Positions 1 to 64,000 of a stretch of 64,000 nucleotides of DNA are shown in pieces. The notes beneath the pieces are model-generated. The model saw only the letters and a program-made list of their open reading frames with translations, was not told the origin of the DNA and searched no databases. The stretch's first letter is position 1. Each line of letters opens with the position of its first letter. The translations under genes and the position numbers were made by a program. The stretch spans positions 3,523,501 to 3,587,500 of the forward strand of contig NZ_CP082966.1 of the NCBI RefSeq assembly GCF_019968605.1. The letters are read 5' to 3'. This DNA is from Polaribacter litorisediminis. GTDB taxonomy: Bacteria > Bacteroidota > Bacteroidia > Flavobacteriales > Flavobacteriaceae.

Positions 1-1601
1 GAATTTAAGTTATAATTATATCTAAAGGCATCGCCAACACCAACTACTCTATTCGGATTTAATAAATCGTTTTGGCTTTGTGCTTCCGTTTCGGCAAAAT
101 TATCAATATCTAAATACCCTGTACCACCCAATAAATTGATTACCTCAGCAAAACTATGAGAGCGCAAACGTCTATATGCTAGCTTTGCATTCAAGGTGAT
201 GTTGTTATTAATGGCGGTATTTAAAATTGAATTAATACTAAATTGTTTGTCATCATTTCTGTCTTCATACAAAACATAGGCATTATTTACGCCCGCTGCT
301 TTGTTAGTGATATTTGCATCAAAAATCCGACTCCAATCTAACTGACCATCCTTTAAAAATATTTGTTGATTTTGATATGCGCCGGCTAAATCATTATTTC
401 TCACAAAGAAACTTGGTAAATTTTGATAATAAGACGGACTCGGATTTGCGCCCGCATTAAAATCTAAACGACTATTGCCTATTTTTCCAAACTGATACGA
501 TACATTTGTTTGGATTAATGTATTTTCGGAAAGATCCCAAAAATGATTAAACATTAAAATAGGTTCTTTTACTTCTTTAATTCTAGAGTTTGTTTTTCTT
601 CCGTTTAAATATCCCCAATATTCATTGTATGCAATACCCTTTAAATCAAAAACCTCTTGTGTATTGGGTGCTGCTTTACCTCTTCTATTGGGTGTAAAAA
701 TTGCTGTAAAATTAACGCTATGCTTTTTATTTATTATTTTCTCTATCGCCGTAAATAACGAATATGCATTATACGTTGTTCCTTCATTAAACCCCTCTAA
801 ACCCGATCTTCTACTAGCAGAAAAAGTCATAGCCCAACCACCACTTAAAATCCCTGTTGCATGTGTCGCCATTACTCTATGCTCGTAACTTCTGTTAGAA
901 GATGAATAGGTAATTCTTGTTCCAGGTCTTTGTTCAGATGCTCTAGTGCTGATATTTGTAGCTCCTAAAAGCCCACCAAACGTAAAATTAGAGGCTGCTA
1001 AACCATTGCTAAATTCTTGATTTCTTAAAACGTCATTTAAACCACCCCAATTGCTCCATTGTGCTCTACCATCATAGAGTTTATTCATTTCAATTCCGTT
1101 AATTAATATTTTACCGTTCCCAGAATCTAAACCTCTTATTCTAAAAAATGAAGAACTAAACTCAAAAGCAGCAGTTCTTAAATAAATATCTCTTGTTGCT
1201 TGTAGTAAACCCGCAATATTATCTGCTGCACTAGCGTCGTCATTTAATTCATCATCAGTAAGTGTAATTAAACTTAAATCTTGATCTAATGAAAAATCTT
1301 TATACAGAAATATAGTTCCCAAATCTATGGTCTTTCCAGAGAGTTCTATTGGAAAATTTTGAGATTCGTATTCTTTAAACCTAATTTCTACAATATAGCT
1401 TCCGTTTGGTATGCTTTTTATCATAAAAATTCCGTTAGAATTTGTGCTTAGCTGAATCGGCGTGTTTACAATGCTTAAAGAAACACCTTTAAGTGGTTTT
1501 TCGGAATCACTATCTACAATGATTCCCTTTAATATATTTTGTGCGCTCACTGTATTCACAAAAAATAGGAACAACAATTGTATGGATATACGTTTTTTCA
1601 T
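1..1601 (-). CDS. TonB-dependent receptor, N-terminal part (runs off the window edge)
   Basis: The reading frame opens with ATG at 1601 and stays open to base 1, so the C-terminal barrel lies outside the window. The start gives a signal peptide (MKKRISIQLLFLFFVNTVSA). A carboxypeptidase-regulatory-like beta sandwich follows (KGIIVDSDSEKPLKGVSL), then a plug domain (FFRIRGLDSGNGKILINGIEM) and the first barrel strands, rich in aromatic and asparagine residues. This is the usual order of a Bacteroidota outer-membrane receptor that takes up a ligand with TonB/ExbBD energy. The substrate cannot be told: no SusD partner is visible on this side, and the next gene is divergent. The barrel part reads well without frameshifts as far as it goes. 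Confidence 0.88.
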   Translation of the reverse strand, partial: MKKRISIQLLFLFFVNTVSAQNILKGIIVDSDSEKPLKGVSLSIVNTPIQLSTNSNGIFMIKSIPNGSYIVEIRFKEYESQNFPIELSGKTIDLGTIFLYKDFSLDQDLSLITLTDDELNDDASAADNIAGLLQATRDIYLRTAAFEFSSSFFRIRGLDSGNGKILINGIEMNKLYDGRAQWSNWGGLNDVLRNQEFSNGLAASNFTFGGLLGATNISTRASEQRPGTRITYSSSNRSYEHRVMATHATGILSGGWAMTFSASRRSGLEGFNEGTTYNAYSLFTAIEKIINKKHSVNFTAIFTPNRRGKAAPNTQEVFDLKGIAYNEYWGYLNGRKTNSRIKEVKEPILMFNHFWDLSENTLIQTNVSYQFGKIGNSRLDFNAGANPSPSYYQNLPSFFVRNNDLAGAYQNQQIFLKDGQLDWSRIFDANITNKAAGVNNAYVLYEDRNDDKQFSINSILNTAINNNITLNAKLAYRRLRSHSFAEVINLLGGTGYLDIDNFAETEAQSQNDLLNPNRVVGVGDAFRYNYNLN

Positions 1602-1735
1602 AAATTTTTGTCTAAATTTATGAACAAGAATTTAAAAAATTTTACGGGTTTCCACAATCACCAGTATTTTTTTTAAAATTTTATAAATTAAGTTGTCTTT
1701 TTACTTTTTTAAATGAACTTAAAACTTTGTAATTT

Positions 1736-2791
1736 ATGAAAAAATCATTGGTCGTCATTAGCATCTCACTCCTCATGGTTTTTACTACTTTTTCTCAGCG
1801 TAAAGAAAAGAAGTACGTTATTAGAACCATTGCTTTTTACAATTTAGAAAATCTTTTTGACACTATAAATGATACGGCTATTAACGATGAAGCTAGCCCA
1901 ATGATGGAATTGAAATCGAATAGATCTTTTGTATATTGGGATAAAATTGATAAACTAGCCAGTACCATTGCACAAATAGGATTCGATAAGGCACATACAT
2001 CACCTGCCATTATTGGTGTTTCTGAAGTAGAAAATTTAAGTGTTGTAGAAGATTTAGTAAAATCTAAACATTTAATAAAAAAAGGATATGGCATTATTCA
2101 TTATGATTCTCCTGATAAACGCGGAATTGATGTAGCTTTATTATATCAAAAAAGATATTTTAAACCAGTACATCACGAAGTTTTTAACCCAAATATTTAT
2201 AGAGATAATTTTAAAGTATATACTAGAGATCAGTTGTTAGTTTCTGGTTATTTAGATGATGAATTGATTCATATCATCGTAAATCATTGGCCATCTAGAA
2301 GCGGTGGCGAAGCAAAAAGTAGACCATTGCGCGAAAAAGCAGCCTATCAAAATCTAAAAATATTTACCCAAATAAGAGCACAAGACCCCAGCGCAAAAAT
2401 AATTACCATGGGCGATTTTAACGATGATCCGATAAATTCTAGTTTTAAAAAAGTATTAAAAACAAAAGCGAAGAAGAAAGAAGTAGGCCTTTTAGATATT
2501 TACAACCCTTATGAAGATTTGTATCGAAGGGGTTTTAATACCCTGGCTTACAGAGATAATCTGAATTTGTTTGATATGATTTTAATTTCATCGCCTTTAT
2601 TAGACAAAGGCGATAAAGACTATACGACGTATAAAATGTACCAAGCTAAAATTTTTAACAAACGTTTTTTAACGGATAAAAAAGGGAGATTTAAAGGATA
2701 TCCTTTTAGAAGTTTTTCTAATGGAGGCTACACAGGTGGGTATTCAGATCACTTTCCGGTGTATATGTACTTGATTAAAGAAAATAAATAA
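1736..2791 (+). CDS. Secreted endonuclease/exonuclease/phosphatase family protein
   Basis: 351 residues with a cleavable signal peptide (about 1-20), so it is exported. The fold is recognised from AFYNLENLFD (metal-binding Asn/Glu near the N-terminus), IGVSEVEN (catalytic Glu), NHWPSRSGG (His/Asn), TMGDFNDDP (Asp/Asn) and the closing SDHFPVYMYL (Asp-His), which are the conserved stations of the DNase I-like superfamily. Family members cleave phosphodiester or phosphomonoester bonds in nucleic acids or lipids; which one applies here cannot be told. It is divergent from the TonB receptor and ends at a bidirectional terminator, so it is probably monocistronic. A nutrient-scavenging role (phosphate or nucleotides) is inference. 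Confidence 0.85.
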   Translation: MKKSLVVISISLLMVFTTFSQRKEKKYVIRTIAFYNLENLFDTINDTAINDEASPMMELKSNRSFVYWDKIDKLASTIAQIGFDKAHTSPAIIGVSEVENLSVVEDLVKSKHLIKKGYGIIHYDSPDKRGIDVALLYQKRYFKPVHHEVFNPNIYRDNFKVYTRDQLLVSGYLDDELIHIIVNHWPSRSGGEAKSRPLREKAAYQNLKIFTQIRAQDPSAKIITMGDFNDDPINSSFKKVLKTKAKKKEVGLLDIYNPYEDLYRRGFNTLAYRDNLNLFDMILISSPLLDKGDKDYTTYKMYQAKIFNKRFLTDKKGRFKGYPFRSFSNGGYTGGYSDHFPVYMYLIKENK

Positions 2792-2810
2792 AACAGAATA
2801 TTCTAAAAAC

Positions 2811-2846
2811 AAAAAACCTCGCAATTCAAGAATTGCGAGGTTTTTT
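2811..2846. terminator. Bidirectional intrinsic terminator between convergent genes
   Basis: A-tract, perfect stem CCTCGCAATTC/GAATTGCGAGG (2817-2840), then a T-tract. It ends the nuclease gene on the plus strand and the lipoprotein operon on the minus strand. Confidence 0.85.
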
Positions 2847-2853
2847 AGGTTGT

Positions 2854-3327
2854 TTATTCTTCTTTTGCTGCGTAACCTGTTATTTGGTTATCTTGAATAG
2901 CGATAATAAGTCTCCCAAAATCACCTCTAAAATGGGTAGTATTTGGTAATTGCAAACTCATTAATTCGCTACTATCAAATCTTGTAATTAATTGGTTTCT
3001 ACCATCAGATAATTTTATTCTAAAATAACAACGCTCTGAAGGTATGGCTCTTATTTTACTTAAATCGGGTTTCCATCTGTTAGCATCTGTAAAATGAGGT
3101 GGTACAGTAAGAATACCGGTTTTTACTTCTCTCTCAAAATCAATAGAATCTGTAACAATAAATACATTGTCTTTAAAGCCTCCTATAATATATTTTCCTG
3201 TATAAACTTTATTCGTTGAATTTGAAAGATTAATTTGAAAACCATTTCTGATTACGTCTTCATCTTCGTCTATTAAACAAGAAATGAATAACAAACTGAA
3301 TACTAGTATTTTAATAAATTTTTTCAT
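2854..3327 (-). CDS. Small lipoprotein of unknown function
   Basis: 157 residues beginning with a lipoprotein signal (MKKFIKILVFSLLFISC, lipobox Cys at about 17) and an acidic stretch after the cysteine (LIDEDEDV), as in surface-exposed Bacteroidota lipoproteins. The rest is predicted beta-rich with no motif I recognise. It lies 4 bp downstream of the larger lipoprotein gene and ends at the shared bidirectional terminator, so the two are almost certainly one operon. Confidence 0.7.
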   Translation of the reverse strand: MKKFIKILVFSLLFISCLIDEDEDVIRNGFQINLSNSTNKVYTGKYIIGGFKDNVFIVTDSIDFEREVKTGILTVPPHFTDANRWKPDLSKIRAIPSERCYFRIKLSDGRNQLITRFDSSELMSLQLPNTTHFRGDFGRLIIAIQDNQITGYAAKEE

Positions 3328-3331
3328 AATG

Positions 3332-4714
3332 TTATAGTAATAAGTCAGGGTTTAAATTCGGATCTTTAGAAACATAACATGTATGCACATAAATAGTATT
3401 ATATATTTTTCTTATACATGGGTCGTCAGGTGCTACACCAGCTCCTGTGTTTTTATCTATGTTTATTAAACCATTAGGATCTTGACTGCCAATACAGTTT
3501 GAATAATCGTTAGTTACAATAACAGCTGGATATTTTGGAGCTATTGTTCTTTCAAAATATACAGCATAATGTGTTGGTTTTGTAGCTATTTCGTTAACTA
3601 CTTCTTGGTCAGAGTAATTAAATGATGGATTTGTAGGGTGTTCTTTTACAATATAACAACTCCTTAATTTAACTCTATCTAGTATGGCGTTAATTAACTC
3701 TGTTGTGCTTGGTCTTTTAATGGCTACATTAATACCCCAAACTTTTACAAAACTCGCTTTACTTAGCCATATTTCTGTACCCACTTTGTTATTGTGTAAA
3801 TCCATTTCTTTAGAGTCTATGTTATTAGATGGACCACAAATACTTTCTCTTAAATCAGAAACATAAAGTGCAAAATTTGCTCTTTTAGATTTAGAAACCA
3901 ATGTAAAATAGTTTTGTGCTAATAAGGCATTCCAATAAATATGTCTAAAAGCATCTTCTCTTGTATTACTAGAACCTATGATAGGGTATTGTGCCAAAGA
4001 TTCAGATTTTGCTTTTGGCCCAGCTATACTATAGGCTATTATAGATCTAACAAAGCCATAACTTGGTGTAGTAAGAGCAATAGTACATGCTGCAATTTCA
4101 AATTCCGATTTATTTGTTGTGTTTAAATGATTATATAAATTTGGATTATTTGCAATTTCTTCTAAAACTAAATAATCTAAATTTTGTGAGTAATATTCAT
4201 CTATAATTTGGTTGTTAGCATTTATATCACTTTCCGTAAAACCTATAAAATCATTTTGAATCATAGCAATGTTAGTTGTGCTATTGGAGTCAAAATAATT
4301 TATCGTTAAACCATTTAATTTCTCATAAGGCAAATTATGCACAACAACTTTAGCAGCTTCAAAAATTGCTTCTTTGCTTGGCAAATCTAAAGAATCTATA
4401 GTTTTGTAAGCAGAAGATTTATTGGCTTTTTTCTTTTTTCTTAGTTTATTATAAAGTTTTTTTAAGTACTTTTTAGTATGTTTTTCTTTTAATTCATCCT
4501 CTGTTGAATTAAATCTATGGTCTACTTCAAAACCTCTGTATTTAATTTTTTTCTGTTTTTCTGTTTTTTTAGATAAAGTTGTGTCTAAAATTACTTTTTT
4601 AAGTGTTTCCTCTTTACTAAATTCTTCGAGGTAAGTGTCATCTTGACATTTAGACATAAGTACTGCCCCCCCTACAAATAAAGAGAATAATAAGATTTGT
4701 TTCATCTTTTTCAT
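3332..4714 (-). CDS. Lipoprotein with a DUF6973-like domain
   Basis: 460 residues. It has a signal peptide with a lipobox-like MSKCQ near residue 23, then a long Lys-rich charged region (about 40-110). A helical domain follows with the signature NTREDAFRHIYWNALLAQ ... DLHNNKVGTEIW at about 250-310. Spaced His/Asp residues of this kind occur in a family I associate with DUF6973; I am not certain of the family number. That pattern suggests a metal-dependent or phospholipase-like helical core, but no activity should be assumed. First gene of a two-gene minus-strand operon. Confidence 0.6.
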   Translation of the reverse strand: MKKMKQILLFSLFVGGAVLMSKCQDDTYLEEFSKEETLKKVILDTTLSKKTEKQKKIKYRGFEVDHRFNSTEDELKEKHTKKYLKKLYNKLRKKKKANKSSAYKTIDSLDLPSKEAIFEAAKVVVHNLPYEKLNGLTINYFDSNSTTNIAMIQNDFIGFTESDINANNQIIDEYYSQNLDYLVLEEIANNPNLYNHLNTTNKSEFEIAACTIALTTPSYGFVRSIIAYSIAGPKAKSESLAQYPIIGSSNTREDAFRHIYWNALLAQNYFTLVSKSKRANFALYVSDLRESICGPSNNIDSKEMDLHNNKVGTEIWLSKASFVKVWGINVAIKRPSTTELINAILDRVKLRSCYIVKEHPTNPSFNYSDQEVVNEIATKPTHYAVYFERTIAPKYPAVIVTNDYSNCIGSQDPNGLINIDKNTGAGVAPDDPCIRKIYNTIYVHTCYVSKDPNLNPDLLL

Positions 4715-4790
4715 AATATATTAAATTTAAATAGTTACAATTTTTTTACTAATGTAATCATTTTCAATGAAATAATTTACAAAAAACAAA

Positions 4791-4823
4791 AACCCGAAAC
4801 TGTTTAAAGTTTCGGGTTTTTTT
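4791..4823 (-). terminator. Intrinsic terminator of the RNase G gene
   Basis: Stem AACCCGAAAC/GTTTCGGGTT (4791-4818) lies between the rng stop and the next gene. Read on the minus strand it is followed by a T-rich run. Confidence 0.8.
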
Positions 4824-4852
4824 GATAAAAAATTATTGCCTTATTTATAAAG

Positions 4853-6403
4853 TTATTTTTCTTCTTTTGCAGAAGTAAATTTATAATGTAAGTATGTGTA
4901 AGCATCTCTAGGTATAATTGTAATCCACTTTTTATGTTTTAAATACCATTTAAAACGAATAGAATTTACTCCTTTTGTTAAATAGGAAGCAATAAAAGGA
5001 TGAATATGTAACTGTATCTTTTTATCGGTTGATTTATGCTGCTCTGAATTGGTTATAAATTTCTCTAAATCCGATTCAATTTTATCTAACAACACAATAG
5101 GAGCCTCTACTTGTCCGTCTTTATTTGGGTTATCTTCGGTAGTCTTTATACTCAACTCAGGTCGTACCCTTTGTCTTGTAATTTGTACCAATCCAAATTT
5201 ACTTGGAGGTAATATTTTGTGTTTTGTTCTATCAAAAGACATTTGTTCTTTTAAGTGCTGAAACAGTTTATTTCTGTTTTCAGCCTTATGCATATCAATA
5301 AAATCAATAACTATAATACCACCCATATCACGCAGTTGCAACTGGCGTGCTATTTCTGTAGCAGAAATTAAATTTACTTCTAATGCCGTATCTTCTTGAG
5401 AACCTGCTTTATTAGAACGGTTTCCGCTATTTACATCAATAACGTGCAAAGCTTCTGTATGCTCTATAACTAAATAGGCACCTCTGCTCATAGAAACTGT
5501 TTTTCCAAACGAAGTTTTAATCTGTCTTTCTATTCCGTATTTTTCAAAAATAGGAATTTCTGATTTATGCAACTTTACAATTTTTTCTTTTTCTGGATAG
5601 ATTTCTTGCAGATACTCTTTTATTTCTACTTTCAAAGTTTCATCATTTGTTACAATATTTGTAAAAGTTTCATTCATCACATCTCTTAAAATAGAAGATG
5701 CTCTGTTTAACTCGCTTAATATTTTTGTTGGTGTGTTTTTGTTGGGAATACTTTTACACATTGTTTTCCAACGTTCTAGTGAGTTTTGCAAATCTTTATC
5801 TAATTCTGCTACTTTTTTTCCTTCTGCAACAGTTCTTAAAATAACGCCAAAACCTTTAGGTCTTATGCTCTTTGCTAATCTTTTTAAACGCTCTTTTTCC
5901 TTTGGATCTTCTATTTTTTGTGAAACAGAAACCCGATTAGAAAAAGGAACTAAAACCAAAAATCTACCTGCAATAGACAACTCAGAACTTAATCTTGGTC
6001 CTTTTGTAGAAATGGGTTCTTTTACAATTTGTACCAACAGGTTTTGCCCTGTTTTTAATACTTTGCTTATACTACCGTCTTTGTGAATATCTCCCTCTAA
6101 GGGGAAATTTTTTAAAGTGAAATCTTTATACTTACCTGTGCTTACTTTCTTAATGAACGAATTTAATGAGTTTACTTGCGCACCTAAATCGTGATAATGT
6201 AAAAATCCGTCTTTTGGATATCCTACATTTACAAAAGATGCATTTAAGCCGGTTAACACTTTTCCTATTTTGGCTAAAAAAATATCGCCTACAGAAAACT
6301 TGTTTCCAGTGGTCTCATTATTTAATTCAATAAGTTTTCCATCTCTTAATAAGGCAAAATCAATATCAGATGAATTTGAACGAATTATCAATTCTGTTTT
6401 CAT
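4853..6403 (-). CDS. rng: Ribonuclease E/G family endoribonuclease
   Basis: 516 residues, the usual size of RNase G-type enzymes lacking the RNase E C-terminal scaffold. The N-terminus carries an S1-type RNA-binding domain (about 38-120: VGDIFLAKIGKVLTGLNASFV). The catalytic core has the metal-binding aspartates in HVIDVNSGNRSNK and IIVIDFIDMHKAENR. It cleaves single-stranded A/U-rich RNA and takes part in rRNA maturation and mRNA decay in the cytoplasm. The typical zinc-link cysteines are not obvious. The upstream neighbours on the same strand, a tiny basic protein and HU, are commonly found with it in Bacteroidota. Confidence 0.92.
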   Translation of the reverse strand: MKTELIIRSNSSDIDFALLRDGKLIELNNETTGNKFSVGDIFLAKIGKVLTGLNASFVNVGYPKDGFLHYHDLGAQVNSLNSFIKKVSTGKYKDFTLKNFPLEGDIHKDGSISKVLKTGQNLLVQIVKEPISTKGPRLSSELSIAGRFLVLVPFSNRVSVSQKIEDPKEKERLKRLAKSIRPKGFGVILRTVAEGKKVAELDKDLQNSLERWKTMCKSIPNKNTPTKILSELNRASSILRDVMNETFTNIVTNDETLKVEIKEYLQEIYPEKEKIVKLHKSEIPIFEKYGIERQIKTSFGKTVSMSRGAYLVIEHTEALHVIDVNSGNRSNKAGSQEDTALEVNLISATEIARQLQLRDMGGIIVIDFIDMHKAENRNKLFQHLKEQMSFDRTKHKILPPSKFGLVQITRQRVRPELSIKTTEDNPNKDGQVEAPIVLLDKIESDLEKFITNSEQHKSTDKKIQLHIHPFIASYLTKGVNSIRFKWYLKHKKWITIIPRDAYTYLHYKFTSAKEEK

Positions 6404-6567
6404 ACTGAACTGGTTTTAACACTGCACTTAATTGTGCAGATGGATTAATATTGTCAGGTATTTTGTAATACCGTGAGAAGATTTATTGCCTTACACAACA
6501 AATAAATCTTCGAATGTCAATGAACTTTTTTGGGTTGATTAATTAATTTTTTTCGCTAAGCTGCAAA

Positions 6568-6600
6568 CGAAAAAGTAAGCATTAGCTTACTTTTTCTTTT
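6568..6600 (-). terminator. Terminator hairpin overlapping the stop codon of the 30-residue gene
   Basis: Inverted repeat GAAAAAGTAAGC / GCTTACTTTTTC around a 4-nt loop (ATTA). The TAA stop of the small basic protein (6587-6589) lies inside the right arm, so translation to the end would run into the terminator stem. Confidence 0.7.
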
Positions 6601-6679
6601 TGTGTCTATTTGCTCTAGCTCTTTTTTTTCTTTTGTGTGTAGAGATTTTTGCTCTCTTTCTTTTTTTACCACTTGGCAT
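6587..6679 (-). CDS. 30-residue basic protein (AURKAIP1/COX24-like, ribosome-associated type)
   Basis: ATG at 6679 gives a 30-residue protein, MPSGKKRKRAKISTHKRKKR followed by ARANRHKKKK, more than half Lys/Arg. This matches the small conserved Bacteroidota protein that resembles the C-terminal domain of AURKAIP1/COX24 (mitoribosomal mS38). By that analogy it is a small-subunit ribosome component; ribosome binding here is inference. It lies between HU and RNase G on the same strand, the position I expect in Flavobacteriia. It is short enough to be missed by automatic gene callers. Confidence 0.8.
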   Translation of the reverse strand: MPSGKKRKRAKISTHKRKKRARANRHKKKK

Positions 6680-6727
6680 AATGTTCTGGTGTTTTTTAAA
6701 CCTTTAACGGTTTAGATTAGTATTTTG

Positions 6728-7018
6728 TTACTTTACAGCTACTTTATTCTTTACTCCTTCAGTAAAAGTTTTCGCTGGTTTAAAAGCTGGAATGTTGTGA
6801 GCTGGTATCTTAATAGTCGTATTTTTTGAAATATTTCTACCTGTCTTTTCTGCTCTTGTTTTGATGATAAAACTACCAAAACCTCTTAAATATACATTTT
6901 CGCCATTTTCTAATGCACCTTTAACTTCTGTCATAAATGCCTCTACTGTTGCTAAAACATCTGTTTTTTCAATTCCTGATTTATCTGAAATTTTTGATAC
7001 GATATCTGCTTTCGTCAT
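6728..7018 (-). CDS. hup: HU-family DNA-binding protein
   Basis: 96 residues, full family length. It carries the HU/IHF signature in the beta-arm region (VYLRGFGSFIIKTRAEKTGR, about 43-62), followed by the DNA-intercalating arm (NTTIKIPAHNIPAFKPAK). It bends and compacts DNA as a dimer in the nucleoid. The promoter is a strong TATATTTG at 7069-7076, about 50 bp upstream of the start. The downstream genes (small basic protein, RNase G) may be partly co-transcribed. Confidence 0.95.
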   Translation of the reverse strand: MTKADIVSKISDKSGIEKTDVLATVEAFMTEVKGALENGENVYLRGFGSFIIKTRAEKTGRNISKNTTIKIPAHNIPAFKPAKTFTEGVKNKVAVK

Positions 7019-7068
7019 GTCTCTATTTTTAATGTATTTTTATATGTTTACCTCCAAAAATGCGGATG

Positions 7069-7076
7069 CAAATATA
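7069..7076 (-). promoter_or_regulatory. Promoter -7 element (TATATTTG) of hup
   Basis: Minus-strand TATATTTG followed directly by CATCCGCATTTT, the same 20-nt word found at the rplU promoter. It matches the Bacteroidota sigma-ABfr -7 consensus TAnnTTTG. Confidence 0.75.
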
Positions 7077-7159
7077 TGATAATTAATCAATTCCAAAAAA
7101 ATAAACACTTAAATTTGTGTGAATTTTATAATGTATTATTGTAAATCTATTTTTTATCC

Positions 7160-8206
7160 ATGAAATTTTCTAACACTTTAATTTACTGGTACTTACAAAA
7201 TAACAGAGAACTACCTTGGCGTAAAACTAAAAACCCATACTTCGTTTGGCTCTCAGAAATCATGTTACAACAAACTAGAGTTGCGCAAGGTATGGCTTAT
7301 TACCTGAAATTTACAGACAAATTTCCAACAGTTTTTGACCTTGCAAAAGCAGAGGAAAGTAGGGTTCTTAAAATGTGGCAAGGTCTTGGTTATTACTCAA
7401 GGGCAAGAAACTTACATTACACTGCTAAACAAGTTGCAAAAGAATTAAATGGCCAATTTCCTGCAACCTATAAAGAACTTCTAAAGCTAAAAGGAATAGG
7501 AGATTATACAGCATCTGCCATTGCATCTATTTGTTTTAATGAACCCAATGCTGTGGTAGATGGCAATGTTTATAGGGTTTTATCTCGCTATTTCGGAATT
7601 AAAACTCCCATAAATTCATCCGCAGGAATTAAAGAATTTAAAACTTTAGCGCAAACTTTAATCGACACAGCACAATCCGGAACCTACAACCAAGCAATTA
7701 TGGATTTTGGCGCTTTACACTGCAAACCTCAAAATCCGTTATGTGAAACCTGCCCTTTAGCGGATAGTTGTGTGGCCTTAGAAAAAAAATTAATCAAAGA
7801 ATTACCCGTAAAAGAGAAAAAAATTAAAGTAAGAAACCGGTATTTTAATTTCCTAGTGATAAAAACAGAGGATGAAACAACTATTTTATCACAAAGAAAA
7901 GGCAAAGGAATTTGGCAAGGCTTGTATCAATTTCCGCTCATAGAGGGCACTGAAAGTATCAATAAAAATGAGCTTATTGCATCCAAAGAGTTTGTAAATT
8001 TATTTCCTAATGAAACTACTATTTCACTTTTCAACAAAAAAGAAATTGTCCACAAACTATCTCATCAACATTTGCATACACAATTCTGGATTGTAGAAAC
8101 CAAGTTTGCATCCAAAGCTACTATAAAATGGTCTGAAATAGAAAAATATCCTGTTCCCGTATTAATCGCTAATTTTTTAGAAGTATATCAACCAAAAAGT
8201 AATTGA
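7160..8206 (+). CDS. mutY: A/G-specific adenine glycosylase MutY
   Basis: 348 residues. The N-terminal helical domain holds ELPWRKTKNPYFVWLSEIML. The helix-hairpin-helix is LKGIGDYTASAIAS, followed by the catalytic aspartate in AVVDGNVYRVLSR. The iron-sulfur loop is C-x6-C-x2-C-x5-C (HCKPQNPLCETCPLADSC, about 192-209). The C-terminal Nudix-like domain (about 230-345) recognises 8-oxoguanine. The enzyme removes adenine mispaired with 8-oxoG in base-excision repair. It is immediately upstream of ssb and gldE/gldD, a conserved flavobacterial gene order. Confidence 0.95.
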   Translation: MKFSNTLIYWYLQNNRELPWRKTKNPYFVWLSEIMLQQTRVAQGMAYYLKFTDKFPTVFDLAKAEESRVLKMWQGLGYYSRARNLHYTAKQVAKELNGQFPATYKELLKLKGIGDYTASAIASICFNEPNAVVDGNVYRVLSRYFGIKTPINSSAGIKEFKTLAQTLIDTAQSGTYNQAIMDFGALHCKPQNPLCETCPLADSCVALEKKLIKELPVKEKKIKVRNRYFNFLVIKTEDETTILSQRKGKGIWQGLYQFPLIEGTESINKNELIASKEFVNLFPNETTISLFNKKEIVHKLSHQHLHTQFWIVETKFASKATIKWSEIEKYPVPVLIANFLEVYQPKSN

Positions 8207-8239
8207 TATTTTTAGTACTTTTGATATACTAATTAATTT

Positions 8240-8292
8240 GTCAGTTCGAGTAATTTTTTGAATTGATAAATGATAAAAATTGTATCGAGAAC
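8240..8292 (+). repeat. Degenerate copy of the TCGAG/GTATCGAGAAC palindromic repeat
   Basis: It begins GTCAGTTCGAG and ends TTGTATCGAGAAC with an AT-rich, partly palindromic centre, like the copies at 13.6, 15.4, 15.9 and 49.3 kb. It ends at the ssb start codon and supplies an in-frame upstream ATG (8263) that is probably not used. Confidence 0.65.
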
Positions 8293-8733
8293 ATGGCAGG
8301 AACAATAAACAAGGTAATTTTAATCGGTAATTTAGGCGATGCTGTAAAAATGCATTATTTTGATGACAAAAATTGTATTGGTCGTTTCCCGATTGCTACC
8401 AGCGAAACATACACAAACAAGCAAACAGGAGAAAAGATAACCAACACAGATTGGCATAATATTGTGGTTAAAAACGGGCTGGCAAAAGTCTGTGAAAAAT
8501 ACCTCACAAAAGGTGATAAAATTTATATTGAAGGAAAATTAAAAAACCGTCAATGGGAACAAGATGGTATAAAAAGATATGCAACCGAAGTGCATGTAAA
8601 CGAAATGACGATGTTATCGACTAAAAAAACGAGTGATAATACTACGAATCCGGTACAAAATAATCAATCTTCTGTCGCAACTCCAAAAACTGTTGCAAAA
8701 GAAGAAGATGATGATGATGATCTACCTTTTTAA
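8293..8733 (+). CDS. ssb: Single-stranded DNA-binding protein
   Basis: Started at ATG 8293 (MAGTINKVILIGNLGD), the conserved family N-terminus. The in-frame ATG ten codons earlier lies inside a dispersed repeat and adds residues unlike SSB. The protein has 146 residues: an OB-fold (about 4-105, with DWHNIVVKNGLAKVCEKYL and IYIEGKLKNRQWE), a flexible linker, and the acidic protein-interaction tip DDDDDLPF. It coats single-stranded DNA during replication, repair and recombination. The gene sits between mutY and gldE. Confidence 0.94.
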   Translation: MAGTINKVILIGNLGDAVKMHYFDDKNCIGRFPIATSETYTNKQTGEKITNTDWHNIVVKNGLAKVCEKYLTKGDKIYIEGKLKNRQWEQDGIKRYATEVHVNEMTMLSTKKTSDNTTNPVQNNQSSVATPKTVAKEEDDDDDLPF

Positions 8734-8753
8734 TTAACCTATAATTTTTAAAT

Positions 8754-10085
8754 TTGGACTCAGATCCCGAACATTTATTTTTAGTAGTCTTCGCTTCCAT
8801 CGATTTTTTAACAGGAATAAATGCTCTTGTTTTAATGCTTTTATTCATTAGTTCTGCATTAATATCTGGTACAGAAGTGGCTTTTTTTTCGCTTTCACAA
8901 TCCGATTTAAACACACTTGCTAACGAAAGCAAAGAAGAAAATATTATTGTTACTTTACTAGAAAAACCCAGAAAATTATTGGCAACAATTTTAATTACCA
9001 ATAATTTTATCAATATTTTAATTGTACTCTTATTTGCTTCTTTAGCAGAAACATTGTTTGGTCATTTTGAGTATACGCTTGACCTATTTGTATTTAAAGT
9101 TCCAATTCGTTTTCTCATTGAAATTGTTTTAGTTACTTTCTTAATTCTCTTATTTGGCGAAGTTTTACCCAAAGTTTATGCCTCTAGAAATGCACTTCGT
9201 TTTTCTAAAATTATGGCTAAATTTATTCATGTTATAAATATTGCTTTAACGCCGTTTAGTTTGCCTTTGATAACACTTACAAAGTTTATCGAAAAAAAAT
9301 TAGGGAGCAAAAACAATAGCTTTTCAGTAGAAACTTTATCGCAAGCCTTAGAGTTAACCTCAGAAGGTGCAACGACCAAAGACGAACAAAAAATATTAGA
9401 AGGAATTGTAAATTTCGGAAACACAGAAACAGTACAAATTATGAAACCAAGAATAGATATTTTTGCGCTTTCTGATTCTGAATCTTATGAGAATGTTTTA
9501 GCTAAAATTCTTGAACACGGATACTCAAGAAATCCCGTTTATAAAGAAAATACCGACAATATTATTGGAGTTTTGTATGCTAAAGATTTGTTAGCACATT
9601 TAAATAAAAAAAATTTTAAATGGCAAAGTTTATTGCGCAAAGCTTTTTTTGTGCCTGAAAACAAAAAACTCGATGATTTATTAGATGATTTTAGAGCACG
9701 TAAAAACCATTTAGCCATCGTAGTTGATGAATACGGAGGTACAAGCGGCTTAGTTACTTTAGAGGATGTAATTGAGGAGATTGTGGGCGATATTAATGAT
9801 GAGTTTGATGATGAAGACTTACAATATTCTAAGATTGATGTAAATAATTATATTTTTGAAGGTAAAACGACCATCAAAGATTTCTGTAAAGTTTTAGAGG
9901 ATGAAGACGAGGAAATTTTTGAGGAAGAAAAAGGTGAAAGTGAAACGATTGCAGGTTTTATTTTAGAAATTTCGGGGAAGTTCCCTAAAAAAGGTGAGAA
10001 AATAAACTTCAAGAATTATACGTTTACCATTGAAGCGCTCGATAAAAAGCGTATTAAACAAGTAAAAGCAACACGAAATGCGTAG
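8754..10085 (+). CDS. gldE: Gliding motility-associated protein GldE (CNNM/CorC-type membrane protein)
   Basis: 443 residues. The start codon is TTG at 8754, giving MDSDPEHLF, which matches the family N-terminus; no better ATG is near. An N-terminal DUF21/CNNM transmembrane domain (about 20-190) is followed by two CBS domains (about 205-330, with YGGTSGLVTLEDVIEEIVGD) and a C-terminal CorC/HlyC domain. In Flavobacterium, GldE is a multicopy suppressor of some gldB defects and accompanies the gliding machinery. The gene overlaps gldD by 8 bp, indicating translational coupling. Confidence 0.92.
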   Translation: MDSDPEHLFLVVFASIDFLTGINALVLMLLFISSALISGTEVAFFSLSQSDLNTLANESKEENIIVTLLEKPRKLLATILITNNFINILIVLLFASLAETLFGHFEYTLDLFVFKVPIRFLIEIVLVTFLILLFGEVLPKVYASRNALRFSKIMAKFIHVINIALTPFSLPLITLTKFIEKKLGSKNNSFSVETLSQALELTSEGATTKDEQKILEGIVNFGNTETVQIMKPRIDIFALSDSESYENVLAKILEHGYSRNPVYKENTDNIIGVLYAKDLLAHLNKKNFKWQSLLRKAFFVPENKKLDDLLDDFRARKNHLAIVVDEYGGTSGLVTLEDVIEEIVGDINDEFDDEDLQYSKIDVNNYIFEGKTTIKDFCKVLEDEDEEIFEEEKGESETIAGFILEISGKFPKKGEKINFKNYTFTIEALDKKRIKQVKATRNA

Positions 10086-10626
10086 TATTCTTATTCTGAT
10101 TATCCTTTTTATGTTTATTTCTTGTAAGGAGGCAGTGCTGCCAAAACCTGCTGCTTATTTAAGTTTAGAATATCCTAAAAAAGAATATAAAAAACTCGCT
10201 GTAAAAAGACCTTATTCTTTTGATGTTTTAAAAACGACCACAATTGTTGATGAAGATAATAATTGGTTAAAGATAACCTATCCTAATTTAAAAGCTTCAA
10301 TAGACATTACTTACCGACCTGTAGAAAATAACCTTAAAGAATTATTAACAGAAGCCGAAAAACTAGTCTTTAAACATGCTGTAAAAGCAGCACAAATTAT
10401 TCCGAAAGACTTTACTAATGCTAAAAAAAGAACTTTTGGTACACTTTATGAAATTACAGGAAATGCCGCTTCTCATCTTCAATTTCATGTTACCGATAGT
10501 ACAAATAACTTTATAAAAGGTTCTTTGTATTTTTACGCTAAACCTAATTACGATTCTATTTTACCTGCCGTAGCTTATATTAAAAATGATGTTCTGCAAC
10601 TTATTGAAACTTTAGCGTGGAAGTAA
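10078..10626 (+). CDS. gldD: Gliding motility lipoprotein GldD
   Basis: 182 residues with a lipoprotein signal (MRSILILIILFMFISCKE, lipobox Cys 16). The next region, PKPAAYLSLEYPKKEYKKL, is typical of GldD. GldD is required for flavobacterial gliding and for the associated type IX secretion functions; its biochemical role is unknown. It starts 8 bp inside gldE and is followed by a strong terminator, closing the ssb-gldE-gldD unit. Confidence 0.92.
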   Translation: MRSILILIILFMFISCKEAVLPKPAAYLSLEYPKKEYKKLAVKRPYSFDVLKTTTIVDEDNNWLKITYPNLKASIDITYRPVENNLKELLTEAEKLVFKHAVKAAQIIPKDFTNAKKRTFGTLYEITGNAASHLQFHVTDSTNNFIKGSLYFYAKPNYDSILPAVAYIKNDVLQLIETLAWK

Positions 10627-10638
10627 GTAAACATAACT

Positions 10639-10674
10639 AGACCTCGCAGGTTTTAAAAACCTGTGAGGTCTTTA
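10639..10674 (+). terminator. Terminator after gldD
   Basis: Stem AGACCTCGCAGGTTTT / AAAACCTGTGAGGTCT followed by TTT. Nearly the same hairpin recurs at 34836 and 35229. It probably also serves the convergent MutS-like gene. Confidence 0.8.
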
Positions 10675-10686
10675 AATTCAATAAAA

Positions 10687-12468
10687 TTAAACAATCTCCA
10701 TTTTTTTCAACAAAAAACTAGCATTCATATTTTTACAAATTCCATTTTTTAAGGTATAATCAAAATGCAATTCGTCATTGATAATTTCCGCATCAAAATA
10801 GTAATTTTTAATCGTAGAAAATTCGTTTTCTAATTCGCACAAACTCACATCATGTGTAGCAATAATTCCTGTGGATTTCGATTTGGTCAATTTTTCGACA
10901 AACTTTTTAGAGCCAATGGCTTTATCTTTGCTATTGGTTCCTTTTAAAATTTCGTCGAGAATTATAAAATATTTTTCTTCAGATTTTTCAGGATCAATTT
11001 TATCAACAATAAATTTTAAACGCTTTAATTCTGAATAAAAATACGATTCGTCTTCCGTTAAGGAATCTGTAGTTCGCATGCTGGTGATTAGTTTTATTGG
11101 CGAATATTTAAAACGTTCTGCACAAACTGGCAAACCACAATTCGCCATAACAATAGACAAAGAAACGGTTCTTAAAAAGGTGCTTTTTCCTGCCATATTT
11201 GCGCCTGTTACTATAAAAAATTGTTCTTCATCAATCCTAAAATCATTATCTACTCTTTTATCAGCATTTAATAATGGATGCCCTAAATTACTAGCTTGTA
11301 CAACCTGTTTTTCTGAGCTTATTTCTGGAAAAATAAATTTAGGATGATTAAAATGAAAATTTGCCAACGAATTTTGAGCGTCAAAATACGCCACTACTTG
11401 AAACCATTTTTCTGCAGTGTGCTTGTATTTAGCAATCCATTTCTCTACCCTACGTGCATTATAAATTTCAGACAGAAAAAAACCATTCCCTAAAACAGCA
11501 ATAATCATATTATTTCGTTGATCAAAAGCATCTAATATTTTTGAAAACTCTTTGAAAATTATGGATGCTTTCTTGTCTTCGGATTGAATAACTTTTTGGT
11601 GCTGTAGTAATTTTTTTGAAGAAAAATGTTCTGACTCAATTTCATTTAATAGTGGATGATATTGCTTAAAAACACCTCTTACTTTATCTGTTTCCGTGTA
11701 TAAATTACTGGTCTTTTTTACAAATATTGCCGTTATGAAAAGCCCCATAAAAAACCAAATAACGATAAAGGTAAATGAAATGAATCCGAAAGAAATTAAG
11801 GTAATTAAAACCAAAGAAATTATAGAAAATGCAATTTGAATCGTTGATACTATTTTAGGAAAAACTGATGTATACTTTAAAATCCATTCAGTAATAAATA
11901 CTGTTTTCGTTTTAACGGTCACTAAATTTGCTAAAGCGGAAAAATGCTGACGCCATTTTATTTTTTCTGAAAGCTCTTTAATTGCTTCTTGTTTTTCTGA
12001 AATTTCGTCTATTTTATTCTCAGTAAGTATATTTGCCAATTCCGTTTTACCATCAATGGTTGCTGTTCTATTGGCATATTGAAAAAATGAACCTACCCCA
12101 AATAAATCGATATCATTGCTATAAAAATGAGCAGGATTCACAAATTCTTGACCGGCATCTAAATGATGAAAATCTCTATGTAAAACTTTAATCTCGGTAG
12201 TATTGATCTGTAGTTTTGCCTCAACAATATCTTTTTTTCTTTTTAGGTTGATGAATTTTACTACTAAAAATGAAAAAAGTAAAATTCCTAAAAAAGCAAT
12301 GATTAAGACCTCTGGATAGGTTCCAAAAGTTAGGTACATCAGAAAACAAGTAATCAAAAAAACAGCCAATCGAAACACTCCCAAATTGAAAAGTTTCTTC
12401 TTAAAAAGTGCGACTTCTTTCTCTAATTCAATTTTTTGTTCTGAATAAAATTCTAAAGGATTTTTCAT
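10687..12468 (-). CDS. MutS-related membrane-anchored ATPase
   Basis: 593 residues, much shorter than MutS (about 850) and without its mismatch-recognition domain. Hydrophobic pairs lie at about 28-70 and 210-250, which suggests membrane attachment. The MutS core and ATPase follow: Walker A TGANMAGKSTFLRT (about 410), ANCGLPVCAERF, and Walker B YFIILDEILKGTNSKDK, then THDVSLCELE. Bacteroidota commonly carry such a MutS-like protein of unknown role; mismatch repair should not be assumed. It is 5 bp downstream of the moeB-like gene and likely the last gene of the Moco operon, convergent with gldD. Confidence 0.85.
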   Translation of the reverse strand: MKNPLEFYSEQKIELEKEVALFKKKLFNLGVFRLAVFLITCFLMYLTFGTYPEVLIIAFLGILLFSFLVVKFINLKRKKDIVEAKLQINTTEIKVLHRDFHHLDAGQEFVNPAHFYSNDIDLFGVGSFFQYANRTATIDGKTELANILTENKIDEISEKQEAIKELSEKIKWRQHFSALANLVTVKTKTVFITEWILKYTSVFPKIVSTIQIAFSIISLVLITLISFGFISFTFIVIWFFMGLFITAIFVKKTSNLYTETDKVRGVFKQYHPLLNEIESEHFSSKKLLQHQKVIQSEDKKASIIFKEFSKILDAFDQRNNMIIAVLGNGFFLSEIYNARRVEKWIAKYKHTAEKWFQVVAYFDAQNSLANFHFNHPKFIFPEISSEKQVVQASNLGHPLLNADKRVDNDFRIDEEQFFIVTGANMAGKSTFLRTVSLSIVMANCGLPVCAERFKYSPIKLITSMRTTDSLTEDESYFYSELKRLKFIVDKIDPEKSEEKYFIILDEILKGTNSKDKAIGSKKFVEKLTKSKSTGIIATHDVSLCELENEFSTIKNYYFDAEIINDELHFDYTLKNGICKNMNASFLLKKMEIV

Positions 12469-12473
12469 TGCTA

Positions 12474-13547
12474 TTATTTGTAGCTAGAAATTCCGCCAGT
12501 TAAACTTAAAACTTCTAATGTTGGATATTTCTTTTTCAGCTTTTCTGTTGCTTTGTAACTATTAAATCCTCTTTGACAAACCATAATGTATGTTTTACTA
12601 AAATCGACTTCTATTTTTTCTGCGTCAAATTTAGTGATATGAATTGTTTTTTGAACTTCAAAAGGCAATTTTAAATCCTTTAAAACCGCTATAATTAAAA
12701 GATTTTTATCGCCTAATTTTAATTTTAAATCTTCAGGAGCTATTTGCCAATCTGGATTTTGATAGGCACAAGCAGCATCTATATAAGTTTGAGTATTAAA
12801 TATTTTAGTAATTTTTTCTTTTAAAATAATAGGTTTTAACCTCATTTTTAATTGTGTATTCTCAAGCGAATTATAAATCAATAATTGATTTGTTAACGGT
12901 TTTCCTACCCCAAGAATCAATTTTAAAACCTCATTTACTTGCTGTGTCGCAATCATGCCAACAATAGAATTTAACGTTCCTGCTTCCTCACAATTAGGAA
13001 TATCTGTTGCCATTTCTGGGAAAGCATCTCTTAAATTACTAGAATAACTTCCGTCTTTTTGTAATACATTAAATGAGGTAACATACCCATCAAACTTATA
13101 TAAAGAACCATAAACCAGTGGTTTATTTCTAATGACACAAGCATCGTTTAACAAATATTTTGTTGGTAAAGAATCGGTTCCGTCAATCACAAGATCAAAG
13201 TTTTCAATCAACTGAAAAACATTCTCTTTCGTCATCGACTTGTTGGTAAAACTAATTTCTGTAAAAGGGGCTCTTTGTTTTATAAAGTGTGATAAGACCT
13301 CTACTTTGGGTTTCCCCACATCTTCCAAAGCATAAAAAACTTGTCGATGTAAATTAGAAATATCTACCCTATCAAAATCTACCAAATGAATCTTTCCAAT
13401 TCCGCTTGCGGCCAAATGAACTGCAATCGGACTTCCTAAACCACCGCAACCCACCACTAAAACAGAAGCGTTTTGCAATTTTTGCTGCCCAACTTCACCA
13501 ATTTCTGACAAAGTAATTTGACGTTTAAAAAGCTTATTTTTGTCCAT
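12474..13547 (-). CDS. moeB: ThiF/MoeB-type adenylyltransferase with C-terminal rhodanese domain
   Basis: 357 residues. The E1-like domain (about 1-240) has the nucleotide loop GCGGLGSPIAVHLAASGIG, R48-type LHRQVFY and DGTDSLPTKYLLND. The rhodanese domain (about 265-357) carries a candidate persulfide cysteine in YIMVCQRGFNSY. This architecture activates the C-terminal Gly-Gly of MoaD (or ThiS) and supplies sulfur for molybdopterin. The usual paired CxxC zinc cysteines are reduced, with only CEEAG obvious. Its place beside mobA, moaC, moeA and moaA supports a molybdenum-cofactor role, although no MoaD partner is encoded nearby. Confidence 0.85.
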   Translation of the reverse strand: MDKNKLFKRQITLSEIGEVGQQKLQNASVLVVGCGGLGSPIAVHLAASGIGKIHLVDFDRVDISNLHRQVFYALEDVGKPKVEVLSHFIKQRAPFTEISFTNKSMTKENVFQLIENFDLVIDGTDSLPTKYLLNDACVIRNKPLVYGSLYKFDGYVTSFNVLQKDGSYSSNLRDAFPEMATDIPNCEEAGTLNSIVGMIATQQVNEVLKLILGVGKPLTNQLLIYNSLENTQLKMRLKPIILKEKITKIFNTQTYIDAACAYQNPDWQIAPEDLKLKLGDKNLLIIAVLKDLKLPFEVQKTIHITKFDAEKIEVDFSKTYIMVCQRGFNSYKATEKLKKKYPTLEVLSLTGGISSYK

Positions 13548-13570
13548 TATTTATGACTAATTTAAGGTAT

Positions 13571-13669
13571 TCTGGATACAAAATTTCTGAAAAATAAATT
13601 TCACTCGAACTGAAAAATGAGTTGTAAGTTCGAGTGATTTCGATTTTTCATCGAAATTGTATCGAGAAC
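13571..13669. repeat. Pair of TCGAG palindromic repeats
   Basis: Two adjacent units. One (about 13571-13613) runs GATACAAAATTTCTG ... TTTCACTCGAACTGA; the other (13626-13669) runs AAGTTCGAGTGATTTCG ... TCGAAATTGTATCGAGAAC. Each has internal dyad symmetry and they face in opposite directions. They lie between mobA and moeB. Confidence 0.75.
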
Positions 13670-13672
13670 TTT

Positions 13673-14782
13673 TTAATTATTTGTAATCTCCTTTTTAGCA
13701 ATTTCAAATTCTTCTGGAGTATTTATATTTCTAATAAAATCGTCCTCAATTTCAACAATTTCAACATCAGAATTAATTAACATTTTACGCGGACAAGAAT
13801 AACCTTGTGCCAAATACTGCAATAAAATAGGATATGCTTTTGGCTCATAAATAGTAATTAATGGCTCAACAAATTCTTTATTTTTTCCTTTAATTGCAGT
13901 GGCAACTTTACTCGGATTTCTATGCTGTAAAAGTAACTGAACAATTTTAGCACTTACAAAAGGAACATCTGTGGCCAACACAAACCAGGCAGCATTTAGA
14001 TCTTTTTGAAAAGCAGAACAAATTCCGCCAAAAGGACCTAAATTATAGAACTTGTCTGAAATTTCATTTTCTTTTTCTGAATCACTTTGGACAGAATAAA
14101 ACGTTTTAAGGTTATTATTTTCTAACAATTCTTTTGCAAACTCTTTTTGAGGTTTTCCAAAATAATTCAATTTAGATTTATCTGTTCCCATTCTGGTACT
14201 TTTACCGCCCACCAAAACCAACCCTTTTACAGGTGCAATTTTTTCTTGAATAAGATGATCAATATGATTTGCTATTTTATCAACCTCATCAATTGTATAG
14301 CACCTCTTATTTTTAATATTTGGATATGTATCTACTAAAAAGTCAAAAAACTGAATGTCTTTTTTCAATTTGATAACAAACTGAATGTTGTCTAATTGTG
14401 CCAACCGCTTCAACACAGAAGCTTCTTTAGTTTCATCTAAAATCAAAATTTGTTTTGCTCCTTGGTAATGATTTCCGTTGATAAAAAGATAATCTAATTG
14501 TGCAAAACCTATACGTTGTTGAAATTTATTGATGATTCCAGAAGAGGTTATTTGTAGATTTCCTTCGTGATGAAACACGAATTCTGACAACCTATTTTTA
14601 TCCACATTTTTTGCATGAGAAGCATCAAAATAACCCAATTTATATTGTGATAATTTCGCTGAAACCTCTTTTACTAATTCAGAAATAGTATTGCAATTTG
14701 TCCCTAAAATCGCAATTTCATTGGGTGCAAAATTATCGTTATTTCGTCTTTCTAAATTTGTATGTTTACTATGTTTTTTCAT
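13673..14782 (-). CDS. mobA: MobA-like molybdenum cofactor guanylyltransferase with extra N-terminal domain
   Basis: 369 residues, about twice the size of MobA. The C-terminal half (about 185-369) is the nucleotidyltransferase: VKGLVLVGGKSTRMGTDKSK (GTP-binding loop), YNLGPFGGICSAF and ATDVPFV. The N-terminal half (about 20-180) starts AILGTNCNTISELVKEV, laid out like MobB but without an intact Walker A, so it is probably a degenerate MobB-like domain; that is inference. MobA attaches GMP to molybdopterin to make the guanine dinucleotide cofactor. It lies between moaC and the moeB-like gene on the minus strand. Confidence 0.82.
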   Translation of the reverse strand: MKKHSKHTNLERRNNDNFAPNEIAILGTNCNTISELVKEVSAKLSQYKLGYFDASHAKNVDKNRLSEFVFHHEGNLQITSSGIINKFQQRIGFAQLDYLFINGNHYQGAKQILILDETKEASVLKRLAQLDNIQFVIKLKKDIQFFDFLVDTYPNIKNKRCYTIDEVDKIANHIDHLIQEKIAPVKGLVLVGGKSTRMGTDKSKLNYFGKPQKEFAKELLENNNLKTFYSVQSDSEKENEISDKFYNLGPFGGICSAFQKDLNAAWFVLATDVPFVSAKIVQLLLQHRNPSKVATAIKGKNKEFVEPLITIYEPKAYPILLQYLAQGYSCPRKMLINSDVEIVEIEDDFIRNINTPEEFEIAKKEITNN

Positions 14783-14868
14783 TTTTTCTGAAATTATTTC
14801 AGTTTTTTTATCTGTTTGAGCGAAGTCGAGAACTTTTTAAAACCTCTCGACGGCGATCAAGGAGAGAA

Positions 14869-15342
14869 TTAATTTTTAATATCAGATTTCCCTCCGGTTT
14901 TTTCTAATAACTTTACTTCTTTGATAACCATTTTCTGGCTGATGCTTTTGCACATATCATACATGGTTAAACACGTAATATTAACGCCAGTTAACGCTTC
15001 CATTTCTACGCCTGTTTTTCCTTCAATCGTCACTTTACAAAAGACCTCTACATGCTCTGAATCTATAACATTGATATCAATATCTACACCGTTAATCAAT
15101 AAAGGATGGCACATAGGTATCAATTCAGATGTTTTTTTCACTGCTTGAATTCCCGCAATAATTGCCGTTTGAAAAACAGGTCCTTTTTTGGTCATCAATT
15201 CGTCTTTTGTAAAATGAGAAATTACTTCCTCTCCTAAAAACATGGTTGCTTTTGCAATGGCTGTTCTTTTGGTAATTTTCTTTTCAGAAACATTGACCAT
15301 CTTAGGATTGTGTTTTTTATTTATGTGGGTAAAATCGCTCAT
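14869..15342 (-). CDS. moaC: Cyclic pyranopterin monophosphate synthase MoaC
   Basis: 157 residues, normal MoaC length. Conserved stretches are IQAVKKTSELIPMCHPLLI (active-site His/Pro), VEVFCKVTIEGKTGVEMEAL and TGVNITCLTMYDMCK. The enzyme turns the MoaA product into cyclic pyranopterin monophosphate, the second step of molybdopterin synthesis. It is transcribed towards mobA with an 87-bp gap, and separated from moeA upstream by a 700-bp interval with repeats and a broken GIY-YIG gene. Confidence 0.93.
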   Translation of the reverse strand: MSDFTHINKKHNPKMVNVSEKKITKRTAIAKATMFLGEEVISHFTKDELMTKKGPVFQTAIIAGIQAVKKTSELIPMCHPLLINGVDIDINVIDSEHVEVFCKVTIEGKTGVEMEALTGVNITCLTMYDMCKSISQKMVIKEVKLLEKTGGKSDIKN

Positions 15343-15357
15343 TTTTTCTAATTAATT

Positions 15358-15500
15358 TTCTCGATACAATTTCGATGAGTTCTCGATACAATTTCAATGA
15401 AAAATTGAAATCACTCGAACTGACATCGTATATGATCTGTTTTAATAACCTGCTGTCACTTCGAGTGAAATTTCCTTTTCAGAAATTTTGTATCGAGAAG
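15358..15500. repeat. Composite TCGAG palindromic repeat, left of the GIY-YIG gene
   Basis: A unit TCTCGATACAATTTC ... AATCACTCGAACTGACA is joined by a spacer (TCGTATATGATCTGTTTTAA) to an inverted unit TGTCACTTCGAGTGAAATTTC ... TTTTGTATCGAGAAGCTT. The same composite, spacer included, recurs at 15813-15937. Confidence 0.8.
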
Positions 15501-15507
15501 CTTATAC

Positions 15508-15797
15508 CTATTTAAACTTCTTCTTTGCTAAATTAGGGAGTTTTTCATACTCATCATTAATTAACGCCTCCTTTTTTGCTCTTGACCATTTTTTATTTGT
15601 TTTTCCGTATCAATTGCAAACCCTGCATCAGAAAACTCTGCATAGAACATCAACTCTAAAGGTCTTCTTTTGTAAGTGTAACTATCTTTATGTTTTCCTT
15701 GTTGATGTTCAAAAAATCGTTGCTCAAGATTTGATGTAAAACCTGTATAATACGTTTTATCAGAACATTTTAGAATATAAACGTAGTAGATTTTCAT
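15508..15797 (-). pseudogene. GIY-YIG nuclease-like protein, frameshifted
   Basis: From ATG 15797 the protein reads MKIYYVYILKCSDKTYYTG, the GIY-YIG motif, and continues normally to TEKQIK. It then leaves frame at a run of six T (15589-15594, plus strand). Adding one base restores the expected family C-terminus, KKWSRAKKEALINDEYEKL to LAKKKFK, ending at a stop at 15508-15510. The undisturbed frame instead ends early with NGQEQKRRR. So this is a recent one-base deletion in a homopolymer, or a sequencing error. Such short single-domain GIY-YIG proteins are common in Bacteroidota and poorly understood. Both sides carry the same composite palindromic repeat. Confidence 0.8.
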
Positions 15798-15812
15798 AGT
15801 TTCATTTTGATG

Positions 15813-16019
15813 AGTTCTCGGTACAAATTTTTCGTTCCTCAAAATTCACTCGAACTGACATCGCATATGATCAGTCTTAATAAACTTGCTGTCACTTCGA
15901 GTGAAATTTCTTTTTCAGAAATTTTGTATCGAGAAGCTTTTAAGTTCTATTTACTTTTTTACTTCTAAAGTGTTCTCGATACAATTTCGATGAAAAATCG
16001 AAATCACTCGAACTGACAG
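15813..16019. repeat. Composite and single TCGAG palindromic repeats, right of the GIY-YIG gene
   Basis: 15813-15937 repeats the composite seen at 15358-15500 (same spacer, TCGCATATGATCAGTCTTAA). A further single unit follows at 15973-16019 (GTTCTCGATACAATTTCG ... ATCACTCGAACTGACAG). Together they fill most of the gap between moeA and the GIY-YIG gene. Confidence 0.8.
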
Positions 16020-16036
16020 AGTGTTTAAAATAAAAT

Positions 16037-17269
16037 TTATCTATACCTAATTATTGAATAATTTTCACCTTTTTTAAAGTCACTTTGATCACTTGGTAAT
16101 TGAATAAAAGCATCCGATTTCACTAAACTCGCTAAATCACCAGATCCATTTCCTGAAATTGGAAACGCAACTAAATGTCCAAATTTATACACTAACCTTA
16201 CTTGTAAAAAATAAGTTAAACTTGGTTTAAAAGAAACATCTTCCCCTAAGATTGCGGTTTCCTTTTGATGCTCTACACCAACAGATTTAAAATACCAAGG
16301 ATAAAAATACACCAAACAATTTACAAAAGTTGAAATCGGGTTTCCGGGAAAACCAAAGACAATTGTTTGTTTTTTTTCATGCTGATAACCATGCTGTTCA
16401 TTCTTGCTTAAAGAAGCTGTGCTTCCAAACCAAAAAGGTTTCCCTGGCCTTTGTGCAACTTTATGAAATCGTTTTTCAACTTGTAATTCTTCAAAAACTT
16501 CGGGTAAAAAATCAAACTTTCCTTTACTTACTGCTCCGCTAAAAAGCAGCACGTCATATTCTTGTAAATAGTTTTCAATTTTTGATTTTAATAAGGGTTT
16601 GTCATCGGTAATATGCGCAGTTTCTGCGGTAATATTCAAACGTTCTAGCAAAGAAACTAAAGTAAATACATTGCTTCTTCTTATTTGATGTGCTAAAGGA
16701 ATTTCATCTACCGCAACCAATTCATCACCTGTAGAAATAATCATTACTTTAGGTTGTTTGGCAACTTTTACAAACGATTTACCAACGGTTGCCAAAACAC
16801 CTATCTCGGCTGCTGAAATTTTTGTGTTCTTTTGGATTAAAACCGTTCCTTGCTTTCCATCTTTCCCTTTTACATGAATATTTTGTCCGTCATTTACAGC
16901 ATCAATATGAAGGATTGCAAATCCGTTTTCAATAGAAATGTCTTCATATCTAATAACCGTATTTGTGTTTTTTGGCAAAACCGCTCCCGTCATTACTTCG
17001 ATACAATTTTCTGAATTTTGAAGTGTAATTTGTGGACTTCCTGCTGCTTGAATTCCTTCTATTTGAAAGCTCCTTCTACCTTCTTTAAATTGAGGGAAAT
17101 CAATTGCAATACCATCCATAGAAACTCTATTAAATGGCGGAAAATCTCTATCTGCCGAGATTTCTTCTTTTAAAATTTTACCAACAGATTTTAAAAACGG
17201 AATTTCTTCAACTCCAAAATCTTGAGTTGCATTTAAAACAGTTTCTAAAGCTTGTGCTACTGAAATCAT
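16037..17269 (-). CDS. moeA: Molybdopterin molybdenumtransferase MoeA
   Basis: 410 residues, normal MoeA length. Seen: DRDFPPFNRVSMDGIAI (domain III), IEVMTGAVLPKNTNTVIRYED, the MogA-like domain IISTGDELV and LLFSGAVSKGKFDFLPEV, then FGFPGNPISTFVNCLVYF and a C-terminal beta domain. MoeA inserts molybdenum into adenylylated molybdopterin. Its start codon overlaps the stop of the upstream gene by one base (TAATG), showing tight coupling. Confidence 0.93.
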   Translation of the reverse strand: MISVAQALETVLNATQDFGVEEIPFLKSVGKILKEEISADRDFPPFNRVSMDGIAIDFPQFKEGRRSFQIEGIQAAGSPQITLQNSENCIEVMTGAVLPKNTNTVIRYEDISIENGFAILHIDAVNDGQNIHVKGKDGKQGTVLIQKNTKISAAEIGVLATVGKSFVKVAKQPKVMIISTGDELVAVDEIPLAHQIRRSNVFTLVSLLERLNITAETAHITDDKPLLKSKIENYLQEYDVLLFSGAVSKGKFDFLPEVFEELQVEKRFHKVAQRPGKPFWFGSTASLSKNEQHGYQHEKKQTIVFGFPGNPISTFVNCLVYFYPWYFKSVGVEHQKETAILGEDVSFKPSLTYFLQVRLVYKFGHLVAFPISGNGSGDLASLVKSDAFIQLPSDQSDFKKGENYSIIRYR

Positions 17270-17811
17270 TAAGCAATTCTTTTTTGAATTCGTTGAAGTT
17301 GAGTATCTCTATCGTTTATCACAAAACAATATTCTTTTTTTTCTTTAGTAATTACTTTTATACCATTATCGACAGTTTTCATTGTTTTTCTTTTTTCAAC
17401 TTCAACGATATCTGAATATTTTATATTGGTCTGTCCTTTCTGGATATTTAAAGAATGACTTTTAAAAATTAATCTTTCGTTTGTCAGGAATATTTTCCCT
17501 CCCACACCTTCTAATCCTCTAAATATGTTTGCAAAAATTTCTTCTTCAATTTTTTCATTTTCAAGAAGCTCTGGCTTTATATTATCTATTCGTTTTCCTA
17601 CAAATTTTTTCATAAACCAAGGAAATAGAAAAATAAAGAAGAGCGTCATCGAAACACCATAAATTACAGCCTGTATAATTACCATTTCAATACTTTGAGC
17701 TGTATTTAACAAATACAATATTAAACCATACAATACGGTTGTAGAAACGGCTAACAAAGTTATTTGTTTCCAATTCAATATAACTTCAAATTCTTTTTTC
17801 ATCATTAGCAT
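17269..17811 (-). CDS. Membrane protein with a GRAM/PH-like C-terminal domain
   Basis: 180 residues. Two hydrophobic segments (about 15-33 and 40-68) are followed by a cytoplasmic beta-rich region, GKIFLTNERLIFKSHSLNIQ ... IKYSDIVEVEKRK ... NGIKVITKEKKEYCFVI. That pattern is typical of GRAM/bacterial PH-like domains. Function unknown. It sits between moaA and moeA and overlaps the moeA start by one base, so it is co-expressed with the Moco genes, but nothing links it mechanistically to cofactor synthesis. Confidence 0.65.
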   Translation of the reverse strand: MLMMKKEFEVILNWKQITLLAVSTTVLYGLILYLLNTAQSIEMVIIQAVIYGVSMTLFFIFLFPWFMKKFVGKRIDNIKPELLENEKIEEEIFANIFRGLEGVGGKIFLTNERLIFKSHSLNIQKGQTNIKYSDIVEVEKRKTMKTVDNGIKVITKEKKEYCFVINDRDTQLQRIQKRIA

Positions 17812-17888
17812 ATTAGATTTTTACGTATATAGGAATGAGAATACCTATTACACAAGAGTATTTTCCCCTTTGGGGAATTAAAAGGGGA

Positions 17889-18881
17889 TTACCCTCCAAT
17901 TGTACTCATACTTTCAGAAGCGCCACCATCTTTTCTATTGGCTTCTGCAATAAAACCATTTTCTGGTTTGTCTTTTATCAAACTTAAAAAGAGCTCTTTT
18001 AAATCGTCATTACTCGCTCCTTTTCTTATAAAATCTCTTAAATTAAAAACTCCGTCATCAAACAAACAATTTTTAAAAGTTCCGGTGGATGTAATTCTGA
18101 TACGATTACAATCATTACAAATTGTTCGTGTAAATGCAGGAATAATACCCACAGTTCCTAAATGATTTTGGATGGAATAATTTCTTGAAGTTGAAGATTT
18201 TTCAGACTGAATTTCAGTGACCTCAAATTCCGTTTTTATCTCTTCTAAAATTTTTCTAAAGGTCCAATTTTCTTGCATCTCGCGTTGTCCTTTTCCATTA
18301 AAAGGCATTTCTTCAATAAAACGGACAGCCACATTTTTATCTTTTGTCAATCTTACAAAATCCACAATTTCATCCGTATTAAAACCCGATTGAACGACTA
18401 CATTCAGTTTTAAATTTAAACTGCTTTTTTCTAATAGTTCAAAAGTTTTATACACCTCAGGAAAGACATCTCTCCGTGTAATTTTGGCAAATTTTTCTCG
18501 ATCTAAACTATCAATGCTTAAATTGATGTGTTTTACTTTTTCTAACTGTTCAATTTTATCAATATGATGAGAAATTAAAGCCCCATTTGTGGTAATATTA
18601 ATTGCATCTAACAAATCGTTATAAGACAACATTTCTAAAAAGCCCACAAAGTCTTTTCTTACAAAGGGTTCTCCGCCCGTTAACCGAACTTTATTGACAC
18701 CCAATTCTGTTAAAACGCGAATTAATCGATACATTTCTTTAAACGTCAGTAGCTCCTGTCTTGGCACAATATCTATTCCGTGAGCAGGCATGCAATATTG
18801 GCAACGTAAGTTACAACGGTCGGTAACTGCCAAACGCACATATTCTATTTGTCGTCCAAAATTATCTATTAATTTGCTCAT
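17889..18881 (-). CDS. moaA: GTP 3',8-cyclase MoaA
   Basis: 330 residues. The radical-SAM motif is CNLRCQYC (Cys-x3-Cys-x2-Cys, about 22-29). SAM-contact stretches are VRLTGGEPFVRKD and INITTNGAL. A second C-terminal cluster is indicated by CNDCNRIRIT and CLFDDG. The protein ends with the conserved Gly-Gly tail (MSTIGG) required for activity. It catalyses the first step of molybdopterin synthesis from GTP. It directly abuts the YeeE/YedE gene upstream. Confidence 0.95.
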   Translation of the reverse strand: MSKLIDNFGRQIEYVRLAVTDRCNLRCQYCMPAHGIDIVPRQELLTFKEMYRLIRVLTELGVNKVRLTGGEPFVRKDFVGFLEMLSYNDLLDAINITTNGALISHHIDKIEQLEKVKHINLSIDSLDREKFAKITRRDVFPEVYKTFELLEKSSLNLKLNVVVQSGFNTDEIVDFVRLTKDKNVAVRFIEEMPFNGKGQREMQENWTFRKILEEIKTEFEVTEIQSEKSSTSRNYSIQNHLGTVGIIPAFTRTICNDCNRIRITSTGTFKNCLFDDGVFNLRDFIRKGASNDDLKELFLSLIKDKPENGFIAEANRKDGGASESMSTIGG

Positions 18882-19295
18882 TTAATTTGGCAATTTCTTA
18901 CTTAACAGTCCATAAATAAATGCTCCTAAAAGTGCACCAACCAATAAAATTAGAGCCGGCACCAATTTAAAACCTAATATTACAAAAATGGGTGCCGCAC
19001 AAGCTCCAGAAATTGCCCAGCCTAAACCGAATAAAGTTCCGCCAAAAATGGTGCTTATAAATCCTTTTTTCTTTGGTTTTGGTACTATTTTATTTCCGTT
19101 GATATCCTTAATTTTTCCACTTTTAAATAATTGCATAAAAACCAAAGAGATGACCACTGCTCCGCCAATAATTCCGAACATATGAAACGATTGAAACTTG
19201 AACATTTCGTAAAAACGATACCAAGAAATGGCTTGCGTTTTACTTAAAACAATGGCGAAAAAAACTCCTAAAATTAAAAATTTAATATTTTTCAT
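18882..19295 (-). CDS. YeeE/YedE-type transporter half (DUF6691-like)
   Basis: 137 residues with four hydrophobic segments. The pore-type motif GTLFGLGWAISGACAAPIFV (about 85-104) carries the conserved Gly-x-Cys. With the next upstream gene it forms the split two-gene version of the YeeE/YedE family, whose fused members import thiosulfate or related sulfur compounds. Its stop adjoins the moaA start, so it is in the same transcription unit. A link between sulfur uptake and dithiolene formation is possible but only inference. Confidence 0.75.
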   Translation of the reverse strand: MKNIKFLILGVFFAIVLSKTQAISWYRFYEMFKFQSFHMFGIIGGAVVISLVFMQLFKSGKIKDINGNKIVPKPKKKGFISTIFGGTLFGLGWAISGACAAPIFVILGFKLVPALILLVGALLGAFIYGLLSKKLPN

Positions 19296-19355
19296 TTGTA
19301 TATATTTTGATGACTAACAAATTTTTGAAATCTGATTGTCAGAATGTTTTTTAGA

Positions 19356-19913
19356 TTAAAAAAGAATCGGAATTATAAACCAAGTTGCGATGATCCCGCC
19401 AATAAAAAAGCCAATAACCGCTAATAAAGACGGTAATTGTAAACTGCTTAAACCCGTAATTGCATGTCCAGAAGTACAACCGCCTGCATACCGTGTTCCG
19501 AAACCAACTAAAACTCCCGAAATTATTAAAATGAGAAAACCTTTTAGTGATGAAAAAACGTCTTCTCCAAAAATCTCATCAGGAAAATATTGGTTTCCAA
19601 CATTTGAAAAACCTAAATCTGTCAATTCTTGCACCGTTGTAGGATTTAAGTCTATGTTTTGATTTGGAATTAAATAATTTGCAGCAATAAAGCCACCAAT
19701 AATCAATCCGATTACAAACATCAAGGCAAAATCTCGTTCTTTCCAATCTTTTTTAAAGTAATCAGAAAATTTTCCGGCGCCCGCCATAGAGCAAAGTGTG
19801 TCGAAATTTGTAGAAGCTCCAAAATTCTGTCCAAAATAAAAATATAATAACAACGAAATTGCTATTAATGGGCCACCGATATACCAAGGCCAAGGTTGTA
19901 AAATCAAATCCAT
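19356..19913 (-). CDS. YeeE/YedE-type transporter, larger half
   Basis: 185 residues with about five membrane segments. It has FGASTNFDTLCSMAGAGKF, a conserved Cys loop, and GFGTRYAGGCTSGHAITGLS, the hallmark GGCTSGH motif of YeeE/YedE channels. Pairs with the smaller half 60 bp downstream. Its stop is one base from the waaA frame end, so these genes are packed head to tail. The substrate is probably a small sulfur compound by family; not proven here. Confidence 0.8.
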   Translation of the reverse strand: MDLILQPWPWYIGGPLIAISLLLYFYFGQNFGASTNFDTLCSMAGAGKFSDYFKKDWKERDFALMFVIGLIIGGFIAANYLIPNQNIDLNPTTVQELTDLGFSNVGNQYFPDEIFGEDVFSSLKGFLILIISGVLVGFGTRYAGGCTSGHAITGLSSLQLPSLLAVIGFFIGGIIATWFIIPILF

Positions 19914-19914
19914 T

Positions 19915-21147
19915 TTATAATTTTGTATTTAAATAATCCATAATTAATTTTGTAGCACCAAGGTTCTGTTGAATATATTTCTTATTGATTTCTCCGGTTG
20001 ATTTTCGAAAACCTTCATCCTTATAAAGTTTAGCAAAAATACTAGAAAAATCCTTCTGATGATGTATAGAAATGCATCCTTTCCGCTTCACTAAATCAAC
20101 AGCTTCTTGAAATTTCTCATATTTATTTCCTATGACCACAGGAATACCAAAAGTTGCTGGCTCTAGAATATTATGTAAACCGGTTTTTAAACCTCCACCC
20201 ACATAAGCAACATTAGCAACCGCATAAATTTTAGTTAAAATACCAATCGTATCAATAATAAAAACTTGATATTCTTTTAAATTTTTACCTGCTTTTGTAG
20301 AATATAAAATTGTTTTTTTTTGGATTGATTTCTGAAGTTCTAAAACAGCATCCCCATTCATATTGTGTGGCGCAATGATAAACTTTTCATTTTCCGAAGC
20401 GTCATGATTGATATAATTCACTAACAATTCTTCATCTTCTTTCCAGGTACTTCCGGCAACAACAAGGTATTGATTATTTTTAAATTCAGAAATAAAATCG
20501 AGTCTATTGTCTTGTTCTAAAATTTTAGAAACCCGATCAAAGCGAGTATCTCCAGCAATCGTTACATTCTTAAAATTAATAGTGTTTAACAAGGTTTTAG
20601 AAGTTACATTTTGAACAAAAAAATGATCAAAAGCTTCTAAAGATTTTTTCATAAAGCCACCATACCATTTAAAAAACAACTGATTTTCTCTTAAAATACC
20701 CGATACCAAAATTGTTGGAATCTCCTTATTTTTTAATTCATACAAAAAATTTGGCCAGAACTCATATTTTATAAAAACTACCAAAGTAGGATTTACTTCT
20801 TTTATAAATTTTCTTGCATTCGATTTTGAATCTAAGGGTAAATAACAAATAGCATCTGCTAACTTATAGTTTTTTCTAACTTCATAACCGGATGGGGAAA
20901 AAAAAGTAACTAGAATTTTATATTGTTTGTATTCTTTTTTTAACGCTTCTATAATTGGTATTGCTTGCTCAAATTCGCCCAAAGAAGCCGCATGAAACCA
21001 AACTGTTTTTTCGTTTTTTAGTTCGGCTATTTTTAAGAATGTTTCATTTCTTCCCTCAACAAAAAGCTTTAATTTCTTATTGAAATATTGTAAAACAAAT
21101 AGAATTTTAGTTGCTAAAAAAACAAGTGCCTGGTACATAAATTTCAT
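19915..21147 (-). CDS. waaA: 3-deoxy-D-manno-octulosonic acid transferase
   Basis: 410 residues, a GT-B enzyme of the usual size. N-terminal membrane-proximal helix (about 5-22), then VWFHAASLGEFEQAIPIIEAL (acceptor side, catalytic Glu), TFFSPSGYEVRK, YLPLDSKSNARKF and FIKYEFWPNFL. The C-terminal half has GDTRFDRV, VAGSTWKEDEELLV, and GGLKTGLHNILEPATFGIPV with the nucleotide-sugar loop. It adds Kdo to lipid A in lipopolysaccharide assembly at the inner membrane. Confidence 0.93.
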   Translation of the reverse strand: MKFMYQALVFLATKILFVLQYFNKKLKLFVEGRNETFLKIAELKNEKTVWFHAASLGEFEQAIPIIEALKKEYKQYKILVTFFSPSGYEVRKNYKLADAICYLPLDSKSNARKFIKEVNPTLVVFIKYEFWPNFLYELKNKEIPTILVSGILRENQLFFKWYGGFMKKSLEAFDHFFVQNVTSKTLLNTINFKNVTIAGDTRFDRVSKILEQDNRLDFISEFKNNQYLVVAGSTWKEDEELLVNYINHDASENEKFIIAPHNMNGDAVLELQKSIQKKTILYSTKAGKNLKEYQVFIIDTIGILTKIYAVANVAYVGGGLKTGLHNILEPATFGIPVVIGNKYEKFQEAVDLVKRKGCISIHHQKDFSSIFAKLYKDEGFRKSTGEINKKYIQQNLGATKLIMDYLNTKL

Positions 21148-21190
21148 CCCTGTAAAAATACAAAAACGAACTTGTATTTTTACAAAAAAA

Positions 21191-21213
21191 AAGTTACCTA
21201 AAAAAAGGTAACT
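21191..21213 (-). terminator. Terminator after the LytTR regulator gene
   Basis: AAGTTACC/GGTAACTT stem with an A/T-rich loop, followed on the minus strand by a run of nine T. It lies between the regulator gene stop (21363) and the waaA start. Confidence 0.75.
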
Positions 21214-21362
21214 TTTATTACAAATGAAGTAAATCTCTTGTCCCCCAACATTTAATTTACTACGTAGAGTATTATTATAATAATTAAAGATATAAACTAT
21301 TTTAAAAATTGAGGTTAAAAAAGTTCTTAAACACTTTTTTAATGTTCTTAAACACTAAATCA

Positions 21363-22085
21363 TTAAATATACGTAATTGCTTTTAGAACATTTTCCTTGT
21401 ATTTTTTCCCTATCGGGATTTCTATATTTTCTACTATTAGAAAAGTATTACTTATTTGTTTTAGGTGCTGTTTATTGATAATGAAACCTCTATGAACTCT
21501 TAAAAAATTATTATTTAATTTATGAATTACCTCATTTAAGCTAGATCTGGTCACAATATTTTGATTGTTTTTTAAAACGATCTCGATATAAACATGAGCG
21601 CTTTTTAAATACAATATATCTTTAAAATAAATTTTTTTAAAATTACTTTTATCTTTTACAAAAAGAGAATCAACAACGCTAAGGTTGGTGTTTTTTAAAC
21701 TTTGTTCTTGACTAGAAAAATTATGCAAGGCAATTTCAATAGATGTATACAATTCTTTTTTAGAAAACGGCTTTATTAAATATGCATTGGGCATTACTTC
21801 TTTTGCTTTATGTAGCGTGTAAGAATCCGCATTTGCGGTTAAAAAAATAAAAGGAAAATTATATGATTGTCTTATCTTTTTTGCCAAATCGATACCTGTT
21901 TTACTACCTGATAAATGAATATCTAAAATTGCAATATCTGGCTTTTCTCTTTCTATGGTTGCAATAGCTTCTGTGTATGTAATGGCAGGATCTATGGGGA
22001 TATAAGAGAGTTCATACAAAGCTTTACAAATATCATCTGCAATTAGAACCTCATCTTCAACCACTAATACTTTTATTTTATCCAT
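21363..22085 (-). CDS. LytTR-family response regulator
   Basis: 240 residues. Receiver domain (1-120): VLVVEDE, phosphoacceptor Asp in PDIAILDIHLSG, IFLTANAD and the conserved Lys in YLIKPFSKKEL. LytTR DNA-binding domain (about 140-240): IYFKDILYLKSAHVYIEIV, FLRVHRGFIINKQHLKQI. It lies 66 bp downstream of a histidine kinase gene on the same strand, so the two form a two-component system. Target genes cannot be read from the sequence. Confidence 0.92.
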   Translation of the reverse strand: MDKIKVLVVEDEVLIADDICKALYELSYIPIDPAITYTEAIATIEREKPDIAILDIHLSGSKTGIDLAKKIRQSYNFPFIFLTANADSYTLHKAKEVMPNAYLIKPFSKKELYTSIEIALHNFSSQEQSLKNTNLSVVDSLFVKDKSNFKKIYFKDILYLKSAHVYIEIVLKNNQNIVTRSSLNEVIHKLNNNFLRVHRGFIINKQHLKQISNTFLIVENIEIPIGKKYKENVLKAITYI

Positions 22086-22151
22086 AAAGATTTAATTCAA
22101 AATTAATGAGGTTTTAAAACTTATTTTTTACATATTTCATAAACAATACGA

Positions 22152-24128
22152 CTAATGTGTCATTTTTCTGGCGTGTTCATCTTTAAAATAAATTACAAAT
22201 TTCGCTCCATTTATATTTGTTTGAGTAATACTACCATGCAATTGTTTTACCAATCTGTAGATAAGTTTTAAACCTAAACTAGTAGTTTTTGCAAGGTCTA
22301 AATCATTTGATATTCCTGATCCGTTATCTTCAATAATTAATTTATAATTATGCGCGTGCTCTTTTGAAATTTGAATAAAAAGAGTGTTCTTTTTATCACT
22401 TGTAAAAGCATATTTAAATGAGTTTGTAATTGCTTCATTGATAATTAAACCTAACGGAATGGCTGTATCTACATCCAAAAAAATATTTTCTACTTCAATT
22501 TTTGTAGCAACTTTTATTTTCAATTCGTACACGAATGATATTTCCTTAATTAATAAACTTATATATTCGTTAAAATCTATTAAACCACTTTCATTTCTAA
22601 ATAATTTTTGATGGATTAAAGCCATCGATTTTACTCTGTCTTTACCTTGTTTAATGCGATTGATTGCCTGTTCATCTTCTATACCCTCTAACTGGAGTTC
22701 TAACAAACTAGATATAATTTGAAAATTATTCTTAACACGATGATGTACTTCTGTCATAAGAACTTCTTTTTCCTTTAAAGTTTTTCGAATAATGTTATTT
22801 TTTTCCGATAAATCTTTGGATTGTCTTTTTATTTTCATGATAATAATAAAACAAAAAAACAAAAATATCCCTGCCAATGCAGCTATAATGGCATAAAGAT
22901 CTTTCTTTTCTTTTTCAAAAATAATTTCTTTTTCCTTCTCTTTAACAACTTGTTGTATTTTATAATTCGCTAAGGAATTCGAGAGATCTTCTGAATAAAT
23001 TTTTTTGGTATTATTTATATTTTTGTCTTTATAACGAAGCGCTAAATCATAAAATTTGTAAGTTGCTAATGTATTTGAACTAACTTTATAAAATTGATTC
23101 AAATCATTTGGACTTAAATCTTTGGCTAAAACCTCTAAATTTTCTATCAAAGTAGGGATGTCTTTCGCATCAAACTTATTTAAAATTTTCTTTTTTAAAA
23201 ATTCATCTTTCTGTAGCTTACCAATTAACTTTATGTATAACACATAGGTAAATTTCTTTGTATCTGGATCATTAAAAAGAATACCAATTAAACTGATGAC
23301 TCTTTCATTATGCCCTCCTTTAAAAATATAAGCATCAATTAAATGTTCTATGGTACTGTGATAATAAGGACTCGTTGCCGCTAGTTCTTCCTGTAACTCC
23401 AAACCTTTTTCGCTAATCGCGATATATTCATCTAATTTCCTTTCGTTCACTAAAAAGTCTGATAAATGATATAAAAACATAATTTCTAGTTGCTTATCAT
23501 TTAACTTTCGTGCGGTTTCTAAAGCTTCTAAGCAAAGTTCTTTTCCCTTCGGATCATTCTGAATTAAATACATCACAATAGGATGCGTTTTTATCTTTGT
23601 TTTAGCTCTTAAAACATCCTTATTAGAATCACTAAATTTGTTGATGTATTGCTCTAATTTATGCTGCTCTACCGAAGCTTTATCTAAACTAACCTCGTCT
23701 CTTAATTTAGATATTTGAGTCCATTTAATTTCTACATACTCTAAATTTATATTTTTAGTATTCGTAGGCTCGATTACATGACGATTGATAAAATTAGAAA
23801 TCTGATCATAGCTTTGGGAGCGTCTATTTCCTAATCCAGAAATAAAAGAATAAAATTCTGAATATGAAACGGGTTTATTGTTTATAATATTTCTATAAAA
23901 ATCGTAATACCTTCCTTGCTCTATCTTTAAATCTAAATAATATGCTGCAGAGTCCAGTTTATTTTCAATAATATACCTTTCTACTTTTAAGTTATATGGT
24001 TCTGGTATATTTTTCTTTTCGCTAAAAGAATTTAAAGATTGTGCAGAAGTAATAAACGTTGTAAGGAATAAGAGAATAAAATAGGGGGTTCTCATGAGTT
24101 TGATTAATATTTCTATAAATTTAATCAA
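22152..24128 (-). CDS. TPR-containing sensor histidine kinase (HisKA_2 type)
   Basis: 658 residues. A signal sequence is followed by a long helical, TPR-like periplasmic region (about 40-405) and one transmembrane segment (LYAIIAALAGIFLFFCFIII, about 410-430). A coiled linker leads to the dimerisation helix with the phosphorylated His in MTEVHHRVKNNFQIISSLLE. The ATPase has INEAITNSFKYAF (N box), IIEDNGSGI (G1) and SLGLKLIYRLVKQLHGSI. This layout is common in Bacteroidota kinases paired with LytTR regulators. The stimulus is unknown. Confidence 0.9.
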   Translation of the reverse strand: MIKFIEILIKLMRTPYFILLFLTTFITSAQSLNSFSEKKNIPEPYNLKVERYIIENKLDSAAYYLDLKIEQGRYYDFYRNIINNKPVSYSEFYSFISGLGNRRSQSYDQISNFINRHVIEPTNTKNINLEYVEIKWTQISKLRDEVSLDKASVEQHKLEQYINKFSDSNKDVLRAKTKIKTHPIVMYLIQNDPKGKELCLEALETARKLNDKQLEIMFLYHLSDFLVNERKLDEYIAISEKGLELQEELAATSPYYHSTIEHLIDAYIFKGGHNERVISLIGILFNDPDTKKFTYVLYIKLIGKLQKDEFLKKKILNKFDAKDIPTLIENLEVLAKDLSPNDLNQFYKVSSNTLATYKFYDLALRYKDKNINNTKKIYSEDLSNSLANYKIQQVVKEKEKEIIFEKEKKDLYAIIAALAGIFLFFCFIIIMKIKRQSKDLSEKNNIIRKTLKEKEVLMTEVHHRVKNNFQIISSLLELQLEGIEDEQAINRIKQGKDRVKSMALIHQKLFRNESGLIDFNEYISLLIKEISFVYELKIKVATKIEVENIFLDVDTAIPLGLIINEAITNSFKYAFTSDKKNTLFIQISKEHAHNYKLIIEDNGSGISNDLDLAKTTSLGLKLIYRLVKQLHGSITQTNINGAKFVIYFKDEHARKMTH

Positions 24129-24164
24129 AGAAATTGGAAAAGCAACAATATAATTTTAAAAATA

Positions 24165-24200
24165 AAAACGCTCAGACTAATAAATTAGTCTGAGCGTTTT
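24165..24200 (-). terminator. Terminator after rpmA
   Basis: Long perfect stem AAAACGCTCAGACTAAT / ATTAGTCTGAGCGTTTT. It closes the rplU-rpmA operon and may also block transcription entering from the plus strand. Confidence 0.85.
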
Positions 24201-24221
24201 TATTTAAAAAAACTTAATTTC

Positions 24222-24482
24222 TTATACCTCGAATGGAGTTATAGAAACATAAGATCTATTGTCTTTTTTCTTACGAAATTCAACAACTCCATCAACTTTT
24301 GCATGTAAAGTATGATCTTTACCCATGTAAACGTTTTCTCCTGGATTGTGCGTTGTTCCTCTTTGACGAACAAGAATATTACCTGCAATTGCAGCTTGTC
24401 CTCCAAATATTTTTACTCCTAGACGTTTCGATTCTGATTCTCTACCATTCTTCGAACTACCTACTCCTTTTTTATGTGCCAT
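24222..24482 (-). CDS. rpmA: 50S ribosomal protein bL27
   Basis: 86 residues. [20 protein letters not shown] and [19 protein letters not shown] are the bL27 signature. The protein starts directly with MAHKKG, so the long N-terminal pre-sequence cleaved in Firmicutes is absent. bL27 reaches into the peptidyl-transferase centre. It lies 47 bp downstream of rplU. Confidence 0.97.
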
Positions 24483-24529
24483 GATGTTATGGTTTTAAAA
24501 TTGAAATTCTAATTTAGTTAAAGCTTTTA

Positions 24530-24913
24530 TTAATTTAATTCAGCTTTAGGAGCAGCTTCTTTTGCAGGAGCAGCTTCTTTTTTCGCTAACTTTTTAGCAC
24601 CAGTAGTCGCTATAGATTCAATCTGAATCTCGCTTAAGTACTGTCTATGTCCATTTTTCTTTATGTAACCTTTTCTTCTTTTCTTCTTGAAAACGATTAC
24701 TTTATCACCCTTAAGGTGATTTAAAATTTGAGCTGTTACTGAAGCTCCTTCTATAGCTGGGGCGCCAATGGTTACGTTACCAGCGTCGTCAAGTAAAAGA
24801 ACATTGTCAAAAGTAATTTTTGATCCTTCTTCTCCTTGTAAACGATGAACGTACACTTTTTGGTCTTTTGCAACTTTAAATTGCTGCCCTGCTATCTCTA
24901 CGATTGCGTACAT
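24530..24913 (-). CDS. rplU: 50S ribosomal protein bL21 with C-terminal Ala/Lys extension
   Basis: 127 residues. The core MYAIVEIAGQQFKVAKDQK and VIVFKKKRRKGYIKKNGHRQ are canonical bL21. After about residue 103 it carries an unstructured Lys/Ala/Glu-rich tail (KKLAKKEAAPAKEAAPKAEL), usual in Bacteroidota. First gene of the rplU-rpmA operon, with a TATATTTG promoter 60 bp upstream. Confidence 0.96.
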   Translation of the reverse strand: MYAIVEIAGQQFKVAKDQKVYVHRLQGEEGSKITFDNVLLLDDAGNVTIGAPAIEGASVTAQILNHLKGDKVIVFKKKRRKGYIKKNGHRQYLSEIQIESIATTGAKKLAKKEAAPAKEAAPKAELN

Positions 24914-24973
24914 ACTAATTAGTTTTGCGTATTTCTACTTATTAATGCATTTAACTTACTGAAAATGCGGATG

Positions 24974-24981
24974 CAAATATA
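24974..24981 (-). promoter_or_regulatory. Promoter -7 element (TATATTTG) of rplU
   Basis: Minus-strand TATATTTG followed by CATCCGCATTTT, identical to the hup promoter, with a TTG about 19 nt upstream as a -33 candidate. Confidence 0.72.
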
Positions 24982-25175
24982 CTTATTTTTTATAATTTAA
25001 CAACATTGCTTCTTATAAATTTTTTATATACCATCAATTAGAAATATTATACAATTTTAACGCTATTTTAAGAGCTATCTTTCTTATTTTTGAAGTTGAC
25101 CATTTGTGTAATCTTTAAGTAAAAAACTAGAAAGCCTTGCGTCAAACTCAAATATAAACTATTAAAAAAAAATCA

Positions 25176-26489
25176 ATGAAGAAAAGTATTTTATCTCTTG
25201 CTTCCGCAATGTTATTTGTTTTTGCAACAAATGCACAAAAAGTGGAATTTGAAGAGTACGATTTAGATAACGGAATGCACGTTATTTTGCACAAAGACAC
25301 TTCTGCTCCGGTAGTAATAACCTCTGTAATGTATCATGTTGGTGCTAAAGATGAGCAACCAGGAAGAACAGGAATGGCTCATTTTTTTGAACATTTATTG
25401 TTTGAAGGAACAAAAAATATAGGTAAAGGCGAGTGGTTTAAAATGGTTTCTTCGAATGGCGGAAGAAATAATGCAAATACTACAGACGATAGAACATACT
25501 ACTATGAAATTTTTCCTTCTAATAAATTAGAATTAGGACTTTGGATGGAATCTGAACGTTTATTGCATCCTATTATTGGTCAAGATGGCGTTGATACACA
25601 AAATGAAGTTGTTAAAGAAGAAAAAAGATTGCGTGTAGACAATCAGCCTTATTCGCGTTTTTTAGAATATGTTAAAGAAAATATGTTTAAAAAACATCCC
25701 TATAAAGGAACCACGATTGGTAAAATGGCAGATTTAGATGCTGCTACTTTAGAGGAGTTTTTAGCATTCAATAAAAAGTTTTATGTACCTAATAATGCAA
25801 CTTTAGTGGTTGCGGGTGATATTGATGTAGCTTCCACAAAAAAAATGATTCAGGATTATTTCGGACCGATTCCAAGAGGTGCAGAAGTTAGTAAAGACTT
25901 CCCGATGGAAGATCCTATCACAGAAGCAATGACTGCAAAAGGCTATGATGCAAATATTCAAATTCCTGCAATTATGGCGGCTTACAGAACGCCTTCTATG
26001 AAAACAAGAGATTCTAGAGTTTTAGACATGATTTCCTCTTACCTAAGTACCGGAAGAAGCTCCGTGCTTTATAAGAAGTTAGTTGATGAGAAAAAAATGG
26101 CTTTACAAGCGGGTGCTATCAATGTAAGTCAAGAAGATTACGGAACTTATATTTTATTTGGTTTACCGCAAGGTGAAACAAAATTAGAAGACATCATTAA
26201 AGAAATTGATGAAGAAATTCTTAAAATGCAAACAGAATTAATTTCAGAAAGAGATTATCAAAAATTGCAAAATCAGTTTGAAAATAATTTTGTGAACTCA
26301 AATTCTAGTGTAGAAGGTATTGCAAATTCTTTAGCACGTTATCATGTTTTATACGGAGATACCAATTTAATCAATAGTGAAATTGAGATTTTCAGATCAA
26401 TTACCAGAGAGGACATTCAAGCAGTTGCAAAAAAATATTTGAATCCTAATCAACGATTACTTTTAGAATATTTGCCAAAAGAAAAATAA
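25176..26489 (+). CDS. M16 zinc metallopeptidase, active subunit
   Basis: 437 residues with a signal peptide (about 1-20). The inverted zinc motif HFFEH in MAHFFEHLLFEGTKN (about 68-72) and the downstream glutamate in NEVVKEEKRLR complete the HxxEH...E site. The second M16 half contains the R/Y-type motif TGRSSVLYKKLVDEK. Located in the periplasm or outer membrane. It lies 47 bp upstream of a second M16 gene lacking the zinc motif; such pairs act as heterodimers in which the second subunit binds substrate. Confidence 0.9.
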   Translation: MKKSILSLASAMLFVFATNAQKVEFEEYDLDNGMHVILHKDTSAPVVITSVMYHVGAKDEQPGRTGMAHFFEHLLFEGTKNIGKGEWFKMVSSNGGRNNANTTDDRTYYYEIFPSNKLELGLWMESERLLHPIIGQDGVDTQNEVVKEEKRLRVDNQPYSRFLEYVKENMFKKHPYKGTTIGKMADLDAATLEEFLAFNKKFYVPNNATLVVAGDIDVASTKKMIQDYFGPIPRGAEVSKDFPMEDPITEAMTAKGYDANIQIPAIMAAYRTPSMKTRDSRVLDMISSYLSTGRSSVLYKKLVDEKKMALQAGAINVSQEDYGTYILFGLPQGETKLEDIIKEIDEEILKMQTELISERDYQKLQNQFENNFVNSNSSVEGIANSLARYHVLYGDTNLINSEIEIFRSITREDIQAVAKKYLNPNQRLLLEYLPKEK

Positions 26490-26536
26490 TATAGCCTCAA
26501 TCTTAGATTGAGTTTTCAAAAAATAAGACATAAATT

Positions 26537-28585
26537 ATGAAAACAAAAATTTTATCATTCATAGCATTTCTTCTAGTATCTGTTGCCGTAAATGCACAAA
26601 TAGATAGAAGTACCATGCCAAAACCAGGACCAGACCCTGAAATTAAATTAGGTACACCTACCACCTTTACCTTAAAAAATGGTTTAAAAGTTATTATGGT
26701 AGAAAACCATAAACTACCGAGAGCATCTGCAAGTTTAACGATTGATAATAAGCCTTACTTTGAAGGTGAAATTTCAGGAGTTTCTGGAATGATGGGGAGC
26801 TTATTAGGTCGTGGAACTACTAATATTAGTAAAGACGAATTTAATGAAAAAGTAGATTTTTTAGGCGCCAATGTTGGTTTTGGTAGCTCTTCTGCCTATG
26901 CATCTTCCTTAAAAAAATATTTTCCTGAGATATTAGGTTTAATGGCAGATGGCGTAAAAAATTCTCAATTTACGCAAGAAGAATTTGACAAAGAAGTTCA
27001 AATTACCTTAGATGGTTTAAAATCTGATGAAAAAAATGTTACCTCGGCAGCAAGACGTGTAGAAAATCTTTTAACTTTCGGTAAAAATCATCCTTTTGGA
27101 GAATTTACATCAAAAGAAAGTGTTAAGAAGATTACATTAGAAGACGTAAAAAAGAACTACAACACGTATTATAAACCTAACAATGCATATTTGGTAATTG
27201 AAGGTGATATTGATACAAAAGAGATTAAAAAATTAGTAAAAAACTTATTTTCAGATTGGGAAAAAGGAGAAATTCCTGCTTACACCATGCCTGAAACGAA
27301 AAACGTGCCAACCACAGAAATAAATTTTGTGAACATGCCAAATGCCGTGCAATCTGAAATTGCAGTCATCAATAATGTAAATTTAACTTTAGGAGACAAA
27401 GATTATTATGCTGCTTTAATGGCGAGTAATATTCTTGGTGGTGGCGGAACTGCTCGTTTATTTATGAACCTTAGAGAAGACAAAGGATATACGTATGGAT
27501 CTTATGCTAGCTTAAGACAAAACAGATATGCGGGTACTTTTAGAGCAACGGCAAGTGTTAGAAACATGGTAACCGATAGCTCTGTTGTAGAGTTACAAAG
27601 AGAAATTAATAAAATTAGATACCAAAAAGTAACTCCAGAAGAATTGAAAAATTCTAAAGAAGAATACATTGGTGGTTTTGTAATGGACGTGCAAAAACCA
27701 AGAACTGTGGCTAATTTTGCCTTGAATATTGAACGTTACAACTTACCAAAAGATTTCTATGCAAACTACATTAAAAATATAAAAGCAGTTACTTTAGAAG
27801 ATGTTCAAAATGCTGCTATTAAATATTTTAGAGGTGACAGAGCAAGAATTGTAATTACAGGAAAAGGAATTGATGTTTTAAAGAATCTAGAAAAAACAGA
27901 TTACGTGATTAAATATTTTGATAAATATGGAAATCCGACTGAGAAACCAGAAATGACCATGCCAATTCCAGAAGGAATGACTGCTGGAAATGTAATCGAT
28001 AAATACATCGAAGCTATTGGAGGCAAGGAAAAGGTAATGGCTGTAAAGACAACCATGATGATTGCAAATGCTACCATTCAAGGAACACCTTTAGTAATGA
28101 CCATGAAAGCTGCTGCACCTAATAAAACTTCTCAAGTAATTTCTGTGATGGGAAATGTTGCGCAAAAAGCTGTTTTTAATGGTACTACTGGATATCAAGA
28201 AGCAAGAGGTCAAAAAATGGATATGCAGCCAGCACAAATAGAAGAAGCAAAAGCTAATTTAGTTCCTTTCTCTGACATGGCATATACAAACGGAACATTA
28301 GACCGAATTGAACCTGTTGATGGCGTAAACTACTTTGTAATTAAATACAATGACAAAGAAATATTTTATAACATGGAGTCTGGTTTAAAAACAAAAGAAG
28401 TAAAAACAGTAAAAACTCCAGACGGAAAAGAAGTTCAAGTTCCTACTACTTTTAGTGATTATAAAGAAGTAAACGGCGTTATGTTTCCATACACAATTGG
28501 TCAGAAAATGGGTCCAATGGATTTAAATTTTGAAATAAAAGAAATTAAAATAAATGAAGGCGTTTCTGATGCTGATTTTGAATAA
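26537..28585 (+). CDS. M16 peptidase-like partner subunit with C-terminal extension
   Basis: 682 residues, signal peptide (about 1-20). Two M16 folds span about 35-470, but where HxxEH should be the sequence reads GVSGMMGSLLGRGTTN, so it is catalytically inactive alone. It has the partner-type motif GGGGTARLFMNLREDKGYTYG. After about residue 480 a separate domain (VIDKYIEAIGGKEKVMAVKT...) resembles the periplasmic lipoprotein-localisation-like domains often attached to Bacteroidota proteins. Paired with the active subunit just upstream. Confidence 0.85.
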   Translation: MKTKILSFIAFLLVSVAVNAQIDRSTMPKPGPDPEIKLGTPTTFTLKNGLKVIMVENHKLPRASASLTIDNKPYFEGEISGVSGMMGSLLGRGTTNISKDEFNEKVDFLGANVGFGSSSAYASSLKKYFPEILGLMADGVKNSQFTQEEFDKEVQITLDGLKSDEKNVTSAARRVENLLTFGKNHPFGEFTSKESVKKITLEDVKKNYNTYYKPNNAYLVIEGDIDTKEIKKLVKNLFSDWEKGEIPAYTMPETKNVPTTEINFVNMPNAVQSEIAVINNVNLTLGDKDYYAALMASNILGGGGTARLFMNLREDKGYTYGSYASLRQNRYAGTFRATASVRNMVTDSSVVELQREINKIRYQKVTPEELKNSKEEYIGGFVMDVQKPRTVANFALNIERYNLPKDFYANYIKNIKAVTLEDVQNAAIKYFRGDRARIVITGKGIDVLKNLEKTDYVIKYFDKYGNPTEKPEMTMPIPEGMTAGNVIDKYIEAIGGKEKVMAVKTTMMIANATIQGTPLVMTMKAAAPNKTSQVISVMGNVAQKAVFNGTTGYQEARGQKMDMQPAQIEEAKANLVPFSDMAYTNGTLDRIEPVDGVNYFVIKYNDKEIFYNMESGLKTKEVKTVKTPDGKEVQVPTTFSDYKEVNGVMFPYTIGQKMGPMDLNFEIKEIKINEGVSDADFE

Positions 28586-28611
28586 TTATTTTTAAAAATA
28601 GAGTATATAAT

Positions 28612-28645
28612 AAAGAGTCAAGATATATTTCTTGGCTCTTTTTAT
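28612..28645. terminator. Terminator between the M16 operon and the convergent EamA gene
   Basis: AAAGAGTCAAGA / TTCTTGGCTCTTTTT stem with one internal mismatch and a T-run on the plus strand. Confidence 0.7.
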
Positions 28646-28676
28646 TAAGTAGTTTATCAACTCAAACAATAAAATC

Positions 28677-29573
28677 TTAACGATTCTTATTCACCAAATA
28701 AACACCAAATAAAATAATAGCTCCAGCAAATATTTGAATACCACTTAACTTTTCTCCATCTAAAAATCCCCAGAAAATAGCTACTAAAGGAATTAAATAC
28801 GCCACAGATGATGAAAAAACAGGATCTGAAATATGCACCAATTTATTATAAATAGTTTTTGCAATTCCTGTTCCTACAATCGATAAAATGGCTAAATAGC
28901 CCAAAGACTCCATTAAAACTTCATTTTTTACATCCAACGTAGCAAAGAAATCTGTACAACCTAAAACAATAATTGCCGGAACTAGTAATAGTAAAAAATT
29001 ACCCGTTACAATAGATAATGCAGGTACATCACTCAAATATTTTTTTATCATATTTGCGTTTAAAGCATACCCAACAGAACCTATAATGATCAAAAAAGCA
29101 AACCAATAATTCTGATTCGGGTTTAAAGAAGCTCCTTTTAAAATCAGAATTAAAGTTCCTACCAAACCGATTAAAATTCCAAATAGCTGCTTTCTTTTAA
29201 ATGTAAAACCAAAAATTGAAGCTCCTAAAATTAAGGTATAAAAAGGTGTTAACGAATTTAAAATCGATACAATGGAACTATCGATGTTGGTAATGGCAAA
29301 TGCAAATAAGAAACCAGGAATAAAAGTACCCGCCAATGCTGTAAATACAACATACCTATAATGCTCTTTTTGAATCTTTTTTAACGACGGAAAAGCCACT
29401 GATAATAAAAAAATTGCGGTAAAAATCATTCTCAAAGCACCTACCTGTATTGGTGTTAAACCGATTAAGGCTTTTTTCATCAAAATAAAAGAACTACCCC
29501 AAACTAACGCGAGAACTAGTAAATAAAACCATTTTTGTTGTTGAGGATTCATAAGTTCGGTAAATATTTGCAA
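28677..29573 (-). CDS. EamA-family (DMT superfamily) transporter
   Basis: 298 residues with ten predicted membrane helices in two EamA repeats (about 15-145 and 155-295). N-terminal repeat signature: ALVWGSSFILMKKALIGLTP; second repeat: SSSVAYLIPLVAIFWGFLDG. Members export amino acids, nucleobases or metabolites. Substrate not predictable. Another start at MNPQQQKWFY (6 codons in) is equally plausible. Confidence 0.85.
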   Translation of the reverse strand: MQIFTELMNPQQQKWFYLLVLALVWGSSFILMKKALIGLTPIQVGALRMIFTAIFLLSVAFPSLKKIQKEHYRYVVFTALAGTFIPGFLFAFAITNIDSSIVSILNSLTPFYTLILGASIFGFTFKRKQLFGILIGLVGTLILILKGASLNPNQNYWFAFLIIIGSVGYALNANMIKKYLSDVPALSIVTGNFLLLLVPAIIVLGCTDFFATLDVKNEVLMESLGYLAILSIVGTGIAKTIYNKLVHISDPVFSSSVAYLIPLVAIFWGFLDGEKLSGIQIFAGAIILFGVYLVNKNR

Positions 29574-29688
29574 AAATCTGATATTTATTTAAATAGCTAT
29601 CTAAATATTGATAAATTTGCACAATAACTAAATGCCAAAACTTGATGACCTTTTAAACAGGTTTTTATAAACTTATAAATTTATTCTC

Positions 29689-30210
29689 ATGAAAATTCAA
29701 AAAGTACTATCCGCTATTGCAATTGCGTGTTTCGTTCTAATAGGATGTAAAGACGAAGTGAAAAAAGAAGTGAAAAAAGAGCAACTTTCTTTAGCTATTT
29801 CTGGAATGACCTGCGAAATTGGTTGTGCAAAAACCATTCAATCTAAATTATCTAAAAAAGAAGGCGTTTTAAATGCTAAAGTAATTTTTACCGATAGTAT
29901 TGCCAATATTGAATTTGATTCAAATACAACCTCTAAAACAGCTTTAATTGCTTTTGTAGATGGTATTGCTGGTGGCGATTTATATAAAGCCTCTGAAGCT
30001 TCAATAGTTTCTAAAAAGGCGCATGTATGTTCAGGTAACTGTAAAGAAAATTGTGAAATGCATGCAGCTTCCGAAAGCACTAAAAAAGCACATGCGTGTT
30101 CTGATGCTTGTAAAGAAAAGTGTGAGATGAAAGCTGAAAAAATGAAAGCCGAAAAAATGACTTGTAAAGAAGATTGTACTATGGCTTGTTGTAAAGATAA
30201 AAAAGCTTAA
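29689..30210 (+). CDS. Metal-binding lipoprotein: HMA-like domain plus Cys-rich tail
   Basis: 173 residues. Lipoprotein signal (AIACFVLIGCKDEV, Cys 20). An HMA-like domain spans about 32-105 (LSLAISGMTCEIGCAKTIQS). The metal site is spaced C-x3-C rather than the usual C-x2-C. The tail (about 110-173) holds repeated Cys pairs: HVCSGNCKENCEMH, HACSDACKEKCEM, TCKEDCTMACCKDKK. A periplasmic metal scavenger or sensor (copper or similar) is the likely role by inference. No P-type ATPase or regulator is adjacent. Confidence 0.78.
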   Translation: MKIQKVLSAIAIACFVLIGCKDEVKKEVKKEQLSLAISGMTCEIGCAKTIQSKLSKKEGVLNAKVIFTDSIANIEFDSNTTSKTALIAFVDGIAGGDLYKASEASIVSKKAHVCSGNCKENCEMHAASESTKKAHACSDACKEKCEMKAEKMKAEKMTCKEDCTMACCKDKKA

Positions 30211-30259
30211 TTATCGATTACATAATCACTATAAAAAATAGTGGTTTTATACTATCACC

Positions 30260-31225
30260 ATGAGCATCATTTCTAAAGATATAACAAAAGCCATTACGCT
30301 ATTATCAAATGATGAATTGGTTGCTATTCCTACAGAAACTGTCTATGGTTTAGCAGGAAATATCTTTAGTGAAAAAGCGATTCAACGTATTTTTGAAACC
30401 AAAAAAAGACCCTTTTTCAATCCGCTAATTGTTCATATTTCTTCGGTTGATGTTCTAGATACGATTGTTTCTCATGTTCCTGAAAAAGCAAAAATATTAG
30501 CCAATACTTTTTGGCCAGGATCTATGACTTTGGTCTTAAAAAAGACTAAAAAAATTCCTGATATCATTACAGCAGGCAAAGATACAGTTGCGGTGCGTGT
30601 ACCAAATCATCCTGTAACTTTAGAGCTACTTAAAAAACTACCTTTTCCTTTAGCCGCGCCAAGTGCCAATCCTTTTAACCAAATTAGCCCTACAAAACCA
30701 GAACATGTAGAACACTATTTTAAGCATGACATTCAAATGGTTTTAGATGGGGGTGCTTGTAAAAATGGCATAGAATCTACCATTATTGGTTTTGAAAATG
30801 ACGAACCTGTTGTTTACAGATTAGGCGCTTTAGCTATAGAGGATATTGAAAGTGCTGTTGGTAAAATCACCATCAAAAATAAAAAGGAAGAAAACCCTGA
30901 TGCTCCAGGAATGTTAGACAAACATTATTCACCAAAAACTAAAACTATTTTAACATCTTCAATTTTAGCTGAAATTGAAAATCATCAAAATAAAAAAATT
31001 GGTGTTTTAGCTTTTAATACTTCCTTTAAAAGTGATAAAATTGCGGCTGAAATTATTTTGTCAATCACTTCTAATTTACAGGAAGCGGCATCAAAATTAT
31101 ATGACAGTTTGCATCAACTAGACCATTTAAATTTGGATCTTATTATTGCCGAAAGACTCCCTGACATTGGGTTAGGAAAATCGATAAATGACCGTTTACA
31201 ACGTGCTTCCTTTGTGGCTTTATAA
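30260..31225 (+). CDS. tsaC: L-threonylcarbamoyladenylate synthase (Sua5/YwlC type)
   Basis: 321 residues. The YrdC domain (about 1-200) has AIPTETVYGLAGN, FETKKRPFFNPLIVHI, FWPGSMTLVLKK, VRVPNHPVTLELL and PLAAPSANPFNQISPT. The C-terminal Sua5 domain (about 205-321) follows the linker PDAPGMLDKHYSPKT. It makes threonylcarbamoyl-AMP for the t6A modification of ANN-decoding tRNAs. Stand-alone gene. Confidence 0.93.
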   Translation: MSIISKDITKAITLLSNDELVAIPTETVYGLAGNIFSEKAIQRIFETKKRPFFNPLIVHISSVDVLDTIVSHVPEKAKILANTFWPGSMTLVLKKTKKIPDIITAGKDTVAVRVPNHPVTLELLKKLPFPLAAPSANPFNQISPTKPEHVEHYFKHDIQMVLDGGACKNGIESTIIGFENDEPVVYRLGALAIEDIESAVGKITIKNKKEENPDAPGMLDKHYSPKTKTILTSSILAEIENHQNKKIGVLAFNTSFKSDKIAAEIILSITSNLQEAASKLYDSLHQLDHLNLDLIIAERLPDIGLGKSINDRLQRASFVAL

Positions 31226-31292
31226 ACTTATTTATAAACTTAAAAGTCAAAAATAAAACGAGATATCTTACACTAAGGTTTCTTCTAATTCG

Positions 31293-31649
31293 TCATTCAT
31301 AATTCATACGATCCTCATCTAAAAGTGAAAACAAGAAAGACCTAAAGATAGACAGTAAAATACTAAAAAATAACGCTGCTAAAAAGCCTGAAACTGCAAA
31401 ACCATCTACCAATTTATCTGCCAATAGAATGATAATTGCATTAATTACAAACAGAAACAAACCAAAAGTGACTAAAGTTGCCGGAAGTGTAAAAAATACC
31501 AAAAGCGATCTAACAAACATATTTAATAACGAAATTACAATAGCAACAATAATTGCAGAAATATAGCCATCTATGACCACTCCAGGTAAAATATTGGCTA
31601 ACAGAATCACTGCTAAAGCCGTTAATAAAATTTTTAAAAAGGTTTTCAT
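31293..31649 (-). CDS. Phage holin family 4-like small membrane protein
   Basis: 118 residues with four hydrophobic segments and no soluble domain. Features match the widespread Phage_holin_4_2-type family (LANILPGVVIDGYISAIIVAIV ... LPATLVTFGLFLFVINAIII). Despite the name these are usually housekeeping membrane proteins of unknown role, and no phage genes lie nearby. Confidence 0.75.
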   Translation of the reverse strand: MKTFLKILLTALAVILLANILPGVVIDGYISAIIVAIVISLLNMFVRSLLVFFTLPATLVTFGLFLFVINAIIILLADKLVDGFAVSGFLAALFFSILLSIFRSFLFSLLDEDRMNYE

Positions 31650-31832
31650 GTGCTGTAATTTAACCTATTGATTGCTAAAAGTGTACCGAAATAAAAAGCC
31701 TGAAGTTTTGACAGGTTTAAAAAATATCATTTGTTTCTAGACACATTTTCTTCTAATTGAGCCCAAGGTTAATTTAAATAATACAGATGATTATATATCT
31801 TTGTTAAAATTCGCCTCCATTTAGTAGAAAAT

Positions 31833-32450
31833 ATGGGACTTTATAATAAATATATTCTTCCGTCAGTAATTGACTTCGCTTGTAAACAAAACGCTAGCAT
31901 GCGCCAACGAATGAAAGTAATTCCATTAGCTGCCGGAAATATTCTGGAAATTAGAGTGGGCTCAGGATTGAACTTGCCTATCTATGATAAAGAAAAGGTA
32001 ACGCATTTAACTGCCATCGATCCCTCAAGAGAAATATGGCAGAAAAACAGCATTGATGTACAAAACCTACCCTTTGAGTTTGCATTTACAGAAGCATTTG
32101 CCGAAAATATACCAGAAGATAATAACCAATTTGATGCCGTTGTAATTACCTATGCCCTTTGTACAATTTCAGATACAAAAAGAGCCCTTGAAGAAGTACG
32201 AAGAGTCTTAAAACCAAATGGAAAATTAATTTTTTGCGAACATGGCAAAGCTCCGGATAAAGTTACGCAACAATGGCAACATAGCATTAACCCCATATGG
32301 AAACGTCTCGGTGGTGGTTGTCATTTAAATAAAGATATTCCATTCATCATTCAAGAAAATGGATTTAAAATAAAGACTTTAGAAAAAATGTATATCCCAG
32401 GATGGAAACCTGCAAGTTTTAACTATTGGGGTACCGCTGAAGTTTACTAA
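31833..32450 (+). CDS. Class I SAM-dependent methyltransferase with an altered motif I
   Basis: 205 residues, Methyltransf_11-like. Motif I reads ILEIRVGSGLNLP; the first glycine of the usual E-x-G-x-G-x-G is an arginine (codon AGA, one base from GGA). The following acidic residue (LTAIDPS), motif IV FDAVVITYALCTI and RRVLKPNGKLIFCEHG are intact. C-terminus ends with NYWGTAEVY, like small phospholipid or quinone-type methyltransferases. The Arg might disturb SAM binding; activity uncertain. Substrate unknown. Confidence 0.8.
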   Translation: MGLYNKYILPSVIDFACKQNASMRQRMKVIPLAAGNILEIRVGSGLNLPIYDKEKVTHLTAIDPSREIWQKNSIDVQNLPFEFAFTEAFAENIPEDNNQFDAVVITYALCTISDTKRALEEVRRVLKPNGKLIFCEHGKAPDKVTQQWQHSINPIWKRLGGGCHLNKDIPFIIQENGFKIKTLEKMYIPGWKPASFNYWGTAEVY

Positions 32451-32963
32451 AATATTTACAACTCAAAACAACAGAAACTATTTTTGGCACAATTACAATT
32501 ACAATTACAAAAAAGGATTCGTTTCTCCTATTTTTACTCTTGTTTTAAGAAAAAAGACGGTTATTGCTAACGTTTGTTAGTCGCTAACTCACAAATACCT
32601 TTCTAATTTATAGCACTTTAAAATTGTATGTATTTTTCTTTTAAAACTAGTTTTGATAAAATGGCAACTGAATGCCAAATGCAAACAATTTTCAAGAACC
32701 AAAATTTTCAGCCATTTTATTATCAATTTCTAGGTTAAAATAAGCTGCTGGTGTAAACGTATAATTGTCTTTTAATGACTAGATTTTTTTATGAAAATAA
32801 GATTTCTGATGGAGTCTATTTTAGTTTATTTTGAATTCTTTTGTTCTTAGTTTATTTTTTGTGATCATCCCAAAATTAAATAAAGTTAACCATTTCAATA
32901 TATTTTAAAGAAAAACAATTTTATTTGTTATGAATCATTCATATTTTTCGTTATACAAATAGC
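32451..32963. other. 513-bp gap with a possible gene remnant
   Basis: AT-rich, no convincing intact gene. On the minus strand around 32695-32785 a 28-codon open stretch reads DNYTFTPAAYFNLEIDNKMA before a stop. It looks like the end of an outer-membrane-type protein and may be a decayed relic. A short tandem ACAATT repeat lies near 32490. The sigma gene promoter should lie just before 32964 but I see no clear -7. Confidence 0.4.
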
Positions 32964-33476
32964 ATGAACAAACAAGATTTTAAACAGAACGTCTTTTCAT
33001 TTTCAGAAAGAATTTACCCTATGGTTGCAAGAATGCTCGGCGGCAATCATAATGCTGAAGATGCAATTCAAGAAATAATGCTAAAACTCTGGGAAAAACG
33101 AAATCAGGTTGCAAAACACCCAAATATAAAAGGTTTGGTATTCTTAACAGCTCGAAATTATTGCATAGATGTGTTGCGTAAAAAATCACTTTTGGTAGAT
33201 GATGCTACTTCTTATTTAAAGGTAATAAAATCATCGAATGATAACTCTGATATAGAATGGCAAGAACTTAATAGAATTATTCAGGAAATTCTAAAAAAGT
33301 TACCTGAACAACAAAAAGAGGTTTTTGTAATGCGCGATTTAGATGGATACGAATTTAAAGAAATATCGGCAACACTAGAAATTACAGTAGAACACGTTAG
33401 AGTTTTAGTATCAAGAGCAAGAAAATTTATAGGAGCATCCTTAGAAAAAACATACCATTATGAACAAGGAAAATAG
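32964..33476 (+). CDS. ECF-type RNA polymerase sigma factor
   Basis: 170 residues. Region 2: MLGGNHNAEDAIQEIMLKLW and GLVFLTARNYCIDVLRKK. Region 4: LPEQQKEVFVMRDLDGYEFK, then ISATLEITVEHVRVLVSRAR (helix-turn-helix). It overlaps by 17 bp the next gene, a single-pass membrane protein probably acting as its anti-sigma, and is followed by a plug-like secreted protein. Confidence 0.9.
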   Translation: MNKQDFKQNVFSFSERIYPMVARMLGGNHNAEDAIQEIMLKLWEKRNQVAKHPNIKGLVFLTARNYCIDVLRKKSLLVDDATSYLKVIKSSNDNSDIEWQELNRIIQEILKKLPEQQKEVFVMRDLDGYEFKEISATLEITVEHVRVLVSRARKFIGASLEKTYHYEQGK

Positions 33477-33888
33477 GAAAGATATTATCAAGAAATACAA
33501 GTCTGGTACGTCTAATTTAGAGGAGGAAAAATTGCTATTTAACAGTGCAGAAAAAACGGATGAACCTTTAAAAATATGGGCTGATTTTGTGAAGCAAAAC
33601 CAAAAAGAAATTCCAGAAAACTTGAATGATAAATTATGGGCATCTTTTGAAGAAAAAACTAAAAAATCCAATAAATTTAAGATTGGAATACTATCTGCTG
33701 CTGCATCAATTACGTTGATTTTCTCATTGTTCATTTATAATAGTAATCAAAATACACTTACAGAAACAGAAAAGCAAGCGTTATTAAACGAAGCCAAAAA
33801 TATGTTTATTGAAGCTGACAAAGAAAAAGTAATGTATCGAAAAATCTTAGAAAATGATTTGGTCATTGTTTACACAAAAACACAATAA
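33460..33888 (+). CDS. Probable anti-sigma-type membrane protein
   Basis: 142 residues with a charged cytoplasmic N-terminal half (about 1-75) and one transmembrane helix (IGILSAAASITLIFSLFIY, about 77-95). A short helical periplasmic tail follows. No recognised zinc-binding anti-sigma motif. The role rests on position: it overlaps the ECF sigma gene by 17 bp, and the topology fits an anti-sigma factor. Confidence 0.6.
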   Translation: MNKENRKDIIKKYKSGTSNLEEEKLLFNSAEKTDEPLKIWADFVKQNQKEIPENLNDKLWASFEEKTKKSNKFKIGILSAAASITLIFSLFIYNSNQNTLTETEKQALLNEAKNMFIEADKEKVMYRKILENDLVIVYTKTQ

Positions 33889-33927
33889 AAATAAATAAAG
33901 TCTATTAATAATTAAACATCAATAAAA

Positions 33928-34422
33928 ATGAAAAAAATAATATTTGCATCAATTATGATACTGTGCTCACTTTCAATAGTCCGAGCACAGGAAGAAAAAA
34001 GCGATAAAGAAAACCTTTTGGTAAAATTAAAAAAAGGTGCAACACCAATTATTTATGTAGATGGTAAAATTTTCGATTTCCCTATGGAATTGATAGATCA
34101 AACTCAAATAGAATCGATGTTTGTCATAAAAGGAAAAGATGCAATTGCTAAATACAAAGCACCAAATGGCGTTATTTTAATAAAAACAAAAGCGGCAAAG
34201 CAGTTAGATTTTTCTTATATAAAAGCAGGCGAGCATTTAAAAGAAATGGCCAATAAAAACGATCCAAAAGTAATTATTGACGGCAAGGTTGCTGATAAAA
34301 AAACGCTTGATACATTAAGTCCGAATACTATTGATAAAATGGAAGTAATAAAAGGAGAAAAAGCCATTAAACAATACAATGCGCCTAACGGTGTCATTAT
34401 TATCACTACAAAAAAAATGTAA
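33928..34422 (+). CDS. Secreted protein with two TonB-plug-like modules
   Basis: 164 residues with a signal peptide (about 1-20). Two similar modules (about 28-88 and 100-164) each read [variable]-V/IDGK-...-IESMFVIKGKDAIAKYKAPN-GVILIKTK. That is the short VDG...IKG..A...YGA..NGVI.I.TK pattern of receptor plug domains, without any barrel. It may bind a partner or act as a periplasmic sensor; function unknown. Third gene of the sigma operon and closed by a strong terminator. The 3' end of a paralogue is present twice, downstream, in chimeric fragments. Confidence 0.65.
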   Translation: MKKIIFASIMILCSLSIVRAQEEKSDKENLLVKLKKGATPIIYVDGKIFDFPMELIDQTQIESMFVIKGKDAIAKYKAPNGVILIKTKAAKQLDFSYIKAGEHLKEMANKNDPKVIIDGKVADKKTLDTLSPNTIDKMEVIKGEKAIKQYNAPNGVIIITTKKM

Positions 34423-34448
34423 TCAATTCAAAATATCTTCATTGAAAT

Positions 34449-34499
34449 ACTCAGCCAAATAAAACTTTAAAATCGTTTTATTTGGTTGAGTTTTTTTTG
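34449..34499 (+). terminator. Terminator of the sigma-factor operon
   Basis: Long stem ACTCAGCCAAATAAAAC / GTTTTATTTGGTTGAGT followed by eight T. Confidence 0.85.
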
Positions 34500-34506
34500 G
34501 AATACT

Positions 34507-34699
34507 TTATTTTGATGATTTCCCTTCAACAACAATAACAATCTCCCCTTTTGGTGGTTTATTTGTATAATGCGCTAAAACTTCAGTAGCAGTTCCCCTT
34601 ACAGTTTCCTCAAACATTTTTGTGAGTTCTCTTGAAACAGAAACTTGCCTGTCAGCGCCAAAATATTCTACAAAATGTCCCAATGTTTTGACTAATTTA
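34507..34699 (-). pseudogene. rsmI 3'-end fragment, copy 1
   Basis: Translates as the last ~60 residues of RsmI (KLVKTLGHFVEYFGADRQV ... KPPKGEIVIVVEGK) with an altered end (SSK). Homology to rsmI stops at GACTAATTTA (34690-34699), where plug-gene sequence begins. No start or catalytic part. Confidence 0.8.
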
Positions 34700-34813
34700 C
34701 TGCCAGAAAATATTGAAAGTGTGGATGTTGTAAAAGGAGAGAAAGCCTTAAAAGAATATAATGCACCAAATGGGGTAATTATTATTATCAAAAAGAAGAA
34801 AAATAAAAAGTAA
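34700..34813 (+). pseudogene. Plug-like gene 3'-end fragment, copy 1
   Basis: Encodes LPENIESVDVVKGEKALKEY then NAPNGVIIIIKKKKNKK and a stop. It is close to the second module of the 33928 gene but not identical, so it comes from a lost paralogue. It opens directly onto antisense rsmI sequence and lacks a start. Confidence 0.75.
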
Positions 34814-34835
34814 TTTTAATTACATGCCCAATTTC

Positions 34836-34870
34836 AGACCTCACAGGTTTTCAAAACCTGTGAGGTCTTT
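34836..34870 (+). terminator. Terminator in tandem unit 1
   Basis: AGACCTCACAGGTTTT / AAAACCTGTGAGGTCT then T-run; same hairpin family as at 10639. Confidence 0.75.
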
Positions 34871-34905
34871 TCGAAGAGTACTATTTATCTTCCAATAATC
34901 AATAG

Positions 34906-35092
34906 CTATTTCTTCCCTTCAACAATAATAACAATCTCCCCTTTTGGTGGTTTATTTGTATAATGCGCTAAAACTTCAGTAGCAGTTCCTCTAATCGTTT
35001 CTTCAAACATTTTTGTGAGTTCTCTTGAAACAGAAACTTGCCTGTCAGCGCCAAAATATTCTACAAAATGTACCAATGTTTTGAGTAATTTA
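34906..35092 (-). pseudogene. rsmI 3'-end fragment, copy 2
   Basis: Same as copy 1: the last ~60 codons of rsmI ending with the native EGKK-type terminus, broken at the same point (TAATTTA, 35086-35092) and joined to the plug-gene fragment. Confidence 0.8.
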
Positions 35093-35206
35093 CTGCCAGA
35101 AAATATTGAAAGTGTGGATGTTGTAAAAGGAGAGAAAGCCTTAAAAGAATATAATGCACCAAATGGGGTAATTATTATTATCAAAAAGAAGAAAAATAAA
35201 AAGTAA
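35093..35206 (+). pseudogene. Plug-like gene 3'-end fragment, copy 2
   Basis: Identical in translation to copy 1 (IESVDVVKGEKALKEYNAPN then GVIIIIKKKKNKK), with the same junction. No start codon of its own; not expected to be expressed. Confidence 0.75.
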
Positions 35207-35228
35207 TTTTAATTACATTCCCAATTTC

Positions 35229-35264
35229 AGACCTCACAGGTTTTCAAAACCTGTGAGGTCTTTT
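35229..35264. terminator. Terminator in tandem unit 2, downstream of rsmI
   Basis: Same stem as at 34836, lying 35 bp past the rsmI stop; symmetrical enough to end rsmI on the minus strand. Confidence 0.7.
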
Positions 35265-35298
35265 CGAAGAGTACTATTTATCTTCCAATAATCAATAG

Positions 35299-35970
35299 CT
35301 ATTTCTTCCCTTCAACAACAATAACAATCTCCCCTTTTGGTGGTTTATTTGTATAATGCGCTAAAACTTCAGTAGCAGTTCCCCTTACAGTTTCCTCAAA
35401 CATTTTTGTGAGTTCTCTTGAAACAGAAACTTGCCTGTCAGCGCCAAAATATTCTATAAAATGGCCCAGTGTTTTGACTAATTTATGCGGAGATTCGTAA
35501 AAAATCATGGTTCTCCTTTCTTCGGATAAAAGCAAAAAACGTGTTTGTCTTCCTTTTTTTACAGGCAAAAAACCCTCAAAAACAAACTTGTCATTGGGCA
35601 AACCCGAATTTACCAACGCAGGAACAAAAGCCGTTGCACCTGGTAAACAATCTACTTCAATATTGTTTTCTACACAGGCTCTTGTCAATAAAAACCCAGG
35701 GTCTGAAATAGCTGGAGTGCCAGCATCGGAAATTAAAGCACAGGTTTCTCCATTTTGTATTCTTTGCACCACACCTTTAACCGATTTATGCTCATTATGC
35801 ATATGATGACTGTGCATTTGAGTGGTGATTTCAAAATGTTTTAAAAGTTTTCCGCTGGTGCGTGTGTCTTCTGCTAAAATAAAATCGACTTCTTTTAGAA
35901 TTCTGATGGCTCTAAAAGTCATGTCTTCTAAATTACCAATGGGTGTGGGTACTAAATATAGTTTACTCAT
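35299..35970 (-). CDS. rsmI: 16S rRNA (cytidine-1402 2'-O) methyltransferase RsmI
   Basis: 223 residues, the short Bacteroidota form. Tetrapyrrole-methylase fold: LYLVPTPIGNLEDMTFRAI, ILAEDTRTSGKLLKHF, ALISDAGTPAISDPGFLLTR, CLPGATAFVPALVNSGLP, FEGFLPVKKGRQTR and FYESPHKLVKTL. It 2'-O-methylates C1402 of 16S rRNA in the decoding centre. The last ~60 codons are duplicated twice just downstream. Upstream neighbour on the same strand is a Fic gene. Confidence 0.94.
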   Translation of the reverse strand: MSKLYLVPTPIGNLEDMTFRAIRILKEVDFILAEDTRTSGKLLKHFEITTQMHSHHMHNEHKSVKGVVQRIQNGETCALISDAGTPAISDPGFLLTRACVENNIEVDCLPGATAFVPALVNSGLPNDKFVFEGFLPVKKGRQTRFLLLSEERRTMIFYESPHKLVKTLGHFIEYFGADRQVSVSRELTKMFEETVRGTATEVLAHYTNKPPKGEIVIVVEGKK

Positions 35971-35975
35971 AATAA

Positions 35976-37100
35976 TTAGTGGTTAAAAATGTCTAAATAA
36001 TCATCAAAAATATAAAGACGATTTCTTTGAGAACCTGTTATTTCCTTTAAGATTTTTAAATTCTCAAGTTTACTTATCAATTGGTATGCAGATTGTGGGT
36101 TTTTCTCTATAATTTCAGCGACTTTTTGTGCATCAATAACAGGATTGCTGTATAAATAATCTACTATTTTATGGGCGTCAGAACTTCTTGCTCCTAATTC
36201 AGCAATGTTCTCTTCCGTGGATTTTGAAAGATGCATAATTGCATTAAAAGTTAGTACTCCTTTTTTTGAAGTTTCTATTATTCCAGTTAAAAAAAACTTA
36301 AACCATTGGTTAATATCATTATGTGTTCTGACTCTCATTAAATTATCATAATACAAACTTCTATGTTTTTCAAAAAAATCTGATAAATATAAAATAGGTC
36401 TTTTAAGAATGCCTTTACTAACCAAATACAGCGTAATTAATAATCTGCCTACTCTGCCATTTCCATCTAAAAAAGGGTGTATTGTTTCAAATTGATAATG
36501 AATCAAAGCTATTTTTAACAAATCTGGCATCGGGTTTTCTAAATCGTTTGCAAACTTTTCTATATCAGAAATCAATTCTATGACTGTGTTGTGAATAGGA
36601 GGTATAAAAACTGCATCATTTATAGAAGCTCCTCCAATCCAATTTTGACTGGTTCTATATTCTCCTGGTAATTTATGATTGCCCCTAACGCCTTGTAATA
36701 AAATTTTATGAGTTTGTTTTATCAAACGACTTGAAAAAGGAAGTGTATGCAGCAAACTTACAGCGTGATTCATTGCCTGAATATAATTCTGTACTTCTTC
36801 CCAATCATCTCTTTTTTCGCTTGAGATATCTTCTTTTTTAAGAAAGACTTCCTCCATATTCGTTTGTGTACCTTCTATTTTTGAGGATTGTGTAGCTTCT
36901 TTTGCAATGTGCATTTGTGTAAATAAATCGATATTTACATATTCAGAATGCATATCTAATCTTCCTAATTGTCTATCTGCAAGGCTTAATAATTGAATCA
37001 GTTTCATATCACTTATCATCCAATCTCTATTAATTTGAGTAGGTTGAAAACTTTTGTAATATCCTTGATTTTGATAGAACCCTGAATTAAAATTTATCAT
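35976..37100 (-). CDS. Fic family protein (AMPylase-type, autoinhibited)
   Basis: 374 residues. N-terminal Fic_N region with the inhibitory helix SSKIEGTQT (S-x-x-x-E-G), so a class II, self-inhibited enzyme. Fic core with intact HPFLDGNGRVGR (about 212-223). C-terminal winged-helix region (NPVIDAQKVAEIIEKNPQSA). Transfers AMP or a similar group to a hydroxyl side chain; target unknown. No antitoxin gene is needed for this class. It is 5 bp upstream of rsmI on the same strand, probably co-transcribed. Confidence 0.9.
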   Translation of the reverse strand: MINFNSGFYQNQGYYKSFQPTQINRDWMISDMKLIQLLSLADRQLGRLDMHSEYVNIDLFTQMHIAKEATQSSKIEGTQTNMEEVFLKKEDISSEKRDDWEEVQNYIQAMNHAVSLLHTLPFSSRLIKQTHKILLQGVRGNHKLPGEYRTSQNWIGGASINDAVFIPPIHNTVIELISDIEKFANDLENPMPDLLKIALIHYQFETIHPFLDGNGRVGRLLITLYLVSKGILKRPILYLSDFFEKHRSLYYDNLMRVRTHNDINQWFKFFLTGIIETSKKGVLTFNAIMHLSKSTEENIAELGARSSDAHKIVDYLYSNPVIDAQKVAEIIEKNPQSAYQLISKLENLKILKEITGSQRNRLYIFDDYLDIFNH

Positions 37101-37206
37101 AATAAGAATTCTTTTATTATGTAAATATATTAAAAAGTCATAATTAAATAATTATAATTATGATTATTGTCAATATTTCATAATAACTACTATTGTAATT
37201 ATGATT

Positions 37207-37566
37207 TTAAATACGTTCATAATTCTCCACAGTAATATCTGCCATCACATTTCCTGTATGTTTTATAGAAAGCGGTTCAAATAATAAAACATGAACTTCT
37301 TCTTTGGCAATAGGTTTGTGTTCAACACCTCTCGGAACAATAAAAAATTCACCTTTATGTAAAGTGATGGTTTTGTCTTTGAACTCAATGTCTAATGAGC
37401 CCTTGATTACCATAAAAAACTCATCTTCATTTTCGTTTGTATGCCAAATAAATTCGCCTTTTAATTTTGCCAATAAAATTTGTTGTCCATTTAATTCGCC
37501 TACCTTTTTAGGTGACCAATGATCTGAAAATAAATTTAATTTTTCTTGAATGTTTATTGCGCCCAT
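37207..37566 (-). CDS. Small cupin-domain protein
   Basis: 119 residues, a single cupin barrel: FMVIKGSLDIEFKDKTITLH, GEFFIVPRGVEHKPIAKEE. The first motif lacks the usual paired His (it has WHTNENEDEFF) while the second keeps PRGVEH, so a metal site is plausible but incomplete. Function unknown; family members serve as isomerases, dioxygenases or sugar-binding proteins. Confidence 0.75.
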   Translation of the reverse strand: MGAINIQEKLNLFSDHWSPKKVGELNGQQILLAKLKGEFIWHTNENEDEFFMVIKGSLDIEFKDKTITLHKGEFFIVPRGVEHKPIAKEEVHVLLFEPLSIKHTGNVMADITVENYERI

Positions 37567-37592
37567 ATCAACAAATCTACAAAACTAATTTC

Positions 37593-37677
37593 GCGTTACC
37601 GATTGAAGCGACATCCTTTTTGTTTTTTACAAAAAGATATAGCGAAAAGCGGGGTATTTCTGTTTAGAAATGAACGC
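37593..37677 (+). ncRNA. Putative structured RNA element, copy 1
   Basis: GCGTTA..GATTGAA.CG.CATCC then TTTTTG ... CAAAAAGATA.AG.G.AAAGC and a closing AACGC. Outer stem GCGTT/AACGC and inner stem CCTTTTTG/CAAAAAG can form. The same pieces in the same order occur right after sucA (49285). It lies between the cupin gene and aspS. It may be a known Bacteroidota RNA motif (for example Flavo-1), which I cannot confirm; the strand is tentative. Confidence 0.5.
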
Positions 37678-37736
37678 CCAAAAGATTATTATTCAGTCAA
37701 AAATGTTTAGTTTTGTAGCCTAAATTTTAGAAGAAA

Positions 37737-39491
37737 ATGTATAGAAGTCATTCTTGTGGCGAGTTAAGAGCATCGCATGTAAATACAGAGGTAACTTTAT
37801 CTGGTTGGGTACAAAAATCGCGTGATAAAGGGTTTGTCATTTGGGTTGATTTGCGAGACAGATATGGAATTACACAGTTAATTTTTGATGAAGAACGCAC
37901 ACCGAAAGAAATGATGGAAAAAGCAAAATCTCTAGGAAGAGAATTTGTAATACAAGTTACAGGAACCGTGATTGAGCGAGAATCTAAAAACGCAAAAATG
38001 ACAACGGGCGCCATTGAAGTTTTAGTTTCTAAACTAGAGATTTTAAACGCGTCGGTAACCCCACCTTTTACCATTGAAGATAAAACGGACGGAGGAGAAG
38101 ACATCCGAATGAAATATAGGTATTTAGATATCCGCAGAAATCCTGTAAAAGACAGTTTAATTTTTCGTCATAAAGTAGCCATGGAAGTTCGTAAATACTT
38201 GTCTGATCAAGAATTTATTGAAGTGGAAACTCCGTATTTAATCAAATCTACTCCAGAAGGTGCCAGAGATTTTGTGGTGCCAAGTAGAATGAATGAAGGG
38301 CAATTTTATGCCTTACCTCAAAGTCCGCAAACTTTTAAACAATTGTTGATGGTTGGCGGAATGGACAAGTATTTTCAGATTGTAAAATGCTTTAGAGATG
38401 AAGATTTACGTGCTGACAGACAACCAGAATTTACACAAATTGATTGTGAAATGGCGTTTGTGGAGCAAGAGGATATTTTAAATGTTTTTGAAGGATTAAC
38501 CCGTCATTTATTAAAAGAAGTTAATAATGTTGAGGTAGAGAAATTTCCAAGAATGTTATATGATGATGCCATGCGTTTGTACGGAAATGACAAACCAGAT
38601 ATCCGTTTTGGGATGGAGTTTTGCCCCTTAATCCCCAAAGGGGAAACGTTTGGGTTTTCAATTTTTGATGATGCAGAACTGGTTGTTGGAATTACTGTAA
38701 AAGGTTGTGCAAATTATACTAGAAAGCAAATTGATGAATTGGTAAACTGGGTAAAAAGACCTCAAATTGGTGCTTCCGGTTTAATTTGGATAAAACATGA
38801 AGAAAATGGAAATGTAAAATCTTCAGTAAATAAGTTTTTTGATGAAGATTATTTAAGGTTTTTTGCAAATGAAATGAAAGCAGAAAAAGGTGATTTAATG
38901 TTAGTTTTGTCTGGCGAAACCAATAAAGTAAGAACACAACTATCTGCTTTAAGAATGGAATTGGCAGAGCGTTTAGGCTTGAGAGATCCTAAAGTATTTG
39001 CGCCACTTTGGATAATTGATTTTCCGTTGTTAGAATTAGATGAAGAAACAGGTCATTACCATGCCATGCACCATCCTTTTACTTCACCAAAACCTGGACA
39101 ACTAGCATTGTTAGACACAGATCCTGGCGCTGTAAAAGCAAATGCTTATGATTTGGTCTTAAACGGAAATGAAATTGGTGGAGGTTCTATTAGAATTCAT
39201 GACAAAAAAATGCAAGCAACCATGTTGCGTCATTTAGGTTTTTCTGAAGAAGATGCCAAAGCACAATTTGGCTTTTTAATGGATGCTTTTGAATATGGAG
39301 CGCCACCGCACGGTGGTTTGGCTTTTGGTTTGGACAGATTGGTGGCCATTTTAGGCGGCCAAGAAACTATAAGAGATTTTATTGCATTTCCAAAAAACAA
39401 TTCTGGACGTGATGTAATGATTGATGCGCCTGCTTTTATTGATGATGCGCAGTTAAAAGAATTGAGTTTGAAGCTAGATATGAAAGCATAA
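37737..39491 (+). CDS. aspS: Aspartyl-tRNA synthetase
   Basis: 584 residues, bacterial type with the GAD insertion. Anticodon-binding OB fold (about 1-105: [22 protein letters not shown]), class II motif 2 [20 protein letters not shown], and motif 3 [16 protein letters not shown] near the C-terminus. The GAD region lies at about 290-410. Charges tRNA-Asp. Preceded by a structured element and followed by an unusual branched terminator. Confidence 0.96.
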
Positions 39492-39510
39492 CAAATAATT
39501 TGTAAATATG

Positions 39511-39572
39511 AAGAGCTCACAAGTTTCTTGTGCTGAACTTGATTCAGTATTAAAACCTTTGAGCTCTTTTTT
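39511..39572 (+). terminator. Branched terminator after aspS
   Basis: Outer stem AAGAGCTCA / TGAGCTCTT then TTTT. The loop contains two further hairpins (CACAAG/CTTGTG and CTGAA/TTCAG), so it can fold as a three-way junction rather than a simple hairpin. Confidence 0.65.
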
Positions 39573-39600
39573 ACTGCTAATTTTTTACTATTTTTAAAGG

Positions 39601-40314
39601 ATGAAACACCTTATTACACTTTTACTCCTTTTTACTTCAATAATTAGTTTTGCGCAAAAAATTACGGGTGATGAGCTGCTAGAAAAAGCCATAAAATTTC
39701 ACGATCCAAAAGGAAATTGGGCAACTTTTAATGCTGAATTTTTTGTGACCATGGAAACACCAAAAAGTTCAGATAGAAAAAGTAACATTCATATAAATTT
39801 ACCCAAAGAATATTTTTCTATGGTGGCTGTAAAAGATACCATTACCTCTGAATATGTTATAAACAAAGGTGTTTGTTCTATGGCAATTAATGGGGATAAA
39901 GCTCCATCCGAAGAGAAAAAAAAGCAATTTGGACTAAGTTGTGAGCGGGCAAAATTGTATAAAAATTACTATACCTATTTGTATGGTTTGCCCATGAAAT
40001 TAAAAGATGAAGGCACAATCATTCACCAAAAAGTAACAAAAAAGAAGTTTCAAGGAAATGAATACTTGGTTTTAAAAGTAACCTATCTAAAAGAGATTGG
40101 TAAAGATACTTGGTACTTTTATTTTAATCCAAAAACCTATGCCATGGAGGTGTATCAGTTTTTTAAAGACGAGTCTCAAAAGGACGGAGAATATATAGTC
40201 TTATCTGGTTTAGAAACCATCAATCATATTAAAATACCTAAAAACAGAGCTTGGTATTATAATAAAAATGATGGGTATTTAGGAACCGATACTTTAATCA
40301 CAAAAAAAGAGTAG
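39601..40314 (+). CDS. Periplasmic protein, DUF6503-like
   Basis: 237 residues, signal peptide (MKHLITLLLLFTSIISFAQ). Beta-rich, lipoprotein-localisation-like fold: GDELLEKAIKFHDPKGNWAT, then YFNPKTYAMEVYQFFKDESQ near the C-terminus. I associate this pattern with DUF6503, not checked. Function unknown. Its stop abuts the next gene (2 bp), so they form an operon. Confidence 0.65.
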   Translation: MKHLITLLLLFTSIISFAQKITGDELLEKAIKFHDPKGNWATFNAEFFVTMETPKSSDRKSNIHINLPKEYFSMVAVKDTITSEYVINKGVCSMAINGDKAPSEEKKKQFGLSCERAKLYKNYYTYLYGLPMKLKDEGTIIHQKVTKKKFQGNEYLVLKVTYLKEIGKDTWYFYFNPKTYAMEVYQFFKDESQKDGEYIVLSGLETINHIKIPKNRAWYYNKNDGYLGTDTLITKKE

Positions 40315-40315
40315 C

Positions 40316-40951
40316 ATGACATTTCCAAAAGAATTTAAAGAAGCTTTAAGTCATTTGCCATCGAAAGAAAAAGATAAATTAATTTTACGCTTATTAAAAA
40401 AAGATGTGGTTTTGGCAAATCGTTTACTTTTTGAGCTAATCGGCACAAATACGGTAGAAGAACAAAGAGATAAATTAGAAACCAATCTGCTGTATAGAAT
40501 AAAAAAAGAAGCAGAAAGTGGGCATTATTCAATAGGTTATTTAAATTGGGATGTACGAGAGTATAGTGGTTTAATAACACAACATGTAAAAATTACCAAA
40601 GATAAATTTGGGGAGGCGTATTTGAATTTAATAATGATTAATGAAATTTTATCCATCAATAGAAATTTTATTTTAGAAAGTCGCCCGCTTGTAAAAAGAA
40701 GGAAATTCTGTGTTGGCGTTATCGCTAGAGCTTTTAAAATTTTATTGCTTATTCATAAATTAGACGATGATTTTTTAATGGAACTTGAGCCGCATTTAAA
40801 ACAATTTGCAGAACTAATTGCAGACAATCAATTTTTGATGGATACGGCTATAAAAAATGGATTGGATATCAACTGGCTTCATCGTACAGAAATTCCGGAG
40901 GATATTATTTCCATTCATAAAGAAATTAGAGCAAACGGTTTTTTAAAATAA
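40316..40951 (+). CDS. Conserved hypothetical cytoplasmic protein
   Basis: 211 residues, largely alpha-helical, no signal peptide or membrane segment. Starts MTFPKEFKEALSHLPSKEKD and has a central Arg/Lys-rich patch (SRPLVKRRKFCVGVIARAFK). No catalytic motif recognised. Starts 2 bp after the upstream periplasmic protein gene. Confidence 0.65.
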   Translation: MTFPKEFKEALSHLPSKEKDKLILRLLKKDVVLANRLLFELIGTNTVEEQRDKLETNLLYRIKKEAESGHYSIGYLNWDVREYSGLITQHVKITKDKFGEAYLNLIMINEILSINRNFILESRPLVKRRKFCVGVIARAFKILLLIHKLDDDFLMELEPHLKQFAELIADNQFLMDTAIKNGLDINWLHRTEIPEDIISIHKEIRANGFLK

Positions 40952-41076
40952 TGATAAAGTAAAAAACATAGATGGATCTTTAAGCATAAAAAGTAGGTTT
41001 ACAGATGCAGTAATTTAGAGTAAATTACTAGCATTAATTTCTATTTATTTGCATTAAATGACAGCAACAAAAAACA

Positions 41077-42858
41077 ATGGTATCAAGAAAAAAAATATTT
41101 AAGAAAATTCTCATTTGGAGGTATAAAACAATTTCTGAACGACAATTTTTATATATTTTAAGTATTTTGGTTGGTTTTTTAGCAGGATTGGGAACTGTTT
41201 TCTTAAAAAACTTTACACACTATATTCAGTTGCTCTTATCGGTAGATTTTTTAAAGAAATCTGAAAATTCTTTATATTTTGTGTATCCCATAATTGGTTT
41301 GATCCTTGTTGCCATTATCAAAAAGAATTGGTTAAAAAAACACATTGGGCATGGTATTTCTACGACACTTTTTGCTATTTCTAAAAGAAAAGGAATTATT
41401 CCTAAATACAACATCTATGCTTCATTACTAACGGCGCCTTTAACGGTTGGTTTTGGTGGTTCTGTAGGTTTACAGGGCCCCGCAGTGAGTGCAGGAACAG
41501 CTTTAGCCTCCTACACCTCTCAGCTGTTTCATATGAGCACAAAAACAAGGATGCTTTTAATAGGCTGTGCAACTGCAGGCGCCATGTCTTCTATGTTTAA
41601 AGCGCCTATTGCCGGAATTGTTTTTGCCTTAGAAGTCTTTAGTTTAGACATTGCCTTTGTTTCTTTGGTGCCGTTGCTGTTGGCATCTATTTCTGCCATT
41701 ATTACTTCGTACTTTTTTTTAGGCTCAGAGGTTTTGTTGGGTTTTGAACTAAATGATAAATTCGAAATTAACGAATTAGGTTTTTATGCTATTTTTGGAA
41801 TCTTTACAGGTATTATTTCCATTTATTTTTCAGTAGTCTATTTTGCCATCAGAAAGTTCTTTTATCAATTTAAAAAACGATATGTACGATTGCTAATAGG
41901 GAGTTTCATTATCGCTTTTATTTTATATTTAATGCCTTCTTTATATGGTGAAGGATATGGATTAATCAACAATTTACTAAAAGGAAATCATATCGCAGCC
42001 ATTGGCAATACTCCCTTTTCTTTTGATCATGATAATATTTGGATGGTAATTCTTCTATTACTGCTCATTACTTTTTTTAAGGCAATTGCCATGAGTACAA
42101 CGTTTGCCGCTGGCGGAGTTGGAGGTATTTTTATCCCGACTTTAGTAATGGGAAGTGCTTTGGGCAATGCTTTTGCAAAAATGATTAATAATTCGGGTTT
42201 AGGATTTGAAGTTTCTGAAGCCAATTTTACATTAATTGGTATGACTGGGTTAATGGCTGGAGTTTTACACGCACCCTTAACCGCTATATTTTTAATTGCA
42301 GAAATTACAGGAGGTTATGATTTATTTGTGCCTTTAATGTTGGTTGCTGCCATCTCTTTCTCGTTTACCAAATATTTTGTTTCTAATTCCATTTACACCT
42401 ATAAATTAGCGCAAAGAGGAGAACTTATTACGCATAACAAAGATAAAAATGTAATGATGATGCTACAGATAGACGAGCTCATCGAAACTAATTTTAAACC
42501 TGTTCAACCAGATATGTTATTGGGCGATATGTTAAAAAAAGCAGTTGCCAAATCTGCAAGAAATATTTTTCCGGTGATTGATAAAAAAAATCAATTTTTA
42601 GGAATTGTTTTGTTAGATGATATTCGACCTGTAATGTTCGATTCGAAAATGTATACAACAGTAACGGTAGAAACTTTTATGAAAGCTGCCCCCGAAACCA
42701 TTCTAGATACAGATTCTGTAGAAAAAGTAATGGACAAATTTAAAACAAGCAATGCATGGAATTTACCGGTTGTAAAAAACGGAATATATATAGGTTTTAT
42801 TTCAAAGTCTAAACTACTAAATGCATATAGAAATAAATTAGTAGAGGTTACTTCTTAG
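41077..42858 (+). CDS. ClC-family chloride channel/antiporter with CBS domains
   Basis: 593 residues: ten or more hydrophobic segments (about 25-445) and a C-terminal pair of CBS domains (about 460-590). Signature loops: GHGISTT (in place of GSGIP), GFGGSVGLQGPAVSAG (in place of GREGP), FKAPIAGIVFALE, and GVGGIFIPTLVMGSALGN. The gating glutamate of GREGP is glutamine here (codon CAG), which in studied homologues uncouples proton exchange. It may therefore be a passive channel; inference. No operon partners. Confidence 0.88.
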   Translation: MVSRKKIFKKILIWRYKTISERQFLYILSILVGFLAGLGTVFLKNFTHYIQLLLSVDFLKKSENSLYFVYPIIGLILVAIIKKNWLKKHIGHGISTTLFAISKRKGIIPKYNIYASLLTAPLTVGFGGSVGLQGPAVSAGTALASYTSQLFHMSTKTRMLLIGCATAGAMSSMFKAPIAGIVFALEVFSLDIAFVSLVPLLLASISAIITSYFFLGSEVLLGFELNDKFEINELGFYAIFGIFTGIISIYFSVVYFAIRKFFYQFKKRYVRLLIGSFIIAFILYLMPSLYGEGYGLINNLLKGNHIAAIGNTPFSFDHDNIWMVILLLLLITFFKAIAMSTTFAAGGVGGIFIPTLVMGSALGNAFAKMINNSGLGFEVSEANFTLIGMTGLMAGVLHAPLTAIFLIAEITGGYDLFVPLMLVAAISFSFTKYFVSNSIYTYKLAQRGELITHNKDKNVMMMLQIDELIETNFKPVQPDMLLGDMLKKAVAKSARNIFPVIDKKNQFLGIVLLDDIRPVMFDSKMYTTVTVETFMKAAPETILDTDSVEKVMDKFKTSNAWNLPVVKNGIYIGFISKSKLLNAYRNKLVEVTS

Positions 42859-42878
42859 GTGAAAATGATTACGAGAAT

Positions 42879-43412
42879 TTAATCCCAAGGCTCCAAATTA
42901 ACCTCTAATTGTTTTTGACTCGTAAGTATTGATTTTTGTTTTTGTTGCATTTCTCCAATTTTTAAGCAAGAGAACAATAAAAAACAAACTTCTAAATCTT
43001 TTTTATCCAAAAGTTGTAGTTTAATATGATTTGTAAAGTCTTTGTCTAAAAAAGATTCATCAATTTCTGCAATTTTAGCACCATTTTTAAAAATAGATGT
43101 TTTCTTTTTAAAATGACTTTGTACCTCATACGTAATCTCATTAAAATCAATTGCGTAAATTGTTTTTCGATTGTTCTGAGAAATAAGATGTATCAAATTT
43201 CCATTATTTTCTTTGATGGTATAGACCATTTTCCATTTCCAAAATTGAAATTTTTTAATTATCGAGAAAATCAATTTTCCCTCTGAATTAAAGAGTTCAC
43301 ACCCAAATTTACCAAAATCTGTAAACCATTGAGAGTGGTAAATTTGTTGCTCAGACTGAAAAACAACCAACTTGTCGTCAGTATGTTTTATGGCATAGGT
43401 TTCAGTATTCAT
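42879..43412 (-). CDS. Hypothetical protein, possibly LURP-one/tubby-like fold
   Basis: 177 residues, no signal or membrane segment. Regular short beta strands with repeated aromatic residues (LVVFQSEQQIYHSQWFTDFG, IKKFQFWKWKMVYTI). The pattern resembles LURP-one-related barrels, but I hold that loosely. Overlaps the start of the glycerophosphodiesterase gene by 11 bp, so it is translationally coupled and its product may act with or after that enzyme. Confidence 0.55.
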   Translation of the reverse strand: MNTETYAIKHTDDKLVVFQSEQQIYHSQWFTDFGKFGCELFNSEGKLIFSIIKKFQFWKWKMVYTIKENNGNLIHLISQNNRKTIYAIDFNEITYEVQSHFKKKTSIFKNGAKIAEIDESFLDKDFTNHIKLQLLDKKDLEVCFLLFSCLKIGEMQQKQKSILTSQKQLEVNLEPWD

Positions 43413-44391
43413 TGTTGTTTTCTTTTAAAAAATTGATTACTACATCCGGAAAATCGGTAAAAACACCATCTACATTGGCATCTATTAAAATTGTTTGCAT
43501 CATTTCTTCAAAAGTATCAAATTCTGCCAAAGCATCTGCTCTAAATGTGTAAGGATGCACTTTTAACCCTAATTGATGCGCATCAGAAACTAACGAAGTA
43601 AAGCTATATTGATCCTTCACTTTTGAAGCTAAAATTTGTTTGTACCATGGGCCAATTCCGTCTGCATAGGTTGCAAAATGTTTTAATTCTTTGGCTTGTT
43701 TAGGATGCTCTATTAACTGAACTAAAAATAATTCTGACTTTAATTCTTTTCGAATGCGTTCTAATTCCTGCGCATTAAAGCACTGCAAAATACAGTTGTC
43801 TTTTTTGGTTTTATAGCCATAATCCGCAAGTACTTTTAAGACAATTTCTGTTATATTTTTTCCTTCCTTTTGATGAAATTCAGGAGCTTTAATTTCAGGA
43901 TAAATTCCGATATTTTTTTCGGTCGATGTATTTAAACCTTGAATTAATTCAATTTCTTCTTGCAAAGAATGGATTTTAAAATTCCCTTTTCCTTTCGGAA
44001 AGCGATTTTTGTATACTTGTTCTCCCGTTTTTGGATTAAACCGTTCGGTAACTTGCAACGTTTTTAGCTCATCAAAAGTAAAATCAATTACATAAAAACG
44101 ATTGTCTTTTCTGTTTCTACTTGGAAATATTGTGGCAACATTGGTCACATCATCTAAATAAATATCATGAATTACTATCGGAATATTATCTTTAGATAAC
44201 ACTAAATCTTGCTCAATAAAATCAGCATTCATCGCATGTGCCATGGCTTTAGCTTCTAAAGTGTGTTCAGGTAAATATCCAGAAGCACCTCTATGCGCAA
44301 TGACTATTTTTTTAGACATGGTTACTTGTTTTTTATTTTGATGGCAAGAAAGAATCATCAAACAAACCAAAAATAAGAAAATTGACTTCAT
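43402..44391 (-). CDS. glpQ: Glycerophosphodiester phosphodiesterase lipoprotein
   Basis: 329 residues. Lipoprotein signal (FLFLVCLMILSCHQN, Cys 16). GDPD barrel: IVIAHRGASGYLPEHTLEAK (catalytic His-Arg and Glu), DFIEQDLVLSKDNIPIVIHD (Glu-Asp and His), IYPEIKAP (Glu), and DGVFTDFPDV. Hydrolyses glycerophosphodiesters to glycerol-3-phosphate in the periplasm or at the outer membrane. First gene of a two-gene unit. Confidence 0.92.
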   Translation of the reverse strand: MKSIFLFLVCLMILSCHQNKKQVTMSKKIVIAHRGASGYLPEHTLEAKAMAHAMNADFIEQDLVLSKDNIPIVIHDIYLDDVTNVATIFPSRNRKDNRFYVIDFTFDELKTLQVTERFNPKTGEQVYKNRFPKGKGNFKIHSLQEEIELIQGLNTSTEKNIGIYPEIKAPEFHQKEGKNITEIVLKVLADYGYKTKKDNCILQCFNAQELERIRKELKSELFLVQLIEHPKQAKELKHFATYADGIGPWYKQILASKVKDQYSFTSLVSDAHQLGLKVHPYTFRADALAEFDTFEEMMQTILIDANVDGVFTDFPDVVINFLKENNNEY

Positions 44392-44513
44392 AATGATGAA
44401 ATATAATTTTATAAAATAATATGCTGATCAACGATCAACCTTAAAAAAGAGTAAAATTCGTGAAACTTGTGTCATAAATATAATTAAAGATATAACTTTT
44501 GTAAATTTGCAGC

Positions 44514-44753
44514 ATGAAATTAGCAATAAAAATAATGTTTATCATCTTTGTTATTTGGATGATTACTGGAGGATATCTTTTGAACACAGAACACGAAAAA
44601 GCAAAAGTTGTTATGGGACTGGGTGTTTTGTATTTGTCTTTTCTTTTTATGCCTTTGTTTATTTATTACAGATACCGAGATGGTAAATACAAAAAATACA
44701 TCTTAAATGATCAGAAAATAAGAGAGGCTTTTAATCAACATTCCAAAAAATAA
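44514..44753 (+). CDS. Small two-helix membrane protein
   Basis: 79 residues with hydrophobic segments at about 5-23 and 34-52, then a charged C-terminal tail (YRDGKYKKYILNDQKIREAF). No family recognised; likely an inner-membrane protein of unknown role. Alone between two unrelated units. Confidence 0.55.
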   Translation: MKLAIKIMFIIFVIWMITGGYLLNTEHEKAKVVMGLGVLYLSFLFMPLFIYYRYRDGKYKKYILNDQKIREAFNQHSKK

Positions 44754-44892
44754 CCACTGCTTTCTTAAAATTTAAACAGAAACTCCGAGGCAGTTCTATG
44801 AACCTTCGGTGCTCTTGCCAATTTTACTGAAAATGCTAAGGTTAAAACAACATAAAATAGGGCTATTTATACTTCTAAAAATGCATGAGGTT

Positions 44893-45114
44893 TTACCATA
44901 AACCTTCTTGTATGGATACCTTTTCTGTTTTTAATTTTTTTTCGGCAATATCAATTAAATCTCTTAAAAGTGCTCCATTATAAGCATCTAACTGACTTAG
45001 TAGTAATTTATAGTTTTTAATTATTTCCAATAATTCTTTTGTTTCTACCGTTTCTAATTGGCTACGAAAGGCTTTAAAGGATTGTTTGATTAATTTATCG
45101 TTTAGACTGCTCAT
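44893..45114 (-). CDS. Small helical hypothetical protein
   Basis: 73 residues, all alpha-helical with heptad-like leucines (LETVETKELLEIIKNYKLLL). No signal peptide and no recognised motif. Flanked by AT-rich spacers; expression is not demonstrated by any visible promoter. Confidence 0.5.
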   Translation of the reverse strand: MSSLNDKLIKQSFKAFRSQLETVETKELLEIIKNYKLLLSQLDAYNGALLRDLIDIAEKKLKTEKVSIQEGLW

Positions 45115-45587
45115 TTATAATTTTTAACAAAAGTAACCAATACTTGGTTTTTAAAAAAGAGCGTATTCAATAGTTTTTATAATTTCTACAGGATGGAAGA
45201 TTCATGAATACCCATTTTAAAAACCGAATTTTTCCTAAATATATTAAGCTTAAATTATAGAATTAAATTGGCTTCAGAAACTGTTTTAGTCCTCTAAAAT
45301 AGTTAAATTATTTTTGCTCTACGCTTAAAATTACAGATAACATCATTAATTTTTCTGTTAATAAAATGGTTTATTTTGTTCATAAATATTAAGGTATAAA
45401 TCTGCTTTTGAATTTTCCATAACATAAAACTAATTGGATTTTATTAATTTTTGCTATCTTTAAAATCTGATTTTCAGTTAAAAAAATAAAATAATTAGAA
45501 AAATATAGGAGTTATTTTCTAAGTTTAAGTTTATGAATCTAATTCACTTTTTCTAATAGTAAACATTCAATCTTTAAATGCGTAACA
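45115..45587. other. 473-bp spacer with a promoter for the pseudogene
   Basis: AT-rich with no open frame that resembles a gene. A Bacteroidota-type promoter is visible near 45434-45465: TTGG, about 18 nt, TATCTTTA, on the plus strand, pointing at the T9SS-cargo pseudogene. Confidence 0.45.
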
Positions 45588-45904
45588 ATGGAAACAAAAT
45601 TACACAAAATTATCACACTTTTATTGGTCACTTTACTGCCCGCATCAATTCTAATTGCACAAACTTTGCCAGAAGGAAACATCATGAAAGATATTGATGG
45701 AGGTACTTTTATTATGGGAAACAATAGTTTAAAAGGCTCAATACAGGTAAGCAATCTACCATTCAAATATATGCTATCACTGGACAACTTGTTGTTGGTT
45801 TTAAAATAAATTCTGAGGTTCAAACTATAAATGTAAGCAGTTTATCTAAAGGAATTTATATTTTAGAGATTGACGAAATTCTAAAAAAATTGGTTATCAA
45901 TTAA
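45588..45904 (+). pseudogene. Remnant of a secreted SUMF1-like protein with a type IX sorting tail
   Basis: The first frame gives a signal peptide and the start of a formylglycine-generating-enzyme-like domain (GNIMKDIDGGTFIMGNN), then stops at 45809. From about 45746, in another frame, the sequence reads TGKQSTIQIYAITGQLVVGF ... INVSSLSKGIYILEI ... KKLVIN and a stop. This is a typical T9SS type A C-terminal domain. The whole catalytic middle (some 200+ codons) is missing, so a large internal deletion joined head and tail out of frame. Confidence 0.75.
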
Positions 45905-45949
45905 TACCAATTCTACTTCTCTAATGGTTGGCGTTCTAAATTTATAATT

Positions 45950-46040
45950 TATGTTCTTTAGATGCTATAAAAAATAAAAGCATCGCATGCGTTAGAGTTG
46001 TATATTTTACAAAAATATAAAGGATATAGAACCGAATTTA
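45950..46040 (+). repeat. Dispersed AAAGCAT.GCAT.CGTT repeat (R3), copy 1
   Basis: AAAAATAAAAGCATCGCATG, then CGTTAGAG and ATATAAAGGATATAGAACCG. Shares the pattern seen near 51150, 57130, 60745 and 61795. The rest of the gap up to tRNA-Asn (46041-46246) is AT-rich without genes. Confidence 0.5.
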
Positions 46041-46246
46041 GTTAGTCATTTTGATGTTTCTTTAGTGCAATGCTACGCTTGCATATTTTAGATATAAAAT
46101 TCTACCTATATTAGGAACTCAAATATCCATGAAAAATCTTAAAATTTTATAATATAGTGCAGTTTATTTGAGGTAAACTAAAATTTGATTGCCCGCTAGA
46201 TTTGACATAGCCCCCAAATTCATTGTTTAACTTATTTTCTGTAAAA

Positions 46247-46283
46247 ATAAAAGCCTTTACATTTCTGTAAAGGCTTATTACTC
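46247..46283 (-). terminator. Terminator of the tRNA-Asn transcript
   Basis: AGCCTTTACA / TGTAAAGGCT stem with a 4-nt loop (46251-46274), with a T-rich tail on the minus strand. Confidence 0.75.
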
Positions 46284-46288
46284 TTAGG

Positions 46289-46362
46289 CTCCCCCTCTTG
46301 GACTCGAACCAAGGACCCTCTGATTAACAGTCAGATGCTCTAACCAACTGAGCTAAGGAGGA
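46289..46362 (-). tRNA. tRNA-Asn (GTT anticodon)
   Basis: 74-nt cloverleaf: acceptor TCCTCCT / AGGGGGA (one G-U pair), D-loop CTCAGTTGGTTAGAGC, anticodon arm TCTGA-CTGTTAA-TCAGA with anticodon GTT, T-arm CTTGG-TTCGAGT-CCAAG, discriminator G. CCA is not encoded. Promoter TATATTTG at 46394-46401. Confidence 0.95.
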
Positions 46363-46393
46363 GTTTGCTACACAAAATTGTGTTTAGCGAGTG

Positions 46394-46401
46394 CAAATAT
46401 A
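46394..46401 (-). promoter_or_regulatory. Promoter -7 element (TATATTTG) of tRNA-Asn
   Basis: Minus-strand TATATTTG followed by CACTCGC, nearly the same word as at hup and rplU (CATCCGC). About 32 bp before the mature tRNA 5' end. Confidence 0.7.
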
Positions 46402-46546
46402 TACCTTTTTAGAATATTGCCAAATTTTTTTTTATAAAATTTAATAAAATTTTATCAGGTTATCTTTAAAATAAGCGAGGGCACTAATACTAAAAATTGT
46501 ATTTTTGTTAAAATTTAATAATTAGCAAAAAAGTATAAATTTTAAT

Positions 46547-49282
46547 ATGGATAAATTTTCGTTCTTAAACGCAGCACATACAGGCTTTATAGGTGATTTA
46601 TACAACCAATATTTAGAACACCCGGATGCAGTAGAACCAAGCTGGAGAAGTTTTTTTCAAGGGTATGATTTTGCAAATGAAAATTATTCTTTAAAAGAAA
46701 AAGAAGAAGTTTCTGTAGAAATTCCGCAAGAAGTTAAAAAAGAATTCTTGGTGGCAGACTTGATCAACGGATACAGAACAAGAGGTCATTTATTTACAAA
46801 AACAAATCCTGTTAGAGAAAGAAGACAATACCAACCTTCTTTAGATATTGAAACCTTCGGTTTATCAAAAGACGATTTAAATAGTTATTTTTCTGCCGGA
46901 GAAATTTTGGGTTTAGGAAGAGTAACCTTATCAGAAATTATTGAGCATTTACAAAATATTTATTGCGATTCTATTGGAGTTGAATATATGTACATGCGAA
47001 ATCCTGAAAAATTAAAATGGTGGCAATCTAGATTGAATGAAAACGAGAACCACCCAAAATATTCTACCGAAGCCAAAAAGTATATTTTAGGAAAATTAAA
47101 TCAGGCAGTAACTTTTGAAAGTTTTTTACAAACAAAATATGTAGGCCAAAAACGTTTTTCTTTAGAAGGAGGAGAAACTCTAATTCCTGGAATTAGTGTA
47201 ATGTTAAGAGATGCTGCAGAAAAATATGGTGTAAAAGAGTGTGTTTTAGGAATGGCTCATAGAGGTCGTTTAAACACCTTGGTAAACATCTTTAAAAAAC
47301 CAGTTAGAGATTTATTTAGTGAGTTTGAGGGTAAAGATTTTGAAGATGAAGATATCGATGGTGATGTAAAATATCATTTAGGTTTAACACTAAGTAAAAC
47401 CTACAGAGACGGTAATGAAATCAAAATGAATTTAGTGCCAAATCCATCGCATTTAGAAACTGTAGCCGCGGTTGCCGAAGGGATTACAAGGGCTAAAATT
47501 GATAGAAAATATGCTGGTGATTCTAGTAAGATTTTACCCATCGTAATTCATGGAGATGCTGCCATTGCCGGGCAAGGAATTGCCTACGAAATAGTGCAAA
47601 TGGCAAAATTAAACGGCTATAAAACGGGCGGAACAATCCATATTGTGGTCAATAATCAAATTGGTTTTACTACAAATTATTTAGACGCACGTTCAAGTAC
47701 CTATTGTACAGATGTTGCCAAAGTAACATTATCACCGGTTTTACATGTAAATGCCGATGATACAGAAGCTGTATGCCATGCAATGCAGTTGGCATTAGAC
47801 TTTAGAATGAAGTTTCAAACTGATATTTTTATCGATTTACTGGGCTATCGTAAATACGGTCATAACGAGGGTGATGAGCCACGTTTTACGCAACCAAAAC
47901 TATACAAAGCAATTGCGAAACATAAAAATCCTAAAGATATTTATGCTGATATCTTACTAAAACAAAATTCAATAAGTTCATCTTATGTAAAAGAAATTAC
48001 AGATGAATTTAAAAGAATGCTTGAAAAAGAATTTGACAACTCTAAAAAAGATAAAAATTCTAAAGTAGAAGAGTTTATGGAATCTACTTGGGAAGGTTTT
48101 GAACGCGAAGATCAAGCAGCCATGTTGCAAGTAGTACAGACCAAGTATCCAGAAAATCGATTAAATAATATTGCAAAAGTAGTTTCTACAGTTCCTGAAG
48201 GTTCAACTTTTGTAAGAAAGGCAGAACGTATTTTGCAAGGAAGAGCTAAAATGGCATTCGAAACCCGTAAATTAGATTGGGGAATGGCAGAAAATTTAGC
48301 CTATGGTTCTTTAATGGAAGAAGGATTTAATATTCGTATTTCTGGACAAGATGTAGAAAGAGGAACTTTTTCTCATAGACATGCTATTTTGCGTGATGCC
48401 GTTACCGAAGAAAGAATTAATTTACTGAATACAAACCCCGATTCTAAAGGGCAAATGACCATTTACAACTCCTTATTGTCTGAATATGCCGTGTTAGGGT
48501 TTGATTATGGTTATGCAATGGCAAATCCGAATACATTAACAATTTGGGAAGCACAGTTTGGAGATTTTTCTAACGGAGCTCAAATAATGTTCGACCAGTA
48601 TATTTCTGCCGCAGAAGATAAATGGAAAGCTCAAAACGGAATTGTAGTTTTATTACCTCATGGGTATGAAGGGCAAGGTTCTGAGCATTCATCCGCAAGA
48701 ATAGAACGCTATTTACAATTATGTGCAGAAGATAATATGACCGTTGCAAATTGTACAACTCCAGCAAATTTCTATCATTTATTGCGTCGTCAAATGAAAC
48801 GAGATTACAGGAAGCCTTTAATTGTCTTTACGCCAAAGAGTTTATTGCGACATCCAAAAGTGGTAAGCTCCATTCAAGATTTAGCAAATGGAGAATTCCA
48901 AGAAGTAATAGACGATACGTTAAATCCAGAAAATGTAAAGAAATTAGTTTTTTGTATGGGTAAATTCTATTATGACTTACTAGAGGAAAGAGAAAAATTA
49001 GAAAGAGACGATATTGCTTTGGTAAGAATTGAGCAATTATTTCCGTTACATAAAGAAAAAATTCAGGCAATTATAGACCGATATCCAACTATTGAAGAAT
49101 ATGTTTGGGCGCAAGAAGAGCCAAGAAATATGGGAGCTTGGAGCTATATGTTGCAACGTTTTGAATTGAAAAATTTAACAGTACGTTCAAGAAAATATTA
49201 TGCAGTTCCGGCGGCTGGTTCTAGCACAAGATTCAAGAAAAGACATCGAGAAGTTATTGATAGTGTTTTTAAGATAGCGTAA
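46547..49282 (+). CDS. sucA: 2-oxoglutarate dehydrogenase E1 component
   Basis: 911 residues, normal length. N-terminal lipoyl-binding-type helix (FLNAAHTGFIGDLYNQYLEH), ThDP fold with GMAHRGRLNTLVN, IHGDAAIAGQGIAYEI and the GHNEGDEPRFTQP metal/ThDP region. The C-terminal transketolase-like domain has SGQDVERGTFSHRHA, and LLPHGYEGQGSEHSSARIER. Decarboxylates 2-oxoglutarate and passes the succinyl group to E2. Followed 200 bp later by sucB. Confidence 0.96.
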   Translation: MDKFSFLNAAHTGFIGDLYNQYLEHPDAVEPSWRSFFQGYDFANENYSLKEKEEVSVEIPQEVKKEFLVADLINGYRTRGHLFTKTNPVRERRQYQPSLDIETFGLSKDDLNSYFSAGEILGLGRVTLSEIIEHLQNIYCDSIGVEYMYMRNPEKLKWWQSRLNENENHPKYSTEAKKYILGKLNQAVTFESFLQTKYVGQKRFSLEGGETLIPGISVMLRDAAEKYGVKECVLGMAHRGRLNTLVNIFKKPVRDLFSEFEGKDFEDEDIDGDVKYHLGLTLSKTYRDGNEIKMNLVPNPSHLETVAAVAEGITRAKIDRKYAGDSSKILPIVIHGDAAIAGQGIAYEIVQMAKLNGYKTGGTIHIVVNNQIGFTTNYLDARSSTYCTDVAKVTLSPVLHVNADDTEAVCHAMQLALDFRMKFQTDIFIDLLGYRKYGHNEGDEPRFTQPKLYKAIAKHKNPKDIYADILLKQNSISSSYVKEITDEFKRMLEKEFDNSKKDKNSKVEEFMESTWEGFEREDQAAMLQVVQTKYPENRLNNIAKVVSTVPEGSTFVRKAERILQGRAKMAFETRKLDWGMAENLAYGSLMEEGFNIRISGQDVERGTFSHRHAILRDAVTEERINLLNTNPDSKGQMTIYNSLLSEYAVLGFDYGYAMANPNTLTIWEAQFGDFSNGAQIMFDQYISAAEDKWKAQNGIVVLLPHGYEGQGSEHSSARIERYLQLCAEDNMTVANCTTPANFYHLLRRQMKRDYRKPLIVFTPKSLLRHPKVVSSIQDLANGEFQEVIDDTLNPENVKKLVFCMGKFYYDLLEEREKLERDDIALVRIEQLFPLHKEKIQAIIDRYPTIEEYVWAQEEPRNMGAWSYMLQRFELKNLTVRSRKYYAVPAAGSSTRFKKRHREVIDSVFKIA

Positions 49283-49284
49283 GT

Positions 49285-49401
49285 GCGTTAAGGATTGAAA
49301 CGGCATCCTTTTTTGCTGTCAGTTCGAGTGAAATTTCTTTTTCAGAAATTTTGTATCGAGAACAAAACAAAAAAGATACAGTGTAAAGCCTGTTAAAACG
49401 C
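49285..49401 (+). ncRNA. Putative structured RNA element, copy 2, interrupted by a palindromic repeat
   Basis: Begins 3 nt after the sucA stop. GCGTTA..GATTGAA.CG.CATCC, TTTTTTG, then a TCGAG palindrome (49316-49363), then AAAAAAGATA.AG.G.AAAGC and AACGC. Same order and stems as at 37593, with the palindrome sitting in the apical loop. It is the sucA 3' region or a sucA-sucB intercistronic element. Confidence 0.5.
49316..49363. repeat. TCGAG palindromic repeat within the sucA-sucB spacer
   Basis: CTGTCAGTTCGAGTGAAATT ... GAAATTTTGTATCGAGAAC, same as the units around the GIY-YIG gene. Inner dyad GAAATTTCTTTTTCAGAAATTT. Confidence 0.8.
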
Positions 49402-49505
49402 CCAAAAATAAAAAAATACCGATACGGTTTTGAGAACCTTGTCGCATTAAAAAAGTATATCAATTAAATGCCTAAATAAGTTTGGCAACTATAAAAAAAG
49501 AGACC

Positions 49506-50729
49506 ATGAGTGTTTTAGAAATGAAAGTTCCTTCTCCAGGAGAATCGATTACAGAAGTAGAAATTGCAACTTGGTTAGTTGAAGATGGAGACTATGTTGA
49601 AAAAGACCAACCGATTGCAGAAGTAGACTCTGACAAAGCTACATTAGAATTGCCTGCTGAAGAAAGTGGAATTATCACTTTAAAAGCAGAAGAAGGTGAT
49701 GCGGTTGCTGTGGGTGCAGTGGTGTGCTTAATAGACACAAGTGCAACTAAACCTGATGGAGATGCAGCAAGTAAAGAAGATGAGGCTCCAAAAAAAGAAA
49801 AGGAAGAAACGAAAATTGAAGTAAAAGAAGCTACGAAAGCAGCAACCTATGCAACCGGAACTGCTTCTCCTGCTGCTAAAAAAGTATTGGCCGAAAAAGG
49901 AATGAGTGCTTCCGCTGTAAAAGGAACCGGAAAAGACGGAAGAATTACCAAAGAGGATGCCGTAAAAGCAGTGCCTTCTATGGGAACTCAACCAGCCAAT
50001 GGTTCTAGACATACAGAGCGCAAAAAAATGTCTATGTTGCGCAGAAAAGTTGCGGAACGTTTAGTTGCTGTAAAAAATGAAACAGCCATGTTAACTACTT
50101 TTAACGAGGTAAACATGCAACCAATTTTCGATTTACGTACAAAATATAAAGAAAACTTTAAAGCAAGGCATGGCGTTGGTTTAGGCTTTATGTCTTTCTT
50201 TACTTTGGCAGTTGTAAGAGCCCTAAAAATGTATCCTGATGTGAATTCTATGATCGATGGAGACTTTCAAATAAAACAAGATTTCCAAGATATTTCAATT
50301 GCAGTTTCTGGTCCTAAAGGATTAATGGTACCCGTAATTAGAAATGCAGAAAATTTATCTTTTAGAGGCGTAGAATCTGAAGTAAAACGTTTAGCAATAA
50401 GAGCTAGAGATGGGCAAATAACGATTGATGAAATGACAGGAGGAACTTTTACAATTACCAATGGTGGTGTGTTTGGTTCTATGTTGTCTACACCAATTAT
50501 CAACCCTCCGCAAAGTGGTATTTTAGGAATGCACAATATTGTAAACAGACCGATGGCAGTAAACGGCGGTATTGTAATTCAGCCAATTATGTATGTTGCT
50601 TTGTCTTACGATCATAGAATTATTGATGGTAGGGAATCTGTAGGCTTTTTAGTTGCTATTAAAGAAGCGTTAGAAAATCCTGTTGAATTATTGATGGATG
50701 GAAATATAGAACGCGCATTAGAAATGTAG
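49506..50729 (+). CDS. sucB: Dihydrolipoyllysine succinyltransferase (E2 of 2-oxoglutarate dehydrogenase)
   Basis: Started at ATG 49506 ([20 protein letters not shown]), the family start; an in-frame TTG 24 bp upstream adds residues not expected. 407 residues: lipoyl domain with lipoyl-Lys in [14 protein letters not shown], Glu/Lys-rich linker, E3-binding domain ([20 protein letters not shown]), and catalytic domain with [17 protein letters not shown] (catalytic His and Asp). Forms the core of the complex with SucA. Followed by a strong terminator. Confidence 0.95.
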
Positions 50730-50756
50730 TTTTTAAAAATACTTTTATAAAACCAA

Positions 50757-50795
50757 AAAGCCGATAACGAATTAATTTAGTTATCGGCTTTTAGT
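50757..50795 (+). terminator. Terminator after sucB
   Basis: AAAAGCCGATAAC / GTTATCGGCTTTT stem (50757-50792) followed by T-rich sequence. Confidence 0.85.
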
Positions 50796-50899
50796 TACAA
50801 CTCTTTTAAATTTATAGGATTCCTAATGATACGAATACCATTTTAGACCTATAAATTGGTATAATTTGATTTTCAGAAAATTGATTATAAATTTAATAT

Positions 50900-51126
50900 C
50901 ATTGTTGTCCGATAAAAGATAAAAAGACCGCTTTCGCTGTTAGAGTAAAGAACAAAGACTTGAATGTAACTAACTGAAAAACAATATTATTATGATTTTT
51001 AATTTTTCGATACATCATAAATTCTAAAGCGGTTTTAATAGCAAGGTATACTACTTTAAAGGCTCTTCAAAATCAATACTATCCATACTTTAAAAGACTT
51101 TAGCTAATTTTAATCGGACAACACTA
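50900..51126 (+). mobile_element. MITE, 227 bp, copy 1
   Basis: Ends share the inverted repeat TGTTGTCCGAT (CAT-/TAG- outer bases differ). It is flanked by a perfect 9-bp target duplication ATTTAATAT (50891-50899 and 51127-51135). No transposase inside. Same length and high identity to copies at 55389 and 61557. Confidence 0.9.
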
Positions 51127-51139
51127 ATTTAATATAGAA

Positions 51140-51345
51140 ACATACTCTTTAGATGTTATTGAAAATAAAAGCATAGTTGCGTTACCTTTGTATATTCTAT
51201 TGAAATAGAAAGGAAATAAAAACGAATTTACTCATCCTATTTGATTTTTATTGGATATTGTATTCCATAAAGCCATAATAAATCCTCTCTTTTTTGCTTA
51301 CTTTTTATCAAAAAAAAGACTGTAAGGAAGGTTCTGCTAATTATT
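51140..51345 (+). repeat. Dispersed R3 repeat, copy 2
   Basis: GAAAATAAAAGCATAGTTGC, then AATAGAAAGGAAATAAAAAC and, further on, CTTACTTTTTATCAAAAAAA. Same order of words as at 57.0-57.2 kb. AT-rich, no gene. Confidence 0.5.
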
Positions 51346-51504
51346 TTTAATGCCGTACATCATTAAATCGTTACAAGAAAATATCCAATACAATGATTTC
51401 AAGAAGAATACAATATATTTTATTCTTTACACGTAGCATTATTCTTGTAAAAAAAAGATTTTTAAAACCAAAAATAGAAAGGCTAAAAAAAATATCTATT
51501 TATA

Positions 51505-52039
51505 AAAAAAAACTGGAGGTTATTAAAAACCTCCAGCCTCTTAAGGATATAAAAGTTATCTTTTATACCGATTCAATCCCCCAATTGACTCTTATATGCC
51601 AATTATCATTTACAATAACTGGTACTCTATTTTTTAATTTTAAATATTTTAACAAAAAGTAAAAACGGAAAGCCTAAACTTTCCGTTTTCTATGAAGTTC
51701 TTATTATTTTATCAATCAATTCCAATCAGTTAAAAACTTCTATCTCTAGAAAGATTTTACAAACGAATTTTTAAAAGACAAAATGCTAATTACTTCATAC
51801 GACCCCTGCTACTTTGCAGCAAGCAGAAATCGTTTTTAAGAAACCGAAACACCCAAATGTTTCGATTTCTTAGAAGCTATAAAATATAGTTTAAAAGACT
51901 TACTACTTAGATATTCCTATGGCTAGGAATATAAATCACAAGACCTAAAATATGTTTTATAACTCCAAAATTTAAAGGATACTGCTATCCAATAATCTCT
52001 ATTTTAAAATTTTCAAAGAACTTACTTTTTCTTATTTGC
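51505..52039 (-). ncRNA. Candidate structured ncRNA, copy A
   Basis: Predicted transcript from just after TATATTTG (52044-52051) to the terminal hairpin. Perfect boxA-like GTTCTTTGAAA at 52011-52021. In 5'-3' order: GGATA-GCAG-TATCC hairpin, ATTCCTA/TAGGAAT hairpin, a 14-bp stem AAGAAATCGAAACA / TGTTTCGGTTTCTT, CTGCT/AGCAG, AAAACGGAAAG / CTTTCCGTTTT (51662-51689), GGTATAAAAG/CTTTTATA, and the terminal CTGGAGG/CCTCCAG plus T-run (51513-51536). No sense-strand open frame of note. No protein-coding gene follows on this strand before sucB (which is opposite), so the RNA itself is the likely product. Confidence 0.75.
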
Positions 52040-52043
52040 ACTA

Positions 52044-52086
52044 CAAATATACATGCACTTTAGAGCACAGACACTGACCTAGATCA
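52044..52086 (-). promoter_or_regulatory. CRP/FNR-type promoter of ncRNA copy A
   Basis: Operator TGA-N6-TCA (52075-52086, core of ACTGATCTAGGTCAGT on the minus strand), 23 nt, then TATATTTG (52044-52051). The operator centre falls about 41 nt before the expected start, the class II activator position. Confidence 0.8.
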
Positions 52087-52234
52087 GTTAGGGAGTTTTT
52101 TTTTATAAAAAATATTTTATACCAATTCTGTATTTCTTTTTGATTGTCTATAAAATAGTCCTTGGCTTTATTCTACAATTAAAAAGAGGTTTCTTTAAAT
52201 TAAAAATGAGAAGCCTAAAAGATAATCTATGTAT

Positions 52235-52766
52235 AAAAAAAACTGGAGGTTATTAAAAACCTCCAGCCTCTAAGTATGAAAGCTACCTTTCATACCGATT
52301 CAATCCCCCAATTGACTCTTATATGCCAATTATCATTTACAATAACTGGTTCTCTATTTTTTAATTTTAAATATTTTAACAAAAAGTAAAAACGGAAAGC
52401 CTAAACTTTCCGTTTTCTATGAAGTTCTTATTATTTTATCAATCAATTCCAATCAGTTAAAAACTTCTATCCCTAGAAAGATTTTACAAACGAATTTTTA
52501 AAAGACAAAATGCTAATTACTTCATACGACCTCTGCTACTTTGCAGCAAGCAGAAATCGTTTTTAAGAAACCGAAACACCCAAATGTTTCGATTTCTTAG
52601 AAGCTATAAAATATAGTTTAAAAGACTTACTACTTAGATATTCCTATGGCTAGGAATATAAATCACAAGACCTAAAATATGTTTTATAACTCCAAAATTT
52701 AAAGGATACTGCTATCCAATAATCTCTATTTTAAAATTTTCAAAGAACTTACTTTTTCTTATTTGC
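52235..52766 (-). ncRNA. Candidate structured ncRNA, copy B
   Basis: Nearly identical to copy A. boxA-like GTTCTTTGAAA at 52738-52748; terminal hairpin CTGGAGG/CCTCCAG at 52243-52266. Where A has GGTATAAAAG paired with CTTTTATA, B has GGTATGAAAG paired with CTTTCATAC: an A-U pair changed to G-C on both sides. Confidence 0.75.
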
Positions 52767-52770
52767 ACTA

Positions 52771-52813
52771 CAAATATACATGCACTTTAGAGCACAGACA
52801 CTGACCTAGATCA
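52771..52813 (-). promoter_or_regulatory. CRP/FNR-type promoter of ncRNA copy B
   Basis: TGA-N6-TCA at 52802-52813, 23-nt spacer, TATATTTG at 52771-52778, identical in layout to copy A. Confidence 0.8.
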
Positions 52814-52960
52814 GTTAGGGAGTTTTTTTTATAAAAAATATTTTATACCAATTCTGCATTTCTTTTTGATTGTCTATAAAATAGTCCTTGACTTTATTCT
52901 ACAATTAAAAAGAGGTTTCTTTAAATTAAAAATGAGAAGCCTAAAAGATAATCTATGTAT

Positions 52961-53493
52961 AAAAAAAAACTGGAGGTTATTTAAAACCTCCAGCCTCTAA
53001 GTATGAAAGCTACCTTTCATACCGATTCAATCCCCCAATTGACTCTTATATGCCAATTATCATTTACAATAACTGGTACTCTATTTTTTAATTTTAAATA
53101 TTTTAACAAAAGGTAAAAACGGAAAGCCTAAACTTTCCGTTTTCTATGAAGTTCTTTTTATTTAATCCATCGATATCAATCAGTTAAAAAATTCTAACTT
53201 TAGAGAATTTTAAAAACGAATTTTCAAAAGAAAAAATGCTAATTACTTCATACGACCTCTGCTACTTTGCAGCAAGCAGAAATCGTTTTTAAGAAACCGA
53301 AACACCCAAATGTTTCGATTTCTTAGAAGCTATAAAATATAGTTTAAAAAGACTTGATATTTATATATTCCTATTGCTAGCAACATATATCACAAGACCT
53401 CAAATATGTTTTATAACTCCAAAATTTAAAGGATACTGCTATCCAATAATCTTTATTTTAATATTTTCAAAGAACTTACTTTTTCTTATTTAC
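52961..53493 (-). ncRNA. Candidate structured ncRNA, copy C
   Basis: Same order of hairpins; boxA-like GTTCTTTGAAA at 53465-53475; terminal hairpin 52970-52993 with a slightly changed loop. The ATTCCTA stem is weakened here (TTGCTAGCAA). It lies downstream of the L,D-transpeptidase gene on the same strand (stop at 53752) but has its own promoter. Confidence 0.75.
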
Positions 53494-53497
53494 ATTA

Positions 53498-53540
53498 CAA
53501 ATATACAGGCGATTTAAAGCATAAACACTGACCTAAATCA
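53498..53540 (-). promoter_or_regulatory. CRP/FNR-type promoter of ncRNA copy C
   Basis: TGA-N6-TCA at 53529-53540, 23-nt spacer, TATATTTG at 53498-53505. Confidence 0.8.
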
Positions 53541-53751
53541 GTTAGCGTGTTTTTTTTAAAAAAATGTTTTACCCTAATTTAAACTTACAACCCCTTCCAT
53601 AAATTGTTACTTTTTCGCTTACTTTTTATCAAAAAAAATTAGTTAAAACTGCTATTTGTTCGATTAAAATAAAAAGCCTAAAGCAATTTTGATTTCTTTT
53701 TAGGTACTATTATCTTGTAAATATCAATATGCTAAAAATCTCTTAAGTATT

Positions 53752-54696
53752 TTAATTCTTCTGATATCCATAGATATCCTCTAATAATATCTGCTCTCCA
53801 GATTCATCAACAATAGTAAGATTGTAGTTAATGTTTATTTTAGTTCCTAATGTTGCGTGGTAGTATATAAGCCAAGCAGCGGCTTCATTAGTGGCAATAC
53901 AACCATTAGAATAAGGTTTGCCCAATGAAATAGGATTGGTGGTAGGATGAATCATTTGCCCATTTCTGATACCATTTATCTCTGTTTCAATAAAAGGAAT
54001 TTGAGGTAATCGCGTCACTTTTTTATCATCTCTAGTGGTACTAAAATACTGCTTACCGTTTACAGGATCGTAATAATCAGGATTCCTGATATGATCAACA
54101 ATACTTCCGGTTCCAGTAATAGTTCTTAAATCGGTTACTCTATTGCCCATTTTTAAGTATTTCTTTTCATTTCTGCCTACTCTAATGGGAAACTCATATA
54201 ACAAAACTGAATCTTCATAAATGCGAAGTTTATATTCTGGTATATTCACATCTATAATTGTGTTTTGAAACGAAGAAATAATTTCTTCCGCTTTTGCTAA
54301 AACAGGAACCATAAAGACACTATTTTTTTTTAACACAACCATTTCTCTTTGATTGTATACAAAAGAATCTTTGGCTTTCATTCTATAATAATCAGTATTT
54401 TGAAGTCTATCAATAATCCGAGGATTTGCTCTTACCAAAAGATGTTCTGTTAAAGAATATGGTGTTAAGGAGTCATAACGAGTCACTAAAGAGTCTATAA
54501 ATTCAAAATAATGCTTAACAGTGATATTTTTTTTTACGTGAATAGTAAACAAAGTGTCATTTACAACAACTACTGTTTGGGTAATTTTATTCTGTGAAAA
54601 GTTTTGTCTATTATTTTCTTTAAGATAGTATAATAAGACGATTGCCAATCCTACCATTCCAAAAAGTTTGCTATATATTTTATTGAATAAGTGCAT
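53752..54696 (-). CDS. L,D-transpeptidase (YkuD domain)
   Basis: 314 residues, N-terminal membrane anchor (about 10-28). YkuD catalytic domain at about 150-290: IIDVNIPEYKLRIYEDSVLL, the His of MIHPTTNPISL and the nucleophile Cys in KPYSNGCIATNEAAAW. The motif is SNGC instead of the common S/T-HGC. Crosslinks peptidoglycan (3-3 bonds) or attaches outer-membrane proteins in the periplasm. It sits between ncRNA units C and D. I see no CRP/FNR operator of its own, so read-through from the unit D promoter (about 620 nt upstream) is one possible source of expression. Confidence 0.88.
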   Translation of the reverse strand: MHLFNKIYSKLFGMVGLAIVLLYYLKENNRQNFSQNKITQTVVVVNDTLFTIHVKKNITVKHYFEFIDSLVTRYDSLTPYSLTEHLLVRANPRIIDRLQNTDYYRMKAKDSFVYNQREMVVLKKNSVFMVPVLAKAEEIISSFQNTIIDVNIPEYKLRIYEDSVLLYEFPIRVGRNEKKYLKMGNRVTDLRTITGTGSIVDHIRNPDYYDPVNGKQYFSTTRDDKKVTRLPQIPFIETEINGIRNGQMIHPTTNPISLGKPYSNGCIATNEAAAWLIYYHATLGTKININYNLTIVDESGEQILLEDIYGYQKN

Positions 54697-54812
54697 TTAA
54701 ATTGAATAGGAATGAGTAACGAATCTTTTATTTTTTAATTCTCTAGTTGAATTGTATTTGTAAAAAGAGAATTCTTTAAAATTAAAACAGAAGGCCTAAG
54801 AAATTACTTATT

Positions 54813-55313
54813 TATAAAAAAACTGGAAGCTATAAAAACCTCCAGCTTTTTGGTGGCATAAAAAACTTTTTATACCGATTCAATTCCCCAATTGACTCTT
54901 ACTATTTTTTTAATTTATACTGTAATTTATAAAAGTAAAAACGGAAAGCCTGAACTTTCCGTTTTCTATGAAGTTCTTTTTATTTTATTTATAAATACCA
55001 ATCAGATAAAAAATTCTATCTCTAGCAAATTTTTACAAACGTATTTTTAAAATAAAAATGTCAATTACTTCATATAACTTCTCCTACTTTGCCATAAGCA
55101 GAAATCATTTATCAAAGAAATCGAAAACCCCAAATATTTCGATTTCTTGGAAGATATAATGTAGTTTAAGAATACTTGCTCTTTCTATAATCCTATTGCT
55201 AGAAACATATATCACAACACTTAAAATACGTTTTATAACTCCAAAATTTAATGGATATTACTACCCAAAAATCCACACTTTAATGCTTTCAAAGAACTTA
55301 CTTTTACAAGTAC
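54813..55313 (-). ncRNA. Candidate structured ncRNA, copy D (upstream of the L,D-transpeptidase)
   Basis: boxA-like GTTCTTTGAAA at 55287-55297. Terminal hairpin (54823-54845) is CUGGAGG paired with CUUCCAG, that is, one G-C of copies A-C has become G-U. The long stem here pairs AAGAAATCGAAA with TTTCGATTTCTT, removing the G-U of A-C. GGGTA/TATCC replaces GGATA/TATCC. Ends about 115 bp before the L,D-transpeptidase start on the same strand, so it could act as its leader. Confidence 0.72.
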
Positions 55314-55317
55314 ACTG

Positions 55318-55360
55318 CAAATATACATGCGCTTTATACTATAAGAACTGACCTAGGTCA
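55318..55360 (-). promoter_or_regulatory. CRP/FNR-type promoter of ncRNA copy D
   Basis: Perfectly palindromic operator CTGACCTAGGTCAG (TGA-N6-TCA at 55349-55360), 23-nt spacer, TATATTTG at 55318-55325. Confidence 0.82.
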
Positions 55361-55388
55361 GTTGGAGTATTTTTTTTATATAAAAAGT

Positions 55389-55615
55389 TATTGTTGTCCG
55401 ATTAAAATTAGCTAAAGTGTTTTAAAGTCTTGATAGTCTTGATTTTAAAGAGTTTTTAAAGTAGTACACCTTGCTTTTAAAACCGCTTTAGAATTTATGA
55501 TGTATCGAAAAATTTAAAATCGTAATAATATTGTTTTTCAGTTAGTTACATTCAAGTCTTTGTTCTTGATTCTAACAGCGAAAGCGGTCTTTTTATCTTT
55601 TATCGGACAACAATG
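55389..55615 (-). mobile_element. MITE, 227 bp, copy 2 (inverted)
   Basis: Ends ATTGTTGTCCGAT / ATCGGACAACAAT, flanked by the 9-bp duplication ATAAAAAGT (55380-55388, 55616-55624). Opposite orientation to copies 1 and 3. Inserted just upstream of the ncRNA D operator, between it and the end of the OmpA gene. Confidence 0.9.
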
Positions 55616-55671
55616 ATAAAAAGTATTTTATACTAATTCTCATTTGAAATTAATTGGTATCACAAAAAGTA

Positions 55672-55703
55672 AAAACGAAAAGCGTGAACTTTTCGTTTTC
55701 TAA
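55672..55703 (-). terminator. Terminator of the OmpA gene, related to ncRNA hairpin
   Basis: AAAACGAAAAG / CTTTTCGTTTT (55672-55699). It is a covarying version of the AAAACGGAAAG / CTTTCCGTTTT hairpin found in all five ncRNA units, including the preceding AAAAAGT. Confidence 0.75.
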
Positions 55704-55729
55704 AAAGTTAATTATTAACTTCTATAATT

Positions 55730-56608
55730 TTAGTTTGAAGACACCGTTTCTGGCATTGCTAGCAAATTAAAAAATTCATCTAATTTTGGAATAATAATAA
55801 TTTCGGTTCTACGATTAGATGCTCTACCCTTTGAAGTTTTATTGGTGTCTTTTGGCATATATTCAGATCTTCCACCGGCCGTCATTCGTTCTGGCTGCAC
55901 ATTAAAATTAGTTTGCATTAACCGGACAATAGCTGTTGCTCGCTTGGTACTTAAATCCCAATTATCTTCCATACAATTTGTTTTGATAGGAACTGTATCT
56001 GTGTGTCCTTCAACAAGAATATCTAATTCTTTGTGATCATTGACAATTTTTGCTATTTTACCAATAACGGCTTGTGCAGATTTATGAACTCTATAACTAC
56101 CCGATTTAAATAGCATTCTGTCTGAAATAGAAACATATACAACTCCTTTCTTAACCTCAATATTTATGTCTTCATCGTCAAAATTATTTAAAGATTTTTT
56201 CAAATTCATGACCAGTGCAAGGTTTAGAGAATCTTTTTGTTGCATAGAGTTTGTTAAATCTTTAATATATGTGTTTTGTTCATTTAAAGCCTCTAAAGAC
56301 TTCTTAATGCTTTCTGCCCCAAATTTACTGACAATAGAAAGATCAGAAAGTCTCTCTAATAAATTGGTGTTTGTACTTTTAAAATAATCAGATTCTTTTT
56401 CTAATACCTTCACCCTATTTTTTTCATTCGCTAGGTTATTTTCGATTACTAAGAGTTCGTTAGACTTTGTTTCTAGTTCGTTTAAAGTAGTTCTAAGTTC
56501 GCCCTCACAAACTGCCACACTGTTTTCTAAATCTGTATATTTTTTCTGACTTACGCAGGATGTTAAAAGTGTCAGAACAATAATAGTAGTAAACTTTATA
56601 ATTTTCAT
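55730..56608 (-). CDS. OmpA-family lipoprotein
   Basis: 292 residues. Lipoprotein signal (IIVLTLLTSCVSQKKYTDLE, Cys 18), long coiled coil (about 25-135, with regularly spaced Leu/Asn/Glu), then the peptidoglycan-binding OmpA domain (about 160-285: VEGHTDTVPIKTNCMEDNWD, LSTKRATAIVRLM, GRASNRRTEIIIIPKL). Anchored in the outer membrane and holding the cell wall. Controlled by the CRP/FNR-type promoter at 56649-56691. Confidence 0.9.
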   Translation of the reverse strand: MKIIKFTTIIVLTLLTSCVSQKKYTDLENSVAVCEGELRTTLNELETKSNELLVIENNLANEKNRVKVLEKESDYFKSTNTNLLERLSDLSIVSKFGAESIKKSLEALNEQNTYIKDLTNSMQQKDSLNLALVMNLKKSLNNFDDEDINIEVKKGVVYVSISDRMLFKSGSYRVHKSAQAVIGKIAKIVNDHKELDILVEGHTDTVPIKTNCMEDNWDLSTKRATAIVRLMQTNFNVQPERMTAGGRSEYMPKDTNKTSKGRASNRRTEIIIIPKLDEFFNLLAMPETVSSN

Positions 56609-56648
56609 TTTGTTTAGTTTTAATGATTAATACTGAAATATTTATTAG

Positions 56649-56691
56649 CAAAGAAACCCACAAAAGTTAATTGAATCAATGACGTGAATCA
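56649..56691 (-). promoter_or_regulatory. CRP/FNR-type promoter of the OmpA lipoprotein gene
   Basis: Operator ACTGATTCACGTCATT (TGA-N6-TCA at 56680-56691, minus strand), 23-nt spacer, TTTCTTTG (56649-56656) in the -7 position. Same spacing as the ncRNA promoters. Confidence 0.72.
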
Positions 56692-56822
56692 GTTATAACC
56701 TAAATATACCCTTCGTTAAGCATTGATTTTTAAATATTTAAACATATCGTATTTTATTTAAGTCCAATAATGATTGTTATTTTATAATAATTTAACTAAT
56801 TGTATATCACTATGATCTAAAC

Positions 56823-56993
56823 GGTGGAATAACCGCAATAAAGAACAGACTACTTATTTATGAGTTTCAAAACAAAATAATCTTAACTAAAATTGTAAAT
56901 CTATTCTGTATTGAAACCTATAATCATCTTCCAAATTTCTTTAAAAAAGAGGAATTCTTTCTTTGGTTCTATAAAAAAGTGAGAGCCGTGTAA
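56823..56993 (+). pseudogene. Remnant of a paralogue of the sigma-like gene at 58035
   Basis: An open stretch without a good start reads LTKIVNLFCIETYNHLPNFF then KKEEFFLWFYKKVRAV and a stop (56991-56993). The 58035 protein has LNNLIDQLFIETYDHIENFS then DDDEFYIWLYKKTNEI at the same place. About half of the aligned residues agree. Both the N- and C-terminal parts are lost. Confidence 0.65.
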
Positions 56994-57019
56994 CATTATT
57001 TTAATCAAATAATGTTACA
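56989..57019. other. Strong AT-rich hairpin
   Basis: TGTAACATTATTT / AAATAATGTTACA, a perfect 13-bp stem with a 5-nt loop, right after the sigma-like remnant. It has no T-run on either side, so it is not an obvious terminator. Confidence 0.4.
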
Positions 57020-57029
57020 ATAAATCGTC

Positions 57030-57245
57030 TTTTTATGGCTTACTTTTTATTAAAAAAATGAGCATAACGAAGACTACATGAATGCTGTTTTAAAATTACT
57101 GTAAAATAAAATGATGATTTTTTTCTTTATAGAAAATAGAAAAATAAAGCATCGCATTCGTTACGATTTCTTTTTATGTTGAAATAGAAAGGAAAAAAGG
57201 GTGTTTTATTGAGGGCATTTCAATGCAGAATTGGTATCATGTAAA
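57030..57245 (+). repeat. Dispersed R3 repeat, copy 3 (intact, empty MITE site)
   Basis: CTTACTTTTTATTAAAAAAA, then TACTGTAAAATAAAATGATG, AAAATAAAGCATCGCATTCG and GTTGAAATAGAAAGGAAAAA. Almost the same sequence at 61500-61890 is split by MITE copy 3; here the target ATAGAAAAT (57129-57137) is unfilled. Confidence 0.6.
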
Positions 57246-57306
57246 TTCACTTAAAGATTGCTTCATATTTTAAAGAGTTCAATTTGTAAAAAAGGTAATT
57301 TCTATT

Positions 57307-57815
57307 CATAAAAAAACTGGAAGCTATAAAACTTCCAGTCTAATAATGGTCTGAAAATTAATTTTCATACCAACCCCAACTATTACTGTTATGCTTAGGT
57401 CTTATTAAGCACATATATTTTTAATTCTTTTTTAAAAGAGTAAAAACGGAAAGCCTAAACTTTCCGTTTTCTATGAAGTTCATATTATTTTATCTAGCAA
57501 TACCAATTAATTAAAAAATTCTATCTCTAGCAAATTTTTACAAACGGATTTTTAAAAGAAAAATGCTAATCACTTCATACGATCTCTGTTACTTTGCAGC
57601 AAATAGAAATCATTTTTTTAAAGAAATCGAAACACCGAAATGTCTCGATTTCTTCGAAGATATTAAATGTAAATCGAAGACTACTTGTTCTTTATATACT
57701 TCTATATACATCACAAGACTTAAAAATACACCTCAATAACTCCAAAATTTATTAGATATTACTATCCAATAAATTATCTTTTATCAAATTATCAAAGAAC
57801 TTGTTTTTTAATTAT
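57307..57815 (-). ncRNA. Candidate structured ncRNA, copy E
   Basis: The most diverged copy. boxA-like GTTCTTTGATA at 57790-57800. Terminal hairpin (57317-57338) pairs CUGGAAG with CUUCCAG, a full A-U replacement of the G-C seen in A-C. The AAAACGGAAAG hairpin (57443-57470) is unchanged. GGATA pairs with TATCT. Upstream of the OmpA gene by about 700 bp on the same strand, with repeats between. Confidence 0.72.
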
Positions 57816-57819
57816 ACTA

Positions 57820-57862
57820 CAAATATACAGTCACTTTATAGCCTCTAAAATGACCGGGGTCA
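57820..57862 (-). promoter_or_regulatory. CRP/FNR-type promoter of ncRNA copy E
   Basis: TGA-N6-TCA at 57851-57862 (TGACCGGGGTCA, plus strand), 23-nt spacer, TATATTTG at 57820-57827. Confidence 0.8.
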
Positions 57863-57960
57863 GTTGAGGCATTTTTTTAAAAATAAAATTACATCTTGTC
57901 ATAATATTACTTCTAAAATATGAACTCATTTCATTACCATCTAAAATAAATAAAGCTTAC

Positions 57961-58003
57961 TGACGCTCGTCATTTTACAAAACTTCTTCTGGTTGCATCT
58001 TTA
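57961..58003 (+). promoter_or_regulatory. CRP/FNR-type promoter of the sigma-like/DnaJ operon
   Basis: TGACGCTCGTCA (57961-57972), 23-nt spacer, CATCTTTA (57996-58003) in the -7 place; weaker than the others (TTTA, not TTTG). Its location means the operon must start translation downstream, at 58035. Confidence 0.55.
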
Positions 58004-58034
58004 TAACTCTAATTTAGAACCTAAGACAAAACCT

Positions 58035-58496
58035 ATGGACAATGAGACTCCTTATCATATAATTCGAAAAGAACTTCGAAGCTCTATAAAGGAAAAACTT
58101 CCTAAACTAAAGCTCCTAAAGAAGAAAGAAGATGAAATTAAATTCTATGATGTACTCTTAGATATTGAACCTAATATCAAAAAGCATATCATTAAAATAA
58201 TACATACTGATATTCAAAAAGTTCATTTTAAGAAGATTACATACAACTTGAATAATCTTATAGATCAATTATTTATTGAAACTTATGATCATATTGAAAA
58301 TTTCTCTGATGACGATGAGTTTTATATATGGCTTTACAAAAAAACCAATGAAATTCTAGATGATGTTATGATACAAGAACTAGAAGAAATTGCACAAATA
58401 AGAAACAGCTCACTTAAAAAGGTTCAGCAACTGTTAAACGAAACAAAAAAAGCATTACAAATAAGTTTTTTCAACAGATATCCTGTCAACTCATAA
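58035..58496 (+). CDS. Sigma-70-like small protein of unknown function
   Basis: Started at ATG 58035 (MDNETPYHIIRKELRSSIKE) because the earlier in-frame TTG (57993) lies inside the promoter. 153 residues, helical. The middle, LFIETYDHIENFSDDDEFYI-WLYKKTNEILDD, resembles sigma region 2 (compare xAFxxFxxFxxxxxFxxWLYRIARN). The end, EIAQIRNSSLKKVQQLLNET, could be a short region-4-like helix. It may be a diverged sigma factor or a decoy of one; only weak evidence. First gene of an operon with a CbpA-like chaperone, 12 bp apart. A decayed paralogue lies at 56823. Confidence 0.5.
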   Translation: MDNETPYHIIRKELRSSIKEKLPKLKLLKKKEDEIKFYDVLLDIEPNIKKHIIKIIHTDIQKVHFKKITYNLNNLIDQLFIETYDHIENFSDDDEFYIWLYKKTNEILDDVMIQELEEIAQIRNSSLKKVQQLLNETKKALQISFFNRYPVNS

Positions 58497-58508
58497 CGCT
58501 CTTTGTAA

Positions 58509-59447
58509 ATGGAATATAAAGATTATTATAAAATATTAGGTGTTAAAAAAGACGCTTCTTTAAGAGAAATTAAAAGAGCGTATCGAAAACTTGCGGCTAA
58601 ATATCATCCGGATAAAAACCCTAATAACAAAGGTGCAGAAGAAAAATTTAAAGAAATTAACGAAGCAAATGGAGTTTTAAGTGATGCAAAAAAAAGAGAA
58701 AAATATGATGCTTTAGGGTCTAATTGGGAAGCCTATCAACATACAGGAGATGACTGGAAAAAGTATGCAAACCAAAATACCAGAAGAAGACGTACTTATC
58801 AAGGGGATCCTTCAGGGTTTTATGGGCAACAAAACGGCGGAGAAACTTTTTCTAGCTTTTTCGAAACTTTTTTTGGCGGTGGTAGACAGCGAGCTAGAGG
58901 ACAACAAGCAGAATTTTCTGGTGGTGACATTCAGGCTGAAATGCCCATCACACTTATGGAAGCATATCATGGAAGTAAGCGCACTTTTAAAATTCATAAT
59001 TCAACTTTAAGAATCAATATAAAACCTGGTTCTTATCATGATCAACAATTAAAAATTAAAGGAAAAGGGCAGCCAGGCATACAAGGAGGAAAAATGGGAG
59101 ATTTATACATCACCTTAAAAGTACAGCAAGATGATCGCTTTAAAAGAAAAGCAAACGACTTACTTTATGAGATTCCTGTAGATTTATATACAGCCATTTT
59201 AGGGGGTAAAATAGGCATAACAACTTTTACCGGTAACTTAAAAATAACAGTCCCTAAAGGAAGTGAAACAGGAAAAACACTCCGAGTAAAAGGAAAAGGA
59301 ATGCCTATATATGGCAACCCGACAGAATTCGGAGATTTATTGGTAAAATTAAATGTGAATTTACCTAAAAACCTGACAAAAGAAGAAGAAGAAATTTTTA
59401 AAAAATTACAAAATTTAAGAGAATCAAAAACTGTAAATACTAATTAA
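58509..59447 (+). CDS. cbpA: DnaJ-type co-chaperone (CbpA-like)
   Basis: 312 residues. J domain (1-70: [23 protein letters not shown] in [10 protein letters not shown]), a Gly/Phe-rich and aromatic linker with [19 protein letters not shown], then the C-terminal substrate-binding domains (about 130-300: [20 protein letters not shown]). There is no cysteine-rich zinc finger, so CbpA type rather than DnaJ. Assists Hsp70 in stress. Part of the CRP/FNR-type-controlled operon with the small protein genes that follow. Confidence 0.92.
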
Positions 59448-59460
59448 AAACGACCTACTT

Positions 59461-59721
59461 ATGAGTTTATTAGACAAAAAAATCATACCAGGAAACCACG
59501 GCAAAACATTTGGAACCAATGCAAAAACTAGCGATGATTTAAAGAGTATTAAAACTAAAATATTAGAGTTAGAAGGAATAAAAAGTGTGGAGCTTAATAA
59601 TACCGTTTTTCCAAAAGAATTTACTATTCATACGTCTAAACTAGTTACAATAGAGGAAATAGAAGAAAAAGTAAAGGCTGCTGGTTTTCATTCAGTACCA
59701 AAAAAAACGTTTATACTCTGA
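59461..59721 (+). CDS. Small HMA-fold-like protein without metal cysteines
   Basis: 86 residues. About 20-80 has the beta-alpha-beta pattern of heavy-metal-associated domains (LKSIKTKILELEGIKSVELN ... FTIHTSKLVTIEEIEEKVKAAGF), but there is no CxxC or any cysteine. It may have lost metal binding. 13 bp after the DnaJ-like gene, same operon. Confidence 0.6.
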   Translation: MSLLDKKIIPGNHGKTFGTNAKTSDDLKSIKTKILELEGIKSVELNNTVFPKEFTIHTSKLVTIEEIEEKVKAAGFHSVPKKTFIL

Positions 59722-59815
59722 TCAATACTAACTTTTAAACACCATAAAAACAAAGGTTTATTTACTTTACTATAAATAACAAATTAAATTCATAATTAAA
59801 ATAAAAACATATATC

Positions 59816-60223
59816 ATGAAAACTAAAATAGCAAATCCAAAAACAGCATTACTTTTAGAGGCAGGATTAAACGTACTTCATTTTGAAAGTGTAGAATGGT
59901 TAGATACTATTGCCTTTTGGAAAGACGAAGTAAAATTCTTTTACAAGATTTTAAGTGAAAAAGAATCTTCAGAAAAAAATAATTCGGACTACCATAGAAT
60001 GCTAAAAACACTCGATAAAATTCATCTTGATTTGTTTGATGATTTAGAGCATAGCATTATTGAACACGAAAAATTATTATCAAAAATAGAACAAGGACAT
60101 AAAGGAGTTTCAGATTACGAATACCGAGAAAAACATCGTCATATTTATGCCCGAATGGACACTTTTACCAATGATTTTAAAAACTTTAAACGAGTTGTTT
60201 TTCAATATATAAAAGGGTTATAG
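59816..60223 (+). CDS. Helical hypothetical protein, paralogue of 61009-61395
   Basis: 135 residues, all helical, charged (LHFESVEWLDTIAFWKDEVKF). The 61009 gene has the same pattern (MHFEHTQWKGELAFWRDELKS), and both have a long-helix layout and similar ends (YARMDTFTNDFKNFKRVVFQYI versus YAELKKDFFRFL). Function unknown. Likely the fourth gene of the operon started at 57961. Confidence 0.65.
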   Translation: MKTKIANPKTALLLEAGLNVLHFESVEWLDTIAFWKDEVKFFYKILSEKESSEKNNSDYHRMLKTLDKIHLDLFDDLEHSIIEHEKLLSKIEQGHKGVSDYEYREKHRHIYARMDTFTNDFKNFKRVVFQYIKGL

Positions 60224-60252
60224 TAAAAAACATCATCTAAAAAACAAGCACC

Positions 60253-60612
60253 ATGAAGCTAATCATATACCCTAAAGAACAAAAGACATCTGAATCTATT
60301 CAGAACCTTATGGAATTTTATTACAGTCTAAAAATGCATCATTTGGCAAGCGACCTATTGAATAAAGGATTGTCGCCAGAACAAATTTCAAATGCCGTGT
60401 CGATGGCTATTAAAATAGCCCAATCCTCGGGTATTGGAACTCAAAAGCATTTTATGCCTGTTTATAGTTCCATAGATCAACAAATAATTAAGGATTGTAA
60501 GCTTTCTGCTATAGGGTATGGATTGGTATTGATGAATGCAAACCCAAATTTAGCAGTTGTAGGAGACTTTCAAGTAAGTTTATTAAAGAAATTTATGATG
60601 ATAGAAGATTAA
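60253..60612 (+). CDS. Conserved hypothetical protein
   Basis: 119 residues, no signal, mixed alpha/beta. Pattern IIYPKEQKTSESIQNLMEFY ... GLSPEQISNAVSMAIKIAQS suggests a small regulatory or binding protein. I do not recognise the family. Last gene of the operon, with a strong terminator at 60625-60659. Confidence 0.55.
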   Translation: MKLIIYPKEQKTSESIQNLMEFYYSLKMHHLASDLLNKGLSPEQISNAVSMAIKIAQSSGIGTQKHFMPVYSSIDQQIIKDCKLSAIGYGLVLMNANPNLAVVGDFQVSLLKKFMMIED

Positions 60613-60624
60613 TTTTAAATACTT

Positions 60625-60667
60625 ATGAGATATCGTTATACTCCATAATGATATCTCATTTTTTACT
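60625..60667 (+). terminator. Terminator of the sigma-like/DnaJ operon
   Basis: ATGAGATATC / GATATCTCAT stem (15-nt loop) followed by T-run. Confidence 0.8.
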
Positions 60668-60734
60668 TTTAAAAAGATTTTTTATATTAATTGGTCTTCC
60701 AAATGAATGTTTGTAAATTTAAAATCAATTTTCT

Positions 60735-60965
60735 TGAGATGCTTTAGAAAATAAAAGCATAGCATTCGTTGCAGTTATTTATGGTATGGATATAGAAAGG
60801 AAATGAAAAATAATTTAGTCAGATATTTTAATGTTTATTTCGAACTACACAATTTTAGATATATAATGCCGCAAAAAATTGTCTTTTTTCCTTACTCTCT
60901 ACAAAAAATGACGGCAACGAAAGCTACGCTCATACTTTTTAAATTTCAATGAATTAAAAAAATAA
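60735..60965 (+). repeat. Dispersed R3 repeat, copy 4
   Basis: GAAAATAAAAGCATAGCATTCGTT and GATATAGAAAGGAAATGAAA, then a CTTACTCTCTACAAAAAATG module. Fills most of the 396-bp gap; no gene seen. Confidence 0.5.
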
Positions 60966-61008
60966 CACTCATTTATTTACGCGGCAGCATACATTTAAAT
61001 GGGTATTA

Positions 61009-61395
61009 TTACATATACTTCGTTAAAAATCTAAAAAAATCTTTTTTAAGTTCTGCGTAAATTTGCCTTTGTGTTTCCATGTCTTTTCTGCATTTCAAAT
61101 GCTTTTTTGTTAATTGCACATCCAAAGCATTTTTTCCTGTTTTACTTTGCCCAGCAATGCGTGTTTCATGTTCCTCGATATTTTCTTGCAAATCTTCGAT
61201 AACACCGCCATGAAATATAAATTCATTTTGATAATGCTCTAATTGAGATAAAACCTCTTTATCCGTCCAGCGTGTTACCAATTCACTCAAACGATTATTA
61301 AAAGATTTTAATTCATCTCTCCAAAAGGCGAGTTCTCCTTTCCATTGTGTATGCTCAAAATGCATATTAGAATTAAATAAAACTTCTGTGATCAT
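61009..61395 (-). CDS. Helical hypothetical protein, paralogue of 59816-60223
   Basis: 128 residues, helical and charged (THWKGELAFWRDELKS-type pattern near the N-terminus). See the paralogue. Function unknown. Its CRP/FNR-type promoter (61424-61466) puts it in the same regulon as the DnaJ operon. Confidence 0.65.
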   Translation of the reverse strand: MITEVLFNSNMHFEHTQWKGELAFWRDELKSFNNRLSELVTRWTDKEVLSQLEHYQNEFIFHGGVIEDLQENIEEHETRIAGQSKTGKNALDVQLTKKHLKCRKDMETQRQIYAELKKDFFRFLTKYM

Positions 61396-61423
61396 AATAG
61401 TATATTTTTAATAATATCAAGCT

Positions 61424-61466
61424 CAAAGATTGTATTTTATCGATTCATTAAAACTGATCTTAGTCA
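61424..61466 (-). promoter_or_regulatory. CRP/FNR-type promoter of the 61009-61395 gene
   Basis: TGA-N6-TCA at 61455-61466 (core of ACTGATCTTAGTCATT, plus strand), 23-nt spacer, AATCTTTG (61424-61431) in the -7 place on the minus strand. Confidence 0.65.
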
Positions 61467-61499
61467 TTTTTGAAAATTTTAATACAAAATCATCTACTA

Positions 61500-61890
61500 T
61501 CAATTCTATTTTGAAATTACTGTAAAATAAAATGATGCTTTTTCTTGATAGAAAATCATTGTTGTCCGATAAAAGATAAAAAGACCGCTTTCGTTGTTAG
61601 AATCAAGAACAAAGACTTGAATGTAACTAACTGAAAAACAGTGTTATTACGATTTTAAATTTTTCCATACATCATAAATTCTAAAGCGGTTTTAATAGCA
61701 AGGTGTACTACTTTAAAAACTCTTGAAAATCAAGACTATCAATACTTTAAAACACTTTAGCTAATTTTAATCGGACAACACTAATAGAAAATAGAAAAAT
61801 AAAGCATAGCATTCATTACGGATTCTTTTTATGTTGCAATAAAAAGGAAAAAAGAGCGTCTTATTGCGGTCATTTCAATGCAGAATTGGT
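61500..61890 (+). repeat. Dispersed R3 repeat, copy 5, split by a MITE
   Basis: Left part 61500-61556 and right part 61784-61890 are homologous to 57090-57240 as one piece; the MITE sits between them. Confidence 0.65.
61557..61783 (+). mobile_element. MITE, 227 bp, copy 3, inserted in R3
   Basis: Ends CATTGTTGTCCGAT / ATCGGACAACACTA, flanked by the 9-bp duplication ATAGAAAAT (61548-61556, 61784-61792). The unfilled version of the site is at 57129-57137, which proves the insertion boundaries. Confidence 0.92.
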
Positions 61891-61898
61891 GTCATCAT

Positions 61899-62264
61899 CT
61901 AAATTTTAATAATATCCGTAGGCGTTTCAATCAAAATAGTTTTGTCTCCTCTTAAAGCGATCGGTTGCTTCATAATCTCTGGATGATGTTGTATCATTTT
62001 TATCCAGTCCTCAGTTGAAAAATTATGAGGTTCAAAATTTGATGTATAAGAAGGATGTTCTTGGTTTACCAAATCGCTTACCGCCAAATGCAACCTATCT
62101 GAAAGTTCTACAATTTGTGTTCCAGTAAGCTTTGTTTTTAAAATATCTATTTCTTGTATTGGTAAACCCTCAGCTTTGGCATAAGCCAATGTTTGTTTTG
62201 CTCTGACAGATTTAGAGCTGTAAAACAAGGTAATCTGTCTGTTTGAAGTGGCTATTTCTCCCAT
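61899..62264 (-). CDS. ArsC/Spx-family protein lacking the active-site cysteine
   Basis: 121 residues, thioredoxin-like fold of the ArsC/Spx group: ITLFYSSKSVRAKQTLAYAK, then the cis-Pro region IALRGDKTILIETP. Where arsenate reductases and Spx carry Cys, this protein has SSKS; there is no cysteine in the whole protein. So it is not a reductase; it may be a binding or regulatory protein. 31 bp after the small gene upstream, in one operon. Confidence 0.75.
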   Translation of the reverse strand: MGEIATSNRQITLFYSSKSVRAKQTLAYAKAEGLPIQEIDILKTKLTGTQIVELSDRLHLAVSDLVNQEHPSYTSNFEPHNFSTEDWIKMIQHHPEIMKQPIALRGDKTILIETPTDIIKI

Positions 62265-62295
62265 AATTTCATCGATTTATCCGTTTTGTTACCCC

Positions 62296-62490
62296 TTAAG
62301 TATGATGCTTTAGCAACTCTTTTAGGCTTTCTAAATACTCTTGCAAAACTTGTTTATTGATATGTGGATATTTACTTTCGGGAAGCGTAACTGGGTTTTC
62401 ATCCAAATTACGATAGAGCTCTGGATATTTAGTTTCAATAACCGAAGTAAGTTCCGATATTTCTTTTAGAATATATTGTAAATCTTCCAT
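62296..62490 (-). CDS. Small helical hypothetical protein
   Basis: 64 residues, helical (MEDLQYILKEISELTSVIET), no signal peptide. Function unknown. First gene of the two-gene operon with the ArsC/Spx-like protein, downstream of the bidirectional operator at 62648. Confidence 0.6.
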   Translation of the reverse strand: MEDLQYILKEISELTSVIETKYPELYRNLDENPVTLPESKYPHINKQVLQEYLESLKELLKHHT

Positions 62491-62616
62491 AATGTATAAT
62501 GTTCTTTAATCTATTTAAAATTGGTGTATAATTAATTGTATACGGATATTAAATTCATAATTCAGAGCAAATACCAATAGTTTTTGCTTGTTAAGAGGAT
62601 AAACCTTTTTACAAAA

Positions 62617-62690
62617 TAAATATAATTAAGTGGGCGTGTTTATAAAATGACCTGCATCATTTACAAATACATCATCAAACATTTACTTTG
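62617..62690. promoter_or_regulatory. Bidirectional CRP/FNR-type promoter region
   Basis: One TGA-N6-TCA operator (62648-62659). On the plus strand 23 nt separate it from TTACTTTG (62683-62690), pointing to the P-type ATPase. On the minus strand 23 nt separate it from TATATTTA (62617-62624), pointing to the 62490 operon. Confidence 0.7.
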
Positions 62691-62720
62691 CAGTATCATT
62701 ATTTTTAAATGATTAATTGT

Positions 62721-62819
62721 ATGAATTATACCATAATCGGCAATATCGTTGCGCATAAACAAGCTATTTTTACTTCCAAAAAACAAATGCATCCTTTGGT
62801 ATCAAAAGCAATTAAATAG
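62721..62819 (+). CDS. Possible 32-residue leader peptide
   Basis: An ATG about 25 nt after the predicted transcription start opens MNYTIIGNIVAHKQAIFTSK to a stop at 62819, well before the ATPase start (62980). No homologue known to me; may be chance. Confidence 0.25.
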   Translation: MNYTIIGNIVAHKQAIFTSKKQMHPLVSKAIK

Positions 62820-62979
62820 ATATTCCAAACCTAGTTGAATTATCTCTAAATTCCTTTACTGTTATTTTAATACGATGTTTTATGAATTTTCTTGGAATAC
62901 CATCAAGTTTATATTCATCTAAATTTATACATATACTCTCAGAATAAATTTTAAATTTGATATATACAAAATTTATGTC

Positions 62980-64000
62980 ATGAATAAGCAAGAAACCCAT
63001 CATCATAAAGGAATTGAGATTTTTGGAAAAAAAACAGAACTCTATTTTGCGGTTTTATGCGGACTATTTCTAGTTATTGGTTTTCTTATTGCAACGTTCA
63101 CTGCTTTACCCTTTTGGTTTTCTCTATCCTGTTATCTTATCTCTTATTTTTTTGGAGGTTATTTCATTTCCATTGAAGCATTCCAAAAAATTATAAAAGG
63201 GGGTTTTGATATCGATTTTTTAATGATTGCGGCGGCGGCTGGTGCTGCATATATAGGGAGTTGGGCAGAAGGCGCATTACTTTTATTTCTTTTTAGTTTA
63301 GGGCATGCTTTAGAGCATTATGCTATGAATAGGGCTAAAAAATCTATCAAGGCTTTAGGAGAATTATCACCCAAAATAGCACTTTTAAAAAAAGACGGAA
63401 AACTTACAGAAATTCCCATAACAAACTTAAAAATTAACGATATTATTGCTGTAAAACCGAACACAAAAATTGCAGCAGATGGCGTAATTATTAAAGGAAG
63501 TAGTAGCTTAAATCAGGCTCCCATAACTGGAGAAAGTATGCCTGTTGATAAAACATATATTGAAGATATTGATAATTTACCGGCGTTTAATGACATCGAT
63601 AAAAAACATATTGTATATACAGGAACCATAAATGGAGATAGCAGTTTAGATGTTTTAGTACTAAAATTAAGTAAAGATTCTACCGTTTCTAGATTAATTA
63701 AAATGGTGAGCGAAATTGAAACTCAAAAATCTCCCACCCAAAGAATTACTAAAAAATTCGAAAAATATTATGTACCCATTGTAATTGTAAGCGTCTTTTT
63801 ATTATGTTTTACATACTTAATAATTGATGAGAATTTTGAGCAAAGTATTTATAGGGCTATTACCGTTTTAGTTGCTGCAAGTCCTTGTGCACTAGCCATT
63901 TCAACACCTAGCGCTGTTTTGAGCGGAATTGCAAGAGCGGCTCAAAAAGGAGTACTTATAAAAGGCGGAAAAGCTTTAGAAAGTTTGGGGGAGATTACCA
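62980..64000 (+). CDS. P1B-type heavy-metal ATPase, N-terminal part (cut by the window edge)
   Basis: ATG at 62980 opens a frame that runs off the window (340 codons visible). N-terminal His-rich segment (ETHHHKG) replaces a full metal-binding domain. Membrane helices, the actuator motif QAPITGESMPVDK and the ion-binding motif SPC in VLVAASPCALAISTPSAVLS are visible. SPC with no N-terminal metal-binding domain is typical of the P1B-4 group, which exports Co, Zn or Fe(II). The phosphorylation motif DKTGT lies outside the window. Probably transcribed from the bidirectional CRP/FNR-type promoter. Confidence 0.88.
   Translation, partial: MNKQETHHHKGIEIFGKKTELYFAVLCGLFLVIGFLIATFTALPFWFSLSCYLISYFFGGYFISIEAFQKIIKGGFDIDFLMIAAAAGAAYIGSWAEGALLLFLFSLGHALEHYAMNRAKKSIKALGELSPKIALLKKDGKLTEIPITNLKINDIIAVKPNTKIAADGVIIKGSSSLNQAPITGESMPVDKTYIEDIDNLPAFNDIDKKHIVYTGTINGDSSLDVLVLKLSKDSTVSRLIKMVSEIETQKSPTQRITKKFEKYYVPIVIVSVFLLCFTYLIIDENFEQSIYRAITVLVAASPCALAISTPSAVLSGIARAAQKGVLIKGGKALESLGEIT

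Follow-up and report, generated by a model that had tools for sequence, protein, structure and literature searches.

In bacteria, few large structured RNAs lack an assigned role. CsrB, RsmY and RsmZ are sponge RNAs with many hairpins and a repeated cap; the CsrA-type site is GGA, which CsrB and RsmZ repeat in hairpin loops. OLE, GOLLD and ROOL are included in Rfam 15. In the excerpt of PMC12286853, they are described as large, ornate RNAs that form homo-oligomers. 6S-Flavo (RF01685) and Flavo-1 (RF01705) were presented as structured RNAs of Bacteroidetes by Weinberg et al. 2010 (excerpt of PMC2864571), and Rfp18 of Flavobacterium psychrophilum is needed for precise protease expression (excerpt of PMC9723704).

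Here, we analysed a 64-kb window, i.e., the whole stretch of DNA under study, which contains five units designated A-E. Like OLE, GOLLD and ROOL as described in that excerpt (PMC12286853), the units correspond to a large bacterial RNA with an elaborate conserved fold. They differ in matching no Rfam model, and no match to the OLE, GOLLD or ROOL models of Rfam 15 was obtained in the window or in 23 loci. These three RNAs are not known to have a boxA, a CRP-type operator or tandem copies. The units resemble rRNA operon leaders, as excerpted from PMC4807359, in that a long untranslated RNA has a boxA close to its beginning, but they are not rRNA and have their own regulated-looking promoter and terminator-like end. 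With CsrB, RsmY and RsmZ they share a comparable length, numerous hairpins and a recurring cap, whereas their caps are GNRA, seldom GGA, and they contain long-range stems. Neither the 6S-Flavo nor the Flavo-1 model matches the units; Flavo-1 was found elsewhere in the window. The small RNAs of F. psychrophilum (Rfp18 and others) are likewise flavobacterial and non-coding, a likeness by description only, and their expression is condition-dependent according to the excerpt of PMC9723704.

Units, copy number and identity

The five minus-strand units reported in the first-pass annotation were all confirmed at the same coordinates:

51505-52039, minus strand: unit A, whole (core RNA and 3′ module); R3 match 51782-52002, E = 4.9e-31, A belonging to the R3 seed
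52235-52766, minus strand: unit B, whole; R3 match 52509-52729
52961-53493, minus strand: unit C, whole; R3 match 53235-53456
54813-55313, minus strand: unit D, whole; R3 match 55057-55278
57307-57815, minus strand: unit E, whole; R3 match 57562-57779

A whole-genome DNA search yielded seven copies and two short matches. The description as a five-copy family holds for the window, but the genome total is seven, with two copies outside it (C1:4223693-4224255 and 4224398-4224937). Units A and B are identical in 522 of 535 columns, which points to a recent duplication, so this pair provides no independent evidence. The length of ~500-540 nt given earlier applies to the whole units with the 3′ module, whereas the conserved RNA core is shorter, about 350-390 letters. 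The core spans boxA to P7 (AAAACGGAAAG..CTTTCCGTTTT), and four copies in genome G016 stop at P7. The terminal hairpin regarded as the unit end is present in A-E, but it is part of a 3′ module that varies; the core ends at the inner hairpin:

51662-51689, minus strand: hairpin P7 of A, the terminator-like hairpin at which the core ends
52389-52416 (B), 53116-53143 (C), 54938-54965 (D), 57443-57470 (E), minus strand: hairpin P7
51513-51536, minus strand: outer terminator hairpin of A, in the 3′ module
52243-52266 (B), 52970-52993 (C), 54823-54845 (D), 57317-57338 (E), minus strand: outer terminator hairpin

Both stems that had been quoted for compensatory change are located in this variable module, outside the conserved core. 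Their letters were confirmed: the terminal stem is CTGGAGG/CCTCCAG in A-C, CTGGAGG/CTTCCAG in D and CTGGAAG/CTTCCAG in E, and the inner stem is ATGAAAG/CTTTCAT in B and C and ATAAAAG/CTTTTAT in A.

The longest sense ORF had 12-60 codons in 21 cores. By eye, units D and E, both further copies of the genome and G154 share a partly similar open frame that covers P3-P4; in A-C, G016, G107, G029 and G072, the longest ORF is a different one or very short. A protein gene was rejected on the ORF lengths and because only some copies keep this frame open, in agreement with the earlier statement that no coding frame is conserved. A dispersed mobile element was rejected as well, on the yield of the whole-genome search and the position of an interspersed repeat outside the units; the units are thus unlikely to match any known transposon or protein gene. 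This repeat is 140 bp long, gave 40 scored matches across the genome and borders units A-D in inverted orientation.

At gathering scores, Rfam 15 gave one tRNA and two Flavo-1 matches in the window, all outside the units. The 23 distinct loci, searched with E limits of 0.5 or 1, gave one tRNA, sau-19 (E 0.08) and MIR6459 (E 0.35), the latter two far below their cut-offs. A known Rfam family was therefore rejected for the units and the 23 loci, as anticipated by the first-pass annotation, which knew of no matching family. A literature search that extended to few subscription journals, directed at such an RNA, at a known catalogue and at the regulon, found no description of the RNA, and the family is apparently undescribed.

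Fold and covariation

Two-sided change was observed in 45 of 58 base pairs among 31 copies. Covariation in the alignment, which was fitted to an earlier model, amounted to 0.452 versus 0.248 in shuffles (sd 0.009; none of 500 reached 0.452), and the best slid control gave 0.158. A lack of covariation above background was thereby excluded, and the proposal that the RNA fold and not the DNA is under selection was sustained. We consider it very probable that the units are genes for a structured non-coding RNA family.

Comparison also revealed the fixed order of hairpins expected for each unit: P2, P3, P4, P5, P6 and the terminator-like P7. P3 is a long interrupted stem enclosing a hairpin that is often GNRA-capped, and P6 is a long-range stem around a second hairpin often capped in the same way. 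Helix P4 was located as follows:

51838-51871, minus strand: helix P4 of A; two-sided change in 12 of 15 pairs, 31 copies
52565-52598 (B), 53291-53324 (C), 55115-55148 (D), 57621-57654 (E), minus strand: helix P4

The paired letters of P6, which is in no model, differ among genera (TATGAAGT/ACTTCATA, GTAAAGGAATGG/CCATTTCTTTAT, GTGAAAAG/CTTTTCAC). In a search that takes the best helix, without a control, P6 scored at least 8 in 27 of the 36 copies with P7 found and below 8 in nine; 3 of 39 matches were without P7, and some of the P7 assignments seem to be mistaken (L091, L165, L176). All ten cores tested folded more stably than their dinucleotide shuffles (40 per core), with z from -2.2 to -11.2. 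No invariant long unpaired stretch was found among the compared copies.

In a set of 96 units, GNRA accounted for 33 of 57 tetraloop hairpins inside P3 and 31 of 59 inside P6; at the P2 cap it was a minority (9/35). The motif UA-GNRA-UA occurred 122 times in these units versus about 8 expected from shuffles, and its reversed form 10 times, with no UA-GNRA-UA in 27 control stretches. For this motif, the tetraloop caps and the operator-boxA pairs described below, the shuffles were first-order Markov.

Putative promoter, boxA-like element and distribution

Upstream of and at the beginning of each unit, the following elements were found:

52075-52086, minus strand: operator of A, TGATCTAGGTCA
52802-52813, minus strand: operator of B, TGATCTAGGTCA
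53529-53540, minus strand: operator of C, TGATTTAGGTCA
55349-55360, minus strand: operator of D, TGACCTAGGTCA
57851-57862, minus strand: operator of E, TGACCCCGGTCA
52044-52051, minus strand: -7 element of A, TATATTTG
52771-52778 (B), 53498-53505 (C), 55318-55325 (D), 57820-57827 (E), minus strand: -7 elements
52013-52021, minus strand: boxA-like element of A, GTTCTTTGA (compare the 16S leaders)
52740-52748, minus strand: boxA-like element of B
53467-53475, minus strand: boxA-like element of C; with the following letters, 19 of 21 as in the 16S leaders
55289-55297, minus strand: boxA-like element of D
57792-57800, minus strand: boxA-like element of E

The Bacteroidetes -7 consensus is TAnnTTTG. 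The succession of TGA-N6-TCA, exactly 23 nt and TATATTTG that had been ascribed to each unit was present in all five and also in both further copies of the genome. The operator palindrome, with up to two mismatches, occurs 5 times in the 64 kb versus 0.35 expected. It is centred about -41.5 from the inferred start, before the -7 element, i.e., in class II CRP/FNR-type geometry. A CRP-type promoter is a supported prediction, and this part of the former CRP/FNR designation stood, given the operator geometry, a nearby receiver-CRP protein and the same operator before the regulator operon. Oxygen control via FNR was not supported, the candidate regulator being a fusion of response regulator and CRP-type domain.

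The sequence AAGTTCTTTGA has exactly five exact occurrences in the window, one per unit. With one mismatch, there are 9 versus 5.4 expected, and 9 of 100 shuffles reach 9; this total is unremarkable, so the motif's weight lies in its place. It stands near the predicted transcript start, as in rRNA-type boxA units, and its position is conserved. One of nine bases differs from GTTCATTGA of both 16S leaders in the same genome, an element that we take to be boxA by its likeness to boxA sequences; the leader's own form is present in three remote copies. The boxA-like element claimed previously is thus found in all five units, and the resemblance to the 16S leaders supports its assignment, made on sequence, as a putative boxA.

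The second covariance model was built without operator and boxA, yet of the 20 loci in other genera 14 have both at near-fixed spacing. Altogether, 39 pairs were counted in 26 loci and the window, versus 0.5 per shuffled set, four of the 39 appearing incidental by place (the second of G244, those of G220 and G526 and the second of G398). No pair fits the pattern in G570, G308, G313 and G219; together with the apparently incidental pairs of G220 and G526, this gives the figure of 14. Among the six remaining loci, variant forms were seen by eye in four (G220, G526, G308, G313). A scan by operator and boxA alone, with one genome per species, returned 85 stretches; the 80 listed were sorted by record names into 52 from Flavobacteriaceae and 28 others. 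Among the matches listed, the RNA is present in 42 of the 52 and in none of the 28. The 52 are not all independent, since four hold R3 seed sequences, six share DNA with earlier loci and eight pairs have DNA in common with each other.

The search of Flavobacteriaceae genomes with covariance models, suggested by the first-pass annotation, recovered the RNA in 25 of 397 genomes and 23 of 237 genera; within the genus, a credible RNA was found in 6 of 166 genomes. Strict filters were applied in searches of more than 40 genomes, so these prevalences are lower bounds. The patchy occurrence implies that most species do without the RNA. The RNA-bearing genera include Maribacter, Arenibacter, Winogradskyella, Kordia, Aquimarina and Gelidibacter, which makes direct testing possible. 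So far, the RNA is known from Flavobacteriaceae only; the samples at order and phylum level include many genomes of Flavobacteriaceae. Inspection by eye led us to discard two matches: G092 (E 7.8e-4), a hairpin that resembles a terminator and follows a protein gene, and G1023/L150 (E 4.8e-4), which resembles coding DNA and is without operator or boxA.

Neighbouring genes and possible function

The RNA genes are part of a stress-gene island that also encodes a receiver-CRP regulator (domains Response_reg, cNMP_binding and HTH_Crp_2) and a PAS histidine kinase, and this type of island recurs in other genomes. A receiver-CRP protein is encoded near many RNA copies; the loose limits used for regulator and kinase neighbours (1e-8, 1e-12) admit related proteins, and at 1e-50 only 7 regulator matches were obtained among the 52 Flavobacteriaceae stretches. 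The neighbour queries were taken from the window and 4 of 26 loci. The operator and spacing of the RNA recur before the regulator's own kinase operon and before genes identified by eye as those for peroxiredoxin, universal stress protein, YtxH-like protein and KatG. A close regulator orthologue was found in 15 of 25 RNA-bearing genomes versus 13 of 372 others (p = 1.6e-13), at a limit of E <=1e-110 chosen after viewing the list; the other 10 have a more distant relative only. By its domains, neighbourhood and operator, this protein is the candidate regulator, presumably driven by the adjacent kinase. One universal adjacent partner protein was rejected, as an unnamed 161-aa family is convergent within 2.5 kb in just 10 of 74 loci. 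Two small neighbours were provisionally labelled hemerythrin-like (HHE); Pfam or NCBIfam assigned no family to those that were tested. Plasmid records searched with one neighbouring gene gave no match.

In the proposed mechanism, stress would lead the PAS kinase to activate the response regulator fused to the CRP-type domain, which would bind the operator and switch on transcription of the RNA. The boxA would load Nus factors that shield the untranslated RNA from Rho and aid its folding, and multiple copies would raise the dose. The folded RNA may then serve as a trans-acting structural scaffold that is probably complexed with protein or with itself; this is the least certain step, and we propose it tentatively. 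Taken as a whole, the explanation by a stress-made, trans-acting structural RNA, whose transcription, binding and function are predicted, appears to us slightly better than even. The earlier reading of a regulated, multicopy, large non-coding RNA is supported. It is conceivable, and on balance doubtful, that the family represents a new large RNA machine, stress-induced and GNRA-rich, with boxA loading, several copies and its own terminator like a small rRNA, whose assembly with itself or with protein would let marine flavobacteria manage dormancy or energy stress; none of the RNA families searched is related to it. We know of no described family that combines an rRNA-like boxA, a CRP-type operator common to stress genes, tandem copies and repeated GNRA hairpins. 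This raises the question of why a stress RNA carries the entry signal of rRNA antitermination.

Other functions were weighed against the scaffold. In the manner of CsrB or RsmZ, the UA-GNRA-UA hairpins could sequester a regulatory protein under stress. At least three such motifs are present in 18 of the 96 units and two in 19, and several copies per genome would multiply the binding sites. However, 30 units are devoid of the motif, GGA was found in just 40 of 1011 hairpin loops of these units (3-8 nt, stems >=6 bp, overlapping loops included), the long-range P3 and P6 exceed what a sponge needs, and no partner protein is known; we regard this role as unlikely. A base-pairing sRNA, with a short exposed stretch directed at stress-response target mRNAs, would fit the stress-type promoter and terminator, and a GTAAGTGGTC-like stretch recurs by eye in several genera. 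This function is distinctly unlikely, given that little unpaired sequence is invariant and that two-sided change extends across most of the modelled length.

The terminator-like P4 and P7 also agree with a cis-acting leader or attenuator, where boxA would govern the passage of polymerase through both hairpins into a downstream gene. In 23 of 45 loci, the gene that follows is co-directional, and in Arenibacter stretches L160, L207, L211, L214 and L224 operator and boxA lie about 400 nt before a gene start. The next gene is convergent in 21 loci, however, just five of the co-directional genes start within 150 nt (measured from an approximate P7 end), and tandem copies each have their own operator and P7. 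On the next-gene orientations, a leader was rejected as a general rule, and we consider this function very unlikely. A role at the level of DNA, in which the regulator would be titrated by arrays of operators or the units would be a repeat propagated by duplication or mobile DNA, is favoured by the tandem copies and by the interspersed repeat beside units A-D. It is highly improbable, as base-pair covariation indicates RNA, the interspersed repeat falls outside the units, and the RNA is held by the same type of island in other genomes.

Architecture and fold of the RNA units

The first-pass annotation had proposed, within positions 51503-57862 of the minus strand, a five-copy non-coding RNA with boxA and CRP/FNR-type promoters. 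A re-reading of the window sequence bore out the positions of all five units (A-E). Each unit carries the operator (a palindrome of the TGA-N6-TCA type), exactly 23 nt, TATATTTG, and then AAGTTCTTTGA. Allowing up to two mismatches, the 64 kb contain five operator palindromes versus 0.35 expected. BoxA alone, with one mismatch allowed, is no rarer in the window than by chance and therefore counts through its position. Its assignment as boxA is supported by its likeness to GTTCATTGAAAATATTGAAAT, present in both 16S leaders of the same genome about 110 nt upstream of the 16S start; GTTCATTGA is present again farther upstream in both. Unit C is closest to the 16S leader (19 of 21 letters), A and B agree in 18, and D and E are weaker beyond boxA. 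The leader form GTTCATTGA was found in three remote copies (G308, G347, and G526). According to excerpts of PMC4807359, boxA loads NusB/NusE in Escherichia coli and, with SuhB, rRNA maturation is aided; untranslated RNA can also be shielded from Rho by boxA.

Two further copies elsewhere in the genome bring the total to seven. Rfam 15 at gathering scores returned nothing at the units; the only matches in the window, all outside the units, were one tRNA and two Flavo-1 RNAs.

Flavo-1 matches in the window
37588-37660, plus strand, Flavo-1 RNA (RF01705), Rfam match
49272-49399, plus strand, Flavo-1 RNA (RF01705), Rfam match

Alignment with the four tandem copies of a congener (G016) placed the 3′ end of the conserved RNA at hairpin P7. 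In P. litorisediminis a variable second module with its own terminator lies downstream of P7; in G016 a similar 3′ module was seen by eye behind the last copy only. The two examples of compensatory change in the first-pass annotation are correct; both lie in this variable module, and the stronger evidence is in the core (boxA to P7). In a 21-copy alignment (seven loci, six genomes), cores of 354-389 nt have the order boxA, P2, P3, P4, P5, P6, P7. The same order was broadly recovered in minimum-energy folds of 22 diverse copies, with weaker agreement among the most divergent (G249 and G072, for example). Core stability was above that of shuffles in all ten cores tested (z -2.2 to -11.2), and, as had been claimed, the reading frame is not well conserved across cores.

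Covariation was upheld in a 31-copy alignment, with two-sided change at 45 of 58 pairs; this alignment had been fitted to an earlier model, which biases it towards structure. The covariation score was 0.452 versus 0.248 (sd 0.009) for shuffles, none of 500 being as high, and did not exceed 0.158 in a control with the partner column slid by 1-3 positions. Helix P6 is absent from every model; its paired letters differ between genera, and it scored at least 8 in 27 of 36 copies in a best-helix search run with no control. The units very probably represent a real structured RNA family.

Among 96 units, GNRA loops cap the inner hairpin of P3 in 33 of the 57 units having a tetraloop hairpin there, and that of P6 in 31 of 59; these caps have an A-U closing pair, with N and R variable. 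UNCG loops are frequent at P4 (32/75) and P7 (18/48), and GNRA is a minority at P2 (9/35). The motif UA-GNRA-UA occurs 1.27 times per unit versus 0.086 in shuffles, or 122 times in all units together versus 10 for the reversed motif. It is absent from 30 of the 96 units and from all 27 control stretches.

Positions 55643-55709, directly behind an OmpA-family gene, resemble the units at P7 (79% identity). A 140-bp repeat (51001-51140 and 55375-55514, inverted, 90% complementary) flanks units A-D and an L,D-transpeptidase gene. It has at least 40 matches in the genome, itself included (90-100% identity; 40 scored of 106 candidates), and its sequence appears MITE-like.

Distribution of the RNA and of the operator-boxA pair

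Three successive covariance models were used. With R1 (10 sequences), 7 of the 166 genomes in the genus gave a match at E ≤1e-3, our own counted, and 6 were left after G092 was discarded by eye. The copies per genome were 7 in our own, 4 in G016, 5 in G107, 3 in G029, and one each in G154 and G072; R1 found two of the G029 copies, and the third, spotted by eye, entered the next seed. R2 (16 sequences, operator and boxA omitted) matched 21 of the 397 genomes in the family at E ≤0.01. R3 (31 sequences) matched 25 of these 397 genomes, representing 23 of the 237 genera, at E ≤1e-3; matches from outside its seed include G220 (7.7e-12), G526 (6.6e-11), G347 (1.6e-10), and G445 (1.8e-10). In 246 order and 296 phylum genomes, samples that contain many family members, the sole match outside the family (L150) was discarded by eye. 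The RNA is not described in Rfam 15 or in the published literature searched, and it did not qualify as OLE, GOLLD, or ROOL. It may work in the manner of large ornate RNAs.

The operator-boxA pair served as an independent test. It was present at the RNA in 14 of 20 other-genus loci, though R2 contained neither element. In total, 39 pairs, four of which seem incidental by position, were found in the window and the 26 loci fetched, versus 0.5 per shuffled set; the distance is 57-78 nt, nearly always 60-66. In the reverse test, the operator-boxA DNA pattern only was searched in one genome per species (84,980 species), yielding 85 stretches. Judged by their titles, the 80 stretches listed comprise 52 from Flavobacteriaceae and 28 others. 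R3 matched 42 of the 52 and none of the 28; of the 52, four contain R3 seed sequence and 8 pairs have DNA in common. The identification of the family as Flavobacteriaceae derives from DNA common to six stretches, fetched or titled. The ten Flavobacteriaceae stretches without an R3 match appear diverged, shortened, or different.

In Sinomicrobium (L193, L202), two tandem operator-boxA units are shorter, differ in sequence, and have no R3 match. One 27-nt hairpin, CTAAGCAGYAATGCCTTAGCGGYCATA, is conserved: allowing for as many as three substitutions, it was found once each in 31 of 107 stretches scanned, frequently beside the RNAs, and in none of 28 controls. Since L085/L155/L187 and L091/L206 share DNA, the distinct places number fewer than 31. 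The hairpin is perhaps P2 of a second RNA subtype.

Example sites of the 27-nt hairpin
L087:9788
L163:4094
L194:3824

In five Arenibacter stretches (L160, L207, L211, L214, and L224), operator and boxA precede the 27-nt hairpin and a hairpin resembling P4; the gene downstream of these starts with MEYYFNKTIGNTPFEKAV in four of the five (by eye).

Candidate regulator and possible role

The candidate regulator, receiver-CRP, has the domains Response_reg, cNMP_binding, and HTH_Crp_2. In the P. litorisediminis genome its gene lies directly downstream of its PAS kinase gene on the same strand. The operator with identical spacing precedes this kinase gene, as well as the genes for a peroxiredoxin, a universal stress protein, a YtxH-like protein, and KatG (products by eye). 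The genome contains 70 matches to a loose operator pattern (at most one mismatch) versus 10 to the reversed control; given this number, the pattern probably also covers operators of further CRP-family regulators. Of the 25 RNA-bearing genomes, 15 have a close regulator orthologue, versus 13 of 372 others, and the remaining 10 RNA-bearing genomes have a more distant relative only. In the 20-kb regions of 26 loci, we found relatives of the regulator (17), universal stress proteins (14), phosphoribosyltransferase (13), PAS kinase (12), PEP synthase (9), and Hsp20 (8); labels were partly by eye and queries were drawn from four of the 26 loci and the window. Among the 8-kb scan stretches listed, relatives of one or more of the 26 query proteins are encoded in 44 of 52 from Flavobacteriaceae versus 3 of 28 controls; with a strict cut-off of 1e-50, seven regulator matches are left.

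Of 45 loci, 21 have a convergent next gene and 23 a co-directional one, which starts within 150 nt in only 5. This orientation and distance indicate that the RNA is generally not a leader, and that general role was rejected. Invariant unpaired sequence is scarce across the copies; together with the lack of a well conserved frame, this makes a structural role in trans the best fit. Action as a sponge or as a base-pairing sRNA is less likely. For the structural role in trans, we propose that under stress the receiver-CRP regulator would switch on RNA synthesis, that boxA would help to protect and fold the RNA, and that the multiple copies would increase its dose. The functional step of this mechanism is offered tentatively.

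Of 74 loci, 10 encode, convergent with the RNA, a 161-aa protein family without a match in Pfam or NCBIfam (L021:11206-11691, minus strand).
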